64,000 bases of DNA from Effusibacillus pohliae DSM 22757. GTDB lineage: Bacteria; Bacillota; Bacilli; Tumebacillales; Effusibacillaceae. Position 1 is the stretch's first letter. Every line of letters begins with the position of its first letter. The translations under genes were made by a program, and so were the position numbers. The notes beneath the pieces are model-generated. The model made no database searches, was not told the DNA's origin, and saw only the letters and a list, made by a program, of their open reading frames with translations. Shown piece after piece: positions 1-64,000 of this stretch. The stretch lies in contig NZ_AQXL01000124.1 of NCBI RefSeq assembly GCF_000376225.1, positions 1 to 64,000 on the forward strand. Direction: 5' to 3'.

Positions 1-2
1 AT

Positions 3-263
3 GAATTGATTCACGGGTACGGAGACGGATCGTTCAAGCCGGAACGGGTTCTCACTCGCGCCGAGGCTGCCGTACTGCTTGATAAATTGCAGGATAACGG
101 CATTGTGATCGTGGGAGACCAAACCGGAACCAGCACTTCCGGCAACACTTCCGGCAACACTTCCGGCAACACTTCCGGCAACACTTCCGGCAACACTTCC
201 GGCAACACTTCCGGCAACACTTCCGGCAACACCGTTTCCGGGCAGGCGAGCGGACAACAATAA
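3..263 (+). CDS. SLH-domain protein, C-terminal fragment (5' truncated by window edge)
   Basis: This is the end of a longer gene; the frame is open to the window start, so the TTG at position 6 is probably an internal leucine codon. The first residues (HGYGDGSFKP...LTRAEAAVLLDKL) are the second half of an SLH domain, the module that binds pyruvylated secondary cell wall polymer. After it comes a linker and eight exact SGNT repeats, then a short Ser/Gly/Gln end. Ending a surface protein with a low-complexity tail after the SLH domain is unusual, because SLH modules are commonly terminal. The rest of the protein is outside the window, so its main function cannot be stated. Confidence 0.85.
   Translation, partial: ELIHGYGDGSFKPERVLTRAEAAVLLDKLQDNGIVIVGDQTGTSTSGNTSGNTSGNTSGNTSGNTSGNTSGNTSGNTVSGQASGQQ
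135..230 (+). repeat. 12-bp tandem repeat, eight perfect copies encoding (SGNT)8
   Basis: The unit acttccggcaac is repeated eight times without a mismatch, all in frame in the SLH-protein gene. Perfect identity at the nucleotide level, including third positions, points to recent slippage expansion, so copy number is likely variable between strains. The open frames on the other strand across it are by-products of the 12-bp periodicity. Confidence 0.97.
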
Positions 264-302
264 CCCACAACAACCAACAACCGGTTACTCGGTTGGAGAA
301 CC

Positions 303-351
303 AAAAAAGGGCTGTGTCGCAAGTCGAAAGCAGACTGCCGCACAGCCCTTT
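303..351. terminator. Bidirectional intrinsic terminator between convergent SLH genes
   Basis: gggctgtg (309-316) pairs with cacagccc (341-348), preceded by an A-run and followed by a short T-rich stretch, so it can terminate on both strands. It lies between two convergent genes. Confidence 0.7.
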
Positions 352-386
352 CCTCCTTCATCCCCTTTAACCAGGAACCGGTAAGA

Positions 387-1454
387 TTATTGCGGATTTG
401 TGTGTTCCACGTTGTACATTTTCCATGTTCCTTCATCCGGCATCTTCTTCAGGAACACGGTGCCGCTCGAATCCTTGGTGATGGTTACGGACTCAGCACC
501 TTTTGTTACGGTGACCTGATAAATGGCGCCTGTAAGCTCCACTGCGGCAAAGCGATTCGTCTTATTGAGTACATGGGCTGATAGTTGCCCTTTGAGGGTT
601 GCCTCTACCGTATACCCTTCGGAAACCAAAGATTGAATGTCCTTGTTGCCCAACGCAACCCGTGCGTGGTAAAAACCGGTGTTGTAGTTTGCGTTCAGTT
701 CATCCAGACGATTGTATTCCTTCTTTTGGAATGTGGACAGGCTTGCTTGTTCAAACCCAAGAACGACGTTTGTGAGTACTTGATCATCGGGAGCAGCGTT
801 TTTCTCCATATTGAGGCCGTTTTTCAGCATTGCGACGGCTTCTGCGCGAGTGGCCGGGGCAAATGGTTTGAACTGTCCGTCGGGATATCCGCTTACGACG
901 CCGGTGCTGGCCTTTTCAATATACGGTTTTGCCCAGTAATCAGGCACGTCGGTAAATGGTTTCGGCTGCCCATTAAAGGAAACGGAAGCAGAGAAAGCTT
1001 TTACCAGCAAAGTGGCCATCTCATCACGCTGAATCAGACGGTTTGGCTCAAAACGGGTGTCGCTGACTCCGCTCACAATACCCAGGGAGCTGGCGATGCG
1101 AACATATTCGGCATACCAGCTGCCGGCAGGTACGTCTTCAAACCTCTTTCCTGCCTGATCACTCTTCAAACCCAATGATTTCACCAGCAGGGTGACAAAC
1201 TCCGCGCGAGTGATCGAGTTATTGGGTTTCACCTTAACGCTTCCGTCCGCCTCGGCATAACCGCTTACTACATCGGCGTACACGGCGTCATACAGCTTTT
1301 CCGTGGCCCAATGATTGTCGATGTCCACCGGGTGATATTTGGCCAGCAGATCTTCCGCCCCGATGGCATGTGCGGATGCGGCGGGGCCCAGAAAAAGGCA
1401 TGCGGTCAAACATGTTTTCAACACTTTCTGAGTCAAACAACCGGATTTCTTCAT
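387..1454 (-). CDS. SLH-domain surface protein with C-terminal domain
   Basis: A 355-residue exported protein. The start chosen is the ATG at 1454 because it has an upstream aggagaggag Shine-Dalgarno and begins MKKSGC followed by a signal peptide ending near AHA; the in-frame start further upstream has no such support. Three SLH modules follow in order (about residues 45-100, 110-165 and 170-225), each with the ITRAE/IQRDE/ATRAE-type signature. The remaining 130 residues form a globular-looking domain that I do not recognise. It probably binds pyruvylated wall polymer, made with the CsaB homologue at 33.5 kb. It is divergent from the glucosaminidase-type gene at 1652. Confidence 0.88.
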   Translation of the reverse strand: MKKSGCLTQKVLKTCLTACLFLGPAASAHAIGAEDLLAKYHPVDIDNHWATEKLYDAVYADVVSGYAEADGSVKVKPNNSITRAEFVTLLVKSLGLKSDQAGKRFEDVPAGSWYAEYVRIASSLGIVSGVSDTRFEPNRLIQRDEMATLLVKAFSASVSFNGQPKPFTDVPDYWAKPYIEKASTGVVSGYPDGQFKPFAPATRAEAVAMLKNGLNMEKNAAPDDQVLTNVVLGFEQASLSTFQKKEYNRLDELNANYNTGFYHARVALGNKDIQSLVSEGYTVEATLKGQLSAHVLNKTNRFAAVELTGAIYQVTVTKGAESVTITKDSSGTVFLKKMPDEGTWKMYNVEHTNPQ

Positions 1455-1651
1455 TGGCAGCTCCTCTCCTATGTATGAGTCCATGCGGTCCACTAAAATT
1501 ATAAAGGCAGATTTGCGAAATACAAGAATTTTACACAAAATAAATCATTGGTAATTGTTGGTGTGTTGAGAAATTTGTCATTTCAGACAGGATTTTGCCG
1601 CTTTCTTGCGAATCTATTAAGTCAGCAAATCCATTTGAGTGAGGTATGGAG

Positions 1652-3514
1652 ATGGGAATCAAACGATCTTTGTATGTGTTTTCTCTGAGCGCCCTATTGG
1701 CCGGGGCCACCATTCAGGGTTCATTCGCCGGGAGTGTGTATGCGGCCGATTTTCGTCAGACGGTCGGAACGTTTCCGGCCGGGACGCAAGGAGTGATAAC
1801 CGACACGGTCAACTTCCGCAGTGGCCCGGGGACCAGCTATTCCGTGCTATCCGTTTTGCAGCCGGGGATGGCTGTGAATGTGCTCAGCCGCAACGAGCAA
1901 AACTGGTACCAAATCCAGGTCGGAAATCAGACCGGCTGGGTGTTTGGCGACTACATCGCCCCCAAAACGCCGGATGATCCGAACATCTTTCGCATTACGC
2001 CGTATCCTGCTGAGCCCAATTTTTACGAAGTGAGAGACGGGGCGCTGTACCATGTGATCGGCACACCGGAAGCTCGCAGCGCCTCTTTCTATGTAGGGCC
2101 GGCTCCTGCGATGCTGCAGCCTGGCAATGTGTACGTCCGTGATGCGAACTACCAATTCTACCGTCGCGCGGCGGATGGGGACCTGCTGGTAGGCTCCTAT
2201 ACACCTCCCTACCTGACGCTCGATCTTCGCTTGCCAACCCGTGTACAGGCGGCAGACATTGATAATTTTATCCGCAGCGTTCGTCCTTCCAGCCCGTTGA
2301 TTGGCAAGGGCCAGGCGTTTCTGGACGCGCAGGCGAAATACGGCGTGAATGCACACTATCTGGCGGCGCATGCCATCTTGGAAAGCGACTATGGCGAATC
2401 GATGATCGCAAAAGACAAAAACAACATATTCGGCTACATGGCATACGATTCCGATCCATATGGGTCGGCCGCTTATTTTGCCTCGATTGAGGACTGCATT
2501 AATTTTGTTGCCTATTTTGTTGCCACCCAGTATTTGAGTCCGACCGGAACTTGGTACGAAGGATCGACGCTGGCGGGTATGAACAAGCACTATGCGACCG
2601 ATCCCTACTGGTCCGAAAAGATTGCCGGGATTATGGCGCGCATCCGCCCGTACAACGCAAACGACTATCAGGGAGTGAGCATTCTGCCCGTCACGGCACC
2701 GAAGCCGCCGGGCCCGATTCCGGCTCCGGTCAATACAACGCTGACTGAAACCTATCCGCAGGGAACGACCGCCGTTGTGACGGAAGATGTCAACTTTCGT
2801 ACGCTGCCGTCGACGTCTGCGGGAAAATACGGGGTCTTGCCGCAAGGTACCACGCTGAACGTGCTGGGGAAAGGAATCGGCAACTGGTATAAAGTGCAAT
2901 CCGGTTCCCAAACCGGGTGGGTGTACGGCGACTATATCAAGTTAGTGGAGCCGGGCGATCCGCTGCCCAGCCGGGGTGGCATGCCTGGCGGGAACCAGCC
3001 ACTGTTTGCCGACATCCCGGCTGATCGCTGGTCGAAACCGTTTATCGAAGCGCTGGTCAACAAAAAGATTGTCAGCGGTTATCCGGACGGTACATTCAAA
3101 CCGACCCAAAATATTACACGCGAACAAAGCGCAAAACTGTTGGTGAAGGCCCTGCAGTTGAACACGGGCAACCGACCCGCTCCGAATGTGACTGACCTGG
3201 ATCCGAACAGCATCTATTACCAGGATATTGTGACCGTCCTGGCCGAGGGGATTTTTTCCGGGTATGACGGCAAGTTCCATCCGGGTGAATCGTTAACGCG
3301 CGGCCAGATGGCGTCCATCCTGGTCAAGGCATTCCGCCTGCAGGGGACAGGCAGTGACAAATTCAATGATGTAAAAGGCCACTGGGCGGCCAATGCGATC
3401 GGCATTCTGGCCGCGAACGGAATTGCCAGCGGGTATGGGGACGGGACATTCCGTCCCGACAATCCGATCACCCGCGAGGAGTTTGCCGCAATCCTGTCGA
3501 AACTGGTCAAGTGA
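1652..3514 (+). CDS. SLH-anchored peptidoglycan hydrolase (SH3b - glucosaminidase - SH3b - 3x SLH)
   Basis: A 620-residue secreted wall hydrolase. The ATG at 1652 was preferred to the one two codons upstream because gagg at 1641-1644 then sits 7 nt away. Order: signal peptide ending VYA (about residue 32), a bacterial SH3 domain (NFRSGPGTSYSVLSVL), a glucosaminidase/LytG-type domain at about 195-340 (HYLAAHAILESDYGES with the likely catalytic Glu, then NNIFGY), a second SH3 domain (NFRTLPSTSAGKYGVL), and three SLH modules from about 450 to the end. It likely cleaves glycan strands while tethered to the wall. The exact bond specificity is not visible. Confidence 0.9.
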   Translation: MGIKRSLYVFSLSALLAGATIQGSFAGSVYAADFRQTVGTFPAGTQGVITDTVNFRSGPGTSYSVLSVLQPGMAVNVLSRNEQNWYQIQVGNQTGWVFGDYIAPKTPDDPNIFRITPYPAEPNFYEVRDGALYHVIGTPEARSASFYVGPAPAMLQPGNVYVRDANYQFYRRAADGDLLVGSYTPPYLTLDLRLPTRVQAADIDNFIRSVRPSSPLIGKGQAFLDAQAKYGVNAHYLAAHAILESDYGESMIAKDKNNIFGYMAYDSDPYGSAAYFASIEDCINFVAYFVATQYLSPTGTWYEGSTLAGMNKHYATDPYWSEKIAGIMARIRPYNANDYQGVSILPVTAPKPPGPIPAPVNTTLTETYPQGTTAVVTEDVNFRTLPSTSAGKYGVLPQGTTLNVLGKGIGNWYKVQSGSQTGWVYGDYIKLVEPGDPLPSRGGMPGGNQPLFADIPADRWSKPFIEALVNKKIVSGYPDGTFKPTQNITREQSAKLLVKALQLNTGNRPAPNVTDLDPNSIYYQDIVTVLAEGIFSGYDGKFHPGESLTRGQMASILVKAFRLQGTGSDKFNDVKGHWAANAIGILAANGIASGYGDGTFRPDNPITREEFAAILSKLVK

Positions 3515-3620
3515 TCGTCCGAACGGGCAGGAAGATGCGCCAATAAGGGCTGACAACCGATAACCACCTGTGTAGCTGTCCGTGTGTTATAATAAATGAA
3601 AGTTACGGGGGGCGGTTGGG

Positions 3621-3926
3621 ATGGACGAAACCAAAGTGCTGTTGAACAAAATTTTGGAACGGTTGGACATCCAAAGTGCCGAGATTAAGTCGTTGGAGGC
3701 CCGAATCAACGCGCGCTTTGAAGGGCAAAGTGACGCGATCAAGGCGTTGGAAGCCCGTATGAACGATCGATTTGAGGCGCTGGAGGACCGGATGAATGAG
3801 CGACTTGAGCAGCAAAACGCCGAGATCAAATCGCTCAGCGCGGAAATGAAGGCGATGGAGGAACGGCTTACAGATCGCTTGGATCAGCTGGAAGGAATGT
3901 GGAGTTTTCGGTTGTCTATGATATAG
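3621..3926 (+). CDS. Small coiled-coil protein of unknown function
   Basis: A 101-residue, highly charged protein with a strong ggggggcgg Shine-Dalgarno. It is almost entirely made of repeating EIKSLEARIN / AIKALEARMN / EALEDRMNER segments, consistent with a long continuous coiled coil, with short hydrophobic ends. There is no signal peptide or membrane segment. It stands alone between the wall hydrolase and the GtrB-like gene. Many low-complexity coiled coils look alike, so no function is assigned. Confidence 0.75.
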   Translation: MDETKVLLNKILERLDIQSAEIKSLEARINARFEGQSDAIKALEARMNDRFEALEDRMNERLEQQNAEIKSLSAEMKAMEERLTDRLDQLEGMWSFRLSMI

Positions 3927-3963
3927 TTATAGGGGACGTGTAAAAGCAAGGGGTGAACGATGC

Positions 3964-4962
3964 ATGAACACATATGAGGATGTACCTCCTGTCCTGACGA
4001 TCGTGGTGCCCTGCTATAACGAAGAAGAGGTGCTGCCGGAAACGATCGGCCGGTTAAGCAAGGTGCTTGACGGACTGATCCGGGAACGCCTGATCGCCGA
4101 GGAAAGCACCGTCTTGTTTGTGGACGACGGGAGCCGGGACCGGACATGGGACATCATAGTGCAATACAACCAGTCCAATCCATATGTGACTGGACTTAAA
4201 CTGGCTCACAATGCGGGCCATCAGAGCGCGCTGCTGGCCGGACTGATGAAGGCGAAACAGACGTCCGACTGCGTGATTTCGATCGACGCCGACCTGCAGG
4301 ACGATGTCGATGTGATTCGCGAGTTTATCTTGAAGTTCCATGAAGGCTATGAGGTGGTGTACGGGGTTCGCAGAAGCCGTGCGACCGACACGGCGTTCAA
4401 GCGGTCCACCGCGTTGTGGTTTTACCGGTTGATGCAATGGATGGGCGTCGATATCGTGTACAACCATGCCGACTATCGGCTGACCAGCAAACGGGTGCTC
4501 GACAACCTGGAGAATTTTAAGGAAGTCAATTTGTTCCTGCGCGGCATCATCCCGTTGATCGGCTTCAAATCGACAGAGGTCTACTACGACCGGCATGAGC
4601 GGTTTGCCGGCGAGTCGAAGTACCCGCTGAAGAAAATGCTGTCGTTTGCGTTTGACGGAATCACGTCTTTCAGCGTGACACCGATTCGGCTGGTGACGGT
4701 TGCCGGCTTTCTGTTTTTCCTGATCAGCATTTTGGCTGGAGTGTACGTGCTGGTCGACAAGCTGCAGGGGGATACGGTGAGCGGATGGGCTTCCCTGATG
4801 ATCTCGATCTGGTTTATCGGGGGAATTCAACTGTTGAGCCTTGGCTTGATCGGCGAATACATCGGAAAAATTTACAAGGAAGTGAAGCGGCGTCCTCTCT
4901 ATATCGTGGAGGAAGAGCTGTCTTCCATTCGGAGTGCGGCACGGGAACGGGTTCGCGTATGA
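3964..4962 (+). CDS. Family 2 membrane glycosyltransferase, GtrB/DPM1-like
   Basis: A 332-residue polyprenyl-phosphate sugar transferase. The N-terminal GT-A domain begins TIVVPCYNEEEVLPETIG, has VLFVDDGSRDRTW, and carries the catalytic metal site as SIDADLQDD (about residues 105-113). Two transmembrane segments lie near the C-terminus (about 235-260 and 270-300), as in the GtrB/YkcC/YfdH group, which transfer a sugar from a nucleotide donor to undecaprenyl or dolichyl phosphate. The stop overlaps the start of the GtrA-like gene (ATGA), so the two are translationally coupled. The sugar is not predictable. Confidence 0.93.
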   Translation: MNTYEDVPPVLTIVVPCYNEEEVLPETIGRLSKVLDGLIRERLIAEESTVLFVDDGSRDRTWDIIVQYNQSNPYVTGLKLAHNAGHQSALLAGLMKAKQTSDCVISIDADLQDDVDVIREFILKFHEGYEVVYGVRRSRATDTAFKRSTALWFYRLMQWMGVDIVYNHADYRLTSKRVLDNLENFKEVNLFLRGIIPLIGFKSTEVYYDRHERFAGESKYPLKKMLSFAFDGITSFSVTPIRLVTVAGFLFFLISILAGVYVLVDKLQGDTVSGWASLMISIWFIGGIQLLSLGLIGEYIGKIYKEVKRRPLYIVEEELSSIRSAARERVRV

Positions 4963-5387
4963 ACCATTCGTTCGCTAGGTTTCTGTTGGTCGGCGTGTTG
5001 AATACGTTGGTGGGGCTGTCCTCCACGTACCTGCTGCTGAACGCGGTTGGATTGAACTATTGGTGGTCCACTTTTTTGGGGAACAGCATCGGGGCGGTCT
5101 GCAGTTATTTTCTCAACCGGAGCTTTACGTTTCGGTCGGATGTGAGCATCAAAAGCAGCTTTTGGAAGTTTGCTCTGGTGATTCTCACATGCTACGCCAT
5201 TTCCTATTGGCTGGGATTGCTTCTGTCCTCACTCCTGCTCTCCGTGTTTGGCCGGACGGACAACAAAATCGTGGAAAATCTCGCCGTTCTCGTCAGCACC
5301 GGCGTTTATACGGTGACCAATTATCTGGGCCAACGATTTTTTGCGTTCCGACAGAAGCCGGGTGCAGCCGTTTTCGAGAAGAATTGA
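4959..5387 (+). CDS. GtrA-like flippase subunit, four-helix membrane protein
   Basis: A 142-residue membrane protein starting at the ATG that overlaps the previous stop. It begins FARFLLVGVLNTLVGLSSTY and contains NYWWSTFLGNSIGAVCSYFLNRSF split over helices 1 and 2, the typical GtrA pattern; four hydrophobic helices are visible. GtrA proteins are thought to flip the lipid-linked sugar made by the GtrB partner so that it can be used outside the membrane for wall or teichoic-acid glycosylation. Confidence 0.92.
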   Translation: MNHSFARFLLVGVLNTLVGLSSTYLLLNAVGLNYWWSTFLGNSIGAVCSYFLNRSFTFRSDVSIKSSFWKFALVILTCYAISYWLGLLLSSLLLSVFGRTDNKIVENLAVLVSTGVYTVTNYLGQRFFAFRQKPGAAVFEKN

Positions 5388-5394
5388 CAACCAG

Positions 5395-5426
5395 AGTGGC
5401 GGAGTGTGCCTTTGCTCCGCCATTTT
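5395..5426 (+). terminator. Intrinsic terminator of the gtrB-gtrA-like operon
   Basis: tggcggag (5397-5404) pairs with ctccgcca (5415-5422), followed by TTTT. It lies between convergent genes. Confidence 0.7.
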
Positions 5427-5429
5427 CCT

Positions 5430-6752
5430 TCAGGCCTGACTCCCGCTCTCCCTGGCCAAAACTCCGATGTACGAGACCGTTGCGATGATAAAAAACAGCA
5501 GCACCGGAAAATTGTAGCGGGGTTGTCCCTCCGTGACGAAATAGACGGCGGAGAAAAACGCGATGTTCAGCGTCACAACGGTCGTACCGAAGCCAATTGC
5601 GGATGATTTGCGAAACAGGCTTGCGGCAAGACGTTTCAAGTTTAGCAGCGTGTATACGAACCCGAACGAACTGAGCAGATACACGACCACGCTGCTGAAC
5701 GACAGGAACAGATTGAGTGTTCGTTCGAACCGTACGCCGTGCGAAGGCTGCCGCAGCTGGTTCATGGTCCATTTTTCAATATCGGCCGCTCCATTGAAAA
5801 ATGTATTTTTCAAACGGAGGGTCCCTAGCTGCAGGAACTCGATCGGATGGCTGAAAATCCACTGTTTGGCCGCTTCTTTATACAGCTCATCCGTCTGCGG
5901 CGGATGCTCGGGATAGGTGGTGCCTCTCTCCACAAACTTTTGTTTGAACTCGTCCGAAACTTGAATGTATTGCGGGTCCAGCCAGCCGCCGTGCCAGTTG
6001 TAGTCGTTGTTGTTGATAAACAGCACATAGCCGCCGTTGTGGGAGACAGGGATGAACAGGTGGAACGTCTGGTAATTGCGGTAGGTCCAGGGTGCAATCA
6101 CGGCGGCCATCACGAGCGACACCGACAAAGTGGCGATTGCCGTTTCCCGCACCGATTTGCTGCGAATCCACTCGGCCGCCGCAAACGCGGCGGGGTAGGC
6201 GATGAAAAAAGGCCGTGTCAACGAGGCGAAAGCAATGAAAACACCGAGCAGCGGATATCGCAGACGTTTGTCAAAATTGGACAGCTGCAGCAGGAGTGTG
6301 ACGGAAAGAAACAGGGTGAACAGGATTTCCGTCCCCACCACGCTTGTATAGGCAATGTAGTTCGGCAGCAGGGCGGTTGCAACATAGGCGGCATAGGTCC
6401 ATTTTTTGTTTGGAAACAGCCGCCAATAAATGAAAAACAACACGGCCATCGTCAGGACGGACAAGGCCACGTTGAGATACTTTGCATAGATCAGTCCCGT
6501 TTGGCCGATCGCTTTAAAACACAGCCCCAGCACCAAAGGATACGCCATGCCTTGGAATGCAACCGGGTTTCCGTTCAAGCTGATGCCCTGGTCGTGGTAG
6601 ACGCTTTCGGCGATTTTATAATACCCGAGAAAATCGGATTCCGGCACGTTCGGCACATGCACGATCCACAGATACCGCAGAATCGCGCCGATGGCTGTAA
6701 TGAACGCGAAGCACATCGCGTCTGCTGCTTGCAACCGTGTTGTTGGTTTCAT
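5430..6752 (-). CDS. GT39-type integral membrane glycosyltransferase (ArnT/PMT-like)
   Basis: A 440-residue polytopic protein; the ATG at 6752 has ggagg 7 nt upstream. It has about ten hydrophobic segments and the usual GT-C first loop with an acidic motif (PESDFLGYYKIA, about residues 35-46). A later extracytoplasmic segment reads GGYVLFINNNDYNWHGGW. GT-C enzymes of this kind transfer a sugar from a lipid-phosphate carrier to an acceptor on the outer membrane face. The gene at 8435 is a clear paralogue: both share APWT/SPWT, RNY and INNND at matching positions. Substrate and acceptor are unknown; the GtrB/GtrA-like pair next door is a plausible donor supplier. Confidence 0.85.
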   Translation of the reverse strand: MKPTTRLQAADAMCFAFITAIGAILRYLWIVHVPNVPESDFLGYYKIAESVYHDQGISLNGNPVAFQGMAYPLVLGLCFKAIGQTGLIYAKYLNVALSVLTMAVLFFIYWRLFPNKKWTYAAYVATALLPNYIAYTSVVGTEILFTLFLSVTLLLQLSNFDKRLRYPLLGVFIAFASLTRPFFIAYPAAFAAAEWIRSKSVRETAIATLSVSLVMAAVIAPWTYRNYQTFHLFIPVSHNGGYVLFINNNDYNWHGGWLDPQYIQVSDEFKQKFVERGTTYPEHPPQTDELYKEAAKQWIFSHPIEFLQLGTLRLKNTFFNGAADIEKWTMNQLRQPSHGVRFERTLNLFLSFSSVVVYLLSSFGFVYTLLNLKRLAASLFRKSSAIGFGTTVVTLNIAFFSAVYFVTEGQPRYNFPVLLFFIIATVSYIGVLARESGSQA

Positions 6753-6909
6753 GGGTTCCCTCCTTCCGCTTTGCCACGCTAGATATGTATCATTATACTT
6801 TTTTTCCACTCTATGTATAAGGTCTTCAAACGAAAGGATAAAAGTCAGGGGATGTCGAATGTCCATAGGGAGATGGTACCAAAGCGTGGGGAGAGGAGAC
6901 AGGAAGAGT

Positions 6910-8406
6910 ATGTGGGAATGGTCATGGCGAAAGAAATGGACCGCGGCGGTGCTTGCAGCCGGCTTGGCAGTGCCGGCGGGAGCGGCCGTTTTCCCCGCAT
7001 CGGTTCTGGCGGAAGAACAATCGATTAGCAAAAATGAGGCCACTCTGTTTCAGGTGTTCGAAACGCTGCGTGACCTGCACTGGTCGAATATCGGCGAGAA
7101 CAAGCTGCTTCGGGGCGCTGTGCAGGGAATGCTGGATGCCCTGAACGATCCGTATTCGGAATATTTTACCGCGGAAGAATACCAAGAGTTCGTGAATGCG
7201 ATTAACCAGAGTTACGCGGGGATCGGGATCCGGCTTGGACAGGACGAAAGCGGATACCTGGTCGATGAGGTATTCCCGTCGTCTCCCGCTGTATCGGCAG
7301 GATTGAAAAAAGGGGATCGGATTCTTGCGATCGACGGTCACGACACAAAGGGGAAACCGATCCAGGAAGTTTCCGGCTGGATCCGGGGGCAGGCGGGAAG
7401 TGCGGTCACGTTGACAATCGAACGGGCCGGACAAAACCCCTTTTCCGTAACGGTCACCCGGCGCGCGATCACACTTCCGGCGGTCACATCCACATTGTTG
7501 GACCCAGAGACCGGTTATATTCGCATCCTGTCTTTCAGCGAGTCGGCCGGGCAGGAGTTCGATCTCGCGCTGGCCGACCTGCAGCGCAAAGGCATCAAAT
7601 CGCTGGTGCTGGATGTGCGGGGAAATGGCGGCGGACTGCTCGATTCGGCCGTGCATATTGCGGACCGCTTTTTGCGAGAGGGATTAATCGTTCAATTGAA
7701 GGAGCGGCAGTCGGAACAGCAAATCAACGCAGATTTGGAGGGCGTCGATCTGCCGGTGGCGGTGCTGGTTGATCAAGGGAGCGCCAGCGCATCCGAACTT
7801 TTGGCGGGCGCGTTGCAGGCAAACCACCGCGCAAAGCTGATCGGCCAGCGGACGTATGGCAAGGGGGTCATGCAGCGAGGGATGCAGTTGGCGAACGGCG
7901 ATATTTTGAAGCTGACGGTCGGCCAGTTTTATTTTGCCGACGGCTCGTCGCCGCAAGGCAGCGGTCTCAAACCGGATCGATCGGTCGCCATCAAGGAACT
8001 GCAGGTGCCGGTTGCCCTGGAAACGCTTCATCCGGAGCGGAGCAAGGCGGTTCGATTTGATTTGACGAACCAGAAAACGTATGTGAATCAGGTTGAGGTG
8101 GCCGGTCAAAAGACGATCGTGAAAAATGGGAAACGGTACGTTCCGCTGCGTTTCGTGCTGGAGGCGTTGGGTTCGGAAGTCACATGGAATCCGCAGGAGC
8201 GGTCCATTTTGTTCCAATATAAAGGCCGGAATTACAAATTGTCGGTATCGAACGACGTGCTGTCGGTCAACGGCCAAGACCTGCAGATCAACACGCCGTT
8301 TTTCATAGAGTCGGGAGTTTCCTATCTGTCGATCGAGGCGGTTCAGGCTGCTTTGCAACCGAATCGTTTGAGCATTTCGCCGGATTCGATTGAGATTGCA
8401 GATTAA
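6910..8406 (+). CDS. S41-family C-terminal processing peptidase with PDZ and C-terminal stalk-like domain
   Basis: A 498-residue exported serine protease of the CtpA/CtpB family. The ATG at 6910 follows a ggaagag-type site and starts a signal peptide ending VLAEE. A PDZ domain lies at about residues 95-185 (GIGIRLGQD...LKKGDRILAIDG). The S41 core follows with SLVLDVRGNGGG, the nucleophile motif GSASASE, and the general-base lysine in YGKGVMQ. The last roughly 110 residues carry a copper-amine-oxidase-N/stalk-like module (GKRYVPLRFVLEALGSEVTW), not part of standard CtpA. The same module occurs in the gene at 10009. It probably cleaves exported or sporulation proteins; a particular target cannot be named. 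Confidence 0.92.
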   Translation: MWEWSWRKKWTAAVLAAGLAVPAGAAVFPASVLAEEQSISKNEATLFQVFETLRDLHWSNIGENKLLRGAVQGMLDALNDPYSEYFTAEEYQEFVNAINQSYAGIGIRLGQDESGYLVDEVFPSSPAVSAGLKKGDRILAIDGHDTKGKPIQEVSGWIRGQAGSAVTLTIERAGQNPFSVTVTRRAITLPAVTSTLLDPETGYIRILSFSESAGQEFDLALADLQRKGIKSLVLDVRGNGGGLLDSAVHIADRFLREGLIVQLKERQSEQQINADLEGVDLPVAVLVDQGSASASELLAGALQANHRAKLIGQRTYGKGVMQRGMQLANGDILKLTVGQFYFADGSSPQGSGLKPDRSVAIKELQVPVALETLHPERSKAVRFDLTNQKTYVNQVEVAGQKTIVKNGKRYVPLRFVLEALGSEVTWNPQERSILFQYKGRNYKLSVSNDVLSVNGQDLQINTPFFIESGVSYLSIEAVQAALQPNRLSISPDSIEIAD

Positions 8407-8434
8407 ATCCCATCTCATGCGGGAGAACGCTAAA

Positions 8435-9793
8435 ATGGGAGGTATAGTTTTGAAATTCTCGCGCTCCACGGCCTGCTTGTTGGCGATCCTGGCACTTGGC
8501 ACAGGACTTCGCCTGCTGTGGATTTACTATGTGAACACGCAACCGGTATATGATTTCAAGCGGTATCATGATCTCGCGATGTCCCTGCTTCAGACTGGGC
8601 GTTATACACTGCCGGAAGGGCTTGATTATATCAAGTCCAACACCCTCTATATCCAGACAGGGGTTCATTATCCGACGGCGTTTCGGCCGCCGGGGTATCC
8701 ATTTTTTCTGGCCGCGGTGTATGCGCTGCACCCTTCGATTTTGGCGGCCAAATTGGCAAATGTAGGGCTCAGCACGGTATGGATGGTTTGCATGTACCTG
8801 TTGGGGAGCAGGTTTTTCAGCGAACGGATTGGATTGTGGGCGGCGTTTCTGACGGCGATCTTTCCCCCCGCGATCAGCTACACCAGCGTGATCAGCACGG
8901 AGATTCTGTCTGCAGCCTTGCTGCTGGTCATCTTGTGCATTCATTTTTATCGGATCGGCCGGCCGTGGGTGAGACATCCGGTGCTCGGCTGCCTGATGGG
9001 TTTCCTGAGCCTCGTCAAACCGTATTTTATCGTGTTGCCGGCGATTTATGGCCTGCTGGTGTGGTGGCAGCAGCGGGAGCAGGACGCTGCGGCGACTATC
9101 AGGCGACGCATCGTCCGGATCGCAGTTCCGGTCCTGACGGTGACGCTGACGATGGCCGCCGTGATTTCTCCGTGGACGATTCGCAATTACCTGGTGTTCC
9201 ACCGGTTTGTTCCGATTTCAACCAACGGCGATTTTGTACTGTATATCAACAACAATGACTTGAGCCAAGGCATCTATATGGATGTGATGAAAGTTCCGAA
9301 TTCGATTTTCAAGACGGATCGCATTCTGAATGAGCAAGGAGAGTACAACGAGGCGGATGCGATGAAGCTGGCGCGGCAAGAGGCGATCCGCTGGATTCGG
9401 CTGCACCCGGACAAGTTCGTGCTGTTGGGGCTGACGCGGTTGGCCGTCAGTTATCTGAACGTGGGAGCCGAAATCTGGGAGTGGACCATGTCGCAAGCAC
9501 AGTTGCGATTCGACCCCGTATGGATCCAGCCGCTGATTCAGGCGGAACGGGTATCCGGCCTGGTAGTGGTTGGAGGAGGGGCATTTTACAGCCTGGTGGT
9601 TCTCTTCAACTTGCTGCGCAGGCAGAAGATGAATCAACTGCATGTGATCAATCTTCTGTTTGTCGCTTTCTTTACGATGGTGATTTTCGCTTCTGAAGGA
9701 CAGCCGCGCTATATGTTTGTGATGTTCCCGTTTTTTTTGCTGGGGATTGCGTGGATGGGGGCGCGGATGTCGGCCGCCCTGACAAACGACTGA
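8435..9793 (+). CDS. GT39-type integral membrane glycosyltransferase, paralogue of the gene at 5430
   Basis: A 452-residue polytopic protein. The ATG at 8435 has gggag 9 nt upstream; a TTG at 8450 with gggagg 7 nt upstream is an equally good alternative and would remove five residues. The acidic first-loop motif is VYDFKRYHDLA, and the extracytoplasmic signature is DFVLYINNNDLSQ. It follows the protease by 28 nt and is probably cotranscribed with it. Like its paralogue it should move a sugar from a polyprenyl-phosphate donor to an unknown acceptor outside the membrane. Confidence 0.87.
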   Translation: MGGIVLKFSRSTACLLAILALGTGLRLLWIYYVNTQPVYDFKRYHDLAMSLLQTGRYTLPEGLDYIKSNTLYIQTGVHYPTAFRPPGYPFFLAAVYALHPSILAAKLANVGLSTVWMVCMYLLGSRFFSERIGLWAAFLTAIFPPAISYTSVISTEILSAALLLVILCIHFYRIGRPWVRHPVLGCLMGFLSLVKPYFIVLPAIYGLLVWWQQREQDAAATIRRRIVRIAVPVLTVTLTMAAVISPWTIRNYLVFHRFVPISTNGDFVLYINNNDLSQGIYMDVMKVPNSIFKTDRILNEQGEYNEADAMKLARQEAIRWIRLHPDKFVLLGLTRLAVSYLNVGAEIWEWTMSQAQLRFDPVWIQPLIQAERVSGLVVVGGGAFYSLVVLFNLLRRQKMNQLHVINLLFVAFFTMVIFASEGQPRYMFVMFPFFLLGIAWMGARMSAALTND

Positions 9794-10008
9794 GGTCCCT
9801 GGGGAGAATTTGCGAAGTGCTGCTATCACCCACGTTTCGTTCCTCCGCTTCGATGCCAGGAGTTGACAAAAACGTGATCAACGTGTCAGCAATTGACCGC
9901 TTTGCCTCAGCCAAAACAGGTACTGGGCGTTTGGCTGTCGAATGTATCCATTGTGGGTGGCAAGCCGACGGGCATCGCGCCAGGATACGGGGAAGAGGAG
10001 GACTGCTT

Positions 10009-11634
10009 ATGAAGAATCGGTGGATACCCCTCAGGCTGAAACATTGGGTTGCTGGATTGGCGGTGATCGTCGGACTCTCTGCAGCGTCTCAGCCAACGCA
10101 GGCGGCAGGGCCGGATGTTGTGGTGTTATTGAACGGGAAGCCGCTCAGTTTTGACGTGCCGCCGCAGATCATTCAGGACCGGACGTTTGTCCCTTTCCGC
10201 GCATTGCTGGAAGCGTTGGGCGCCAATGTCTGGTGGGACGGGGCTACGAGAACCGCTTATGCGAATAAGGACGGGGTGACGGTCCGGATTCCCATCGGCA
10301 GCAAGCTGGTGTATCGCAACGGGCAGGCGATCCAAATGGATGTCGAGGCACAGCTGGTGCAAAACCGGACGCTGATTCCGTTGCGGTTTGTGTCAGAGGC
10401 GTTGGGAGCGCAAGTGGATTGGAAACCGGCGTCTGCCACCACGCCGTTGACCGTTTTCGTGCAAACCGCTTCCTCCGCGGCGAATGCGGAAACATCACCG
10501 CAGATCGAGGTGGTGAACGGGGACGGCAGGGTATCGCCGGACAAAATGCAACAGATTCAAAACTTGTTGCAAAACGGCCGTATCGGCCAGAAGGTCGCGC
10601 AAGCGTTTCGCCTGCGGTTCACGCAGCCGGTTCGTGTGTATCTGGCGGCCGACAAAGCAGGATACCGGCAAGTGATGCTCGCGCAACCCGCCCATCCCGT
10701 GAACGTGGACGAAGTGGCACAGTTTACTGATGGATTGGCCAAGGGGAATGACGTCTTCATTCCGTTATCGGAACATCCTGCGGAAAGCGATTTGAAAAAT
10801 GTGCTGGCGCACGAATTGACACACGTTCTGTTTTTCCAAAACGGGCTGAACGTGATGCCGAGCTGGTTGAACGAAGGGCTCGCTTGGCACCAGGCGCTGC
10901 AGCTGGAATATGAAAATCTGCCCAATGTGGTGTCCGAAGGACGCAAGGCGGAGCTTAAGCAATATATACTAAAGGTGAAACAGGATGGCCGGCTGATCGG
11001 GTTGCTGAGCGATTCGGAGCAAACGATTGCCGCCCGCCCAGGCTACAATGTTGAGATCCAGGACTGGGCGGCAGTTGAGTACCTGATTGGGACCTACGGT
11101 TATGACAAGGTACTCGATTATTTGTCCCGTTCGAAACAATTGTGGCAGGATCCGTTTCGCTCTGTGTTTGGGCTGTCAGCCCAGAGTTTTGAAACAAACT
11201 TCAATGCGTATCTCGACAATCTGATCCAGCGAACTGACCGGGGAGTGCAAATCACATTCCGGGTGACGGATGAGTTCCACGGCCAATTCTTGCTTTTACC
11301 GAAAGGGCAGACGCAGTGGCGTGTGTATTCGCTGCCGCCCGGCGAGTATACGGTTACGGTATTACCGGATGGAACGGTCAGCGGTCTTAGCGGCGGCCAG
11401 CTGAGACAAGCGGCCGGCGCCGGCGAAATCGATGTGGTGTATGTGGGGCTTGCTCTGGAACAAGAGGTGGTGGAGCAGGGGAATGGGGTTCGTTTTGCCG
11501 GTTTTGCGATCCAGTACGGCTATGGGGAGTATTTTCTATTAAACGGGTGGAAGTCTTTCACAAACGGCTCCAACGATTACCTGGAAACCAATCGTCTATT
11601 AGGCATCGAAATCCTGCGAGTGCAATCGTTATAG
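10009..11634 (+). CDS. Exported stalk-domain protein with gluzincin (HExxH) peptidase-like domain
   Basis: A 541-residue secreted protein. The ATG at 10009 has ggaagaggagg 7 nt upstream, followed by a signal peptide ending TQA. Residues about 35-145 are two copper-amine-oxidase-N/stalk repeats (RTFVPFRALLEALGANVWW and RTLIPLRFVSEALGAQVDW). The central part has LAHELTHVLFF with a downstream glutamate in SWLNEGLAWHQ, the arrangement of the peptidase MA-like/gluzincin superfamily zinc site. The C-terminal 130 residues are not recognised. Such proteins are common in wall-associated Firmicutes families and may act on, or be tethered near, the cell wall. Activity is inferred from the motif only. 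Confidence 0.85.
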   Translation: MKNRWIPLRLKHWVAGLAVIVGLSAASQPTQAAGPDVVVLLNGKPLSFDVPPQIIQDRTFVPFRALLEALGANVWWDGATRTAYANKDGVTVRIPIGSKLVYRNGQAIQMDVEAQLVQNRTLIPLRFVSEALGAQVDWKPASATTPLTVFVQTASSAANAETSPQIEVVNGDGRVSPDKMQQIQNLLQNGRIGQKVAQAFRLRFTQPVRVYLAADKAGYRQVMLAQPAHPVNVDEVAQFTDGLAKGNDVFIPLSEHPAESDLKNVLAHELTHVLFFQNGLNVMPSWLNEGLAWHQALQLEYENLPNVVSEGRKAELKQYILKVKQDGRLIGLLSDSEQTIAARPGYNVEIQDWAAVEYLIGTYGYDKVLDYLSRSKQLWQDPFRSVFGLSAQSFETNFNAYLDNLIQRTDRGVQITFRVTDEFHGQFLLLPKGQTQWRVYSLPPGEYTVTVLPDGTVSGLSGGQLRQAAGAGEIDVVYVGLALEQEVVEQGNGVRFAGFAIQYGYGEYFLLNGWKSFTNGSNDYLETNRLLGIEILRVQSL

Positions 11635-11647
11635 CGAGCCGATGGGC

Positions 11648-11675
11648 AGGCCCTGCAAAAGTCATGCGGGGCCTT
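11648..11675. terminator. Hairpin between convergent genes, likely terminator
   Basis: aggccctgca (11649-11658 region) pairs with tgcggggcct (11665-11674 region). It is short and GC-rich, and lies between the convergent stalk-protein and mannosyltransferase genes. Confidence 0.55.
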
Positions 11676-11681
11676 CCGTTG

Positions 11682-12836
11682 TTACGCCACCCAGCGATGC
11701 AGCGACCAGCTGTAAACGAACACCGTGAGCAGCAGCCCGAAAAGAAGGCAGAGGGCATAATACAGCCATCTATTTGCTTTGAAAAGTTCATACAGCCCCA
11801 AATAGAGCGGGAAAATCACCAAGGAATACCGCGTGTAACTGACGAAATAGTCGACCACTTGTCCTCTTGCGGGCGCGGATAAAGGAATCAGGAACAAAAT
11901 CAACATCAAGATCCAATACGACAATCTCAGTTTGCGGAACGTGAACAACAGCACAACTGCGGTCAACAGAACGAACAAACCCTCCGCAAAAAAATAGATC
12001 CAGTACCAGTTAAAGGGATGCGTCAACAAATAGTTGAAGTTATAAGCGATCCCTTCGGTAAAAGTCAGCAACGGGTTGTAAAACCCTCTGCCAAACAGCG
12101 GCTGGGAGCGGGAGAACGCAAACGGATCGTGAAATTTCAACTGCAAATACGCCATATATGCAAAAAACGGAAGAAGCATGACCAACACGAGCAGAACCGA
12201 CGCGCTCCGCTTGTTCAAAAATCGGCGAAATCCGCCGCGGAAGAACAGCCATACATCATTCCAGCTTTTCAGATTGAAATATTCCAGTGTATACGCAAGC
12301 GTTAAAAACACCCCCGTATTTCTTGTGATGCTCAGCAGCGAACCGCTCATTGCAGCTCTTGTCCACGAACTTGTTCGAATATAATAAAGCGTCATCAGCA
12401 TCAGCATGAAATAGAGCGCTTCCGTATACACCGCCGAAAAAAAGAACGAAGTGGGGTAAACGGCAATCAACCACATGATTTTGCGAGTTTCCGTCTCGTC
12501 ATAGTCGATTGCAATCAACTTGTAGGCAAAAAACAGCAGAACCAAAAAGCAACCGTTCGAAATCAGGACACCTGCTGCCGGAATGGACATAAAATGTTTG
12601 GCAGCAGCCAACAGGATCGGATAGAAAGGGAAAAATGCAGCGCTTTTCGGATCATAACCCCTCTCCGCAATCTGTCCGTACCAACCCGCATCCCAATAAA
12701 AGAAATTGTCGACCAATGCATAACGGAGACAGCCGGAAATCGAGAGTTCATCGATTCTGCCGCACGTTGCAAAAAAAGCGGGAATGACAACCAATAGTTT
12801 GTTGACGAAAAATACGAGAAGGATAAATGGAAACAT
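11682..12836 (-). CDS. Polytopic mannosyltransferase-like protein (PIG-V/COG5542 type)
   Basis: A 384-residue membrane protein. The GTG at 12854 is the longest start, but its purine-rich site is only one base away; the ATG at 12836 (MFPFILL) is preferred. It has about nine hydrophobic helices. The first extracytoplasmic loop contains FYWDAGWYGQIAERGYD, the WDAxWY motif typical of the PIG-V-like GT-C family. Other conserved-looking stretches are FFPFYPI and YPTSFFFSAVYTEALY. Bacterial members are thought to use polyprenyl-phosphate sugars on the outer membrane face. It is upstream of nothing in its direction except the terminator. Confidence 0.82.
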   Translation of the reverse strand: MFPFILLVFFVNKLLVVIPAFFATCGRIDELSISGCLRYALVDNFFYWDAGWYGQIAERGYDPKSAAFFPFYPILLAAAKHFMSIPAAGVLISNGCFLVLLFFAYKLIAIDYDETETRKIMWLIAVYPTSFFFSAVYTEALYFMLMLMTLYYIRTSSWTRAAMSGSLLSITRNTGVFLTLAYTLEYFNLKSWNDVWLFFRGGFRRFLNKRSASVLLVLVMLLPFFAYMAYLQLKFHDPFAFSRSQPLFGRGFYNPLLTFTEGIAYNFNYLLTHPFNWYWIYFFAEGLFVLLTAVVLLFTFRKLRLSYWILMLILFLIPLSAPARGQVVDYFVSYTRYSLVIFPLYLGLYELFKANRWLYYALCLLFGLLLTVFVYSWSLHRWVA

Positions 12837-12900
12837 GCGCAAAGATCCGCCCACTTCCTTTCAAATCGCTCCACATAGCGCGAACAGTCGGGTCTTCGTC

Positions 12901-12936
12901 AAACAAGGAACCTGACAGGCGTCAGATTCCTTGTTC
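12901..12936 (-). terminator. Intrinsic terminator overlapping the galU stop codon
   Basis: aacaaggaacctgac pairs with gtcagattccttgtt across a four-base loop with one mismatch. The stop codon of the galU-like gene lies inside the stem. Confidence 0.7.
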
Positions 12937-13794
12937 GTTCAACAATCCCCGCAAATACTCCGCCAGCTTGTCTTTCATTTCGGACCGCTCTAGGGCAAAT
13001 TCCAGATTCGCTTTCAGATAGCCGAGCTTGTCCCCGATGTCATACCGTTTGCCCGCGATCTCACATGCATACACTCGCCGGTGGCTGCACAGGGCGTCAA
13101 TTGCATCGGTCAGCTGGATTTCGCCGCCGACGCCCGGTTCGGTCGCTTCCAGGTAGGCAAATACTTCCGGCTCAAGAATGTAACGTCCAATGATCGCAAG
13201 ATTGGATGGCGGGTTGGAGATCGGCTTTTCCACCACGTGGCTGACCGGGAAGGCGCGATCCCCCTGGGCTGTCGGCGCCACAATTCCGTAACGATGCGTT
13301 TCCTCTGCAGGCACTTGTTGCACTCCGAGAACGCTGGCCTGATATTTTTCGTAAACGTCAATCAGCTGCCTCAGTGCGGGTGTGTGGCTGTTGACGATGT
13401 CATCCCCCAACAGCACCGCGAACGGCTCATTGCTGATGAAGTTCTTCGCGCAAAGCACGGCGTGTCCGAGACCGAGCGCCTCTTTCTGACGGATGTAATG
13501 GATGTTCGCCATATCGGAAATGTGGCGCGTTTCTTCCAGCAAATCCTTTTGATCTTTGCTTTCCAACAGCAGTTCCAGTTCGATGGAACGGTCAAAATGA
13601 TCCTCGATCGCCCGTTTGTTGCGTCCCGTGATGATCAGAATGTCCTGGATGCCGGAAGCAACCGCTTCTTCCACAATATATTGAATGGTGGGCTTGTCCA
13701 CGATCGGCAGCATCTCTTTCGGCTGTGCCTTGGTAGCAGGGAGAAACCGGGTTCCCAGTCCGGCAGCGGGTATGACCGCCTTGCGAATCGACAT
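12922..13794 (-). CDS. galU: UTP-glucose-1-phosphate uridylyltransferase
   Basis: A 290-residue enzyme making UDP-glucose from UTP and glucose 1-phosphate. The start has an aaggagt site. The N-terminal nucleotide-binding signature is GLGTRFLPATKAQPKEMLP (about residues 12-30), with the later AEEAVASGIQDILIITGRNK and LLGDDIV motifs; length matches the family (about 290-300). UDP-glucose would feed the UgtP-like transferase at 40900 and the UDP-glucose dehydrogenase at 42107, plus other envelope polymers. In B. subtilis the paralogues are gtaB and yngB; the sequence alone cannot separate galU from gtaB naming. Confidence 0.95.
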   Translation of the reverse strand: MSIRKAVIPAAGLGTRFLPATKAQPKEMLPIVDKPTIQYIVEEAVASGIQDILIITGRNKRAIEDHFDRSIELELLLESKDQKDLLEETRHISDMANIHYIRQKEALGLGHAVLCAKNFISNEPFAVLLGDDIVNSHTPALRQLIDVYEKYQASVLGVQQVPAEETHRYGIVAPTAQGDRAFPVSHVVEKPISNPPSNLAIIGRYILEPEVFAYLEATEPGVGGEIQLTDAIDALCSHRRVYACEIAGKRYDIGDKLGYLKANLEFALERSEMKDKLAEYLRGLLNEQGI

Positions 13795-13911
13795 GAAAAA
13801 TGACTCCTTTTTGATAGAGTGTTAAAAAGGTATTCGACAAAAAGTCAGGAATTCCTTTCTGGCAAAACAAGGACACCGGACAGCCGCCTCGCGGCAGCTC
13901 GAGCCACAAAA

Positions 13912-13950
13912 CAGCAGCCATTGTGACCGGCGGTGCACAATGGCTGCTGC
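13912..13950 (-). terminator. Intrinsic terminator after the PBP2-type gene
   Basis: A 13-bp perfect inverted repeat (agcagccattgtg at 13913-13925 and its complement at 13936-13948) followed on the minus strand by TTTTG. Confidence 0.75.
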
Positions 13951-13954
13951 TTGA

Positions 13955-15868
13955 TTATTCTTGCGGGGCGCTGGTCGGTTTCTTTTGATCCGGTTTGGTT
14001 TCCACGTTGAAATAAGCATCCAGCATCTTCTCGGCGATGGGCCCGGCCATTTCATACGAGTGCGCGTTGAGGGGCCCGTCGATCACGACGGTGGATACGA
14101 CGATTTTCGGATTGTTGTACGGGGCGAATCCGACAAACCAATAGTTTTCCGTACCGCGGCCGGTTTCCGAGGTCCCCGTCTTGCCGGCTACGTCGTACGG
14201 TTTGTTCCCGAACGTATAGCTGGCAGTCCCGTAGGGGGCGTGCGTCACGTCCCGCATTCCGTCCCGTACGTATTGCAACAGTTCGGCCGGAAAAGACACG
14301 GTGTTCAATACTTCGGGCTGCGTTTCCTTGACGATTTTTCCGTTTGGATCCTTGATCTGCTTGACCAGATACGGTTTCATCCGCTTGCCGTTGTTCGCGA
14401 TCGTGCTGACGTATTGTGCAATTTGCAGAGGCGTGAACGCCTCGTTCTGCCCGATCAACATAAACGGCAGGTTCACGGCTGTATCCTTGGCGTAATTGTA
14501 ACGGCCGACGTCTTCGAACGGCAGATCGATGCCCGTTTTGACACCGAGACCGAATTCGTGCTGGTACTGCTTCAGTTTTTCAATTGCCGGCAGGTCATAT
14601 TTTTGCGCCCAAGTTCCGACGCTCATCTGGGAAAGCAAATTCGTTTTGGCCAGCCGCATGCCAATGGTGTACATGTAGACGTCGCAAGACTCTGCAATCG
14701 CTTTTTTTCCATCGATCGAGCCATGCCCGCCCGGGTTCCAGTCGCCTGCCCTGTAGCTCGCAATGTTCAGGCTGCCGCCGCACCAGATCAGCTCGTTCGG
14801 CCGGATCACGCCTTCCTTGATTCCCATCAGGACGGACAGCATTTTGACGGTTGATCCCGGCTCAATGGGATATTCGGCCGCGTAGTTCCACTCGGCCTGT
14901 TGAAACAGCTTGTAGTTTTCGTCGGAAATCCCGTTTAACCAGTGGTTCGGATCGAACGGCGGGTAACTCGCCATTGCCAACACTTCTCCCGTGTTGGGAT
15001 CCATGGCAACGGCAGCGGCGTGCTTCACGCCGCGCCCCTTCAGGGCATTGACCCGTTCCGCCAGCGCTTGTTCGGTTACTTGCTGCAGTTTTTTGTCGAG
15101 CGTCAGGACCAAATCGTCACCGGGTACCGGTTTCTCGATAAATTCGGCGCTGCCGCCCCGGTGCACCGGATCCCCGTAAATATTGACCTCGACCCGGGTC
15201 GCACCGTCTTTTCCGCGCAAGTAATCCTCATATTGCTTTTCCAACCCGGTGTAGCCGACCCGGTCGGTCATCCGGTAGCCCTTGTCTTTATACTCTTTCC
15301 ACATTTCGGGTTTGATCGAGTTCAGGTAGCCAAAGACATGCGAGGCAAACGTTTTGTATCGATAGTCACGCAACGCTTCCGGAATCACGGTGATTCCGGG
15401 CAGTTCGTTCAGATGTTCCTTGACCCGGGCGACCTGCAGTTCGGTCGCGTTCACCTTCACCTTGCGCGGAGTCGACTTCGGCAGGTTGTCTTTCTTCCCT
15501 TGCATGATGGCGATCATTTCGTCTTTGCTGATTTTTTCCTTGTCATTCGGATCGTTCAGCAGTTGCACGAGCCGCTCGGCGATCGCCGGAATCTGTTTTT
15601 CCACCTGTTCGTCCGAATTGGTAAACTGAATCGTGAACGACGGTTTATTGGTAACCAGAATCTCGCCGTTGCGGTCCAAAAATTGACCGCGTGGAGCCGG
15701 CAGGACCTGCTGCACATAGCGGTTGGCTTCCGCCATCGCCGCATAATCTTTGCCTTTTCCCAGTTGGATGTAACTGAGACGCAACAGCAGCAGCACCAGC
15801 CCGATAAACAAAATCATAAACAGACTGTGCAAGCGTGCGCTGTGCTGCGACTGATTTTCCTTTTGCAT
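13955..15868 (-). CDS. Penicillin-binding protein 2-type transpeptidase
   Basis: A 637-residue class B PBP that cross-links peptidoglycan. The ATG at 15868 has aagggg 7 nt upstream and begins MQKENQ, followed by one transmembrane helix (about 15-40). The dimerisation/pedestal region follows with RGQFLDRNGEIL. The transpeptidase domain has the active-site SxxK in PGSTVKML, the second motif as SCD in AESCDVYMY, and KTG in GKTGTSET. An SxD second motif is seen in many PBP2/MrdA-like enzymes, so this is not a defect. It could serve elongation or sporulation; the sequence does not decide. Confidence 0.93.
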   Translation of the reverse strand: MQKENQSQHSARLHSLFMILFIGLVLLLLRLSYIQLGKGKDYAAMAEANRYVQQVLPAPRGQFLDRNGEILVTNKPSFTIQFTNSDEQVEKQIPAIAERLVQLLNDPNDKEKISKDEMIAIMQGKKDNLPKSTPRKVKVNATELQVARVKEHLNELPGITVIPEALRDYRYKTFASHVFGYLNSIKPEMWKEYKDKGYRMTDRVGYTGLEKQYEDYLRGKDGATRVEVNIYGDPVHRGGSAEFIEKPVPGDDLVLTLDKKLQQVTEQALAERVNALKGRGVKHAAAVAMDPNTGEVLAMASYPPFDPNHWLNGISDENYKLFQQAEWNYAAEYPIEPGSTVKMLSVLMGIKEGVIRPNELIWCGGSLNIASYRAGDWNPGGHGSIDGKKAIAESCDVYMYTIGMRLAKTNLLSQMSVGTWAQKYDLPAIEKLKQYQHEFGLGVKTGIDLPFEDVGRYNYAKDTAVNLPFMLIGQNEAFTPLQIAQYVSTIANNGKRMKPYLVKQIKDPNGKIVKETQPEVLNTVSFPAELLQYVRDGMRDVTHAPYGTASYTFGNKPYDVAGKTGTSETGRGTENYWFVGFAPYNNPKIVVSTVVIDGPLNAHSYEMAGPIAEKMLDAYFNVETKPDQKKPTSAPQE

Positions 15869-16124
15869 CGGCAAGCCCCTTTCGATTCCGGATAGATGGA
15901 CACGGTGACAATCCTATTCTACCAAGAGACCAGTGGATTTTGAACCGGATTTTGTGACAAAAAATGATAAAGTGTGAATGGTTGCCGGCGGAAATTAATA
16001 GAAAAAGTGCCGGGCGGCGGCCGAGGTGGCGGGAGAGACGGCGGATGTCCCGCTGTTCGCTGGAATTATCGGCCGAAATATGCTATATAATGCGGGAAGG
16101 CGATGAGCGAAAGGATTGGAGTCG

Positions 16125-17741
16125 ATGCGGCGGATCAAGCACCCTGTGCTGTGGATTTTGGCTTTGCTTGGGTTGTCTGTGTTTGTTTGGATGTCAGGGC
16201 CGGATGAGACGCCGGTCGGCCAGGTTACGGTAACACGCGAAGCGGCCGGTTTGCAGGCTGCCGATTTTTTGCGGTCGAAAGGGGTTTCCGTCGAGCGGAT
16301 GATGCAAACGGCTCTCTATGAGGGCGATTCGGAGATGGACGCCTACCTGAAACGGCACGGGCTGCATGGGGAATTCGCAAAGCAGGGCGGCCGCCGGCCC
16401 TTGGCCTATTGGGCTGTCACGTTCTTTCGGCCTGGGAAGGATTCCTATACGGTTTACGTGGATGAAACGAGTGGCCGGGTCTTGGGCTATGAGCTGATTC
16501 GCGAGGCGGGGCCGGATGAGCCGCTGCTGTCGGAACAGGAAGCGCTTGCTCTGGCGAAGCGGGAACTGGAACGGCACGGCGTTAAGACGGAGAAGCTGGT
16601 GCTTGCCGAAAGGGGCAGGGCAGCCTCGCGCGGCAATGATAGCGGTGCAGGGCAGTGGAGGGAGTATCAATTCGCATGGCGCGATACATCGTGGCACGTC
16701 GGGGATTCGCGGCTGATTTACGAAGTGGGGATTACGGGCGATCAGGTCACCGCCTATTGGACCGATTACGAGATTCCGAAAGCGGATCAGGAATGGTTTG
16801 CCAAACAGCGGACGCTCGGCGCGATTTTGACCGGGATCAGTCTCATCGGAACGATCCTATTGGTGATCTTTTCGTTGGTGGTGGCATTTGTGTATCCCAG
16901 ACGGGAGGTCGATTGGCAGCGTGGTCTCGCGTCGGGGCTGGTTCTGCTGGGGGTTGCGGTGGCAACCGGCCTGAACGAGTGGCCGCAGGCGGCAACCGGC
17001 ATTGTGGGACTTGATGTCCCGGTGGATGTGACGATGTGGCTGACGGCGGCCGGGATGACCGCGTTGGCTGTGCTGTCGAGCGGCAGCACTTATCTGACGG
17101 CTGTCGCCGGCGGGGTGCTGCAGGAACGGTTGTGGCCGGGAAAATGGTTGCGGTGGGGGGACGCCGGTTGGCCGCAACGGGTGCGCGCGGCCGCGCTGCG
17201 CGGGTACCTGCTGGCGCTTGTGTGGCTGGGGGTGCAGGCGATTTTTTATTGGGTGTCGGAAACCTATTTCGACGTATGGCAGGAGAACGATTTTACAATG
17301 ACGCCGTGGAACTTCCTGGTGCCCGGTCTGTTCCCGCTGCTCGCGTGGACGGCCGGCATCGGCGAGGAAATCACGTTTCGCCTGCTGGGGATCGGACTGG
17401 TCAAGCGATATTGCCGCAGCACGTTCCTGGCGCTGCTGCTGCCCGCTATGGTTTGGGCGCTTGCGCACTCGCTTTATCCCGTGCATCCTTTCTACACGCG
17501 GTTTGTTGAATTGACGCTGCTCGGCATGTTGATCGGCTGGTGTTTTCTGCGTTACGACCTGGAGACGGTGATTTTTGCCCATGCGATTTTTGATACGGTG
17601 CTGATGTGTTTGCCTCTGCTGTTTGAGGGGACCTGGGCGGATCGCGCGTGGGCGGTCGGCTGGCTGCTGCTGCCAGCGCTGATCGGCCGCTACAGTCACC
17701 TGCTGCAGCCAAAATTGGTTCGGCAGCAGGCGGCAGCCTGA
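16125..17741 (+). CDS. CPBP-family intramembrane metalloprotease with long N-terminal extension
   Basis: A 538-residue membrane protein. The ATG at 16125 (MRRIKHP) was preferred over the TTG three codons upstream. The C-terminal third has the CPBP/CAAX signatures: EEITFRLLGIG (motif 1), HSLYP and FAHAIFDTV (motif with a conserved His). The first 230 residues hold a signal-anchor helix, then a soluble region in which EALALAKRELERHG and TVYVDETSGRVLGYE resemble PepSY-type repeats. Several more transmembrane helices follow. Such proteases may process prenylated or other membrane proteins; bacterial roles include bacteriocin immunity and sigma-factor release. Its substrate is unknown. Confidence 0.87.
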   Translation: MRRIKHPVLWILALLGLSVFVWMSGPDETPVGQVTVTREAAGLQAADFLRSKGVSVERMMQTALYEGDSEMDAYLKRHGLHGEFAKQGGRRPLAYWAVTFFRPGKDSYTVYVDETSGRVLGYELIREAGPDEPLLSEQEALALAKRELERHGVKTEKLVLAERGRAASRGNDSGAGQWREYQFAWRDTSWHVGDSRLIYEVGITGDQVTAYWTDYEIPKADQEWFAKQRTLGAILTGISLIGTILLVIFSLVVAFVYPRREVDWQRGLASGLVLLGVAVATGLNEWPQAATGIVGLDVPVDVTMWLTAAGMTALAVLSSGSTYLTAVAGGVLQERLWPGKWLRWGDAGWPQRVRAAALRGYLLALVWLGVQAIFYWVSETYFDVWQENDFTMTPWNFLVPGLFPLLAWTAGIGEEITFRLLGIGLVKRYCRSTFLALLLPAMVWALAHSLYPVHPFYTRFVELTLLGMLIGWCFLRYDLETVIFAHAIFDTVLMCLPLLFEGTWADRAWAVGWLLLPALIGRYSHLLQPKLVRQQAAA

Positions 17742-17782
17742 CCGGAAGCGGGCCGCCCGGTGCGCCGACAGGTTCCGGTCAG
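17738..17782 (+). terminator. Imperfect terminator-like hairpin after the CPBP protease
   Basis: ctgaccggaa (17738-17747) pairs perfectly with ttccggtcag (17773-17782). A T-run follows only about 30 bases later, so termination is likely but less canonical. Confidence 0.45.
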
Positions 17783-17935
17783 ACCGGAAATGTGCCGCCG
17801 GGTGGGCTTGTGATTTTTTTCGTTGGCACATCGGGTGATTCGGTTCAGCCCGTTTTCTTACTATTTTTGTTATTGACAGATGCCGTAAAACTATGGTTGA
17901 TTTAGGTTGGGAGCCGGATAGACGAACATCATGCA

Positions 17936-17957
17936 GCATGCGAAACGTCTCGCATGC
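17936..17957 (+). promoter_or_regulatory. 8-bp inverted repeat upstream of the LacI-type gene
   Basis: gcatgcga (17936-17943) and tcgcatgc (17950-17957) are perfect arms with a 6-base spacer. Possible second regulator site or cruciform; function unknown. Confidence 0.4.
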
Positions 17958-17976
17958 ATATCTTGTAGTATTGGTG

Positions 17977-18013
17977 AAATCGTTTACAGTAATCGTTTAC
18001 AGAAAACGATTAC
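17977..18013 (+). promoter_or_regulatory. Putative LacI-family operator: direct repeat plus perfect 10-bp palindrome
   Basis: aaatcgtttacag (17977-17989) and taatcgtttacag (17990-18002) form a near-exact 13-bp direct repeat. The second copy is the left half of a perfect palindrome: gtaatcgttt (17989-17998), acaga, aaacgattac (18004-18013). The central CGTTT/AAACG pattern suits a LacI/GalR-type site. It ends 45 bases before the regulator start, so autoregulation is likely. Confidence 0.65.
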
Positions 18014-18058
18014 ACCCGTATCTTGAGCAACAGCGTGAGGCCAGATGTGGAGGCGAAC

Positions 18059-19051
18059 ATGGCGACCATCAAAGATGTGGCAAGAATGGCGGGAGTGTCG
18101 ACCGCAACAGTTTCGCGCGTACTGACCGGGAATGGCCCGTTTACGCCGGACACGCGGCGAAAGGTGATGGAAGCGATCGAAAAATTGAACTATCAGCCAA
18201 ACGGACTGGGACGCTACCTGCGCAAGCAGGAGACGCGGACGGTGATCGTGGTGCTGCCGGACATCACAAACCCGTTCTTCTCGCAGATCATCCGCGGCAT
18301 GGAAGATGAGGCACTGGCCCACGGATTCACGGTCATCCTTGGAAACACGGACAACCATGCGGACCGGCAGCGGAACTATGTGAAGCTGTTGGAAGAGCGG
18401 CGGGCCGACGGGATCATCCTGACCGCCGTCCGCAATCCGCAGCCGGAGATTGAAGCGATCCAAAAAATCGGCCCGGTCGTATTGGCCTGCGAGTACAGCT
18501 CCGGTATGTTTCAGTCGGTGGCGATCGATAACGAACAGGCCGCGTTTGAAGCGACGTCTCACCTGATTCGGTTGGGGCACAAGCGGATCGCCCATTTTGC
18601 CGGTCCTTCGGAGGTGGTGCTGAGCGGCGATCGCCTGCACGGGTACCAGCGGGCCCTGCGGGAGCACGGCATCGCGGAACAGTGGGTCGGCGAAGGAGAT
18701 TTTTCGCTGGAATCGGGACGGCGCTTGATGCAGAAATTGCTGCAGGCGAATCCTCGTCCGACCGCGTTGTTTGCCGCCAGCGACAAGATGGCGATCGGGG
18801 CGATTCTGGAAGCGAAGTTGCACGGGCTGAAGGTGCCGGACGATTTGGCGGTCGTCGGATTCGATGATATTGAAATGGCGGAAGTCGTGGATCCGCCGCT
18901 GACGACGATCGTGCAGCCGAAGTATCAAATCGGCGTGGAAGCGATGCGCAAGCTGATCACGATGCTCGAGGGGCGCCCGGATCCGGCGCTGCAGACGATT
19001 TTGCCGCATACGTTGGTGATTCGACGTTCCTGCGGCGGCAGGCCGGAGTAA
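18059..19051 (+). CDS. LacI-family transcriptional regulator of the adjacent sugar locus
   Basis: A 330-residue repressor. The ATG at 18059 has ggagg 6 nt upstream and gives the canonical MATIKDVARMAGVSTATVSR helix-turn-helix at the very N-terminus; the TTG 12 codons upstream is not used. The hinge is at about 50-60 and the sugar-binding PBP1-like domain fills the rest (DITNPFFSQIIRGMEDEA, VVGFDDIEMAEVVDPPLTT). The palindrome and direct repeat at 17977-18013 are likely its operator. It should control the transporter and catabolic genes downstream, releasing on an unknown sugar. Confidence 0.93.
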   Translation: MATIKDVARMAGVSTATVSRVLTGNGPFTPDTRRKVMEAIEKLNYQPNGLGRYLRKQETRTVIVVLPDITNPFFSQIIRGMEDEALAHGFTVILGNTDNHADRQRNYVKLLEERRADGIILTAVRNPQPEIEAIQKIGPVVLACEYSSGMFQSVAIDNEQAAFEATSHLIRLGHKRIAHFAGPSEVVLSGDRLHGYQRALREHGIAEQWVGEGDFSLESGRRLMQKLLQANPRPTALFAASDKMAIGAILEAKLHGLKVPDDLAVVGFDDIEMAEVVDPPLTTIVQPKYQIGVEAMRKLITMLEGRPDPALQTILPHTLVIRRSCGGRPE

Positions 19052-19156
19052 TCCAGCCAACCGGGATTCCCATTTTGATCGAGACTGCCAGGAAAGGAGG
19101 GGGATGTCGGGATCGATTTCCATCCATGTTGCTAGAAAAATAGCTTTTGAGACACA

Positions 19157-19228
19157 ACGATCAAACATCAGTAGAGGAAACTCGGCTAAAAGCGCCCGCG
19201 TCCGTGCGGGCAACACCGAGTTGATCGT
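19157..19228 (+). promoter_or_regulatory. Structured leader with nested and competing hairpins before the binding-protein gene
   Basis: acgatcaa (19157-19164) can pair with ttgatcgt (19221-19228). aactcgg (19179-19185) can pair with ccgagtt (19216-19222), and gcccgc (19194-19199) with gcgggc (19206-19211). The two outer pairings share bases and so compete. There is no T-run. The Shine-Dalgarno for the binding-protein gene follows closely. Confidence 0.45.
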
Positions 19229-19255
19229 CCGTGATCAAAAAAGGAGGTCAATCGA

Positions 19256-20545
19256 ATGAAGTGGAAAAAAATCGCATTGCTGAATGCGGGACTTGCCATG
19301 TCGTTGGCGCTGACTGCTTGCTCTTCCGGGCAACAGGCGCAACCCCAACCAGGGGGAGACAAGCAAGGCGAAAAGGTGAAAATCGTGTTCGCTCGGGGCA
19401 AAGACGTGACCGGCGCGACGCAACAACTGGTCGAAGCGTTTAAAAAGACCCATCCGAACATCGACGTAGAAGTGCGGGAAATGCCGGCTGACACGGGGCA
19501 AAGTCATGACCAGTATGTGACGATGCTGAGTGCCAAATCGTCGGAGATCGATGTGTTTGACCTGGACGTGATCTGGCCTGCTGAATTCGCCCAGGCCGGC
19601 TACCTGCTGCCGCTCGACCGGTTTATCGAAGAAGACAAAATCAACCTGAAGGACTATATCCAGGGAGCGGTGGAAGCCGGCAACTTCGAGGGCAAGCAGT
19701 GGACAATGCCGAAATTTATCGATACCGGCCTGCTGTTTTACCGGAAAGATGTGGTCAAGCAGCCGCCGAAAACGTGGGATGAATTGATTCAGCAGGCAAA
19801 AAGCCTGAAAGGGCAGGGCGGAACGCAATTCGGCTATCTGATGCAGGCGAAACAGTACGAAGGGCTGGTCTGCAACTTCCTGGAGTTCATCTCTTCCTAC
19901 GGCGGAAAAATTCTCGACGACCAGGGCAATGTCGTGGTCAACAGCCCGGAAACGATCAAGGGATTGAAGAAAATGATGGAAGTCGTCAAATCCGACTTCG
20001 TTCCGAAAAACATCACGACCTTCACCGAATTGGAGTCGCACACGGCGTTTATTGAAGGGCAGTCGCCGTTTATCCGTAACTGGCCGTATCAATGGGCACT
20101 CGCACAGGATCCGAAACAGTCGAAGATTGTGGATAAGGTCGGAGTGTCTCCGTTGCCGGCAGGGGACAAGGGTTCTGCTGCCACGCTGGGCGGTTGGATG
20201 TCGGGGATCAACAAGTACTCCAAGCATCCGAAAGAGGCTTGGGAGTTTCTGAAGTTTATGACCGGTCCGGAGGGGCAAAAAATCACGGCGGTCAAGGGTG
20301 GCAGCGCCCCCACCTATCTGCCTTTGTACGACGATTCGGAAGTGAAAAACGCGAGCCCGCTGTTTGCCAACAAGGATTTTGTGAAGGGCATCAGCGCGGC
20401 GGTTCCGCGTCCGACCTCGCCGGTGTATCCGAAGATTTCCGAGGTCATCCAGATCGAGGTGTCGAAGGCGCTGGCCGGACAACAAACGGCCGAGCAAGCG
20501 GTACAGAACATGGAAAAGAAAATCAAGGAAGTCGTCGGCAAGTAA
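19256..20545 (+). CDS. Extracellular sugar-binding lipoprotein of an ABC importer (CUT1 type)
   Basis: A 429-residue substrate-binding protein. The ATG at 19256 has a strong aaggaggt site. A lipoprotein signal peptide ends at LTAC (Cys at about residue 22). The mature part has the cluster B/CUT1 features seen in maltose/trehalose-type binding proteins: DVTGATQQLVEAFKKTHPNI, YYLPLDRFI-like segments and the C-terminal TGPEGQKITA. It sits first in a transporter operon with two permeases. A carbohydrate ligand, probably a glycoside or disaccharide, is inferred from the family and neighbours; which one is unknown. Confidence 0.92.
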   Translation: MKWKKIALLNAGLAMSLALTACSSGQQAQPQPGGDKQGEKVKIVFARGKDVTGATQQLVEAFKKTHPNIDVEVREMPADTGQSHDQYVTMLSAKSSEIDVFDLDVIWPAEFAQAGYLLPLDRFIEEDKINLKDYIQGAVEAGNFEGKQWTMPKFIDTGLLFYRKDVVKQPPKTWDELIQQAKSLKGQGGTQFGYLMQAKQYEGLVCNFLEFISSYGGKILDDQGNVVVNSPETIKGLKKMMEVVKSDFVPKNITTFTELESHTAFIEGQSPFIRNWPYQWALAQDPKQSKIVDKVGVSPLPAGDKGSAATLGGWMSGINKYSKHPKEAWEFLKFMTGPEGQKITAVKGGSAPTYLPLYDDSEVKNASPLFANKDFVKGISAAVPRPTSPVYPKISEVIQIEVSKALAGQQTAEQAVQNMEKKIKEVVGK

Positions 20546-20564
20546 ACAGCATTTGAAGTTGCCC

Positions 20565-20633
20565 AATACCATGGGGGCTCCCGGGGGAGGCGGTGGGCGG
20601 CTCCTTTCGGGAATGCCCGACATGGTATTTTTC
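20565..20633 (+). terminator. Attenuator hairpin between binding-protein and permease genes
   Basis: aataccatg (20565-20573) pairs with catggtatt (20621-20629), with nested tcccg/cgggag-type pairing inside and TTTTTC following. Placed in an operon after the binding-protein gene, such a hairpin commonly lowers permease expression or stabilises the upstream message. Confidence 0.65.
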
Positions 20634-20694
20634 ACTTGGCGGATGCGGGGTGGGCGGATGTTTTGGCCTGAAACGAAAGAAAGTGGGTGAGCGA

Positions 20695-22005
20695 ATGAAA
20701 AAGCGCAAGGGCAGCGGCCTGTCGGAAAAACAGGCCGGGTATCTGTTGGTGTTTCCCGCCTTGTTGGTGATCCTGGTGATCGCGATCTGGCCGGTCGTTC
20801 GCTCTTTTTGGCTCAGTTTGCATGACATACGGCTGAATGACCCGACGAAAACGGAAACCCATGCGTCATACGGAATCGATCTGGAGCGGTATGTCAACAC
20901 GATGCCGTATTTGCTGAAATCGCTGGACAAGGAAGTGCAGCAGGCGCAGGGAGGCACCCGACAACAGCTGGCGGATATTCGGGCACGGCTGGAAAACGCC
21001 CAGGCTGCAATCGGCGAAGAAAAGCAGGTGAAGGACCGTTACCAGCAGGTGAGCGATCTGCTGTATGATTTCAAACCGGTTCCGGCCCAGCTGAAATACG
21101 TGGACATCAGTGACGGGAAAGCGAAGCAGCTGAAAGAGACGGCGGAGCAGGCCGACAAACAGCTGGCGGAACTCGCTGCTGCCAAACAGCTGAAACGGCC
21201 GAACGACGTGACAGGACTTGTCAAGGGACTGGAGCTGTCCGTCATTGAGCCGAATTTTGTGGGATTGTCCTACTACAAGCAGTTTTTGACGGAAAAGCGC
21301 ATGTGGCTGTCCCTGTTCAATACGGCTGTATTTACGGCGATTTCGGTTGCGGCCGAACTGCTCTTGGGGTTGTGGATTGCCGTTCTGATCAATAAACAGT
21401 TCCGGGGCAGGGGGCTGGTGCGCGCGGCCGTGCTGATTCCATGGGCGATTCCGACCGTCATTTCCGCCTTGATGTGGAAATTCCTGTATGACGGCCAAAA
21501 CGGAATCGTCGCCAAAGCGTTTGCGACGGTCGGCCTGATCTCCGATATGAGCACGCTTCTGACCACCAAGTGGGGTGCTATGTTTTCGGTGATTTTTGCC
21601 GATGTGTGGAAAACCACTCCGTTTATGGCACTGCTCATTTTTGCCGGTTTGCAGACGATTCCGGATTCACTGTACGAGGCTGCCGACATCGACGGAGCCA
21701 CGAAGTGGCAGCAGTTTTTCCGCATCACCTTGCCGCTGTTGAAGCCGGCGATTCTGGTCGCGCTTTTGTTCCGTACGCTGGATGCGTTCCGCGTATTCGA
21801 CCTGATCTACGTGTTGACCGGCGGCGGTCCGGCGAATTCGACGGAGACCATCTCCATTTACGCGTACAAAACGATGTTTGCGCAGTTGAATTTTGGAGCC
21901 GGTTCCGCTCTTTCGGTGATCGTATTCGTGTGTGTGGCCCTGATCAGCATCGGGTTTATCAAAATTTTGGGCGCGGATCTGCTCGGGGACAGCAGAGCCC
22001 GGTAA
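20695..22005 (+). CDS. Sugar ABC transporter permease (MalF-like) with about 130-residue insertion after helix 1
   Basis: A 436-residue inner-membrane permease; typical CUT1 permeases are about 290-320. The ATG at 20695 begins MKKRKGSG, and helix 1 is near 14-36. Residues about 45-180 form a hydrophilic, helix-rich, coiled-coil-like extracytoplasmic insert (ADIRARLENAQAAIGEEK, LKETAEQADKQLAELAAAK). The normal permease sequence resumes at FVGLSYYKQFLTEKRMW. The EAA loop that contacts the ATPase is YEAADIDGATKWQQFFRI. No ATPase gene is present in the locus, so a shared MsmX-like ATPase is likely. Confidence 0.92.
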   Translation: MKKRKGSGLSEKQAGYLLVFPALLVILVIAIWPVVRSFWLSLHDIRLNDPTKTETHASYGIDLERYVNTMPYLLKSLDKEVQQAQGGTRQQLADIRARLENAQAAIGEEKQVKDRYQQVSDLLYDFKPVPAQLKYVDISDGKAKQLKETAEQADKQLAELAAAKQLKRPNDVTGLVKGLELSVIEPNFVGLSYYKQFLTEKRMWLSLFNTAVFTAISVAAELLLGLWIAVLINKQFRGRGLVRAAVLIPWAIPTVISALMWKFLYDGQNGIVAKAFATVGLISDMSTLLTTKWGAMFSVIFADVWKTTPFMALLIFAGLQTIPDSLYEAADIDGATKWQQFFRITLPLLKPAILVALLFRTLDAFRVFDLIYVLTGGGPANSTETISIYAYKTMFAQLNFGAGSALSVIVFVCVALISIGFIKILGADLLGDSRAR

Positions 22006-22042
22006 ACCGGATGCCTGGTACTCGGAAGGAGCGTGAGAAACG

Positions 22043-22870
22043 ATGCAAAAAAAGGCGGGGCCGCTGTTTTACGTTTTCTTGGCCGGTTTCCTGTTTGTCG
22101 TGATGTTCCCGTTTCTGTGGATGCTGATCGCTTCGTTGAAGCCACCCAACGAACTGTTTGGCGCACGCGCATTTGATGCCTGGATCCAGCATCCAACCCT
22201 GGTCAACTATATCCGGGTATTTACGCAGCGGCCGTTTGGCACTTATTTGTGGAACAGTACAGTGGTCGCCGTGCTCACCACCTTGTACAGCATCATCATC
22301 GCTTCGATTGCGGCATACGCGATCGCCTGGTTGAAGTTCAGGGGAAAAACGGTCATTTTGGGGATTGTGCTGGCGGTCTCGATGTTTCCGCAAATCGCCA
22401 CCATCTCGCCGATTTTCCTGTTCATGCAGTCAGTGGGACTGACCAATAGTTATCTGGGATTGATCATTCCCTACACCACGTTCGCTTTGCCGCTGGCAAT
22501 TTGGAACCTGACCGTGTTTTTCCGCAAAATTCCCTACGATCTGGCGGAAGCTGCGAAAGTGGATGGGGCCAGCATCTTGCAAACGCTCATCCGGGTCTTT
22601 TTCCCGGTCGCGCTGCCGGGGGTTTTCACCACCGCCATTCTGGTGTTTATTGCGGCATGGAATGAATTTTTGTTTGCTCTGACGATCAACACGGAGGAAG
22701 CGATGAAAACGGTGCCGGTCGGCATCGCGATGTTCCAGGGGCAATACACGATGCCCTGGGGGGAAATTTCGGCAGCGTCGATTATCGTGACGGTTCCATT
22801 GATCATTATGGTTTTGATTTTCCAGCGGCGGATCATTTCCGGCTTGACGTCCGGCGCTGTCAAGGAGTAA
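22043..22870 (+). CDS. Sugar ABC transporter permease (MalG-like)
   Basis: A 275-residue permease of usual length with six hydrophobic segments, forming a heterodimer with the upstream permease. The EAA loop is DLAEAAKVDGASILQTLIRV, followed by FFPVALPG. It starts 38 bases after the previous stop, in the same operon. Substrate is shared with the binding protein and is unknown. Confidence 0.93.
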   Translation: MQKKAGPLFYVFLAGFLFVVMFPFLWMLIASLKPPNELFGARAFDAWIQHPTLVNYIRVFTQRPFGTYLWNSTVVAVLTTLYSIIIASIAAYAIAWLKFRGKTVILGIVLAVSMFPQIATISPIFLFMQSVGLTNSYLGLIIPYTTFALPLAIWNLTVFFRKIPYDLAEAAKVDGASILQTLIRVFFPVALPGVFTTAILVFIAAWNEFLFALTINTEEAMKTVPVGIAMFQGQYTMPWGEISAASIIVTVPLIIMVLIFQRRIISGLTSGAVKE

Positions 22871-22921
22871 TTGAGCGGGTACGACTGTTTCAGCGCAAAA
22901 AACATTGGGGAGGAATGTTTC

Positions 22922-23944
22922 GTGGCAAAGCTGAAAATCGGGGTTATTGGCTGCGGCAGCATTGCGCAACACCGGCATTTGCCGGAATATGCGGCCAACC
23001 TGAACGCCGAAATCGTGGCGGTTTGTGATAAGGATCGCGAGCGGGTGCAGGAGGTGGCGGAAACATACGGGGCCAAGGCCTACACGGATTATCGGGAGTT
23101 GCTGCAGAATGAGGGATTGGACGCGGTGAGCGTCTGCACCCCGAACGCGCTGCATGCACCGATCAGCATCGCGGCTTTGGACGCGGGCAAGCACGTACTG
23201 TGCGAAAAGCCGATGGCCACCTCGCATGAGGAGGCGCTGGCGATGATCGCGGCGGCCGAAAAAAGCGGCAAGTTTTTGATGATCGGCCACAACCAGCGAT
23301 TGATGCCGCCGCACAAGAAGGCGAAAGAGATCCTGGACAGCGGCGTGCTGGGACGGGTGTTGACGTTCCGCACGACATTCGGTCATGCCGGGCCTGAGAT
23401 GTGGAGCGTGGAAGGAGCGGGCGGCTGGTTTTTCCAGAAACAGCAGGCATTTATCGGTGCAATGGGCGACCTCGGGGTGCACAAAGCCGATTTGCTACGC
23501 TTCCTCCTCGGCGAAGAGATTGTGGAGGTCGGGGCGTTTGTCGGAACGCTTGCCAAGCAAAACACGGATGTGGATGACAACGCGGTGTGTATTGTGAAAA
23601 CGGAAAGCGGAGCGATCGGGACGCTGGTGGCCAGCTGGACGTATCAACCGAAGGAGGACAACAGCACTGTCTTTTATTGCGAGAAGGGGACACTGCGGTT
23701 GGCGGAAGATCCGACATACGGCGTCATCGTCGAGTTTGCAAACGGTGAACGGGCGCTGTATCAGGTGGGTGCTGTGGCGACCAACGAAAAACAAACGACC
23801 AGCGGTGTGATCGATGCGTTTATCGAGCATATCTTGACCGGCACCCGGCCTGCCATTTCGGGAGAGGAAGGATACAAGTCGCTGAAAGTGATTTTGGCGG
23901 CGTTGGAGTCGGCTGAAACGGGCCGGATCGTGCGGGTGGAGTAA
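22922..23944 (+). CDS. Gfo/Idh/MocA-family NAD(P)-dependent oxidoreductase
   Basis: A 340-residue sugar dehydrogenase-type enzyme. The GTG at 22922 (V/MAKLKIGVIGCG) has ggggagg 8 nt upstream, 17 codons inside the longest frame. The Rossmann motif is GVIGCGSIAQH at the N-terminus, and HVLCEKPMA (about residues 90-100) carries the conserved EKP lysine. The C-terminal domain begins near MIGHNQRLMPP. Enzymes of this family oxidise or epimerise sugars, often at C2 or C3. Together with the second paralogue at 25118 and the isomerase, it suggests a keto-sugar catabolic route. Confidence 0.92.
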   Translation: MAKLKIGVIGCGSIAQHRHLPEYAANLNAEIVAVCDKDRERVQEVAETYGAKAYTDYRELLQNEGLDAVSVCTPNALHAPISIAALDAGKHVLCEKPMATSHEEALAMIAAAEKSGKFLMIGHNQRLMPPHKKAKEILDSGVLGRVLTFRTTFGHAGPEMWSVEGAGGWFFQKQQAFIGAMGDLGVHKADLLRFLLGEEIVEVGAFVGTLAKQNTDVDDNAVCIVKTESGAIGTLVASWTYQPKEDNSTVFYCEKGTLRLAEDPTYGVIVEFANGERALYQVGAVATNEKQTTSGVIDAFIEHILTGTRPAISGEEGYKSLKVILAALESAETGRIVRVE

Positions 23945-23982
23945 TTCATTGTGGAAGAGCTACTGGAAGGAGGCAATCGAAG

Positions 23983-24951
23983 ATGAAACTCGGTGTATTT
24001 ACTGTGTTGTTTCAAAACATGCCGTTTGAAGAAATGCTGGATCATGTCAAGGCGCACGGGTTGGACGCGGTCGAGATCGGAACGGGCAATTATCCGGGCG
24101 ATGCGCATTGCAAGCCCGATGTGCTGTTGGAAGATGCGGACGCCCGCCGAAAATGGAAAAAAGCGATCGAGGACCGGGGCCTGATGATTTCCGCCCTGAG
24201 CTGTCACGGCAACCCGCTGCACCCGAACAAGGAGATTGCCAAAGGATTCCATGAAACGTATGTGAAAACGGTCAAACTTGCTCAATTGCTGGAAGTTCCG
24301 GTGGTCAACGTATTCTCGGGCTGCCCGGGCGACCATGAGGGGGCGAAGTACCCGAACTGGCCGGTCTCCGCCTGGCCGCACGACTATACGGAAGTGCTCG
24401 AGTGGCAATGGCGCGAAAAAGTGATTCCCTATTGGCGGGAATGGGGCAGCTTTGCGGCACAGCACGGTGTCAAGCTGGCGTTTGAAATGCACGGCGGATT
24501 TTCGGTGCATTCGCCGGCCACCCTGCTTCGTTTGCGCGACGCGGTTGGGGAAGTGATCGGGGCCAATTTCGACCCAAGCCACATGTACTGGCAGGGGATC
24601 GATCCGATCCAGGCGATTCGCGTGCTCGGCAAAGTAAATGCGATCCATCATTTCCACGCGAAGGATACGGCAATCGATACGTCCAATGTCAACATGCACG
24701 GCCTGCTGGACACGCAAAGTTTCACCCGGGTGCAAAACCGGTCATGGATGTTCCGGACGGTGGGCTACGGGCATGATCTGAAACATTGGGCGGATATCGT
24801 ATCGGCATTGCGGCTGGTGGGGTATGACTATGTGTTGAGCATTGAGCACGAAGATGCGTTGATGTCGGTTGAAGAAGGGTTCAGCAAAGGGGTTGCCAAC
24901 CTCAAGCAGGTGATCCTGCGGGATCCGGTCGCAGAAGCCTGGTGGGCGTAG
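23983..24951 (+). CDS. Sugar phosphate isomerase/epimerase family protein (AP endonuclease 2 fold)
   Basis: A 322-residue TIM-barrel protein with a ggagg site upstream of the ATG. Conserved-looking metal-site regions are DAVEIGTGNYPGDAH, VVNVFSGCPGDHEG, VKLAFEMHGGFSVH, NFDPSHMYWQG, NAIHHFHAKDT and YVLSIEHEDA, typical of IolE/IolI-like xylose-isomerase-fold enzymes. It lies between the two Gfo/Idh/MocA genes. It may isomerise a keto-sugar intermediate, but the family covers many reactions, including epimerases and lyases. Confidence 0.9.
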   Translation: MKLGVFTVLFQNMPFEEMLDHVKAHGLDAVEIGTGNYPGDAHCKPDVLLEDADARRKWKKAIEDRGLMISALSCHGNPLHPNKEIAKGFHETYVKTVKLAQLLEVPVVNVFSGCPGDHEGAKYPNWPVSAWPHDYTEVLEWQWREKVIPYWREWGSFAAQHGVKLAFEMHGGFSVHSPATLLRLRDAVGEVIGANFDPSHMYWQGIDPIQAIRVLGKVNAIHHFHAKDTAIDTSNVNMHGLLDTQSFTRVQNRSWMFRTVGYGHDLKHWADIVSALRLVGYDYVLSIEHEDALMSVEEGFSKGVANLKQVILRDPVAEAWWA

Positions 24952-25117
24952 GTGATTTGACCACCATTCTTGAGGGAAACCTGCATATCATAAGTAACGA
25001 TGCGTTCAGGTAGCTGGATGGGGGGAGCGGGCCGGCCCACATTGTCCTGGGTCGCCGTACCCGGGCCCCTGTCTGAATCAGCGCTATTTTGGTGCCATTG
25101 AATATGGAGGCTTTTCT

Positions 25118-26209
<1,092 letters not shown>

Positions 26210-26282
26210 CCGTAGGGCAAAACCAAATTCTCAGATTGGTTTCTGAGAAAGTGATTGTGACGATTCGCTCAAAGAGCCGATT

Positions 26283-26325
26283 AGGAAGAATCCGCTCGGG
26301 TGACGGGGTTCTTCCTTTTTTTTTT
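26283..26325 (+). terminator. Strong intrinsic terminator after the sugar locus
   Basis: aggaagaa...ttcttcct stem, with additional inner cc/gg pairs, followed by ten T residues (26316-26325). Confidence 0.88.
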
Positions 26326-26339
26326 GTACGAACGTACAA
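26324..26339. promoter_or_regulatory. Perfect 7-bp palindrome directly after the terminator
   Basis: ttgtacg (26324-26330) and cgtacaa (26333-26339) are exact complements with a 2-base centre. It may be a regulator site for the AT-rich island; function unknown. Confidence 0.35.
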
Positions 26340-26622
26340 GAAGAACATATCTTTGAGCCGATTAAAGTCCGAGCCTAACTCTCTTGTAAACGGTGATTGC
26401 ATTGTTGAATCGTCGGTGTTGAAGGAACGATAGGTCTTTGAAATCGCAAACGGTCGGAAGGGAGTATGGAGAATCACTCGAATATTTGAGTTGCACAAAT
26501 TGCTCGGAAACACCTAAATCTTGTCAAGGTTGGCGAACCGCCTAATGCTGTATGCTAGGTGAGAGGCTGGGAATTAGCAGTCACTCTTACTAGATAAGTG
26601 TATTTTTCGATGAGTTTTATAG

Positions 26623-26651
26623 TTGACAGATAGCTTTGGTAATTATAATAT
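26623..26651 (+). promoter_or_regulatory. Sigma-A-type promoter for the AT-rich island
   Basis: TTGACA at 26623-26628, 17-base spacer, TAATAT at 26646-26651; a TATAAT two bases upstream of the -10 call is an alternative. It gives about a 190-base leader before the secreted-protein gene. Confidence 0.65.
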
Positions 26652-26730
26652 AATAGACATAAAGATAAATTCTGATTCCGAAATAGGGAGATAATAAAAA
26701 AGAAAAACATTCTTTTACTGTGGAAGAAGC

Positions 26731-26772
26731 ATGTCAGTTTACGGGAGGTGTTTGTGTAAACAAAAAAAGTAG
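26731..26772 (+). CDS. Candidate 13-residue leader peptide
   Basis: An ATG with ggaagaagc just upstream opens a 13-codon frame (MSVYGRCLCKQKK). tttac inside it pairs with gtaaa about 13 bases later. It is too short to judge by codon use; a translated leader or a chance frame are both possible. Confidence 0.2.
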   Translation: MSVYGRCLCKQKK

Positions 26773-26847
26773 CTGTGGATTTGGCGAAAGAGTTTGAATC
26801 GTTTGTCTTCAGCTAGTTCAAAAATCTTTTTAAAGGAGGAATCGGTT

Positions 26848-27249
26848 ATGTCTGTTAGGATGAAGCTGTCCAAAATTACGATTTTGACTGCGTTGGTTTT
26901 TGGACTGTTGATGTCGGTTGGAGCAGTGTTGGCCTATAATGGTCCGTACCAATACGATGCCATTGTTCCTAGCTTCGGGACCCCGAATTGGTATAGCGAG
27001 CCGCAAACAGCATCGGGGAGTGCTCAGAAAAGCTATGTATCTTCTATTGGTGGAGGGTATGATGGGGATATCAATGGATGGATCTCCAATGATAACGGCA
27101 GTGCCATCTCTTCCTCCTATGATTTGTATTCCGGAAAAACGTATTACTACAACACTAGTGCAACTTCAGGCTCGAAGGTTGAATGGTCTATGGACACGCA
27201 TTTTTGGGTACCAGTTAATGTTGAAGTAAAAGGTTCGTGGTGGTCCTAA
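26848..27249 (+). CDS. Small secreted protein of unknown function, island gene 1
   Basis: A 133-residue protein; the ATG at 26848 with aaaggagga 8 nt upstream gives MSVRMKLS and a signal peptide ending near AVLA (about residue 30). The mature 100 residues are rich in Tyr, Ser, Gly and Trp (YNGPYQYDAIVPSFG, SYVSSIGGGYDGD, GKTYYYNTSATSGSK, VEVKGSWWS). No Cys is seen in the mature part, and no lanthipeptide-like core or double-glycine leader. It is immediately upstream of four ABC transporter genes and a big hairpin. It vaguely recalls small secreted DUF2712-type proteins found next to ABC-2 transporters, but that is not established. Substrate, bacteriocin-like or sensing roles are all open. Confidence 0.8.
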   Translation: MSVRMKLSKITILTALVFGLLMSVGAVLAYNGPYQYDAIVPSFGTPNWYSEPQTASGSAQKSYVSSIGGGYDGDINGWISNDNGSAISSSYDLYSGKTYYYNTSATSGSKVEWSMDTHFWVPVNVEVKGSWWS

Positions 27250-27252
27250 GAA

Positions 27253-27305
27253 TTTCAAGTACGGCACTCTGGCACTATGTGCAGTCTGGGGTGCCGTACT
27301 TGAAA
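27253..27305 (+). terminator. Perfect 15-bp hairpin between the secreted-protein gene and the ABC genes
   Basis: tttcaagtacggcac (27253-27267) pairs perfectly with gtgccgtacttgaaa (27291-27305); the 23-base loop itself holds gcac/gtgc. The AT-rich stretch after it is only moderately T-rich. It is likely a partial terminator or mRNA stabiliser that favours the secreted-protein message. Confidence 0.7.
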
Positions 27306-27365
27306 AAGCATAATTTTTCTTAATTCTAGTAAATTTATTAAAAATCAGAATGGGTGAAGGCTCAG

Positions 27366-28214
27366 ATGATTTTTGCAGAAGGATATCGATTGGTGCGTCG
27401 CTGGCAAGTACTTTTGGCGATGATCGCTTTGATTGGTTTTATGGTGCAAGGATTTTTCTATTATCATAGTAAACCGACTTATTTTTCAGGTTATTATAGT
27501 GCGTATATGGCTTACATTTCTGCATTAGGAACCGGTAGTGGTGCTTTTTGGATTGCGGTTTTACCGTTGATAGCATGTCTTGTGGCAGGTGATAGTGTGG
27601 CATGGGACCGAAGAACCGGATTCATTCGTTTTATGCTCATACGGTTATCAAGAAAGGAATACATATTGAATAAACTTCTGTCCACCAGTCTTTTTATCGT
27701 TTTGTTTTTTGCTGTTGGACTTGTTATTTCTTTCTTAATTGTATCGATTTGGCTTCCATTAAAACTACCACCTTGGCATTTCGTTAATGGAATTGCGACT
27801 TTTTCTCTACCGGGAGTCCCGGAAGATGAAGTTTTTTTATTTCCAACTTTTATGCATAATTTGTTTTTTAAGCACCCTTTTGCTTATATTGTTGTGGTTT
27901 CTGGCATCGTGATCCTGTCAGCCGTGGCTTGGACCAATATTGCCATTTTGGTGTCTTTATTTACGACCAATATCTATCTCGTATTGGGTGTACCTTGGTT
28001 GATATATATTATTGTGTCTTTTATCATGATGATTCCCTTGGTTGGGTTGCCTCACTACTCTCCTTTGGTCCTGTCAGGACCATTCATGGAAAGTGGTCCG
28101 GGTACGGGGCCTTCGGCACCGTGGATTCCGATTTTCTGGATTATATTGATTCTGTTATTGAACATGGCTGCCTATATGATTTTTCTTCGTAAGGGGGAGA
28201 AAATCCTTGACTAG
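27366..28214 (+). CDS. ABC-2-type membrane permease, island gene 2
   Basis: A 282-residue protein with six or so hydrophobic helices. ATG 27366 is chosen because gaagg lies 6 nt upstream; the GTG four codons earlier has none. It has the layout of ABC-2/BcrB-type permeases: an N-terminal helix, a long extracytoplasmic loop (YYHSKPTYFSGYYSAYMAY), then paired helices. It overlaps the ATPase gene. It forms part of an exporter or immunity-type transporter with the genes at 28207, 28927 and 29757. Base composition is AT-rich relative to flanking genes. Confidence 0.85.
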   Translation: MIFAEGYRLVRRWQVLLAMIALIGFMVQGFFYYHSKPTYFSGYYSAYMAYISALGTGSGAFWIAVLPLIACLVAGDSVAWDRRTGFIRFMLIRLSRKEYILNKLLSTSLFIVLFFAVGLVISFLIVSIWLPLKLPPWHFVNGIATFSLPGVPEDEVFLFPTFMHNLFFKHPFAYIVVVSGIVILSAVAWTNIAILVSLFTTNIYLVLGVPWLIYIIVSFIMMIPLVGLPHYSPLVLSGPFMESGPGTGPSAPWIPIFWIILILLLNMAAYMIFLRKGEKILD

Positions 28215-28872
28215 TTTTTCTGCTCATGCAATTCAGGCTACGGGAATAGAGAAGAGACTCGGTAAAATTGAAATTCTAAAAGGAGTTGATTTTAGTATTT
28301 CGTATGGTGAGATTGTCTCGATTGTTGGAGCGAATGGTTCCGGAAAATCGTTGTTCCTTCGCATATTAGCGGGACTTGTTTATCCGGACAAAGGAAATAT
28401 TACGATTGGTGGAAAACCGTTGCGTCCGGGATTAATCGGTCCTCTTGCTGATGTGGGGTTATTAATTGAGACACCTGGTTTCCTTCCTTATCTTTCCGGA
28501 TTGGACAATTTAAAATTGCTTGCCATGCTCCGACGGCGGATCAAAGAACAAGACATAGTAGATACTTTGAGGGCAGTTGGACTAGATCCCGCCGATGTTC
28601 GCCCAGTACGTACCTATTCTTTGGGAATGAGACAACGTTTGGGTATCGCCCAAGCGCTAATGGAAGGACAAAAAATCCTTTTGCTTGATGAACCAACCAA
28701 TGCGTTGGATCCTGAATTTCACGATAAATTTTTGGAGATGCTGACTGAATTGCGATCGAATGGAGTTGCAATCGTTATGACATCTCATAATTTACAAGAG
28801 GTTGAGAGACTTGCGGACAAAGTCCTCCTTATGAAGAATGGCGTACTCACCGAATGGAGCATAACCACATAA
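28207..28872 (+). CDS. ABC transporter ATP-binding protein, island gene 3
   Basis: A 221-residue ATPase. The TTG start at 28207 overlaps the previous stop by 8 bases and has gggggag 8 nt upstream. Walker A is GANGSGKS, the signature YSLGMRQRLGIAQ, Walker B ILLLDEP, then the D-loop NALDPE and the switch His in TSHN. Small ATPases of this kind (BcrA/CcmA-like) power ABC-2 exporters, for example of lantibiotics or in bacitracin-type resistance. It probably serves three different permeases in this operon. Confidence 0.95.
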   Translation: MTSFSAHAIQATGIEKRLGKIEILKGVDFSISYGEIVSIVGANGSGKSLFLRILAGLVYPDKGNITIGGKPLRPGLIGPLADVGLLIETPGFLPYLSGLDNLKLLAMLRRRIKEQDIVDTLRAVGLDPADVRPVRTYSLGMRQRLGIAQALMEGQKILLLDEPTNALDPEFHDKFLEMLTELRSNGVAIVMTSHNLQEVERLADKVLLMKNGVLTEWSITT

Positions 28873-28926
28873 AGCGCAATTATCTAACTTAGATTGTTTG
28901 GCTCAACGTGAGGAGGGACTGGTTCA

Positions 28927-29739
28927 TTGTTTTGGCGGATACTTTGGATGAACTTGTTAACGATTTTAAGCAACGCACGCTGGCGTTTGGTACCGCTTTT
29001 TGCCATCGCAATCTGTGGGATCTCTATTTCCGATATTCTAAAATACGGGGAATTGTATGCGGCGAATCAATGGGATATTCTGCTAGAAACTTTCAATGAT
29101 CCTTTCAAGGTTGCTGTGCTTATCCCTGCTTTCTTCTTCACTATGATTGTTGATACAGTTACAAGAGACCTGAATGGATGGGGTTATATGATTTGGAATC
29201 GGGGGATGTCAAGAGCTCAATGGTGGTGGAGTAAGTTGGGGGCCCTTTTTGTGACTGCGTTCATTTACGTCAGCATCTTTTGGATACTAGCGATCATGAT
29301 TAGCTTGTTCGTTGTTCAGTTTCAACCATATTGGAGCAAACTTGTTTTTTTGTCACATTGGGCTTATCAAGGCGGTCTAACCATTCACCAGTTACAAGTC
29401 CCCCCGCCCATCATCTTTCTTAAGGTATGGGGATTAGTCACGGTTGGAATTTATGCTCTTGCTGCTTGCGTGGTTTTGTTCGCTTTTGTTCTGGGGAATG
29501 CCGGCATCGCATGGATGATCGGGGCAGCAACCTGTATGATTTCATATGGGATATGGGTTATTGCCCCACAGAATGCTGTATGGGGGCCCACCTTGCATTT
29601 GGTACTCTTAACTCATCATGACATTTTTTCCAAATCCCCTTCTTACTATACGACAGTTTTTTCTGTTATCGGGGGATTGCTTATTATCGCTGCTGTTGGT
29701 TGTATTGGACACTGGATGGTTTTAAGAAGGGATTTTTAG
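28927..29739 (+). CDS. ABC-2-type membrane permease, island gene 4
   Basis: A 270-residue protein with about six hydrophobic helices. The TTG at 28927 is preferred since aggaggg ends 9 nt upstream; the first ATG is codon 8. The first helix reads LLTILSNARWRL, followed by an extracytoplasmic loop (ILKYGELYAANQWDILLETF), then paired helices and a conserved-looking DTVTRDLNGWGYMIWNRGMSR. It is similar in size to the neighbours but not obviously a duplicate. Probably a second permease subunit of the same transporter. Confidence 0.8.
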   Translation: MFWRILWMNLLTILSNARWRLVPLFAIAICGISISDILKYGELYAANQWDILLETFNDPFKVAVLIPAFFFTMIVDTVTRDLNGWGYMIWNRGMSRAQWWWSKLGALFVTAFIYVSIFWILAIMISLFVVQFQPYWSKLVFLSHWAYQGGLTIHQLQVPPPIIFLKVWGLVTVGIYALAACVVLFAFVLGNAGIAWMIGAATCMISYGIWVIAPQNAVWGPTLHLVLLTHHDIFSKSPSYYTTVFSVIGGLLIIAAVGCIGHWMVLRRDF

Positions 29740-29756
29740 AATTGGGAGAGATTCGA

Positions 29757-30569
29757 TTGCGTATGGCGTGTTGGAAATTCCTTGCCATTGAATTTTTTTC
29801 TGGCCTATGGCGCAAGAGATGGGTTCTCATTTTTTTGTTGATGGGAGTCAATATATTTCTCACCGAAAAAAACTTTGTTTATCTATCTGACGACCATCAT
29901 ACTTCGTTAAATTACTGGCAATTGGCGCAAGCTGTTTTATCAGGGCCATCGCTTCACCCCCCAACTTATGAAATTTTGGGTTGGTTGTTCTTACCGACTC
30001 TTTTTATTTTGGGAATTGGAGAACCGTTTTCATTACTCCAGAGGCAGTGGATGAAAATGCTGTTATCTCGAATCCCATCAAGATTAAATTACTGGTGGTG
30101 CAGATTAGTAGCTTGGTTTGTTTTGGGATTTTTGTTTGCCGCTTTTGTAGTGCTCGTAAGCCTGCTACTAAGCGGACTGATCACCTCATCCCATGATTGG
30201 GGAATTCCCCCAATCCTTATTTTAAACGGAAAGGGCCAGCCTTTTTCAATTGTTTTTTTGTGGCTTTTCGTTAACTTTCTAATGACAATATGGTGGTATA
30301 CAACAATTCTTTTTACATGCTCGGCCTTATTTTCTCGACCCGGGATAGCCACCATCGTGACCTTGTACACCGGTTACATTTTAACTTATTTAGGAACCCA
30401 CTATCAATCATTTTCACCGTATTTGCGTCCTTTGTTGGGAGGCGAACAGAACGCTTTTCTATATCCTATTCTCGTAAAGTCTTCTTTTCTGAGTGTCGCT
30501 ATCAGCTCTTTTGGCTGGTTTCTATTGAATATTCTCGGTTACGTTATTTTTCATCGCAAAGATTTGTGA
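29757..30569 (+). CDS. ABC-2-type membrane permease, island gene 5
   Basis: A 270-residue polytopic protein. The TTG at 29757 has gggagag 6 nt upstream; the ATG two codons later is an alternative. Hydrophobic helices begin WVLIFLLMGVNIFL, with later pairs near WWCRLVAWFVLGFLFAAFVV and the C-terminus. Residues RIPSRLNYWWCRL lie at the position where ABC-2 permeases have the conserved Arg-rich cytoplasmic stretch. It is the third permease of the island and may have no close relatives outside such clusters; the small DUF2705-like resemblance is weak. Confidence 0.75.
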   Translation: MRMACWKFLAIEFFSGLWRKRWVLIFLLMGVNIFLTEKNFVYLSDDHHTSLNYWQLAQAVLSGPSLHPPTYEILGWLFLPTLFILGIGEPFSLLQRQWMKMLLSRIPSRLNYWWCRLVAWFVLGFLFAAFVVLVSLLLSGLITSSHDWGIPPILILNGKGQPFSIVFLWLFVNFLMTIWWYTTILFTCSALFSRPGIATIVTLYTGYILTYLGTHYQSFSPYLRPLLGGEQNAFLYPILVKSSFLSVAISSFGWFLLNILGYVIFHRKDL

Positions 30570-30636
30570 TCAAAAACCCACATTGTTTAGCGAGGAAGCG
30601 ATAATAAGAATGGGTATTCTTTGTTTTCAACCAGAC

Positions 30637-30664
30637 GGGCCTTCCACGGAAGGCGCTTTTTTCA
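30637..30664 (+). terminator. Intrinsic terminator after the ABC-2 island
   Basis: gccttcc and ggaaggc form a short stem with TTTTTT following at about 30657-30662. Likely end of the island operon. Confidence 0.7.
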
Positions 30665-30726
30665 TTGGAACCACCACAAAAATCGTGTATATTGAGGAGA
30701 GTGGACAGAAGCACGCGGGAGGAAGC

Positions 30727-32373
30727 ATGAGCACAACAAAGAGTCAAACGTTTGTCAGAGGCGCGTTTTTCATGGCGGCGGCCGGTATCGTTTCCAAGAT
30801 CCTGGGGGTTGTGTATGTCGTGCCGTTGCAGAACATGATCGGAAATTACGGCATGGGCCTGTACCAGCTCGCCTACGCGCTGTATGTGGTGATGCTCTAT
30901 ATTGCGCTGGCAGGGTTTCCATTGGCGCTGTCGAAGGCGGTGGCCGAACGCACCGTCGTCAACGATTATGATGGCGCGGAACAGACATTCAGGGTGTCGG
31001 TGCGGCTGATGGGCATCACTGGAGTGGTGTCCTTTTTGCTGATGTATGCGGGCGCTCCCCTGTTCGCAACAATCGGCGGCAACCAGGACGCCACTCTGGC
31101 GATCCGGGCGCTGTCGTTTGCCGTGTTGGTGGTGCCCGTGTTGGCCGCGTTTCGCGGCTACCTGCAAGGCCACCAACAGATGGCGCCATCCGGCACCTCG
31201 CAAGTGGTCGAGCAACTGGTGCGGGTCGGGGTGATTCTGGTCGGCACCTACCTGGTCCTGCAATCCGGGCGGGGCGTCTCGTTTGGCGCCGCCACTGCAA
31301 CGTTTGGCGGTGCGGTCGGGGCATTGGCCAGCCTGATTTTGGTCGCGTATTCGGTGCAAAAAATGCGACGGCGTTTTCGGCACAGGCTGACCGGCCGCAA
31401 CACGGAAGACGACCGGGCGGTCCGGCGCAAACTGATCCGCTACGCGATCCCCATTTCGCTGGCCAGCCTGGTGCTGCCGATCGCCCAACTGGTCGACTAC
31501 TCGACGGTCATCAATCTACTGAAATGGATAGGCTGGACGGAGTATGACGCAACCGGAGCATACGGCGTCCTGACCAACGACGGGTATCGGTTGATCCAAC
31601 TGCCTGTGACGTTGGCGACGGCGATCGGGACTTCCCTGCTGCCCGCCGTTTCGGAAGCGATCAGCGCGCGGAACGACCGGCTGCTGCGGGAGCGGATCGA
31701 CATCTCGTTCCGGCTGATGAGCCTCACCCTGTTTCCGGCCACGGCCGTGTTGTTTCTGTTGGCGGAGCCGATCGACATCATGCTGTTTCGCCATACGGAC
31801 GGGGTGCAGGTGATGCGGATCGTGTCGTTCATGGGCATCTTTATGTCGTTTGAGATCATCACCACCTACATGCTGCAAGGGATCGGCCGGATGTATTTAC
31901 CGGTTCGCAACATGTTGACCGGCACCGCTTGCAAGCTGGTGATAAATGTGGCGCTGATTCCGCTCCTTGGCATCGAGGGAGCGGCGATTTCCGCCGCGCT
32001 TGCGTACGTGGTATCCGCCTGGCTCAACCTGCGCAGCGTATTCAGCATCACCGGTGTCCGGCTCAACCTCGGCATGATGCTGACGCGTCCGCTGGCGGCC
32101 ACGGTACTCACCGGTCTGCCGCTGTGGGGCGGCTACCGTTTGCTGCACGCGCTGTTGCAGGGGACGATCGCTTCCGAGCGGTTGCTGGCGACTGTCGAGC
32201 TGGCGATCGTGTTGCCGCTGAGCGTCCTCTTTTACGGAATTCTGACGCTTTTGATCGGGAGCGTCTCGCTCACCGAACTGTTGTACATTCCAAAAATCGG
32301 CTCCCGGATCAACCGCTTGCTTGCGCGGTTTCCATGGTTGGTCAAAGAGGAAAAAAGGAGGAAACGTCCATGA
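30727..32373 (+). CDS. MOP-superfamily polysaccharide/lipid flippase (SpoVB/MurJ-like)
   Basis: A 548-residue protein with 14 or so hydrophobic helices. The ATG at 30727 has ggagg just upstream; the frame is longer, but earlier codons have no site. It begins FVRGAFFMAAAGIVSKILGVVYVVPL, typical of SpoVB/YtgP-type oligosaccharide or lipid II exporters. Length and gene context (PBP2, deacetylase, CsaB, TagA) suit export of a wall precursor or secondary wall polymer. SpoVB is needed for spore cortex in B. subtilis, but paralogues serve growing cells, so the role is not fixed. Its stop overlaps the next start. Confidence 0.9.
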   Translation: MSTTKSQTFVRGAFFMAAAGIVSKILGVVYVVPLQNMIGNYGMGLYQLAYALYVVMLYIALAGFPLALSKAVAERTVVNDYDGAEQTFRVSVRLMGITGVVSFLLMYAGAPLFATIGGNQDATLAIRALSFAVLVVPVLAAFRGYLQGHQQMAPSGTSQVVEQLVRVGVILVGTYLVLQSGRGVSFGAATATFGGAVGALASLILVAYSVQKMRRRFRHRLTGRNTEDDRAVRRKLIRYAIPISLASLVLPIAQLVDYSTVINLLKWIGWTEYDATGAYGVLTNDGYRLIQLPVTLATAIGTSLLPAVSEAISARNDRLLRERIDISFRLMSLTLFPATAVLFLLAEPIDIMLFRHTDGVQVMRIVSFMGIFMSFEIITTYMLQGIGRMYLPVRNMLTGTACKLVINVALIPLLGIEGAAISAALAYVVSAWLNLRSVFSITGVRLNLGMMLTRPLAATVLTGLPLWGGYRLLHALLQGTIASERLLATVELAIVLPLSVLFYGILTLLIGSVSLTELLYIPKIGSRINRLLARFPWLVKEEKRRKRP

Positions 32374-32624
32374 ATGCGCATCAAATCGGTTACCGGATTT
32401 ACGGCGACGACATGCAATTTGTCGAAATCGAGCAGGATCCGCAGGAAAGCGTGATCGCCGAAGCGCCGCAAGCAGGCGGCAGCCGTCGGGAAGAAGGGAG
32501 CATCCTCGGCGGTCTCGGGGACCTGCTTGACGGAGATGAATCCCATGTTTTTATGAAGAATCCCCCTGCGTGCGGCCGGCGCAGGAGGATTTTGATTTTT
32601 TATGGCAGCATCTGCTTGAACTGA
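32370..32624 (+). pseudogene. AIM24-family remnant (N-terminal part only)
   Basis: An 84-codon frame overlapping the flippase stop by ATGA. The first 30 residues (IGYRIYGDDMQFVEIEQDP, then QESVIAEA) match the typical start of AIM24-family proteins (about 220-260 residues). The expected AGAMMY-like continuation is missing, and a segment resembling a later part (GGLGDLLDGDESHVFM) follows directly. The reading then runs into basic residues and the terminator hairpin. This looks like an internal deletion plus 3' loss. A short but real protein cannot be excluded, since a start with good coupling remains. Confidence 0.65.
32559..32593. terminator. Bidirectional terminator between AIM24 remnant and deacetylase
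   Basis: aatcccccctgcg-type arm pairs with cgcaggaggatt with one mismatch, followed by a T-rich run on the plus strand. It lies between convergent frames and overlaps both ends. Confidence 0.6.
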
Positions 32625-33457
32625 TCCAGCGGCAGGTCGCCGTTTATCCGCACGCGGTGTAACAGCAACACGCCCTGCGACAGTTCCGCATACCCGGGGC
32701 GGGTGGTGACGGCAAAGTGGTAGCCCGCTTTTTCCACGTAATTGACCGTTTTTTCGTTCAGTCGGCCGGCCGGGTAACAGAACGCGGTGACAGGTGTACC
32801 GAGCAGCGTTTCCAGTTCCGCTTTCGACTGGAAAATTTCGCTGCGCAGCCGATCCTCCGGCAGTGTGGTCAGATCTGCGTGCGACCGGGTGTGCGAGCCG
32901 AACTCGATCAGTCCGTCGGCCGCCATCTCTTTGACCATTTCTTCCGTTAGAAACTGTTTCTGGTTCAAAAATCCGGTCACCAGAAAAACCGTAGCTTTCA
33001 GGTGAAGCCGCTTGAGCACGGGATAGGCATTCGTGTAGTTGTCCCGGTACCCGTCATCCAGCGTGATCAACACAGGTTTGACGGGCAGCGGTTTGCCCGC
33101 TTTCCAATCCTCCAGATCTTTAAAGGAGATCGAGTGGTATCCCGCCTGTTTGAGGTATTCCATTTGCTCGGCGAAGCGGGTCGGTGCCAGGCACAAACGG
33201 TTCTGCGGATTGTCCGAGATCGAGTGATACATGAGGACCGGGATTTTGGTTGCGACTGCTTTCTCCACCGTCTCCTGCTTCGCGTGAGCGGCCGGCAAAG
33301 CAATGCCGGCAGTCAGGGCTGCGTCTGTTGCATGCAAAGGACCTTCTGAGCGGGCAGGAGGAAGAACCGATTGCGAATGGCCGGATACATAAGCATTCGA
33401 CGCACCCCCGGTGACCAGCAGCAGAACTCCGCACAAAATCCATGTCAAAACACGCAT
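32600..33457 (-). CDS. Secreted polysaccharide deacetylase (carbohydrate esterase 4)
   Basis: A 285-residue exported protein with a ggag site and signal peptide (MRVLTWILCGVLLLVTGGAS). The NodB-like domain starts near residue 75 (KIPVLMYHSISDNPQNR), with the metal motif LITLDDGYRDN (catalytic Asp and metal Asp), HTRSHADLT (the two metal His) and FCYPAGRLNE. Such enzymes remove acetyl groups from wall or polymer amino sugars. Neighbours CsaB and TagA concern the secondary wall polymer, so this is a plausible substrate; peptidoglycan is equally possible. Confidence 0.92.
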   Translation of the reverse strand: MRVLTWILCGVLLLVTGGASNAYVSGHSQSVLPPARSEGPLHATDAALTAGIALPAAHAKQETVEKAVATKIPVLMYHSISDNPQNRLCLAPTRFAEQMEYLKQAGYHSISFKDLEDWKAGKPLPVKPVLITLDDGYRDNYTNAYPVLKRLHLKATVFLVTGFLNQKQFLTEEMVKEMAADGLIEFGSHTRSHADLTTLPEDRLRSEIFQSKAELETLLGTPVTAFCYPAGRLNEKTVNYVEKAGYHFAVTTRPGYAELSQGVLLLHRVRINGDLPLDQFKQMLP

Positions 33458-33499
33458 CGAACGTCTCCACTCCCCGTACAGAAAGGATTCGTCAAGTCG

Positions 33500-34597
33500 T
33501 CAACGGGTTAAAAACTGAACCGCATATTCGCCGCTTTTTTCCGCTTCCCGCCGCAGGAGCCTCATCGGTTCGCGGATTTGCCCGATGATTTGCTCGCGGT
33601 TTTGTTCGACCCTTTGTATCTGCTGATTTAAACTTTCAAACGTCACGCTGGTCACCCGCTCTCCTGGCGGCAAGCCAAGCCGGTGAACAAACCGTTCGAT
33701 TTTCGGGTCATAGGATAACGATACAAAAGGCACTTCGAACAGGGCTGCCAAGATCAGTGAATGCAAGCGCATGCCGACGATCAGATCCATGCTGGCGATG
33801 ATGCTAGAAATATCGCGGAAGGAAAACTGGCGGTCGAGAAGCACCGCAGGTTCCTGCATCTGCGAGATCACCTGTTGCGATACATGAACGTCTCCCGGGT
33901 ACTGCATGGGAATAAACACCACTTGCCAGCCGCGCCGGTGCAACTCGTCGCAAGTCCTTGCCAACACCTCCAGGTAGGGGTGTGAGGTATGCCAGTTGCG
34001 GATGGCAATTCCGACTAACGGCCTGCTCTCCGGCAGCACATTGAATTGTTTGAGAATCGCAATCCCGTTTTCCTTGGGAAAAAGAGAGGTGTCGATTGCC
34101 AGAGCCGGATCGGCTGTTACATGAATGGGCGGTTTGTGCACACCCAATTTTTTTAAATCATCGTAGGATTTGTCATCCCGGACGGTAATCAGATCAACCT
34201 TGTTCACAATACGGCGGATCAATTGTTTCGAGAATTTTTTGTTAATCGGTCCGATCCCCTGTGCGTAAAACACAACAGGTTTTCCCAACGTTTTCGCCAG
34301 TGCAGCGATGCCGAGATAATAGACCACACTGCGAGGACTGCTGACATCTTGCAGAAGCGAACCGCCCCCCATCACGAGCAGGTTCGAACGGTGCAGTTCC
34401 CGTGCGATCACCGGTACACTCCAACGATTGAATGCAGGGATTCCGAACAGTTCCCGCGTTCGTTTCGGTTGGTTCGAGAGAACCGCGAGTTCCACATCGG
34501 GACGCAGTTTGCGGATGGATGACAGAATGCCGAACAAAACCGTATCATCCCCTAAATTGTCAAATCCGTAATATCCGGAAATGAGAATCCTCGGCAT
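33500..34597 (-). CDS. csaB: Polysaccharide pyruvyl transferase
   Basis: A 365-residue enzyme adding pyruvate ketal to ManNAc in the secondary cell wall polymer, the ligand for SLH domains. The ATG at 34597 (MPRILISGYYGFDNLGD) has ggaggacaag upstream, ten codons inside the longest frame. Conserved-looking stretches are LVMGGGSLLQD, YAQGIGPI, VRDDKSY and VGMRLHSLI (the His in RLH is important in the family). The presence of three SLH proteins at the left end of the window strongly supports this function. It is convergent-free and followed by the deacetylase in the same direction. Confidence 0.95.
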   Translation of the reverse strand: MPRILISGYYGFDNLGDDTVLFGILSSIRKLRPDVELAVLSNQPKRTRELFGIPAFNRWSVPVIARELHRSNLLVMGGGSLLQDVSSPRSVVYYLGIAALAKTLGKPVVFYAQGIGPINKKFSKQLIRRIVNKVDLITVRDDKSYDDLKKLGVHKPPIHVTADPALAIDTSLFPKENGIAILKQFNVLPESRPLVGIAIRNWHTSHPYLEVLARTCDELHRRGWQVVFIPMQYPGDVHVSQQVISQMQEPAVLLDRQFSFRDISSIIASMDLIVGMRLHSLILAALFEVPFVSLSYDPKIERFVHRLGLPPGERVTSVTFESLNQQIQRVEQNREQIIGQIREPMRLLRREAEKSGEYAVQFLTR

Positions 34598-34735
34598 GCT
34601 TGTCCTCCTTCCGACCATGCTCGACATCGCCTCTGCGGATGCGACTTATGTCGATTCTGCACGAAAAATACAGATTTAGTATATCAATTCGATTCAAATC
34701 TGGAAAGCTTAGAAACGGTCAATGGGGTGAACAAG

Positions 34736-34837
34736 GTGGCGCCTCGGGACAGACTGTGGTATTTTTTTGTTAAAAAGGACGAGCAGGAGCGGCTTCACCA
34801 GTTGCTTGCCGAGTGGTTACGGGGGAATTCCGCATGA
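34736..34837 (+). CDS. Candidate 33-residue protein coupled to the TagA-like gene
   Basis: A GTG with a ggggtgaacaag site opens a 33-codon frame (WYFFVKKDEQERLHQLLAEW in its middle) that ends in an ATGA overlap with the next start. Charged and amphipathic, no signal peptide. The coupling and codon use argue for a real gene or leader; its shortness argues against certainty. Confidence 0.4.
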   Translation: MAPRDRLWYFFVKKDEQERLHQLLAEWLRGNSA

Positions 34838-35562
34838 AAGATACGATCAACATCCTCGGGGTGCCGTTCAGCACCCTTTCCTTTGCTGACACGATCCAGT
34901 TGATTCAATCCTGGATGGCAGGTTCCACGCCGCGTCAGGTGGTGACCGCCAACCCGGAATTTGTCATGTTTGTGCGGGAAAACCGGGAAATGCAGGCCAT
35001 CGTGCGGCAGGCCGATTTGATCACTCCGGACGGAATCGGCATCGTCTATGCGGCCAGGCTGCTGGGAAACAGGCGGATCGAGCGGGTGACCGGGGCGGAC
35101 ATGCTGCCTTTGCTGTTTGAGAAGGCAAATCAACAGGGATGGCCGGTCTATCTGTTGGGGGCGAGCGCCGAATCGAACCGGTTGGCGAGGCAGACGCTCT
35201 CCCGCTTGTATCCGAACATTCCGCTTGCCGGCAGGGATGGATTTTTTTCAAAAGCGGAAGTGCCGGGCATCATTGCCGACATTCGCAGCCGCCAGCCGCG
35301 GCTGTTGCTGGTGGGCCTTGGGTCGGGCAAGCAGGAGAAATTTATTGCCGATCACTTGCAGGAATTGCGGGTGCCGGTGTCAATTGGAGTCGGCGGCTGC
35401 ATCGACATTTATGCCGGGACGGTCAAACGGGCTCCCCTTTTGTGGCGAAAACTGCATTTGGAATGGCTTTACCGCTTGCTGAAACAACCCAGCCGCTGGC
35501 GCCGGCAATTGGCGCTGCCGCGGTTTGCTTGGACGGTTGTGCGGGAACGTTTCGGAAAATAG
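34834..35562 (+). CDS. WecG/TagA/CpsF-family glycosyltransferase
   Basis: A 242-residue GT26 enzyme. The ATG at 34834 follows acggggg and overlaps the small upstream frame. Motifs: TANPEFVMFVRENREM, the catalytic region LITPDGIGIVYAARLLG, RVTGADMLP, and LLVGLGSGKQEKFI with the later GVGGCIDIYAGTVKRAP. In B. subtilis TagA adds ManNAc to the undecaprenyl-PP-GlcNAc linkage unit of wall teichoic acid; relatives build other wall polymers. With CsaB close by, a ManNAc-containing secondary wall polymer is the likely product. Confidence 0.93.
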   Translation: MKDTINILGVPFSTLSFADTIQLIQSWMAGSTPRQVVTANPEFVMFVRENREMQAIVRQADLITPDGIGIVYAARLLGNRRIERVTGADMLPLLFEKANQQGWPVYLLGASAESNRLARQTLSRLYPNIPLAGRDGFFSKAEVPGIIADIRSRQPRLLLVGLGSGKQEKFIADHLQELRVPVSIGVGGCIDIYAGTVKRAPLLWRKLHLEWLYRLLKQPSRWRRQLALPRFAWTVVRERFGK

Positions 35563-35657
35563 TCCCCGTTTCACCATCAATTGAAGAGGGTAACTTGCTG
35601 TCATCCGAGCAGACTAAAGGTACCGGGTGACAAAATGGTGGCGAGGGGGCGAGCAAC

Positions 35658-35885
35658 GTGGCATTAGGATCAGGCAGAAAAGGCGATCAACTGGTTCCTG
35701 CAGCCCATAAGGCGCTGGATGACATGAAGTACGAAATCGCCGCCGAGATGGGGCTGCCCGTGCATCAAGGCAGCGAAGACTACTGGGGGCATATCGCGAC
35801 CCGCGATGCAGGGGCTGTCGGCGGAAAAATGGTGCAGCGGCTGGTCGCTTTTTCCCAGCAGCAGCTGGCTAGAACGGTCAAATAA
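35658..35885 (+). CDS. Alpha/beta-type small acid-soluble spore protein
   Basis: A 75-residue DNA-binding spore protein. The GTG at 35658 has gaggggg upstream. Family motifs: AAHKALDDMKYEIAAEMGLP (the region of the GPR cleavage site) and GHIATRDAGAVGGKMVQRLV. Such proteins coat spore DNA against UV and heat, are made under sigma-G and are degraded in germination. It shows the organism makes endospores. A terminator follows directly. Confidence 0.97.
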   Translation: MALGSGRKGDQLVPAAHKALDDMKYEIAAEMGLPVHQGSEDYWGHIATRDAGAVGGKMVQRLVAFSQQQLARTVK

Positions 35886-35905
35886 CCGAAATATTGCCGG
35901 AAACC

Positions 35906-35932
35906 GGGGCACTCACGCGAGTGTCCCTTTTA
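35906..35932 (+). terminator. Intrinsic terminator of the SASP gene
   Basis: gggcactc and gagtgtccc-type arms with an acgc loop, then TTTTATT. Confidence 0.88.
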
Positions 35933-36003
35933 TTGGTTCCTCGTTTTTTCTGTTTGTATGCAGCGCATATCTTGACCCGCGATGATAAACGCTAACGGAA
36001 AGA

Positions 36004-36032
36004 TTGACAGCCTACCCGATTTAGGATAATAT
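36004..36032 (+). promoter_or_regulatory. Near-consensus sigma-A promoter of metK
   Basis: TTGACA (36004-36009), 17-base spacer, TAATAT (36027-36032). The 5' untranslated region is then only about 45 bases, so no SAM riboswitch (S-box) fits between it and metK. Confidence 0.85.
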
Positions 36033-36081
36033 AGCTTATTGACTTAAAATATATTTTTTTGCCAAAACAGGGGGGATACCT

Positions 36082-37278
36082 GTGACGAAACGTCGTTACT
36101 TGTTTACATCGGAGTCCGTGACAGAAGGACATCCCGATAAAATATGCGACCAGATTTCCGATTCGGTATTGGATGCGATCCTTGCGAAAGACCCGAATGC
36201 CCGCGTTGCCTGCGAGACTTCGGTAACGACCGGTCTTGTCCTGGTAGCCGGTGAAATCACGACCAATACATACGTTGACATCCCGAAAGTGGTTCGCGAT
36301 ACGATTCGCGAAATCGGATACACCCGGGCAAAATACGGTTTTGACGCCGATACGTGCGCGGTGATCACGTCGATTGACGAGCAGTCGCCCGATATCGCGA
36401 TGGGCGTCAACCGGGCGCTGGAAGCGCGGGAAGGCCAGATGACCGAGGAAGAAATCGAAGCGATCGGCGCCGGTGACCAAGGCTTGATGTTCGGCTTTGC
36501 GGTGAATGAAACGGAAGAATTGATGCCGCTGCCGATTTCGCTCGCACACAAGCTGGCCCGCCGGCTGAGTGAAGTCCGAAAAAACGGAACGCTCGATTAC
36601 CTTCGCCCCGACGGAAAAACCCAGGTGACGGTCGAGTATGAAGGGGACAAGCCGGTCCGCATCGATACGATCGTCATCTCGACGCAGCACGCGGAAGACG
36701 CATCGCGTGAGCAAATCGAGAAAGATTTGCATGAACATGTCATCAAACCGGTTGTCCCGGCTCATTTGCTGAGTGGCGATACAAAATATTTCATCAACCC
36801 GACCGGTCGCTTTGTGATCGGCGGACCGCAAGGGGATGCCGGCCTCACCGGCCGCAAAATCATCGTCGACACCTACGGCGGATACGCACGCCACGGCGGC
36901 GGTGCATTCTCGGGTAAGGACCCGACAAAAGTGGACCGCTCCGCAGCGTACGCCGCCCGTTACGTTGCCAAAAACATCGTGGCGGCCGGCCTGGCGGACA
37001 AGTGCGAGGTTCAGTTGGCCTACGCGATCGGCGTTGCCCGCCCCGTTTCGATCATGGTCGATACGTTCGGCACTGGCAAGGTGGCGGAAGACCTGATCGT
37101 CCGGCTCGTGCAGGAGCACTTCGATCTGCGGCCGGCGGGTATTATCAGGGAACTGGATCTGCGGCGTCCGATCTATCGGCAAACGGCGGCGTACGGACAT
37201 TTCGGTCGGAGCGATCTCGATTTGCCCTGGGAAAGAACGGACAAAGCGGACATCCTCCGCGCGAAAGCCGGTCTGTAG
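36082..37278 (+). CDS. metK: S-adenosylmethionine synthetase
   Basis: A 398-residue enzyme that makes SAM from ATP and methionine. The GTG at 36082 has ggggggat upstream. Family motifs: [27 protein letters not shown] (signature 1) and [16 protein letters not shown] (signature 2). Length is normal (about 395-400). Many Firmicutes metK genes carry an S-box leader; this one does not, since the promoter is too close to the start. Confidence 0.98.
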
Positions 37279-37393
37279 CCAGCTGTTGTTGATACGCGGT
37301 TGCTTGGAAGCGGTCAAAAAATTTTTTGGGACACCCCCAAATACGGTCAGGCGCTTGCGAACCGTATAATGTATCACCCTTACCCCATTGCAT

Positions 37394-37429
37394 TTGAGGG
37401 CACGGCTTCCACCGTGTCCTCAGTTTTTT
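37394..37429 (+). terminator. Intrinsic terminator between metK and degS
   Basis: ttgagggcacgg pairs with ccgtgtcctcag (one G-T type pair), then TTTTTT at 37424-37429. Confidence 0.85.
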
Positions 37430-37517
37430 GTGCGCCAAAAAAATACATCCAGTCAGCAGGAAAATAGGTCTTGTTTATGGAATACATAGGTCAAAAGAAT
37501 TAGAGGAGGTTCGGTAC

Positions 37518-38675
37518 GTGTCTGTCGCTCTTGACACCCGGATCCTCGATCATGCGATTTCGTCGACTTTGCGGGCGATCGAGCAAAGCAAGCACCAGAT
37601 CTATGAAATCGCGGAAGCGTCGCGCAAGGAATACCAGGCATTGGAGCGGGACGTGGCGGCGGTGCAGATGCAGGTGTACGAAACGGTGCAGGAAGTCGAT
37701 CGTCTCGAGTCGGCGTTGCGTAAAGCGAAGCAGCGTTTGGTGCTGGTCAGCAAGAGCTTTGCGAAATATTCCGACCGCCAGATCAAGGAAGTGTATGACG
37801 AAGCGCAGCGGCTGCAAACCGAACTCCTGGTCGTGCGGGAACGGGAAACGCAACTGCGTGTCAGGCGGGACGATCTGTCCCAGCGTTTGAAAAATTTGGG
37901 GGAGTTGGTCAAAAAGGCCGAAGGTCTGATCACCCAGTTGAGCGTTGCGTTCAACTATCTGTCGGGAGAGCAGCAGGAAATCGGGGCCATGCTGCAAACG
38001 ATGGAGGAAAAACAGTACCTTGGCATCCGCGTCATCCAGGCGCAGGAAGAAGAACGCCGGCGCGTGGCACGGGAGATTCACGACGGCCCGGCCCAGATGA
38101 TGGCGAACGTCGTGTTGCGATCGGAAATCGCTGAAAAGATGATCGATCGAGACATCGACCGGGTTCGCAGCGAGCTGGCCGAACTGAAGGGGATGGTGCG
38201 CGACTGCCTCGCGGAGGTTCGTCAGATTATTTTTGATCTTCGCCCAATGGAGCTGGACGATTTGGGACTGGCTCCCACCTTGCGTCGCTATCTTGCAAAA
38301 TTCCAGGAAAAACACGGCATCCAGACGGATTTCGTGTTGATCGGAGAGGAGCGGAGGTTGCCCGCCCCGTTGGAGGTGGCGATTTTTCGTTCCGTGCAGG
38401 AAGCGCTGAATAATATATGGAAACATGCGGAAGCTTCTGTTGCCACTGTCAAGCTGGAAACCGACCAGCCGCATGTGATCGTCCACATTCTGGACAATGG
38501 AAAAGGGTTTGACATGAATCAGACGCGCGGCAAGCGGGAGCAGGGCCATTATGGGCTGTTGGGGATCCAAGAAAGGATTCAACTGCTTGGGGGGCAGGTG
38601 GAGTTCCGGTCAAAAGTCGGTGAGGGAACCAAGGTGATCATTACTCTGCCGATATCAAATCAAGGAGGCAAGTAA
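37518..38675 (+). CDS. degS: Cytoplasmic sensor histidine kinase DegS
   Basis: A 385-residue kinase, partner of DegU. The GTG at 37518 has gaggaggt 8 nt upstream, 30 codons inside the longest frame. No transmembrane segment. The N-terminal half is a long coiled coil (residues about 20-180), as in DegS. The HisKA_3 phosphoacceptor is RRVAREIHDGPAQMMANV (His at about 190); the HATPase domain has EALNNIWKHAEA and DNGKGFDMN, GLLGIQERIQLLGG. It controls degradative enzymes, motility and competence in B. subtilis; here it is followed by degU after 2 bases. Confidence 0.96.
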   Translation: MSVALDTRILDHAISSTLRAIEQSKHQIYEIAEASRKEYQALERDVAAVQMQVYETVQEVDRLESALRKAKQRLVLVSKSFAKYSDRQIKEVYDEAQRLQTELLVVRERETQLRVRRDDLSQRLKNLGELVKKAEGLITQLSVAFNYLSGEQQEIGAMLQTMEEKQYLGIRVIQAQEEERRRVAREIHDGPAQMMANVVLRSEIAEKMIDRDIDRVRSELAELKGMVRDCLAEVRQIIFDLRPMELDDLGLAPTLRRYLAKFQEKHGIQTDFVLIGEERRLPAPLEVAIFRSVQEALNNIWKHAEASVATVKLETDQPHVIVHILDNGKGFDMNQTRGKREQGHYGLLGIQERIQLLGGQVEFRSKVGEGTKVIITLPISNQGGK

Positions 38676-38677
38676 AG

Positions 38678-39382
38678 TTGAGTCCTCGGAGTCCGATCAA
38701 GGTCGTTCTTGCAGACGATCACACACTGTTTCGCCAGGGATTGAGGCGGATTTTTGAACTGGAAGAAGATTTTCAAATTATCGGTGAAGCGACCGATGGG
38801 AAACAGGCCATTTTGCTGGCTGCCACTTTGTCGCCGGATGTGATCCTGATGGATATCAACATGCCGGAGAAAAGCGGTGTGGAAGCGACCCGGTTGGTGA
38901 AAGAAGCGAACCCTGGAGTGAAGGTTCTTATTTTGTCCATTCATGATGACGAAGCATATATTTTTGAAGCGATTCGCGCCGGCGCCAACGGGTATCTGCT
39001 GAAGGACGTAGAGTCGGAAGTGTTGGTCGAAGCGGTTCGCCAGGTGGCCAACGGCACCGCCTTTATCCACCCGCAAGTTACCACCAAATTGCTGGACGAA
39101 TTTAAACGGTTAAGCCACAAAATGGTTGAGGGGCCGGTCTTACATAACGAAACGGCGGCGGCTTTGGAACAAGATTCCTGGCAGGAGCTGCTGACGCAAC
39201 GGGAGATGGAAATCCTTCGCCTGATGGCGGAAGGGAAGAGCAACCGGTTGATTGGGGAGACGCTCTTCATTTCGGAAAAAACGGTGAAAAATCACGTCTC
39301 CTCGATCCTGGGCAAGCTGGGTGTTGATGACCGGACACAAGCGGTCATCATGGCGGCCCGGCGCGGCTGGGTGCGGCTTTGA
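38678..39382 (+). CDS. degU: Response regulator DegU
   Basis: A 234-residue NarL-type regulator. The TTG at 38678 has aaggagg 9 nt upstream. Receiver domain with DDHTLF at the start and the phosphoaccepting Asp in VILMDINMPEKSG (about residue 56). The C-terminal LuxR-type helix-turn-helix is REMEILRLMAEGKSNRLIGE followed by TVKNHVSSILGKL. It regulates secreted enzymes, biofilm and flagellar genes in relatives. In B. subtilis the next genes are degV and comF; here those are 21 kb away. Confidence 0.96.
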   Translation: MSPRSPIKVVLADDHTLFRQGLRRIFELEEDFQIIGEATDGKQAILLAATLSPDVILMDINMPEKSGVEATRLVKEANPGVKVLILSIHDDEAYIFEAIRAGANGYLLKDVESEVLVEAVRQVANGTAFIHPQVTTKLLDEFKRLSHKMVEGPVLHNETAAALEQDSWQELLTQREMEILRLMAEGKSNRLIGETLFISEKTVKNHVSSILGKLGVDDRTQAVIMAARRGWVRL

Positions 39383-39436
39383 TGAACGACTGCACAGGGG
39401 CGCGCATATATTGACACCACCAAGGAGGTGTCGATC

Positions 39437-39868
39437 ATGCTCGCCCTTTTGATTTGGACGCTTGCTGCTTACGGCTTCGTTGTCGGCCTGTGCAAGTTGG
39501 TTCGGTATGTGTATGCACGGTCTTCGTTCGACCGAAGTCTTACCTTGGTGCTGATGGTCTGCAACGCGGAAGGTTACGTGGAAGGAATTATTCGCTTGAT
39601 TGCATACAAATCCTTTATGTCGCGAAAAGAATTGCGCCTGGTGGTGGTTGACACCGGTTCACAGGACGCGACTTGCGAAATCGTTCGCCGCATGCAGGAA
39701 AAAGACGGGAGAATCGAACTGATCGAGACGAAAAACCAGTTCGACACGCAGATTGTGGCCGAGGTTTGGTCGGACACCGGGCCGGAGAATCCTTTCATCC
39801 TGTTCGATCTGCGCGGATGGCGGAATCCGCGGAAGGTCGTCCCTGGTTTGGTGTCGATTGTCGAATGA
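39437..39868 (+). CDS. Small membrane-anchored GT-A-like protein
   Basis: A 143-residue protein. The ATG at 39437 has aaggagg 8 nt upstream; the GTG three codons earlier overlaps that site and is rejected. One N-terminal transmembrane helix, then a short domain with VLMVCNAEGYVEGIIRLI and LRLVVVDTGSQDATCEIV that look like the first strands of a family 2 glycosyltransferase. The catalytic DxD and acceptor part are absent, so it is probably not an enzyme. It may bind a nucleotide or partner. It directly precedes the c-di-GMP riboswitch. Confidence 0.75.
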   Translation: MLALLIWTLAAYGFVVGLCKLVRYVYARSSFDRSLTLVLMVCNAEGYVEGIIRLIAYKSFMSRKELRLVVVDTGSQDATCEIVRRMQEKDGRIELIETKNQFDTQIVAEVWSDTGPENPFILFDLRGWRNPRKVVPGLVSIVE

Positions 39869-39950
39869 AGTCGGATCAGGTCGAAAAATAGTCCCTAGGT
39901 CCTATGTACGACTTCGTCGAACGGTGTAAAATGAGAGTCAAGGAATGAGT

Positions 39951-40040
39951 CAATCATCAAGGGCAAACCTGTCGAAAGGCAGGGACGCAAAGCTATGGGT
40001 CTAACGCCTTTGCAGGCTATGACCGCCAGGCTGCTGATTG
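39951..40040 (+). ncRNA. Cyclic di-GMP-I (GEMM) riboswitch aptamer
   Basis: The conserved core is present: gggcaaacc, a GAAA tetraloop hairpin (cctgtcgaaaggcagg), gacgcaaagc, ggtc/gacc pairing in the second stem, and closing stem caatca (39951-39956) with tgattg (40035-40040). Immediately after it, gattg (40036-40040) could pair with caatc (40057-40061) instead, a plausible switch. It lies upstream of the PAP2, glycosyltransferase and UDP-glucose dehydrogenase genes, so c-di-GMP should control them. Confidence 0.92.
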
Positions 40041-40355
40041 TTCCGGGTGTATTGCTCAATCCCACAAAAGGTTTCCTCATTGGCCCTTTTGGAATCCCCC
40101 TACCCCACTTGTAAGAGGCCCCTCTTCCCGGAGGGGCCTCTTGGTCCTTGTAGGCACGTGATTGCATGGTTTTCCCTGCAGGAGCGGCTTGCCTATCCGA
40201 ATGGGCTCCACTCGGCATTTCCCTTCTTGGAAAAATTTTTGTTGGAAAAATTTCACATACCGGTTTTTTTATCCGGCTTTCATATAGCCTTTATCAAATC
40301 TTCATATTTGGCTGGTACGGTAAAAGGAGAAAGCAAGAGAGAGGGGGCAAACAGG
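40041..40355 (+). other. Leader between riboswitch aptamer and PAP2 gene
   Basis: It holds a 7-bp hairpin (caaaagg 40065-40071 with ccttttg 40085-40091) and a perfect 12-bp hairpin at 40113-40142. After that about 210 bases precede the PAP2 start with no other obvious element. No gene is seen on this strand. Confidence 0.6.
40113..40142 (+). terminator. Perfect 12-bp hairpin, putative riboswitch expression platform
   Basis: aagaggcccctc (40113-40124) and gaggggcctctt (40131-40142) with a 6-base loop. It lacks a classical U-run (ttggtcc follows), so termination is likely but not certain. Confidence 0.6.
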
Positions 40356-40871
40356 ATGCAGAGGGTGGCCGAATGGATCCGCGGCGGGGACGTCACGACG
40401 TTTTTCTGGATGAATCATTCGTTAAGGTTTCCCTTGCTCGATCGGGTCATGCCGCTGATTACCCACCTTGGGGGAGCCGTCTGGTGCATCGGGTTCACTC
40501 TGATTTTGCTTGTCGGAGGGGGTGTGCGCTGGCAGCAGACGGGCATCCATCTGGCGCTGAGTTTGCTAATCAGTCATCTGATCGTTGCCGTTTGCAAAAA
40601 AATCTTGCCGAGGCCCAGGCCGTATCAAGTGCTGGAAGATGTCTGCACTGGCCGCAAACTGTTGCGTGATGCATCGTTTCCTTCCGGACACGCGACGGCC
40701 GCTTTTTGTATGGCGACCGTTTTATCGGTTGCGCTCCCCGCATGTATCCTTGTTTTTTACAGTTTGGCTGCGGCCGTTGCCGTTTCCCGGGTGTATCTGG
40801 GATTGCATTATCCGTCCGATGTCACGATCGGGGCCGCGTTGGGGATCGGCACCGCCTGGATGCTCGTGTAG
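40356..40871 (+). CDS. PAP2-family membrane phosphatase
   Basis: A 171-residue protein. The ATG at 40356 has gagggggcaa upstream; the longer frame starting in the riboswitch is rejected. Motifs: KKILPRPRP (KxxxxxxRP), SFPSGHAT (PSGH) and SRVYLGLHYPSDV (SRxxxxxHxxxD), all three PAP2 active-site motifs, among about five helices. Such enzymes dephosphorylate lipid phosphates: undecaprenyl-PP, phosphatidic acid or PGP. Being placed after a c-di-GMP riboswitch and before a diacylglycerol-glucosyltransferase-like gene suggests phosphatidate phosphatase or carrier recycling. Confidence 0.93.
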   Translation: MQRVAEWIRGGDVTTFFWMNHSLRFPLLDRVMPLITHLGGAVWCIGFTLILLVGGGVRWQQTGIHLALSLLISHLIVAVCKKILPRPRPYQVLEDVCTGRKLLRDASFPSGHATAAFCMATVLSVALPACILVFYSLAAAVAVSRVYLGLHYPSDVTIGAALGIGTAWMLV

Positions 40872-40899
40872 CGCCAAATCTGCTCTTGGGGGAGAGCCG

Positions 40900-42039
40900 A
40901 TGCCGCATATCGTATTGTTGTCCGAATCGATTGGAACGGGACATGAAAGGGCTGCGTGCGCCATTGAAGAGGCATTGTTGTCCGCGTATCCGAACGTGCA
41001 CGTTACGAGACTGAATCTGCTGGATACGTTTCGCCCGCGCACGGCCAAAGTGACCCGCACCCTGTATCTGGAAACTTTGGCGCACCGACCTGGCTGGTGG
41101 GGCAAGTGGTATGAGTGGCAACGGGAAAAACGGATCAATCGTTTCGGCCGGTTCATTGTCTACACGGTATTGCGAAAAGATGTCATCGCCTGGCTGCGCC
41201 GGCTGGCACCGGATGCCGTCGTATGTACACATCCTTTGCCTGCCTGCTTGCTGGCGGAGATGAAACGAAAAGGGTTTTCCATTCCATTGTGTACCGTGTT
41301 GACCGATTTCGATCTGCACGGGTATTGGACGCATCCGGGGATTGACCTGTATTGCACGCCCGTGCAAACGGTCGCGGAAGCACTAGGGGAGCGGCTGAAA
41401 GGAAGCAGCGAAGTGCGAGTGACAGGCATCCCGATCGCAAACTCGTTTGTCGAGCGGTTATCGGGGCCGACACCTGGCCTGTTCGCACCTGCCAAACGCG
41501 TGTTGATCATGGGGGGCGGACTCGGGATCGGCTTGCTGCCGATGGTGGAACGGATTATCGAGTCGGACGGAGGCCATGAGATTACGGTGATATCCGGATA
41601 TAACCGGTCGCTTCGCCGGGAGCTGCGAAATCGGCATGGCAATCGGGCCAATCTGAGGATCCTCGGTTATACGCGGCAGGTGGCGGAGCTGATGGCGACG
41701 AGCGATCTGCTTGTGACCAAACCGGGAGGTCTGACGATCGCGGAAGCGTTGGCGATGAAGCTGCCGATGGTGCTGTATACGCCGATTCCGGGGCAGGAAC
41801 GGCGCAACGGGCAATTGATGTCAGAGTTGGGAGTGGCGGTGACGGTCGGGACTCCGGAAGAGGGGGCGGAACAGGTGCGCGATCTGCTAGAAAACGATTC
41901 GCGGAGACAAAACATGCGACAGCAAATGGAATCCGTCAGGCGTCCGTTTGCCGCAGCCGAGGTCGCGGAAGCGGTAATGGAGAAAGCTTTGCAGCATTCG
42001 CCGCGACACATTCCGATCCGGATGGCATCGCAACGCTGA
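40900..42039 (+). CDS. UgtP/MGDG-synthase-like glycosyltransferase
   Basis: A 379-residue GT28/GT4-like enzyme. The ATG at 40900 has gggggagag upstream. The N-terminal domain begins PHIVLLSESIGTGHERAA, as in UgtP/MGDG synthases, with PDAVVCTHPLPACLLAEM and TVLTDFDLHGYW. The C-terminal nucleotide-sugar part has TKPGGLTIAEALAMKLPMV. It likely transfers glucose from UDP-glucose to diacylglycerol, making glycolipid or lipoteichoic-acid anchor. The upstream PAP2 could supply diacylglycerol, and galU the UDP-glucose. MurG-like function is unlikely because of the start motif. Confidence 0.9.
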   Translation: MPHIVLLSESIGTGHERAACAIEEALLSAYPNVHVTRLNLLDTFRPRTAKVTRTLYLETLAHRPGWWGKWYEWQREKRINRFGRFIVYTVLRKDVIAWLRRLAPDAVVCTHPLPACLLAEMKRKGFSIPLCTVLTDFDLHGYWTHPGIDLYCTPVQTVAEALGERLKGSSEVRVTGIPIANSFVERLSGPTPGLFAPAKRVLIMGGGLGIGLLPMVERIIESDGGHEITVISGYNRSLRRELRNRHGNRANLRILGYTRQVAELMATSDLLVTKPGGLTIAEALAMKLPMVLYTPIPGQERRNGQLMSELGVAVTVGTPEEGAEQVRDLLENDSRRQNMRQQMESVRRPFAAAEVAEAVMEKALQHSPRHIPIRMASQR

Positions 42040-42106
42040 GAGAATCCTGCATTCCCAAGATGTGGCAGAATGTCTTTGTTTCATCCTGGTAGGAGACGGC
42101 CCGCCG

Positions 42107-43480
42107 ATGTCGAAGATGAATGAACAGCACATAACGACGGGCGGGATGAAAATGCGGATGAAAATAGGCATCGTAGGAGCTGGTTATGTCGGTCTGGTGT
42201 CGGCGGCAGTGTTTGCCGATTGGGGGCATGACGTCGTGTGCGTCGACCATGACGCGGAGAAAATCGGCCGCATCCGGGCGGGCGATCTGCCTGTATACGA
42301 GCCGGGGCTGGCGGACATGGTGGAACGCAACAGACAAGCGGGACGATTGCGGTTCACAACCGATCTGTCGCGGACAGCCGGCGAACTCGACTTGCTGATC
42401 ATCGCGGTCGGCACACCTGCCGCGGATGATGGACATCCGGACCTGACCGCTCTCTGGAATGTGGTCCATTCGTTGAAACAATGTGTAAAAGGCGATCTGA
42501 CGGTGGCGATCAAAAGCACCGTGCCGATTGGGACGTGCCAGGCGGTATCCCGTTTTCTGAACGGGCATCCAGGCAGCCGGTTCGATGTTGTAGCCGCCCC
42601 CGAATTTTTGCGGCAGGGGACGGCGATCGCCGATTTTCTCTCGCCGGACCGGGTGGTGATCGGCTGCCGGACGGAAGCGGCCAAGCGAAAGATGCAGCAA
42701 CTGTTCGCACCGCTCGCATGCCCGCTGCTGTTTACGGACTGGCAGAGCGCCGAGATGATCAAATATGCGGCCAACGCGTTTTTGGCGATGAAAATTTCGT
42801 ATATCAACACGATCGCCAATCTGTGCGAGCAAGTGGGGGCCGATATTCAGCAGGTGGCGCTCGGGATCGGGCTCGACCGCCGGATTGGTCCTGCCTATCT
42901 GCAGCCGGGCATCGGCTTTGGCGGCTCCTGCCTGCCGAAGGATACGCAAGCGATCGTGGCGCTTGGGAAGGATTACGGTGTCGATGTGTCGCTATTTCGC
43001 GAGGTGCTTCGCGTCAACCGGGAACAGCGCGGACGAATCGTGCAAAAATTGGCGGATCGGCTGGGGGGTGTGCAGGGCAAAACAATCGCCGTGCTGGGAT
43101 TGGCGTTCAAGGCGAATACAAACGATGTGAGGGAAGCTCCCGCTTTGGACATCATCACCCGGATCGTGCAGGCGGGCGGGGAAGTGGTTGCATATGATCC
43201 GGCGGTCAATATGGAATCCTTAAAAAATGATTTTTGCTTTACGCCCGCGGCAGATGCGTATCAGGCGGTAACCGGGGCGGATGCAGTTGTCATCCTGACC
43301 GAGTGGGAGGAATTCCACGGGCTCGACCTGCAACAGATCAGAAGTCTGATGCGCCATCCGCTGGTGATTGACGGCCGAAATTTGTATGCTCCGCACATGA
43401 TGAAACAGCACGGGTTTCACTACGTTCCGGTTGGCGTCCCGGAACAAGAAGTGGCGGAAGCAGCGGCGACAACGGTGTGA
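42107..43480 (+). CDS. UDP-glucose 6-dehydrogenase
   Basis: A 457-residue enzyme making UDP-glucuronate from UDP-glucose with NAD+. The ATG at 42107 has an aggag site 11 nt away; ATGs at 42146, 42152 and 42158 are alternatives nearer to the family start MKIGIVGAGYVGL. Rossmann motif GIVGAGYVGLV; catalytic Cys in GFGGSCLPKD (about residue 275); then FKANTNDVREAPALDI. It is the third gene after the riboswitch, suggesting c-di-GMP control of acidic exopolysaccharide or glycolipid synthesis. Symbols differ in the family (tuaD, ugd). Confidence 0.93.
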   Translation: MSKMNEQHITTGGMKMRMKIGIVGAGYVGLVSAAVFADWGHDVVCVDHDAEKIGRIRAGDLPVYEPGLADMVERNRQAGRLRFTTDLSRTAGELDLLIIAVGTPAADDGHPDLTALWNVVHSLKQCVKGDLTVAIKSTVPIGTCQAVSRFLNGHPGSRFDVVAAPEFLRQGTAIADFLSPDRVVIGCRTEAAKRKMQQLFAPLACPLLFTDWQSAEMIKYAANAFLAMKISYINTIANLCEQVGADIQQVALGIGLDRRIGPAYLQPGIGFGGSCLPKDTQAIVALGKDYGVDVSLFREVLRVNREQRGRIVQKLADRLGGVQGKTIAVLGLAFKANTNDVREAPALDIITRIVQAGGEVVAYDPAVNMESLKNDFCFTPAADAYQAVTGADAVVILTEWEEFHGLDLQQIRSLMRHPLVIDGRNLYAPHMMKQHGFHYVPVGVPEQEVAEAAATTV

Positions 43481-43599
43481 GGGGGCTAGCCACCCCTTTC
43501 TGCCTTATTACAAGTGAACCGGCTTTCCCGTGTGCCCCTTTTTCAAAATGGGTCCTGATCACCCCCGCTCTGTGCAGGGGCGTGAAGTGTGGTGTGTGA

Positions 43600-44493
43600 T
43601 TACACCGGCAGCAAACGGGAGGCGCTTGCAACGGGCGGATGCGGATCCGGCGTATCAAGCGCTTTTTTTATTTCTTCAATGCGTTGACGGGTATGTTCGT
43701 ACCCGCATTCCATGCAGTGGAACAGTTTGGAAAAATCGAACAAGCCGATCGAGCGCACATCCGGCCGCAGCACGATGTCCGCCTGCCGGGTGGCGGAAGC
43801 CGATCTGGCAGCCAGGTTGATGTGGATGACACGGGTCAGGATCGATTGGAGAGAGTCAAACGGTCGATTGACCGGGTCGGCAAACACCAGATCAACCGCA
43901 ATCACCTTTTCCGCTCCCAGCGCCCGCACGGCGGACACCGGACAATTGTCCAACAGGCCGCCGTCAATGTACACCCTGTCTTTGTAAAAAACGGGCCGAA
44001 ACGCGACAGGAATCGAAAGGCTCGCCTGAACGGCGTCGGCGACCGGAATCTCGTGAATCAGATCGACACCGTCGTGCGGCCTCGCCAACGGCCGCGAGAC
44101 AAAGAGCACCTGTTTGGCCCGCGTTAAATCGGTGGCTGTGATGGAGACCGGCATTTTCAAGTCGGTCATCCGGGCCTGCCGGGTCTTGTCTGCAATCAGC
44201 CGGTGAATCCGTTCCCCCTTGATCAGGCCCAGCAGCTTGGTGCGAGGCCAAAGCAAGCGCAGGAGAATCGTTTTGTAATCATAATCGAGAAACCGCTTGT
44301 TGATGGAAGGAACCATATCGATCAGCTGCGACGGAGAATAGCCCCATCCGTACAATGCGGCGACGATCGCCCCGCAACTGCTGCCTGCGATGCAGTCGAT
44401 CTGGATGCCCGCTTCTGCCAACGCATGCAAAACGCCGATGTGTGCGCTGCCCGTGATGCCGCCACCGCTCAGCGCAAGCCCCACTTTTGCCAT
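43600..44493 (-). CDS. Patatin-like phospholipase
   Basis: A 297-residue esterase with a Ser-Asp dyad. The start has ggaaagg about 10 nt upstream. Motifs: GLALSGGGITGSAHIG (oxyanion hole), the nucleophile serine in AGSSCGAIVAA (GxSxG) and DGGLLDNCP (catalytic Asp). Related to RssA/YlbK-type soluble phospholipases. Convergent with UDP-glucose dehydrogenase; role is likely in membrane lipid turnover, otherwise unknown. Confidence 0.92.
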   Translation of the reverse strand: MAKVGLALSGGGITGSAHIGVLHALAEAGIQIDCIAGSSCGAIVAALYGWGYSPSQLIDMVPSINKRFLDYDYKTILLRLLWPRTKLLGLIKGERIHRLIADKTRQARMTDLKMPVSITATDLTRAKQVLFVSRPLARPHDGVDLIHEIPVADAVQASLSIPVAFRPVFYKDRVYIDGGLLDNCPVSAVRALGAEKVIAVDLVFADPVNRPFDSLQSILTRVIHINLAARSASATRQADIVLRPDVRSIGLFDFSKLFHCMECGYEHTRQRIEEIKKALDTPDPHPPVASASRLLPV

Positions 44494-44667
44494 GGCCGAC
44501 TACCTTTCCGCTTCCCTGATTTTGTCTTACTGATCGGGCATAGTATCTGCCGCCGACCGCCTGACGATTCTTGTCGCCCAGTTGTTTCCGGCCATTTTCA
44601 TGGTTTTGCAGCGAATATCTTTTCGGTTGCGGACATAAGTGTGTTGTAGGGCGGTCTTCATAATTTG

Positions 44668-44710
44668 TTTACATCGCTGACACATTGTGTTTACAGACCG
44701 CCTGTACACT
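44668..44710 (+). promoter_or_regulatory. PhoP-box promoter of the organophosphorus operon
   Basis: TTTACA (44668-44673), GACACA (44679-44684), TTTACA (44690-44695) and a poorer CCTGTA (44701-44706) are spaced by exactly 5 bases, an 11-bp period. A -10-like TACACT (44705-44710) lies 9 bases after the third hexamer. The pstS promoter has the same 9-base distance, matching PhoP-activated promoters of B. subtilis. Confidence 0.75.
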
Positions 44711-44780
44711 AAACTTGTCCAACAAATCACAACAACAAAGCAAAAACCAAATCATGCCGCACAGAGCGGGGGGATGACAG

Positions 44781-45902
44781 GTGAGCAATTGGAAACGGAA
44801 GGCAAGCAGGGCGTTGCAGATCGGACTTGTCGGATGCGTGATGGTCGGAGTGACCGCGTGCGGTACAACGGCGACCCCGAAGCAAACCGATGCAGATCCG
44901 GCACAGGGCGGCAAACCGCTGGCGTTGGCCGACATTGAAAAACTGGCCAAACAGGAAGGGGCGGTCGTCAGCGTCGGAATGCCGGATTCCTGGGCCAACT
45001 GGAAGGACACATGGAAAGATCTGGAGCAAAAATACGGTCTGAAGCATACGGACACCGACATGTCGAGCGCCGAGGAAATCGCCAAATTCGAAGCGGAGAA
45101 GAACCGTCCGACCGCCGATATCGGCGACGTCGGGATCGCCTTCGGGCCGGTGGCGGTCGCAAAAGGCGTGACGCAGCCGTACAAGACGTCGTATTGGGAC
45201 GAGATTCCGAAATGGGCGAAAGACGAGCAGGGGCATTGGGTGGTCGGCTATCAGGGCACCATCGCATTTTTGACCAATAAAAAGCTGGTCAGCCATCCAC
45301 CGACAAGTTGGAATGATTTGCTGAAAGGCGATTACAAGGTGGCGATTGGGGATGTCACGAAAGCGGCTCAGGCGCAGATGGCCGTGCTGGCAGCTGCGAT
45401 CGCGCATGGCGGGGACGAGAAGAACATCCAGCCGGGCATCGATTTCTTCGCGCAACTGGCGAAACAGGGCCGTTTGTCGCTGGCCGACGTGAAGGTGGCG
45501 AATTTTGAAAAAGGGGAAATCGCCGTCGGGCTGCTGTGGGACTTCAACGCGTTGGGCTACCGCGAGCAAATCGACCCCACCCGGTTTGAAGTGACGATTC
45601 CGGCGGAAGGCAGCGTCGTCAGCGGCTATGCGACGATCATCAACAAGTACGCTCCGCATCCGCATGCGGCGATGCTCGCCCGGGAATACATCCTGAGCGA
45701 TGCGGGGCAGATCAACCTGGCGAAGGGGTATGCCCGGCCGATTCGCGACAGTGTGAAGCTGCCGGAGGAAGTCGCCAAAAAACTGGTGCCGAAGGAGCAG
45801 TACAAGAATGCGAAGCCGATCCAGGACTATACCGCCTGGGAAGCGACCGCCAAAAAATTGCCGCAGCTGTGGCAAGAACAAGTTTTGGTGAATGTGAAGT
45901 AG
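44781..45902 (+). CDS. ABC importer substrate-binding lipoprotein, organophosphorus type
   Basis: A 373-residue binding protein of the Fe3+/2-aminoethylphosphonate/thiamine-like group. The GTG at 44781 has gggggga upstream. The lipobox is VTAC (Cys about residue 27). The mature region has EGAVVSVGMPDSWANWKDTW and VGYQGTIAFLTNKKLV, typical of cluster D/PhnS- or PotD-like proteins. It begins a seven-gene operon with a PhoP-box promoter and an alkaline-phosphatase-superfamily enzyme. The ligand is thus inferred to be a phosphorus compound such as a phosphonate or phosphodiester; the exact ligand is not known. Confidence 0.88.
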   Translation: MSNWKRKASRALQIGLVGCVMVGVTACGTTATPKQTDADPAQGGKPLALADIEKLAKQEGAVVSVGMPDSWANWKDTWKDLEQKYGLKHTDTDMSSAEEIAKFEAEKNRPTADIGDVGIAFGPVAVAKGVTQPYKTSYWDEIPKWAKDEQGHWVVGYQGTIAFLTNKKLVSHPPTSWNDLLKGDYKVAIGDVTKAAQAQMAVLAAAIAHGGDEKNIQPGIDFFAQLAKQGRLSLADVKVANFEKGEIAVGLLWDFNALGYREQIDPTRFEVTIPAEGSVVSGYATIINKYAPHPHAAMLAREYILSDAGQINLAKGYARPIRDSVKLPEEVAKKLVPKEQYKNAKPIQDYTAWEATAKKLPQLWQEQVLVNVK

Positions 45903-45912
45903 TGTGGTAGGA

Positions 45913-46752
45913 ATGGCAGACAAAGTAATCCTGGTGGTCGTGGATGGTTTGCAGTACGAGGCTGCGTGTTCACAGATGGGCTATCTCAATCACCTGGTAG
46001 AGGTCAACTGGGCGGCTCGGTTTCTCGTCAAGTCGGAGCTGCCCAGCCTCTCCCGGCCGCTCTACGAGGTGTTGCTGACCGGGACGCCCAGTTCCGTCAA
46101 CGGAATAACTTCCAATCAGGCGGTGCGGTTGTCGGCACAAAAAAGCTTGTTTCATCTGGCAAAAGAGAACGGGTTGCGAAACGCGGCAGCCGCTTACTAT
46201 TGGGTGAGCGAATTGTATAACCGTTGCCCGTTTGATCCGTTGCTTGACCGTTGGCAAGAAGACGAACGAAACGCCATTCAATACGGGAGTTTCTATTTTG
46301 AGGATGCGTATCCCGATTCCCATTTGCTGCTCGATGCGGAAGTGCTTCGCCGCAAGTATGATCCGCATTTTTTGTACATCCATCCGATGGGGGTGGATCA
46401 CGCCGGGCATCAGTTCGGTTCGGACAGCAAGCAGTACCGGGAAAAAGTGATCACGATGGACAGCATCCTGGCCAATTTTCTGCCGATCTGGATGGAAGAC
46501 GGGTATCAAATCCTGATCACGTCCGACCACGGGATGAATCCGGACGGGCTGCACGGAGGCACCGGCAAAGACGAGCGGGATGTGCCGCTCTATTGTATCG
46601 GTTCCGCGTTCGTCCCAGGTATCTATCACGACGTCATCCCCCAGTTGGCGATCGCGCCGCTCGTTTGCAAGCTGCTCGGCATCGCTCCGGCGGAAGCGAT
46701 GATTTCCTGTACCCTTCCGGCGTTGAAACAGCGCCAAGCCGATCATCTGTGA
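45913..46752 (+). CDS. Alkaline-phosphatase-superfamily phosphodiesterase/pyrophosphatase-like hydrolase
   Basis: A 279-residue metal-dependent hydrolase without signal peptide, so probably cytoplasmic. The ATG at 45913 (MADKVILVVVDGL) is preferred over the GTG at 45904, though neither has a strong site. Metal and catalytic motifs: VVVDGL, LLTGTPSS (nucleophile Thr), HPMGVDHAGH and TSDHGM. Related to nucleotide pyrophosphatases and phosphonoacetate hydrolases. It could release phosphate or cleave a phosphonate after uptake. It lies between the binding protein and permease genes. Confidence 0.9.
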   Translation: MADKVILVVVDGLQYEAACSQMGYLNHLVEVNWAARFLVKSELPSLSRPLYEVLLTGTPSSVNGITSNQAVRLSAQKSLFHLAKENGLRNAAAAYYWVSELYNRCPFDPLLDRWQEDERNAIQYGSFYFEDAYPDSHLLLDAEVLRRKYDPHFLYIHPMGVDHAGHQFGSDSKQYREKVITMDSILANFLPIWMEDGYQILITSDHGMNPDGLHGGTGKDERDVPLYCIGSAFVPGIYHDVIPQLAIAPLVCKLLGIAPAEAMISCTLPALKQRQADHL

Positions 46753-46765
46753 GGAGGGATGGGGG

Positions 46766-47617
46766 GTGAAGTCGATCAGGCGGAACCGGTTGTTGCTGCT
46801 GTTTTTGCTGCCGTTCGCTTTGCTCGTTTTGGGATTTGAGCTGCTGCCCCTGGTCGGCATGACGGTGGACAGCCTGCACGATGGGGACACGGGGCAATGG
46901 TCATGGGTCCAGTATGCGACGGCGCTTGGTAGCAAATTTTATCTGCAGGCATTGCAAAACAGCGTGCTCATTTCCTTTTGTTCCAGTTTGGTTGGCATTC
47001 TGGTGGCGATTGTGGCCGCCTATTCAATCACCCGGCTGTCGCCGGGGACGCGAGACATCATACTGATGCTGTCGAACATGACATCCAATTTCGCCGGGGT
47101 TCCGCTGGCGTTTGCCTATATGATCCTGCTCGGCAACAACGGTATTTTTACACTTCTGCTGCACAAATGGGGCTGGGATGTGTTCGCCTCTTTCAATCTT
47201 TACAGTTGGATCGGGCTCACGCTGGTCTACGTCTACTTCCAAATTCCGCTGGCGATCTTGCTGTTGTATCCGGCTTATTATGGCATCCAGCGGCAATGGA
47301 AGGAAGCGGCCTTGCTGCTTGGCGCTTCGCCCCTCCGGTTTTGGCTCCATATCGGGATTCCGGTGATATTGCCGGGGGTTGTCGGCACGTTCAGCATTTT
47401 GTTTGCGAATGCGATGGGCGCATATGCCACCGCCTACGCGTTGGTGGGAAGCAATTACAACCTGCTGGCGGTTCGCATCGGGGCGCTGGTGTCGGGCGAT
47501 GTGGTAAGCCAGCCACAATTGGCCAGTGCGCTTGCGGTGATTCTGGCAGTGACGATGGTCGGCGCGATGTGGATCAATGAACGGATGATGCGGCGGGTCA
47601 GGAGGGATTTGCAGTGA
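46766..47617 (+). CDS. ABC transporter permease of the organophosphorus operon, subunit 1
   Basis: A 283-residue permease with six helices. The GTG at 46766 has gaggaggg upstream. The loop contacting the ATPase is KEAALLLGASPLRFWLHIGI. The group is PotB/PhnU-like (cluster with iron and 2-aminoethylphosphonate transporters). It overlaps the next gene by four bases (GTGA). Confidence 0.92.
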   Translation: MKSIRRNRLLLLFLLPFALLVLGFELLPLVGMTVDSLHDGDTGQWSWVQYATALGSKFYLQALQNSVLISFCSSLVGILVAIVAAYSITRLSPGTRDIILMLSNMTSNFAGVPLAFAYMILLGNNGIFTLLLHKWGWDVFASFNLYSWIGLTLVYVYFQIPLAILLLYPAYYGIQRQWKEAALLLGASPLRFWLHIGIPVILPGVVGTFSILFANAMGAYATAYALVGSNYNLLAVRIGALVSGDVVSQPQLASALAVILAVTMVGAMWINERMMRRVRRDLQ

Positions 47618-48408
47618 GATCAGGCAAATGGTTCCATGTTTCGGTCGTTTTTCTGGTGCTCGTCTATCTGTTTGTCCCGTTGCTCGCCACCTTTCTGTAT
47701 TCGATCGCGACTGACTGGTACCGGACGATCCTGCCGGAAGGGTTCACGCTCGCCTGGTATCGCGACCTGTTGCTCGATCCCCGGTTTGTTGACGCGGCAG
47801 GGCGGACGATATTTGTCTGCACGGCCGCGATTTTGATCAGTGTGGCCGTGATGGTGCCGACAATTTTTCTGGTCACCGTCTACTTTCCAAAATGGGAGCG
47901 TCTGTTGCAGGCGTTGACGATGTTGCCGTATGCAGTGCCGGGCGTGGTGGCGGCGGTGGCTCTGATCCGCATGTACTCGGACGGGCCGCTGGTGTTGGCG
48001 GGCACCGTTTGGCTGCTGATCGGCGCTTATTTTGTCAGCATCCTGCCGTTCATGTACCAGGGGATTCGCAACAGCCTGCGGACCATCGATGCCATCCGGC
48101 TGACGGATGCGGCGGAACTGCTGGGCGCCAGCAAATGGCAGGCGTTCCGCCTCGTCGTGCTGCCGAATATTTTGCCCGGCGTGATTGTATCGATTCTGTT
48201 ATCGTTCTCGATGCTGTTCGGGGAGTTTGTGCTGGCCAATCTGCTGATCGGCGGACACTATGAGCTGCTGCAGGTGTATCTGATGCGCCGGATGAGCGAA
48301 AGCGGCCACTTGTCCAGCGCGATCGTCGTCGCGTATTTTGTGTTGATCCTGATCATGTCCGGGATGGTGCTGAAATTCAGCAGATCGGCAAAGGGGGCCA
48401 AATTATGA
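47614..48408 (+). CDS. ABC transporter permease of the organophosphorus operon, subunit 2
   Basis: A 264-residue permease, heterodimer partner of the previous gene. EAA-type loop: DAAELLGASKWQAFRLVVL. Start overlaps the previous stop and the stop overlaps the ATPase start, so the operon is tightly coupled. PotC/PhnV-like. Confidence 0.92.
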   Translation: MRSGKWFHVSVVFLVLVYLFVPLLATFLYSIATDWYRTILPEGFTLAWYRDLLLDPRFVDAAGRTIFVCTAAILISVAVMVPTIFLVTVYFPKWERLLQALTMLPYAVPGVVAAVALIRMYSDGPLVLAGTVWLLIGAYFVSILPFMYQGIRNSLRTIDAIRLTDAAELLGASKWQAFRLVVLPNILPGVIVSILLSFSMLFGEFVLANLLIGGHYELLQVYLMRRMSESGHLSSAIVVAYFVLILIMSGMVLKFSRSAKGAKL

Positions 48409-49442
48409 GCTATGTGGAGATCCGGAACGTATCCAAACGGTTTCAGGCTACACCGGCGCTCAACGGCATCTCTCTTTCGATCGAGAAAGGGGAACTGGTG
48501 ACGCTGCTCGGGCCGAGCGGCTGCGGCAAAAGCACGCTGCTTCGCTGCATCGCCGGGCTGGAACCGGTTGAAGCGGGCGGCCGGATCATCGTGGATGGGG
48601 CGGATATCACTCACCTTTCGCCCAAGCGACGGGGAATCGGCATGGTGTTTCAATCATACGCCCTGTTTCCGAATCTGACCGTCTATCAAAATATCGCGTT
48701 TGGTCTGAAGATGAAAGGCGTCGACAAACGGGAAACCGCATCGCGTGTGAAAAAAATGATGGAACTGGTCGATTTGACAGGCAAACAGGATGCGTATCCG
48801 CATCAATTGTCGGGCGGCCAGCAGCAACGGGTGGCGCTGGCCCGGTCGCTGGTGACCGAACCGAAAATTTTGCTGTTGGATGAACCGCTCAGCGCGCTGG
48901 ATGCAAAAATCCGCAAGAACCTGCAGAACGAACTACGGCGCATTCAACAGGAATTGTCGATCACGACCGTATTGGTGACGCACGACCAGGAGGAAGCGCT
49001 GACCGTCTCCGACCGCATTTTCGTCATGGACCGGGGAACGGTTGTGCAATCCGGCACTCCGGAGCAAATTTATGCGCATCCGGCCAACGAATTTGTCGCC
49101 CGGTTCATCGGCCATTACAATGTGCTGACGCGGGCGCAACTGCAGCAACTGGCGGACGGGTGTGCTGGAGCGGTGGCTGCCGGGGCGCATTTTGCCATTC
49201 GCCCGGAATTGATCCAACTGCTGCCGCAGGAAACCGATCTTGCATGCGCTGAAACGGATTGGGTGGTGGCAGGAACGGTCCGTACGGTCACCGTAACAGG
49301 CAACGTGCTTCGTTACCAGGTGGAAGCGAGGGGACTCATGTTGCAGGTAGACCGTCTGAATACGCCTGACATGCTTTGGATTCAAAAAGATATGCAAGTG
49401 AAAATCCGAATTCCTGTGGATGCTTGCGTCGTTCTGCAGTGA
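48405..49442 (+). CDS. ABC transporter ATP-binding protein with TOBE domain
   Basis: A 345-residue ATPase of the PotA/PhnT/FbpC type. Walker [10 protein letters not shown], signature LSGGQQQR, Walker B ILLLDEP, switch His in VTHDQEEA. The last 100 residues are a TOBE-like regulatory domain. Starts on an overlap with the permease gene. Completes the importer with the two permeases and the binding protein. Confidence 0.94.
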   Translation: MSYVEIRNVSKRFQATPALNGISLSIEKGELVTLLGPSGCGKSTLLRCIAGLEPVEAGGRIIVDGADITHLSPKRRGIGMVFQSYALFPNLTVYQNIAFGLKMKGVDKRETASRVKKMMELVDLTGKQDAYPHQLSGGQQQRVALARSLVTEPKILLLDEPLSALDAKIRKNLQNELRRIQQELSITTVLVTHDQEEALTVSDRIFVMDRGTVVQSGTPEQIYAHPANEFVARFIGHYNVLTRAQLQQLADGCAGAVAAGAHFAIRPELIQLLPQETDLACAETDWVVAGTVRTVTVTGNVLRYQVEARGLMLQVDRLNTPDMLWIQKDMQVKIRIPVDACVVLQ

Positions 49443-49452
49443 GGTGGGAAGC

Positions 49453-50253
49453 GTGTCTGTTTTGTCGGAGGAACGAAAACGGGTTATTCTGGATCAGTTG
49501 GACCGCTACGGCAAGGTGAAGGTGGAGCCGCTGGCAAGGCAATTGCAGGTGTCACACGAAACGATCCGCCGCGATCTGGACAGTTTGGAACGGCTTGGCA
49601 AACTGAAACGGGTGTATGGGGGAGCGGTCAAACAATCGTATCAGACAGGCGAGCCTCCCTATCTGCAAAGGCAGAGCTTGCATCAGGCGGAAAAACAGCG
49701 GATCGGCAAACTGGCGGCTGAACTGCTGCGGGACGGCGAAACGGTGGTGATCGACACGGGCACGACCACGTTGGAGTTGGCTCGTTCGATCCGGGGCAGA
49801 AAGCGGTTGACCGTATTGACCAATTCGTTGCCGGTGGCCAGTTTGTTGACCGATTCTTTGAATCAGGGGCTGTTCACCGGCAAAATCATCCTGCTGGGAG
49901 GGGAACTGAACCCCGAGCAGCAGTCGATCAGCGGCCCGTTATGCGAAAAAATGCTGCAAACTTTCCACATCGATAAGGCGTTCATCTCGGTGGGCGGCGT
50001 TTCTCTCGACTCCGGTATCAGCGATTATGACATTCAGGAAGCGACGGTCTCGCGAGTGATGATATCGGTATCGAAGGAGTCGATCGTGTTGGCCGACCAG
50101 TCAAAAATCGGCGTGCAAGCGTTTTGCAGAATCGCTTCGCTGGAGGAAATCGACGTGATTGTATCGGACGTGGAGATGCCCGCCTCGTGGAAGGCCGAAC
50201 TGGGGGCGACTGGAATTACATGGATGACGGCAAAGGAGAGGGAGACGGTATGA
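49453..50253 (+). CDS. DeoR-family transcriptional regulator
   Basis: A 266-residue regulator. The GTG at 49453 has gaggtggga upstream. N-terminal helix-turn-helix: VEPLARQLQVSHETIRRDLDSLE; C-terminal DeoR sensor domain with VIDTGTTTLELAR and VLADQSKIG. DeoR regulators usually respond to phosphorylated sugars or nucleosides, which fits a phosphorus-containing substrate. Its stop overlaps the PHP gene (ATGA). It probably adds substrate control to PhoP control. Confidence 0.93.
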   Translation: MSVLSEERKRVILDQLDRYGKVKVEPLARQLQVSHETIRRDLDSLERLGKLKRVYGGAVKQSYQTGEPPYLQRQSLHQAEKQRIGKLAAELLRDGETVVIDTGTTTLELARSIRGRKRLTVLTNSLPVASLLTDSLNQGLFTGKIILLGGELNPEQQSISGPLCEKMLQTFHIDKAFISVGGVSLDSGISDYDIQEATVSRVMISVSKESIVLADQSKIGVQAFCRIASLEEIDVIVSDVEMPASWKAELGATGITWMTAKERETV

Positions 50254-51245
50254 ACGTGGATTATCATGTGCACCTGGAAGAGGGGCCGTATTCGATCCGC
50301 TGGTGGAACCGGACGGCGGAAGCGCTGCTGGCGTTTGCCAGTTGGCGGGAGGACAAGCATTCGCGGGATTGGATCGGCAAATTATCGTCGGCGATGGCCA
50401 GGCGGGTGGAAGCGGGCGCCTTTTCACCGGAATGGCTGGACCTCTATCGGGTGCGGGCGAAACAGCAGGGTTTGCGAGAGGTCGGGATCGTCGACCATCT
50501 ATACCGGTTTCGCGAGTACAAGCCGTATTATGAACGGCATATTCATCTCGGGAATGACGATTTGGGGCGGCTGCAGCGGCGCTGGCTGGATCAGGTGTGC
50601 GTCGCTTCGGTCGCCGACTTTTGCGATTTTCTAGAGCAGCAGAAGGAAAGATGGGCGGCCGACGGCATCCGTCTGCGGGTGGGTGTGGAGGCTGACTATT
50701 TCGCCGGCGGGGAGACGGAACTGGCCGGGATTTTGCGCCAGCATGCCTGGGACCATGTGATCGGATCGGTCCATTTTGTCGACGGGTGGGGATTTGACAA
50801 TCCGGACACGCGGGAACGGTTTCAGCGGGAGAATCTGCTCGATCTGTACGATCATTTTTTTCAGTTGATGGAACGCGCAGTCGCATCCGGGTTGTTTGAT
50901 ATCCTGGCACATCCGGACAACATCAAGGTGTTTGGCTATCGGCCCGACGAGACAGCGCTGATTCCTTTTTACAGGCGGATTGCGCAGGCGTTGAAACGGC
51001 ATGATGTTGCAACAGAGATCAACACCGGGCTCTACTACCGCTACCCGGTGCGAGAAATGTGCCCCAGTCCCGGCTTTCTGCAGGTCCTGGCGGAGTATGA
51101 GGTGCCGGTCACAACCTCCTCGGACGCCCATTTTCCAGATCATGTGGGCCATCACCTGCCGCAGGCGAGACAGCAACTGAAAGCGGCCGGCTACAAAACG
51201 ATCGCAACGTTCGAACGCCGGGTGCGCAAGGAAGTGGAGCTGTAA
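50250..51245 (+). CDS. PHP-domain hydrolase (histidinol-phosphatase-like)
   Basis: A 331-residue metal-dependent hydrolase. The ATG at 50250 overlaps the regulator stop. PHP motifs: DYHVHLEEG at the N-terminus, EVGIVDHLYRF-like segment, GVEADYF, ILAHPDN and TSSDAHFPDHVG, the metal ligands of a trinuclear centre. Relatives hydrolyse phosphomonoesters (HisK) or phosphodiesters and cyclic phosphates (PhnP-like roles). With the alkaline-phosphatase-superfamily enzyme it suggests two sequential ester cleavages. Confidence 0.9.
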   Translation: MNVDYHVHLEEGPYSIRWWNRTAEALLAFASWREDKHSRDWIGKLSSAMARRVEAGAFSPEWLDLYRVRAKQQGLREVGIVDHLYRFREYKPYYERHIHLGNDDLGRLQRRWLDQVCVASVADFCDFLEQQKERWAADGIRLRVGVEADYFAGGETELAGILRQHAWDHVIGSVHFVDGWGFDNPDTRERFQRENLLDLYDHFFQLMERAVASGLFDILAHPDNIKVFGYRPDETALIPFYRRIAQALKRHDVATEINTGLYYRYPVREMCPSPGFLQVLAEYEVPVTTSSDAHFPDHVGHHLPQARQQLKAAGYKTIATFERRVRKEVEL

Positions 51246-51255
51246 ATCCCCCATC

Positions 51256-51309
51256 TTTACACTCTCTTAACATTCCCCACACAAAGCGTTTACATTGGGA
51301 CAGTACAAT
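51256..51309 (+). promoter_or_regulatory. PhoP-box promoter of pstS
   Basis: Four hexamers with exact 5-base spacers: TTTACA (51256-51261), TTAACA (51267-51272), CACACA (51278-51283) and TTTACA (51289-51294). TACAAT (51304-51309) is the -10 box, 9 bases after the last hexamer. Very close to the B. subtilis PhoP consensus. Confidence 0.88.
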
Positions 51310-51349
51310 GAAAACGAACTTAAGTTAAACCTGAAGGGGGATTTAACTC

Positions 51350-52237
51350 GTGTTTCATCCGATGTCGAAAAAAGCGTTCAGCCTGGCGATGGTCGCAACA
51401 TTGAGCCTGGGGGTCTTGGCCGGTTGCGGATCTGCCGGCACACAGAAAGAAACTCAACCGGGCGGCGGTGCGGCTCCCGCAAATGATCAACTGTCCGGCA
51501 CCGTGACAGCTTCTGGTTCGACCGCGCTGCAGCCGCTGGTGCAGCAAGCGGCGAAAGAATTCATGGAAAAACATCCGAACGTCCAAATCCAGGTATCCGG
51601 CGGCGGATCGGGCACCGGTCTGAAAAACGTGGCGGAGGGCACGTCCGACATCGGCAACTCCGACGTGAAAGCGGGCGACGAGTTTAAAGATAAAAACCTG
51701 AAAGAACACATTGTGGCGATCGCTCCGTTCGCGTTGATCGTCAACAAGGACGTCAATGTGGACAACCTGACGAAGCAGCAGGCGGCCGATATTCTGACCG
51801 GCAAGATCACCAACTGGAAAGAGGTCGGCGGCAAAGACCAGAAGATCGTCGTCGTCACCCGGCCGGACAGCTCCGGTTCGCGCAAGCTGGTGAAGCAAAT
51901 CGTGCTCGACGGCAAAGACATCACCAAAGATGCGGTCGTGCAGGAGTCGAGCGGCGCGATGGTAACGGCCGTCAGCACCACCGCGGGCGCGATCGGCTAT
52001 GTAGACACCGCGTACGTGAAGGACGGCGTGAAAGCCCTCAAGTTCGACGGTGTCGAGTACAGCAAGGAGAACATCAAAAACGGCAAATACAAACTGTACG
52101 GTGAAGAGCGCATGTACACGAAAGGCGAGCCGAAAGGCGCGGTCAAAGCGTTTCTCGATTATATCCTGAGCGACGAGTTCCAGAACAAGCGCGTGGAAGA
52201 ACTGAAATTCCTTCCCGCCAGCCTGTTGAAGCAATAA
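51350..52237 (+). CDS. pstS: Phosphate-binding lipoprotein PstS
   Basis: A 295-residue periplasmic-type binding lipoprotein. The GTG at 51350 has ggggga 8-9 nt upstream. Lipobox LAGC (Cys about residue 26). The mature part has GTVTASGSTALQPLV and SGGGSGTGLKNVAEGTSDIGNSD split, typical of PstS, then RPDSSGSRKLV contributing the phosphate-site. First gene of pstSCAB-phoU, behind a strong PhoP box, so induced under phosphate limitation. Confidence 0.96.
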   Translation: MFHPMSKKAFSLAMVATLSLGVLAGCGSAGTQKETQPGGGAAPANDQLSGTVTASGSTALQPLVQQAAKEFMEKHPNVQIQVSGGGSGTGLKNVAEGTSDIGNSDVKAGDEFKDKNLKEHIVAIAPFALIVNKDVNVDNLTKQQAADILTGKITNWKEVGGKDQKIVVVTRPDSSGSRKLVKQIVLDGKDITKDAVVQESSGAMVTAVSTTAGAIGYVDTAYVKDGVKALKFDGVEYSKENIKNGKYKLYGEERMYTKGEPKGAVKAFLDYILSDEFQNKRVEELKFLPASLLKQ

Positions 52238-52330
52238 CGCTGTTGCGGAGAAGTAGGCGGATCGACCAGGGACGGTATTTCTACCGTCCTGATGTCGTTT
52301 TCGCACACCGGAAAAAAGGGGGGCATTCCA

Positions 52331-53260
52331 TTGGCTTCACTGGGGGCCGTGCAACGTGTGAAACAGTCTGAGCAATCGGCTGCCGAAAATTGGTCGAAGG
52401 CGCAGCGCCAGACAGATCGGGTCATGCGCTGGCTTTTTGCCGGCAGCGCGGTGCTTGTGTCAGCCGTGATTTTTTCGATCATGCTGTTTGTCGGGATTCA
52501 GGGGATGCAAACGTTTCAGGGCGTGTCGCCGCTGACGTTCTTTTTCTCGACCGATTGGGCGCCTGCAGACGGAAGGTTTGGCGCGTTTCCGTTTCTTTTC
52601 AGCACGTTTGCCCTGACATTGCTTGCGATCGCCCTGTCTGTGCCGGTTGCCGTGTCGGGTGCGGTGTTTATGGCCAAAATCGCCCCGAAATGGATGCGGG
52701 AAATCCTGCGGCCGGCGACCGACCTGTTCGTCGGAATTCCCTCGGTCGTCTACGGGCTGATCGGGCTGACGGTGTTGGTTCCGTACCTGGCCAAACTGAC
52801 GGGTGAGACCGGGTATGGATTGCTGCCGGCGGCTGTCATCTTGGCGATCATGATTTTGCCGACGATCCTGTCGATTTCGGAGGACGCCATCCGGTCGCTG
52901 CCGAGAAGCCTGGAAGAAGCGTCACTGGCGCTCGGCGCCACCCGTTGGCAGACGATCTGGCGAGTCTTGCTGCCGGCGGCCCGTCCGGGCATCCTGACCG
53001 GTGTGATTCTCGGCATGGGCCGGGCGATCGGCGAAACAATGGCGGTGTTTATGGTGATCGGGAATGCGCCGCAAATGCCGAAATCGCTGCTCGATTCGAC
53101 AACCGTCCTGACGACGGCGATCGTCAAGGATATGCCGAACACGTTTTACGGCACAACCTGGAATCATGCGCTTTATTTGATGGCGCTTCTTTTGCTGTTG
53201 ATCTCGATGTTTCTGATTCTGGTCATCCGGGTCGTTGCGCGAAGGAGGGAACTGAAATGA
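52331..53260 (+). CDS. pstC: Phosphate ABC transporter permease PstC
   Basis: A 309-residue permease. The TTG at 52331 is chosen because aaggggggc lies close upstream; the ATG at 52292 has no site. Six helices; cytoplasmic loop EEASLALGATRWQTIWRVLL. The GMGRAIGETMAV stretch is typical of PstC. It overlaps pstA. Confidence 0.95.
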   Translation: MASLGAVQRVKQSEQSAAENWSKAQRQTDRVMRWLFAGSAVLVSAVIFSIMLFVGIQGMQTFQGVSPLTFFFSTDWAPADGRFGAFPFLFSTFALTLLAIALSVPVAVSGAVFMAKIAPKWMREILRPATDLFVGIPSVVYGLIGLTVLVPYLAKLTGETGYGLLPAAVILAIMILPTILSISEDAIRSLPRSLEEASLALGATRWQTIWRVLLPAARPGILTGVILGMGRAIGETMAVFMVIGNAPQMPKSLLDSTTVLTTAIVKDMPNTFYGTTWNHALYLMALLLLLISMFLILVIRVVARRRELK

Positions 53261-54114
53261 GCCGCAGGCTGGCGGACCGGCTGGCAACCGCTTATTTTTG
53301 GGCGACCGGCGTTTTGATCGTGTTGATACTCGCATGGTTTTTGCTACGTATTCTGAGCGACGGGCTGCCGCACCTGTCCTGGAAGTTTATCACCGGCAAG
53401 CCGGAGGAAATTCTTGCGGGCGGCGGCGTCGGACCGCAATTGTTCAATTCGTTCTATATCCTGTTTTTATCGCTCTTGTTCTCCCTGCCGATCGGCATGG
53501 GGGCCGGCATTTATCTGGCGGAGTTCGCGAAACGCAACCGGTTTACCGAGTTGATTCGCTTGTCGGTGGAGTCGCTGTCCTCGGTTCCTTCCATCGTCTT
53601 CGGTTTGTTTGGTTTGCTGGTGTTCGTCACGCTGCTCGGGTTTAAGTTTTCGATCCTGGCCGGTTCTTTGACGCTGGCGTTGATGAATCTGCCGGTGCTG
53701 GTCCGGGTGACGGAAGAGTCGCTGCGGGCGCTTCCCGGTTCGTATCGGGAAGCGTCGCTCGCTCTCGGTTCGACAAAATGGCAGGCGATCCGCAAAGTGA
53801 TCCTGCCGGCGGCGCTGCCCAATCTGATCACCGGCCTGACGCTGGTGGCCGGCCGGGCATTGGGCGAATCGGCGCTCCTGATCTACACGTCCGGGCTGTC
53901 GGTGTCGCGCTTTTATCCGGACTTCAATCCGTTGGCCGCCGGGGAAACGCTGTCCGTTCACCTGTGGTATGTGCAATCGGCGGCGATCGTGCCCGACGCC
54001 AAACAAATCGCGCAGGGCAGCGCGGCGCTCTTGATCATCGTGGTGTTGCTGTTTAACCTGCTGGTAGCCATTCCAAGCCGTTTGCTGCAGAAACGACTCT
54101 CGGGGGGATCCTAA
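53257..54114 (+). CDS. pstA: Phosphate ABC transporter permease PstA
   Basis: A 285-residue permease, partner of PstC. Starts on ATGA overlap with the pstC stop. Motifs: [33 protein letters not shown] and [15 protein letters not shown]. Overlaps pstB. Confidence 0.95.
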
Positions 54115-54878
54115 TGAACGCGGCAGCAGAGAAAATTCGCGTCGAAAAATTGAACCTGTTCTACGGGCAAAACCAGGCCCTGTTTGACATCGATTTCACT
54201 GTCAAAAGCAACTCGGTGACCGCATTGATCGGGCCGTCCGGCTGTGGCAAATCCACTTTTTTGCGGACGCTGAACCGGATGAACGACCTGATCGACGGCG
54301 TGAAAATCAGCGGCCGCGTGTTTGTCGACGGCGAGAATGTGTACGCCCCGGAGACAGATATCGTCTCGCTTCGCAAGCGGGTCGGCATGGTGTTTCAGCG
54401 GCCGAACCCGTTTCCGATGAGCATCTATGACAACATCGCGTACGGGCCGCGGATTCACGGAATTAAGAAAAAATCGCTGCTCGACGAGATCGTCGAACAA
54501 AGCCTGATGCAAGCGGCACTCTGGGACGAAGTGAAAGACCGGCTGCACAAGTCGGCGCTCGGCTTGTCTGGCGGACAGCAGCAGCGGCTGTGCATCGCCC
54601 GGCTGCTGGCTGTTGAGCCGGAAGTGCTGCTGATGGATGAACCGACGTCCGCGCTCGACCCGATCTCGACACTGAAAGTGGAAGAGCTGACGCAGACACT
54701 GAAAGAACATTATACGATCATCATCGTCACCCACAATATGCAACAGGCGGCGCGAATTTCCGATGTGACGGCGTTTTTCCTGAACGGATACCTGATTGAA
54801 GCAGGTGAGACGGATCAAATTTTCACAGCGCCGGCCGATCAGCGCACGGAGGACTACATCACCGGCCGCTTCGGGTGA
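54114..54878 (+). CDS. pstB: Phosphate ABC transporter ATPase PstB
   Basis: A 254-residue ATPase. Walker [10 protein letters not shown], the PstB-specific [11 protein letters not shown], signature [16 protein letters not shown], Walker [16 protein letters not shown]. One-base overlap with pstA. Confidence 0.97.
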
Positions 54879-54916
54879 CCGATCAACCGATTGCAAACAA
54901 GGAGTGAACCGCTCTG

Positions 54917-55576
54917 ATGGATACACGTTCGAATTTTCACCAATCGCTGGATGAATTGCAGGCCGATCTGTTGAAGATGGGCACGCTGGTAGAAGAAGCG
55001 ATCTACCAGGCGGTCAAATCGCTGGCAAAAATGGATGTGAAGCTGGCCCAGTCGACGATCGACCAGGACGACCGGATCGACCGCATGATGCTGTTGGTCG
55101 AGGAGCGCTGCCTGCGGCTGATCGCCCTGCAGCAGCCGATGGCAAGCGACCTGCGGACGATCGGCATGGCGATGAAAATCGTCACCGACCTGGAACGGAT
55201 CGCGGACCACGCCGTCGATATCGCGAAAACCACCATCCGCCTGTCGGGCGAACAACTGGTCAAGCCGCTGGTCGACATCCCGCGCATGGCCGATATGGCG
55301 AAGGAGATGCTGCGCGATGCGCTCAATTCGTTTATCGGGCGGGATGTGGCGCTGGCGGAAGGGTTGGCCGCCAAAGATGATCAGGTAGACCAGCTGTATG
55401 CGGCGATTTTTCAGGAGATTCTCGGCCTGATGGGCAGCGACCTGGCGACCAACCGGCAGCTGACCCACCTGTTGATGGTCGCCCGCTATCTGGAACGGGT
55501 GGCCGACCATGCAACCAATATCGGAGAATGGGTCATTTATATGCTGACGGGCCGACGGCAGGACCTGAATCTGTAG
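54917..55576 (+). CDS. phoU: Phosphate signalling protein PhoU
   Basis: A 219-residue all-helical protein with two three-helix repeats (SLAKMDVKLAQ, DLERIADHAVDIAKTTIRL and YLERVADHATNIGEWVIYM, the E/DxxxD metal motifs). It links Pst activity to PhoR signalling. Downstream of pstB by 38 bases. Confidence 0.96.
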   Translation: MDTRSNFHQSLDELQADLLKMGTLVEEAIYQAVKSLAKMDVKLAQSTIDQDDRIDRMMLLVEERCLRLIALQQPMASDLRTIGMAMKIVTDLERIADHAVDIAKTTIRLSGEQLVKPLVDIPRMADMAKEMLRDALNSFIGRDVALAEGLAAKDDQVDQLYAAIFQEILGLMGSDLATNRQLTHLLMVARYLERVADHATNIGEWVIYMLTGRRQDLNL

Positions 55577-55613
55577 CGGTTCACTTGCACCCCCGTGGGT
55601 AGGAATCGAAATC

Positions 55614-55658
55614 TTAACAAAAACTTTACAAAAAGCGTCTTGCGAAATCCATTATAAT
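55614..55658 (+). promoter_or_regulatory. Shorter PhoP-box-like promoter of the PhoU-like/pit pair
   Basis: TTAACA (55614-55619) and TTTACA (55625-55630) with a 5-base spacer, then poorer hexamers. TATAAT (55653-55658) is a good -10, but the distance from the box (22 bases) differs from the other two. Weaker evidence of PhoP control. Confidence 0.55.
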
Positions 55659-55705
55659 AACAATGGTTCGACATCATTTCACGATTCCCACGGGGGGTAC
55701 TATTT

Positions 55706-56317
55706 GTGTTCAAAAAGCAAAACCAGTTTTTTGACATGTTGGTGCAAGTGACGGAGAACATCTCGGCTGCCGCGGCCGCTTTTCAAAAAGGGCTGGAATC
55801 CTACCATTCCGGCGAGCAGTTGTACGCAGTGATCAAACCGTTTGAAGACAACGGCGATGAGTTGACCCACCAGATCATCCGGGCGTTGAACGCCGCCTAC
55901 ATGACACCGATCGACCGGGAAGACATTCTGGCGCTCGCCACAACGCTGGATGATATTCTGGATGGTCTGGAAGCTGCTTCCAACCGGTTCGATATGTTTC
56001 ACATCGAGGCGGTCGACAGCTTCATGCTCGATTTTGCGGCCAATATCGTGGAATGTTCCGTGCAGTTGGAGCAGGCCATGAAAGCGTTGAATAAAAAGAA
56101 AATGCTGGAGATCCGCCAATACACGGTGCGGTTGAACGAGTTGGAAAACGTCGGGGACAAGCTGATGCGGGACTCCGTCAAATCGCTGTTCGCCCGCACG
56201 ACAGACCCCGTGGAAATTATCCGGCTCAAAGAAGTGTACGAGATGCTTGAAGGAGTGTCCGACAGTTGCGAGGACGTGGCGGACATCCTGGAATCGATCG
56301 TCATGACAAACGCGTAA
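55706..56317 (+). CDS. DUF47/PhoU-like Pit accessory protein
   Basis: A 203-residue all-helical protein. The GTG at 55706 has a ggggggta-type site. Repeated D/E-rich helices (EDNGDELTHQIIRAL, TTLDDILDGLEAAS, SCEDVADILESIV) are typical of the YkaA family that pairs with Pit transporters. It may gate or signal low-affinity phosphate uptake. Directly precedes pit by 13 bases. Confidence 0.93.
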   Translation: MFKKQNQFFDMLVQVTENISAAAAAFQKGLESYHSGEQLYAVIKPFEDNGDELTHQIIRALNAAYMTPIDREDILALATTLDDILDGLEAASNRFDMFHIEAVDSFMLDFAANIVECSVQLEQAMKALNKKKMLEIRQYTVRLNELENVGDKLMRDSVKSLFARTTDPVEIIRLKEVYEMLEGVSDSCEDVADILESIVMTNA

Positions 56318-56330
56318 GGAGGATTTTGTC

Positions 56331-57317
56331 ATGACGCTGATCATCCTGATTGTGATACTGGCACTTGTATTTGATTTTATCAACGGGTTTCACGATACGG
56401 CCAACGCGATCGCCACATCCGTCTCGACAAAGGCTTTGCCACCCCGCATTGCGGTAATTTACGCGGCCGTGTTGAACTTTGTCGGAGCGCTTTTCTTCAC
56501 CGGCGTGGCGAAATCGATCGGCGGCAAAATCGCCGATCCGTCGAAAATCGCAAACGGCGTGGAAATCGTGATCGCTACCCTGATCGCGGCGATCGCCTGG
56601 AACCTGATTACCTGGTACTATGGGATTCCTTCTTCTTCCTCGCACGCGCTGATCGGCTCCCTGACCGGAGCGGTGCTTGCGGGGGCCGGTTTGCACGGCG
56701 TGAACTGGGGAGGATTTTCGTCGATTTTGCAAGCTCTCGTGTTGTCGCCGATCCTGGCTTTTGCAGTCGGCTTTGTCATCATGAACGTTTTAAAGTTGAT
56801 CGTGCAAAATCTGTCCCCGCACCGGATTAACAAATGGTTTCGGGTGCTACAGATTTTTGCCGCAGGCATGCAGTCGTTCTCGCATGGCGGCAACGACGCC
56901 CAGAAAGCGATGGGGATCATCGTGTTTGCCCTGGTCGCGGGCGGATTCCAGTCGACGCTGGATGTTCCGCTTTGGGTAAAAATCTTGGCGGCGCTGGCGA
57001 TGGGACTCGGCACATCGGTCGGCGGCTGGCGGATTATCAAGACGGTCGGCTCGAAGATTATCCGTATGGAGCCGGTCAACGGATTTGCGGCTGACCTGAC
57101 ATCGTCCATCGTGATTCAAGGCGCGACCGCTTTGACGCTGCCGGTTTCGACCACGCACGTCGTATCCTCGGCGGTGATGGGTACGGGTGCGGCGAAACAA
57201 TTCCGCGCGGTGAAATGGGAAGTGGCCGGGCGCATCGTTCTCACCTGGCTGATCACGATTCCGATTTGCGCCGTGCTGGCGGGCGTTTGTTACAAATTGA
57301 TCGACATTTTCATGTAA
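56331..57317 (+). CDS. pit: Low-affinity inorganic phosphate transporter (Pit)
   Basis: A 328-residue Na+/H+-phosphate symporter with about ten helices. Signature at the N-terminus: DFINGFHDTANAIATSVSTKAL, split here as FINGFHDTANAIA and TSVSTKALPP; second repeat: SHGGNDAQKAMGII and the C-terminal STTHVVSSAVMGTG. Works with the accessory protein upstream. Its PhoP-box-like promoter is unusual, because low-affinity uptake is often constitutive. Confidence 0.95.
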   Translation: MTLIILIVILALVFDFINGFHDTANAIATSVSTKALPPRIAVIYAAVLNFVGALFFTGVAKSIGGKIADPSKIANGVEIVIATLIAAIAWNLITWYYGIPSSSSHALIGSLTGAVLAGAGLHGVNWGGFSSILQALVLSPILAFAVGFVIMNVLKLIVQNLSPHRINKWFRVLQIFAAGMQSFSHGGNDAQKAMGIIVFALVAGGFQSTLDVPLWVKILAALAMGLGTSVGGWRIIKTVGSKIIRMEPVNGFAADLTSSIVIQGATALTLPVSTTHVVSSAVMGTGAAKQFRAVKWEVAGRIVLTWLITIPICAVLAGVCYKLIDIFM

Positions 57318-57350
57318 GGGCGAAAACCTCTCATTCTGGAGGTGGAGCGG

Positions 57351-58046
57351 ATGCCCCAGCGCGTCCTGGTGGTGGATGACGAACAATCGATCCAAAAATT
57401 GGTTGAGTACAATCTGCGGCAGGCAGGCTACGAGGTGTCGACGGCTGACAATGGCATGCAAGCCCTCGAACTGATCCGCGCCGACCGGCCGGATTTGGTG
57501 ATTCTCGACCTGATGCTGCCGGGCCTCGGCGGAATGGAAGTATGCCAGCAGCTGCGCAAAGACGGAATTTCCATCCCGATCATCATGCTGACTGCAAGGG
57601 ATGACGAAGTTGACCGGATTCTCGGGCTGGAGATGGGGGCGGACGATTATGTGACCAAACCGTTTTCGCCGCGGGAACTGGTGGCCCGGGTGAAAGCGGT
57701 GCTGCGCCGCTCCGCCGACGAGCCGGGCGGAGGCGACGGGATCATCCACTGCGGCGAGATCACGATCGATGCGAACAAGTATGAGGTAAGGCTGCGCGGC
57801 GAGCGCATCGATCTGACGCCCCGCGAATTTGAACTGCTGCATTATTTGGCGAAAAATATGGACCGTGTGCTGAGCCGCGATCATTTGCTGGATAAAGTGT
57901 GGGGATACGAATTTGTCGGCGATACCCGCATTGTGGACGTGCATATCTCGCACCTGCGGGAAAAGCTCGAGAAAGAACCGAAAAACCCGGAATACATCAA
58001 GACGGTGCGCGGCGTCGGGTATAAGCTGGTAGCGGGAGAGGCGTGA
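57351..58046 (+). CDS. phoP: Response regulator PhoP
   Basis: A 231-residue OmpR-type regulator. The ATG at 57351 has ggagg 8 nt upstream; the GTG at 57342 overlaps this site and is rejected. Receiver: LVVDDEQS and phosphoacceptor Asp in LVILDLMLPGLGGM. Winged helix: VGDTRIVDVHISHLREKLEK, KTVRGVGYKLV. Adjacent to the Pst/Pit genes and PhoR, so assigned PhoP, the receiver of PhoR; the PhoP boxes in this window are its likely targets. Confidence 0.95.
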   Translation: MPQRVLVVDDEQSIQKLVEYNLRQAGYEVSTADNGMQALELIRADRPDLVILDLMLPGLGGMEVCQQLRKDGISIPIIMLTARDDEVDRILGLEMGADDYVTKPFSPRELVARVKAVLRRSADEPGGGDGIIHCGEITIDANKYEVRLRGERIDLTPREFELLHYLAKNMDRVLSRDHLLDKVWGYEFVGDTRIVDVHISHLREKLEKEPKNPEYIKTVRGVGYKLVAGEA

Positions 58047-58047
58047 C

Positions 58048-59835
58048 GTGAAAGGAATTCGCGGACGGATCACCTGGACCAATCTGATCTTGATCGTTGT
58101 CACCCTGCTGATTTCCGGTGTGTTCACGCTGCGCTTCATTGAGACCGTCTATATGGAAAATTTGCGCAAAGCGTTGGTGGACGAAGCCAGACTGACGGCA
58201 AGCTGGGTGTCACCTTACATGGTGGCACCTGACGCGTATTTGCGGCAGATCGGCGAAGTGGCCGGGAGAGCGAACGTTGTCACCGGCAAACGCATCACGT
58301 TGTACGAGCCCGGTGGCCGTCCGGTTTACGATACTGCGCTGCAACCGGCCGGGACGGAAAGGGGCACCCCGGAAGTCGAGCAAGCGTTGCGCGGCCAGGA
58401 GGGAAGCGATGTCCGGCTCGACCCTGGGAAAGGGACGAATGTCCTGTTTGTGGCGATCCCGATCACTGCCGGGCCGAATCTTCTTGGCGCTGTGCGGATC
58501 GGCATCCCTCTGTCCGGTGTCTACCGGGAACTGGGCAGTGCGTTGGGATCGTTTGGCGTTTCGCTGTTGGTAGTGGCGATTTTGTCATCGCTCGTCGGAA
58601 TGTATTTTGCCTCCGGGATCGCACGGCCGATCGAAGAGATTACGCGGGTCACGCGGCGGATTGCCGATGGGGCTTTTGACGAACGGGTGCGCCATTGGAG
58701 CCGGGATGAGCTGGGGGTGCTCGGCGAGTCGGTCAACCTGATGGCCAGCCGCCTGGCGGAGCAGATTGAAGATTTGACGCAGGAGAAAAGCAAGCTGGAA
58801 GCGATTATCGCCAGCATGGAATCGGGTGTGATGGTGGTCGACCGGGCGGGCCGGATCCGGGTGGTCAACCGGGCGACGGAAAATCTGCTGCGCCACCCCG
58901 GCCGCCAACTGCTCGGTCAATGGCACTGGGAAGTCGGCCGCTCTTACGGCCTGTCGTCGATGATCGATGAGGTACTGCTAACTGGCGAGCCGCGCCGCAA
59001 GGAAATCGTCCTGATGGCGCCGGCCGAAACCAATGTGGAGGTGTACGCCGCCCCAATCAAAGGGAAAAATGAGTCGATCACCGGCGCGGTGGTGGTGCTG
59101 CACGATGTGTCAAAATGGCGACGAGTGGAACAGATGCGCACCGAGTTTGTGGCCAACGTCTCGCACGAATTGCGGACGCCGATCACTGCGGTCAAAGGCT
59201 TTGCCGAGACGTTGCTCGACGGGGCGCTCGAGGATCCCGAGCTGCGGCGCCAGTTTATCAAAATCATCTACGAAGAGTCGGACCGGCTGAGCCGGTTGGT
59301 CAACGATCTGCTCGAACTGTCGAAGATTGAGTCGGGGCACGCGGTCTTGCAATTTGAACGATGCGACATCACCGATCTCGTGCGGACGACCGTCGATAAG
59401 CTGGTTCTGCAAGCGAAGCAGCACGGATTGACGCTGCAGGCGCATCTGCCGGAACAGCCGGTGTTTGCGGAAGTGGCGCGGGATCGTGTGTCGCAAGTGC
59501 TGATCAACTTGATCGGCAACGCCATTTCCTACACGCCGGAAGGCGGCCGGATCGACGTGGATCTGGAAGAAGGACGGGAGTGGATTACAGTTCGCGTGAG
59601 AGATACGGGAATCGGTATTCCGAAAGAGGACCTGCCTCGTCTATTTGAGCGATTTTACCGGGTGGACAAAGCGCGCGCCCGCCGTTCCGGCGGCACCGGG
59701 CTGGGGCTTGCGATCGTCAAGCATATCGTCGAGGCGCACGGCGGGACCGTGCATGTGGAGAGTGAGCTTGGCGCAGGCAGCACATTCTCATTCGCGCTGC
59801 CAAAGCGGCAGGGGGATGAGGAGGCAGGTTTGTGA
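58048..59835 (+). CDS. phoR: Phosphate sensor histidine kinase PhoR
   Basis: A 595-residue membrane kinase. GTG start directly after phoP. TM1 near residues 10-30, an extracytoplasmic domain to about 165, TM2 to about 190, HAMP (about 190-245), PAS (about 250-350), HisKA with [16 protein letters not shown] (His about 375), HATPase with [37 protein letters not shown] and [13 protein letters not shown]. It phosphorylates PhoP at low phosphate. A terminator follows. Confidence 0.95.
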
Positions 59836-59856
59836 TTGCCGGCACTTCAATCAAAG

Positions 59857-59891
59857 CCCCGGATCGTTTGAGCAGTCAATCCGGGGTTTTT
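59857..59891 (+). terminator. Intrinsic terminator of the pit-phoPR operon
   Basis: ccccgga (59857-59863) pairs with tccgggg (59880-59886), followed by TTTTT. Confidence 0.85.
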
Positions 59892-60282
59892 ATAGTTCCT
59901 CACAATGTTCTTCGATGATCGATACAATTTGTGAGAAACTGTACACACGATTCACAACATCGACCGTAAAATCTTCTGCTAATCTCGGTTCCATGACAAA
60001 CTCATACCCGTTATAATTTAGAAACTGGAGCAACGCGAGGAACGCGGTTCGCTTGTTGGCATTGTGAAATGGATGGTTCTGGGCCAACGATTCAAACAAT
60101 GCAGTTGCTTTCTCGAAAATTGTTTTATATGCATCTTCACCAAAAATGGATTGTTTTGGCCGATTGATCGCTGAGTCAAGCAGTGCAGGGGATTTCACGC
60201 TTTTTTGTTCGCCGGGGGAAGTGTTTTCGATTACATAGATGTTGATTGCGACAACCTCTTGCCAGGTCAAGTAGACAACCAT
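59890..60282 (-). CDS. Doc/Fic-family toxin (death-on-curing type)
   Basis: A 130-residue protein. The ATG at 60282 overlaps the antitoxin stop (TAATG). The Fic/Doc core is HPFHNANKRTAFLALLQFL (about residues 70-88). In Doc the motif is HxFxDANKR; here the acidic residue is Asn, as in several death-on-curing relatives. Doc phosphorylates EF-Tu; whether this version is active is not known. Second gene of a toxin-antitoxin pair. Confidence 0.88.
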   Translation of the reverse strand: MVVYLTWQEVVAINIYVIENTSPGEQKSVKSPALLDSAINRPKQSIFGEDAYKTIFEKATALFESLAQNHPFHNANKRTAFLALLQFLNYNGYEFVMEPRLAEDFTVDVVNRVYSFSQIVSIIEEHCEEL

Positions 60283-60530
60283 TATCGATTTTTAAGACCT
60301 TCGATGGTTTCGCGATATTTCTTCATGTTTTTGTCGAGGGTCGCAAAAAACTCGGGGTTGAATCCTTCCGGCACTTCCACACGCGGTTTCATCTTGCGGA
60401 TCACAATTTCACCCGCTTCCGGCCGTACTACCACGTCCACTTCATCGCCTAATCCCAACCCGATTTGTTTCAAAGCATCCGTCAAGGACACTCCCAAGCT
60501 GCTGCCGAAACGGGTTACTTTACGATTCAT
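60282..60530 (-). CDS. AbrB/MazE-like antitoxin
   Basis: An 82-residue protein. The ATG at 60530 was chosen because ggag is 8 nt upstream; the frame starts 6 codons earlier. Swapped-hairpin AbrB domain: RKVTRFGSSLGVSLTDALKQ and VDVVVRPEAGEIVIRK. C-terminal tail EGFNPEFFATLDKNMKKYRE likely contacts the toxin. Gene order antitoxin then toxin, with overlap, is standard type II. Confidence 0.88.
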   Translation of the reverse strand: MNRKVTRFGSSLGVSLTDALKQIGLGLGDEVDVVVRPEAGEIVIRKMKPRVEVPEGFNPEFFATLDKNMKKYRETIEGLKNR

Positions 60531-60724
60531 TGTCATTGCTCCATTCATCTGTATTTTTCTTCTATCCTCCCCTATACGGTAATGTTGTTATACGTATTAT
60601 AATCATTATATTATACTGAAAGCAAGGAGGGAAGTGAAAAATTTCTGACGATAGAAAATGGGTGATTGCCCTCCGATTTGCTATAATAGGCTACAAATGG
60701 AATTTGCGAAGGAGGTCCCTTTTG

Positions 60725-61576
60725 ATGGCGAAAATTGCGATCGTCACCGACAGCACTGCCTACCTGCCGGATGATTACATAGAGAAGAACCGAATCACGG
60801 TGGTTCCATTGTCGGTCAATTTTGGAACGGAAACCAGGCGGGAGGGCATCGATATCAAAACGCGTGAATTTTATGACATGCTGCCGCGGTTGAAAGAACT
60901 GCCCACCACCTCGCAGCCTGCCGTCGGGGAGTTCGTGCAGGCGTTCGAGTCGCTCGTCAAGACGTACGATACGGTCATCGGCATGTTCCTCTCTTCCGGT
61001 TTGTCAGGCACGTACAATGCGGCCAAGACTGCCGCCGAGATGGTCGGCGGGGATATCACTGTGATCGACTCGAAGATCACCAGTTATCCGCTGGCACGGA
61101 TGGTGATGGAAGCGGTCGACATGCGGGATGCGGGGAAGAGCAAGGAGGAGATCGTGTCCCGCGTGCAGCAGATCGTCGACAACGTGAAAGGCTATTTTGT
61201 CGTCGATTCGCTCGAACATCTGCACAAGGGCGGCCGCATCTCCGGTGTCTCCGCACTGGTCGGTTCCCTGCTGCAGATCAAGCCGGTTTTGTACGTAACG
61301 GAGGAAGGCAAGCTCGACCTGTTGGACAAAGTTCGCACCAAGCGGAAGGCGCTCGACCGGTTGGTCAGCCTGCTCCGGGAGGACAAGCAGGCCCAGCCGG
61401 ATCTCCCGATCCGGCTGGCGGTTGTCTACACGCAGGATGAACAGGCGGCGAGAGAGTTCCAGGACCGGATTCGCCAGGAATTCCCCGATGTCGAACCGGA
61501 TTTGAGCGAGCTGGGCCCGGTGATCGGGACACACGTCGGCCCGGGCATGCTGGCGATTTGCTATTATTTGGGATGA
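60725..61576 (+). CDS. degV: DegV-family fatty-acid-binding protein
   Basis: A 283-residue protein. The ATG at 60725 has aaggagg 8 nt upstream; a TATAAT lies at 60682-60687. Family motifs: IAIVTDSTAYLPDDYI, TTSQPAVGEF, SSGLSGTYNAA and the C-terminal GTHVGPGMLAICYY. Binds fatty acids for the FakA kinase-type pathway in relatives. In B. subtilis it follows degU; here it lies 21 kb away but keeps its link to comF and flg genes. Confidence 0.93.
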   Translation: MAKIAIVTDSTAYLPDDYIEKNRITVVPLSVNFGTETRREGIDIKTREFYDMLPRLKELPTTSQPAVGEFVQAFESLVKTYDTVIGMFLSSGLSGTYNAAKTAAEMVGGDITVIDSKITSYPLARMVMEAVDMRDAGKSKEEIVSRVQQIVDNVKGYFVVDSLEHLHKGGRISGVSALVGSLLQIKPVLYVTEEGKLDLLDKVRTKRKALDRLVSLLREDKQAQPDLPIRLAVVYTQDEQAAREFQDRIRQEFPDVEPDLSELGPVIGTHVGPGMLAICYYLG

Positions 61577-61583
61577 AGCTTTG

Positions 61584-62423
61584 ATGAGCCTGCGCGATTA
61601 TTGGGAAACGTTTTTGGGACTCCTGTTTCCGCAGGAACGCTCCTGCATCGCCTGCCGGGGTCCGTTGCCCGAAACGGACCTGCCCGGACAGGGATGGGGT
61701 CGGGAACCGGCGAACGGGCGACAACTGTGGCCGAAGGGCGAAGCGGGAGCGAATGGTCGGGATGGATTGCCACTGACGCTCGAGGAAGGTCAATGGCTAC
61801 CGGAAAAGGAACTGTGCGCCCGATGCCAGTCAGTGCTTCTTCCGATTGAACCGCCCCTGTGCCTGCTCTGCGGACGCCACCTGTCGGAACCGGGACGCTG
61901 CCCGGAATGCGAGCGGGAAACATCGTTTGTCCTGTCCCGATCCTTCGGCAAATACGAAGGAGTTCTCCGCGATTTGCTGCACCGCTTCAAATTTTCCCGC
62001 GAAGAGGATCTTGGCATTGTGTTGGGCGCTTGTTTGCAGGCCGCGTGGGATCTGCACATGGCCCATTTTCCGATCGATTGGCTGGTGCCGGTCCCCATCC
62101 ACCCGGAACGCTTGAAGGAACGCGGTTACAACCAGGCGGAGCGGCTTGCCCTGCAGCTCTCCTCCTATTCGAAAATCCCCTGTCTGCCCGCACTGCGACG
62201 AACTCTCTACTTGAAAGGCCAAGCTACAAGAGATCGCCGGGAACGGCTGAAAGCATTGCAAGGAACGTATGTTTGCGATCCGGATTTTTCGGACCGGATT
62301 TGCGGTGCCTGCATCCTGTTGGTGGACGATATCTACACGACCGGTTCGACGGCGGAAGCTTGCGCCCATGCACTGCGGCAGGCAGGCGCGGGGCAGGTGT
62401 ATGTGCTGACGGTTGCGAGATAG
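61584..62423 (+). CDS. comFC: ComF-family protein (phosphoribosyltransferase-like)
   Basis: A 279-residue protein, somewhat longer than the usual 230-240. The ATG at 61584 is preferred to the TTG just before. N-terminal zinc-binding cysteines: CIACRGP, CARCQ, CLLCG, CPEC; the insertion between CIACRGP and CARCQ (about 45 residues, EPANGRQLWPKGEAGANG) is unusual. The PRTase motif is ILLVDDIYTTGSTAEA. Part of late competence in B. subtilis. ComFA is absent here. Confidence 0.92.
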   Translation: MSLRDYWETFLGLLFPQERSCIACRGPLPETDLPGQGWGREPANGRQLWPKGEAGANGRDGLPLTLEEGQWLPEKELCARCQSVLLPIEPPLCLLCGRHLSEPGRCPECERETSFVLSRSFGKYEGVLRDLLHRFKFSREEDLGIVLGACLQAAWDLHMAHFPIDWLVPVPIHPERLKERGYNQAERLALQLSSYSKIPCLPALRRTLYLKGQATRDRRERLKALQGTYVCDPDFSDRICGACILLVDDIYTTGSTAEACAHALRQAGAGQVYVLTVAR

Positions 62424-62710
62424 GGGGGTGTATGGAATCGGGTCTGGTCGAAAAGCAAATTTTTCATTAGGCTATTTTCGAAAATTGTTTCCATTGACAC
62501 ACAACCTAAGGCTATGGCAAATATAGGTTAAGAAACATTGTTTTCTGGAAGCTGCTTTCTGTAGGGGGGCAGCGGACGCCGTGAATGCACGCCGCGCTTG
62601 GCGATGGACTCGTCATGCAACTCACGGGTTGTCGCAAAGCAACAAGCCTTGCGATAACAGCGGATGGGGTTGACTATAATCGGATTGGCCAAAACAGGGG
62701 GTGCCCGGAT
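62424..62710 (+). other. 287-base intergenic region before the YvyF-like gene
   Basis: It holds a small inverted repeat aaccta/taggtt (62501-62530), tcgcaa/ttgcga and a candidate TATAAT at 62675-62680 with a TTGCGA 20 bases upstream. No gene is seen. Confidence 0.35.
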
Positions 62711-63121
62711 ATGGGCCTGATGAACTGCAAAACGTGCGGACGCCTGTTTCAGCGGGTGTCGCGTGATATTTGTCCGCATTGCGTCCGGCAGGAAGAGGAA
62801 GATTTTTTGAAGGTCAGCCGGTTTCTGCGGGAACAGCCGGGCGCCACTCCGCAACAGGTGCACGAGGCGACGGACGTTGCCCTGAAGACGATTTATCAGT
62901 TTATTCGAGAAGGGCGTCTGATTGCGGCGAATTTTCCCAATATGACCTATCCGTGCGAACGTTGCGGATTGCCGATCTCCGTCGGGCGGTTTTGTGCGGC
63001 TTGTGCGGACGAGCTGAAGGCGCAATTGAGCCGGCTGACGCAGCGGGAAACGGCGGCGGCAGGCGAGTCCGGTAAGAAAGGCGACGAATTTTTTACGAAA
63101 AATCGGTTTACCCGCAAGTGA
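62711..63121 (+). CDS. yvyF: YvyF-family flagellar operon protein
   Basis: A 136-residue protein. ATG 62711 has agggggtg about 9 nt upstream. Two Cys zinc-knuckle pairs: NCKTCGRLF...DICPHC and PCERCGLP...FCAACADEL. The middle has a helix-turn-helix-like VHEATDVALKTIYQFIREG. Matches the small YvyF/TIGR03826 family next to flgM. Its role may be regulatory. Confidence 0.9.
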   Translation: MGLMNCKTCGRLFQRVSRDICPHCVRQEEEDFLKVSRFLREQPGATPQQVHEATDVALKTIYQFIREGRLIAANFPNMTYPCERCGLPISVGRFCAACADELKAQLSRLTQRETAAAGESGKKGDEFFTKNRFTRK

Positions 63122-63187
63122 TGAAGCATATCCAAGCGAGAATAAGGAAATTTGAGATAAACAGGTCCAACATGCGGAAATTCAGCT

Positions 63188-63214
63188 TATCATTTTGCCC
63201 TGATCTGCCGATAC
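63188..63214 (+). promoter_or_regulatory. Candidate sigma-D promoter of flgM
   Basis: GCCGATAC (63207-63214) is one base off the sigma-D -10 GCCGATAT. The -35 match 15 bases upstream is poor (tatc instead of TAAA). Confidence 0.45.
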
Positions 63215-63245
63215 AACGGGTAGAGACTCGGATGTATCGGTTTTT
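63208..63245 (+). terminator. Hairpin with T-run overlapping the candidate sigma-D -10
   Basis: ccgatac (63208-63214) pairs with gtatcgg (63234-63240), then TTTTT. Possible terminator of yvyF. Confidence 0.5.
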
Positions 63246-63266
63246 CTGTTATATGAGGTGATTGCG

Positions 63267-63554
63267 ATGAAAATCAACGGGGACGGGCGGATTCATCCGC
63301 TGCAGCCGTATCAAAGGAACAGCGGATTGGTAAAGGCCGGGCAGGCCGGAGCGCGGGGGAGCAGCCGCGATGAGCTGAGCATCTCGCTGGAAGCTTTGCA
63401 GATGGCGCAAAGCGGCCCGCCGATCGACCCGCAGCAGCGGACGGAACATGCGGAGAAAGTGCAGCGCATCAAACAGGCGGTGCAGAACGGAACGTACGAA
63501 ATCGACGCGCGCAAGGTCGCGGATAAAATAGCACGGTATCTTCTCGGGGAGTAG
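63267..63554 (+). CDS. flgM: Anti-sigma factor FlgM
   Basis: A 95-residue protein. ATG 63267 with gaggtga upstream, three codons inside the longest frame. C-terminal half RVQRIKQAVQNGTYEIDARKVADKIA-type (seen as VQRIKQAVQNGTYEIDARKV) is the sigma-binding part. It holds sigma-D until the flagellar hook is complete. Confidence 0.94.
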   Translation: MKINGDGRIHPLQPYQRNSGLVKAGQAGARGSSRDELSISLEALQMAQSGPPIDPQQRTEHAEKVQRIKQAVQNGTYEIDARKVADKIARYLLGE

Positions 63555-63566
63555 GAGCGAACCGCG

Positions 63567-64000
63567 ATGCTGTCCATCCAGCAGTTAGTCGAGACGGTGG
63601 AGGAACTGTTGAGCGAGCATGAGCGCCTGCTGCAGTTGGCGGAGCGGAAGAAACAGGCGCTGATCAAGGGGGATATGGAAGCGCTGCAGGCGGTCGTCAA
63701 CGAAGAGGTCCAGTTTATCCGGAAAGTGGAGATATTGGAAGAGCGCCGGCAGGAACAGGGCAGGCAGATTGCCGTCCAGTACGGAATCCGTCTGGAGGAG
63801 TTGACCGCCTCGAAGCTGGCTGCGCTCGAGCCGGAACCGCAGCGGGCGGCGAAGATCAAATTGCTGACCGGGCGGTTTGCCAAAGTGATCGGCGAAATCA
63901 AAGCGGCGAATGAGCTGAACGGCCAGCTGATCCGCCAATCGCTTGATTTAGTGCAGCGTTCGATCGATCTTCTGGTGGATGTTTCCGATGCGGGTGTTTA
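63567..64000 (+). CDS. flgN: FlgN-type flagellar export chaperone (3' truncated by window edge)
   Basis: At least 144 residues; the frame is open at the window end. ATG 63567 with gtaggag 9 nt upstream. Long alpha-helical sequence (LVETVEELLSEHERLLQLAE, VQRSIDLLVD) as in FlgN/YvyG, the chaperone of FlgK and FlgL hook proteins. It follows flgM by 12 bases, as in B. subtilis. Confidence 0.9.
   Translation, partial: MLSIQQLVETVEELLSEHERLLQLAERKKQALIKGDMEALQAVVNEEVQFIRKVEILEERRQEQGRQIAVQYGIRLEELTASKLAALEPEPQRAAKIKLLTGRFAKVIGEIKAANELNGQLIRQSLDLVQRSIDLLVDVSDAGV

Follow-up and report, generated by a model that had tools for sequence, protein, structure and literature searches.

The DNA analysed here, a 64,000-nucleotide stretch of the Effusibacillus pohliae DSM 22757 genome that we refer to as the window, contains an AT-rich insert lying between an oxidoreductase gene (end at 26209) and a gene of the polysaccharide-flippase type (start at ~30730). 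Between 26.3 and 30.6 kb the G+C fraction over 4 kb is 0.412, whereas 4-kb windows in the rest of the stretch have a mean of 0.555 (sd 0.015, minimum 0.515); third-position G+C falls as well, from 0.68–0.79 in the flanking genes to 0.36–0.48 in the insert. A sharp AT-rich block between two GC-richer loci had been proposed in an original prediction made from the letters alone, and total and third-position composition both bear it out, although the limits given then, 26210 and 30600, have to be moved to ~26330 and ~30570. The oxidoreductase gene is followed by an intrinsic terminator on the forward strand (26284–26325; GGAAGAA...TTCTTCC and a T run, as read in the sequence), and the boundary between native and inserted DNA lies just 3′ of it, from where G+C drops. 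On the far side, a sequence scan located a terminator-like hairpin with a T run 3′ of the cassette (30639–30660, forward strand).

In order, and all on the forward strand, the insert contains a gene for a 133-residue putative secreted protein (hereafter SP), a hairpin, and the genes for permease 1, an ABC ATPase, permease 2 and permease 3. The SP gene runs from an ATG at 26848 to a stop codon ending at 27249 and is preceded at 26832–26839 by a strong Shine-Dalgarno sequence, AAAGGAGG. Its first 29 residues (26848–26934) have the pattern of a Sec-type signal peptide with predicted cleavage at ...VGAVLA/YNGP, and the mature protein of 104 residues (26935–27246), delineated with family alignments, is rich in Gly, Ser, Tyr and Trp, lacks Cys, and has neither a lipobox nor a transmembrane anchor following the signal peptide. 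Members of the family are ~125–145 residues long and share the motifs VP..F..G and, at the C-terminus, V.V.G.W. The original prediction had described a Tyr/Ser/Gly/Trp-rich signal-peptide protein of this length that matched no named family, and it was right on both counts: profile searches of Pfam, NCBIfam, PHROGs, PADLOC and PDB gave no family match that would place the mature protein in a well-known family, and no toxin domain was recognised in the family libraries. AlphaFold predictions of SP, made from two sequences only, had pLDDT values of 46 and 39, too poor for a fold search or for comparison with the beta-sandwich of the lactococcin 972 family.

Permease 1 (27354–28214, GTG start) has homologues in the permeases 1 of the remaining locus types. 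The ATPase gene (28207–28872, TTG start; ABC_tran, 2.7e-29) overlaps it and is followed by permease 2 (28927–29739) and permease 3 (29742–30569), which both start at TTG and are homologous to each other by profile comparison. The order ABC-2 permease, ATPase, permease, permease had been called correctly; none of the window permeases matches an NCBIfam model or a Pfam family. Complete loci elsewhere carry the three permease units either as three genes or as one gene and a fusion of the other two, the fused permease of ~500 residues corresponding to permease 2 plus permease 3 (hhalign 96.3 and 88.9). Since the loci with two membrane genes contain this fusion, the three-permease make-up is general in the family, and this raises a question of structure, given the view that an ABC exporter requires two membrane domains. 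Residue comparison places a Glu codon of the ATPase (28468–28470, forward strand, within DVGLLIETP) at the Q-loop position, making it an E-loop. An acidic residue occupies this position in 59 of the 60 ATPases of the family (E in 40, D in 19, N in one), whereas 13 of 16 control ATPases, taken from the same stretches with three family members left out, have Gln. The E-loop is reportedly conserved in lantibiotic immunity ABC systems (Okuda 2010, as cited in PMC7038271).

The hairpin between SP and permease 1 (27253–27305, forward strand) has a perfect 15-bp stem with arms at 27253–27267 and 27291–27305, as originally described. None of 100 dinucleotide shuffles reached 15 bp, the longest shuffled stem being 9 bp. 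The feature recurs: within 130 bases 3′ of SP, 20 of 35 family loci have a perfect stem of 10 bp or more, and 24 of 35 have one beyond shuffle expectation (p<0.05), the span of 130 bases having been used since 80 bases missed the hairpins of one locus type. As the hairpin sequences are unrelated between loci, it is the position that is kept and not the sequence. Upstream of SP, a consensus scan found a promoter-like site (TTGACA-17-TAATAT, 26623–26651, forward strand, 10/12 matches), which carries little weight because the region contains no more of these sites than expected. In the window SP has a consensus ribosome-binding site and an ATG, and the transporter genes start at GTG or TTG, which suggests high SP output against low transporter output. 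The TTG starts noted earlier in several genes hold for the ATPase and permeases 2 and 3, and the odd starts of permease 1, the ATPase and permease 2 look real because the copy in Geobacillus thermocatenulatus uses the same codons (permease 1 GTG, ATPase TTG, permease 2 TTG, with ATG for permease 3).

That G. thermocatenulatus copy is the closest relative of the cassette (SP 73%, permease 1 75%, ATPase 74%, permease 2 68%, permease 3 53%). A search profile built from 12 SP members found SP in 22 of 399 Bacilli genomes, about one in twenty of the sampled Bacilli species, and in 18 of 145 genera; in the Geobacillus family it is present in 20 of 41 genomes, about half of the species sampled, with four divergent copies in G. 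thermocatenulatus. Five plasmids recovered in a plasmid search carry it, among them the small Priestia pHJT3_2 (9,971 bp) and Planococcus pPS15-2 (9,775 bp), which hold the cassette. Outside Bacilli, credible members occur in about ten Bacillota genomes, leaving out weak matches in the phylum that lie in very long frames and cover only the signal-peptide region (E around 1e-4); one such locus outside Bacilli (L239) has the gene order of the window at 64% G+C. Closer to home, SP occurs once in the E. pohliae genome, the first family profile found none in 13 other genomes of the order, and a very remote version is present in one genome of the same order (G171, locus L210). The downstream flippase-type gene is found in all four genomes of the genus, and what precedes it differs in each congener (an S-layer-like gene, a sugar ABC system and an amino-acid permease, named by eye), so the cassette sits in a variable spot. 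The horizontal acquisition put forward originally thus agrees with the composition shift, the lack of a match in 13 genomes of the order and the differing flank; the locus is not one shared at native composition by all close relatives. With its patchy distribution and its presence on small plasmids, the cassette is mobile. Phage origin or cargo was rejected as no relatives were present in phage records or viral contigs, and anti-phage defence was rejected because PADLOC matched generic ATPase models only.

Individual loci show variations on this layout. One G. thermocatenulatus locus has a transposase-like gene pair between SP and permease 1 (L021, 7199–8322) with the cassette genes intact, and on pPS15-2 the cassette ATPase is annotated as two pieces (L037, 725–1227), probably through a frameshift or sequencing error, next to an intact SP. 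In clostridia-like loci a protein of ~235 residues with a single TM and no Pfam match is added after the ATPase (L241, 8810–9517; L247, 1851–2555; L249, 9196–9945), which might be an accessory immunity protein. Two three-permease ABC sets lie in tandem in L203 (G045:C157, 5666–12763), the first behind a short SP-like ORF and the second, which has no SP, being of the window type.

Several lines of evidence indicate that SP and the ABC genes belong together. The module of SP, permeases 1, 2 and 3 (or their fused form) and an E-loop ATPase recurs as a family, and an ATPase of the same type adjoins SP in 58 of 67 loci, a figure that is not wholly unbiased because some loci were collected via their transporter; of the nine exceptions, eight abut the end of a contig and the ninth has decayed. 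The genes do not always follow the same order, the window type being SP-permease 1-ATPase-permease 2-permease 3 and most other loci having SP-permease 1-permease 2-permease 3-ATPase, and in some plasmids and genomes SP is divergently transcribed from the transporter. Distances between mature SPs correlate with those between their permeases 1 (Mantel r 0.78, p 0.0002, n=30; r 0.63 without close pairs). The neighbourhood survey and the joint evolution therefore sustain the earlier treatment of SP and the ABC set as one system. Selection acts unevenly on SP. Between the window and G. thermocatenulatus copies dN/dS is 0.096 for the mature protein, and across six pairs it is 0.06–0.10 for the mature protein versus 0.28–1.4 for the signal peptide. 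The mature domain is thus under strong purifying selection with relaxed selection confined to the signal peptide, and since the one is conserved while the other drifts, the secreted domain is the product that matters. Decay gives a further view. In seven Geobacillus-family loci the transporter is kept and SP is lost or broken (L117, L119, L120, L121, L199, L200 and L202, with L199 running into a contig end), and in two SP is intact and its own transporter broken (L105 and L113); the genomes of these two (G425 and G427) each hold an intact transporter of the same type (L117 and L199). A ratio of seven to two is in line with what one would expect of a toxin gene and its immunity gene, though the numbers are small.

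The most reasonable explanation, in which our confidence is slightly better than even, is that the locus is a mobile cassette for a Sec-secreted bacteriocin-like protein and an E-loop, three-permease ABC exporter for self-immunity, passed between species as a unit. SP would be produced abundantly, thanks to its own strong ribosome-binding site, and would leave by the general Sec route, shedding a signal peptide of 29 residues; the mature protein of 104 residues would then act outside the cell, as an unmodified bacteriocin-like molecule, on competing Gram-positive cells. The hairpin 3′ of SP may limit read-through or protect the SP mRNA, giving less transporter than toxin. Permeases 1–3 and the E-loop ATPase would form an ABC exporter in the producer membrane that removes mature SP or target-bound SP, providing self-immunity as LanFEG does for lantibiotics. 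Several points count against a bacteriocin: the conservation of mature SP also fits a non-toxic secreted factor, the pairing of a secreted protein with an ABC set can have other reasons, the asymmetry of loss is small, two genomes hold an intact SP beside a broken transporter, and the cassette contains no quorum-sensing or regulatory gene.

Known systems offer partial parallels. As in the lactococcin 972 family, the gene for a small protein, predicted to be Sec-secreted and unmodified, stands directly before genes for a membrane protein and an ABC ATPase, the layout of the ~10-kb Priestia and Planococcus plasmids resembles that of pBL1, the 10.9-kb plasmid of lactococcin 972, and a conserved core with a variable signal peptide is common to both families. 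Mediterrocin, which belongs to the lactococcin 972 family and comes from a gut bacterium of the Clostridium class, is a broad-spectrum bacteriocin that is unmodified and secreted through Sec; it has just such a core and signal peptide and is widely spread in Bacillota (PMC12345188), and by analogy it offers a close functional precedent for SP, though not proof. Membership in that family was nevertheless rejected, the likeness being one of layout only. PF09683 had no match in the 12 SP members up to E=1, with true members as controls at 55.5 and 53.6 bits, and hhalign of the SP profile (A1) against lactococcin 972 (A6, two sequences) aligned only 26 signal-peptide columns at probability 30. The DUF1430 partner, found in the pBL1 control, is absent from SP loci; where lactococcin 972 has a DUF1430/FtsX-like partner, SP has three ABC-2-like permeases without a Pfam match, and the lactococcin 972 ATPase has Gln in its Q-loop whereas those of the SP family are acidic.

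LanFEG transporters, which expel membrane-bound peptide into the medium (PMC7038271), resemble the present set in having one small acidic E-loop ATPase with ABC-2-like permeases of ~6 TM. They have two permeases, LanE and LanG, whereas the window system has three permease units, and the ATPase scores 160.8 bits against its closest NCBIfam model, the lantibiotic protection ABC model TIGR03740, well below the cut-off of 309.75. LanFEG membership was rejected on these grounds. No LanE or LanG model of NCBIfam matched the window permeases, and no lantibiotic precursor or modification enzyme was present among the genes around the cassette. A third comparison is with the YknWXYZ pump, whose YknZ subunit carries a MacB-like extracellular domain and whose YknX is an adaptor; that pump is not known to be linked to the gene of its toxin, SdpC, unlike the ABC set here, whose genes are linked to SP. 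In Bacillus, the toxin SdpC has its counterpart in YknWXYZ, an ABC pump of several components by which the producer is protected (PMC4887032), a pairing that the candidate toxin and candidate protective multi-component pump of the cassette would resemble.

The most probable of the other explanations, though we consider it unlikely, makes SP the extracytoplasmic partner of the exporter. Secreted for capture, for sensing or as a decoy, SP would bind a foreign antimicrobial or an envelope intermediate, which the exporter would remove, and the cassette would be a resistance system. The constant SP-ABC pairing, the co-evolution of SP with permease 1 and the strong selection on mature SP would all be expected of such a partner, and E-loop ATPases also fit resistance pumps. 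Yet SP has no lipobox or membrane anchor beyond its signal peptide, SP and the transporter can be divergently transcribed, and transporters persist without SP in several genomes, so that SP is dispensable for whatever those transporters do. Less probable still is that the cassette kills nothing and serves the producer population itself, at the cell surface, in signalling or in biofilms. That the family is widespread, keeps its mature domain conserved and shows no recognised toxin domain is compatible with this, but its distribution is very patchy, it occurs on small plasmids, one genome has several divergent copies and decay is frequent, all of which suits antagonism or addiction better. Least probable is that the ABC set exports or matures SP as in peptide-export loci: the genes are adjacent and bacteriocins are commonly exported by ABC sets, but the signal peptide of SP is of the Sec type and ends in an A-x-A-like cleavage site, neither a double-glycine leader nor a peptidase domain is present, and ATPase and permeases alike belong to the small ABC-2/LanF type. 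The authors of the mediterrocin study reason in the same way, regarding a dedicated exporter as unlikely for a protein with a Sec signal (PMC12345188). Because SP has a Sec-type secretion signal, the ABC set would protect rather than export, and of the export or immunity roles offered originally, immunity is favoured and export is not.

The bacteriocin reading can be carried further. We give a little less than an even chance to the proposition that SPs across Bacillota make up a class of Sec-secreted antibacterial proteins not described before, without relation to lactococcin 972 and equipped with their own three-permease E-loop immunity pump. The SPs form a secreted-protein family without an entry in the public family libraries searched and with a built-in candidate for self-immunity; if they are antibacterial, thermophiles and small soil plasmids would harbour many thermostable, unmodified protein antimicrobials that current mining misses. 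In a survey of 67 Geobacillus genomes, G. thermocatenulatus BGSC 93A1 is listed for lantibiotic and circular clusters only (PMC6160750).

Elsewhere in the window, a G+C dip (0.47) at 59890–60548 on the reverse strand coincides with a probable toxin-antitoxin pair, named by eye, in which an 88-residue AbrB-like protein precedes a 130-residue Doc/Fic-type protein with the motif HPFHNANKRTA. Two structured RNAs are also present, a c-di-GMP-I riboswitch at 39952–40038 (85.6 bits) and a Bacillaceae-1 RNA at 19170–19237 (40.2 bits).
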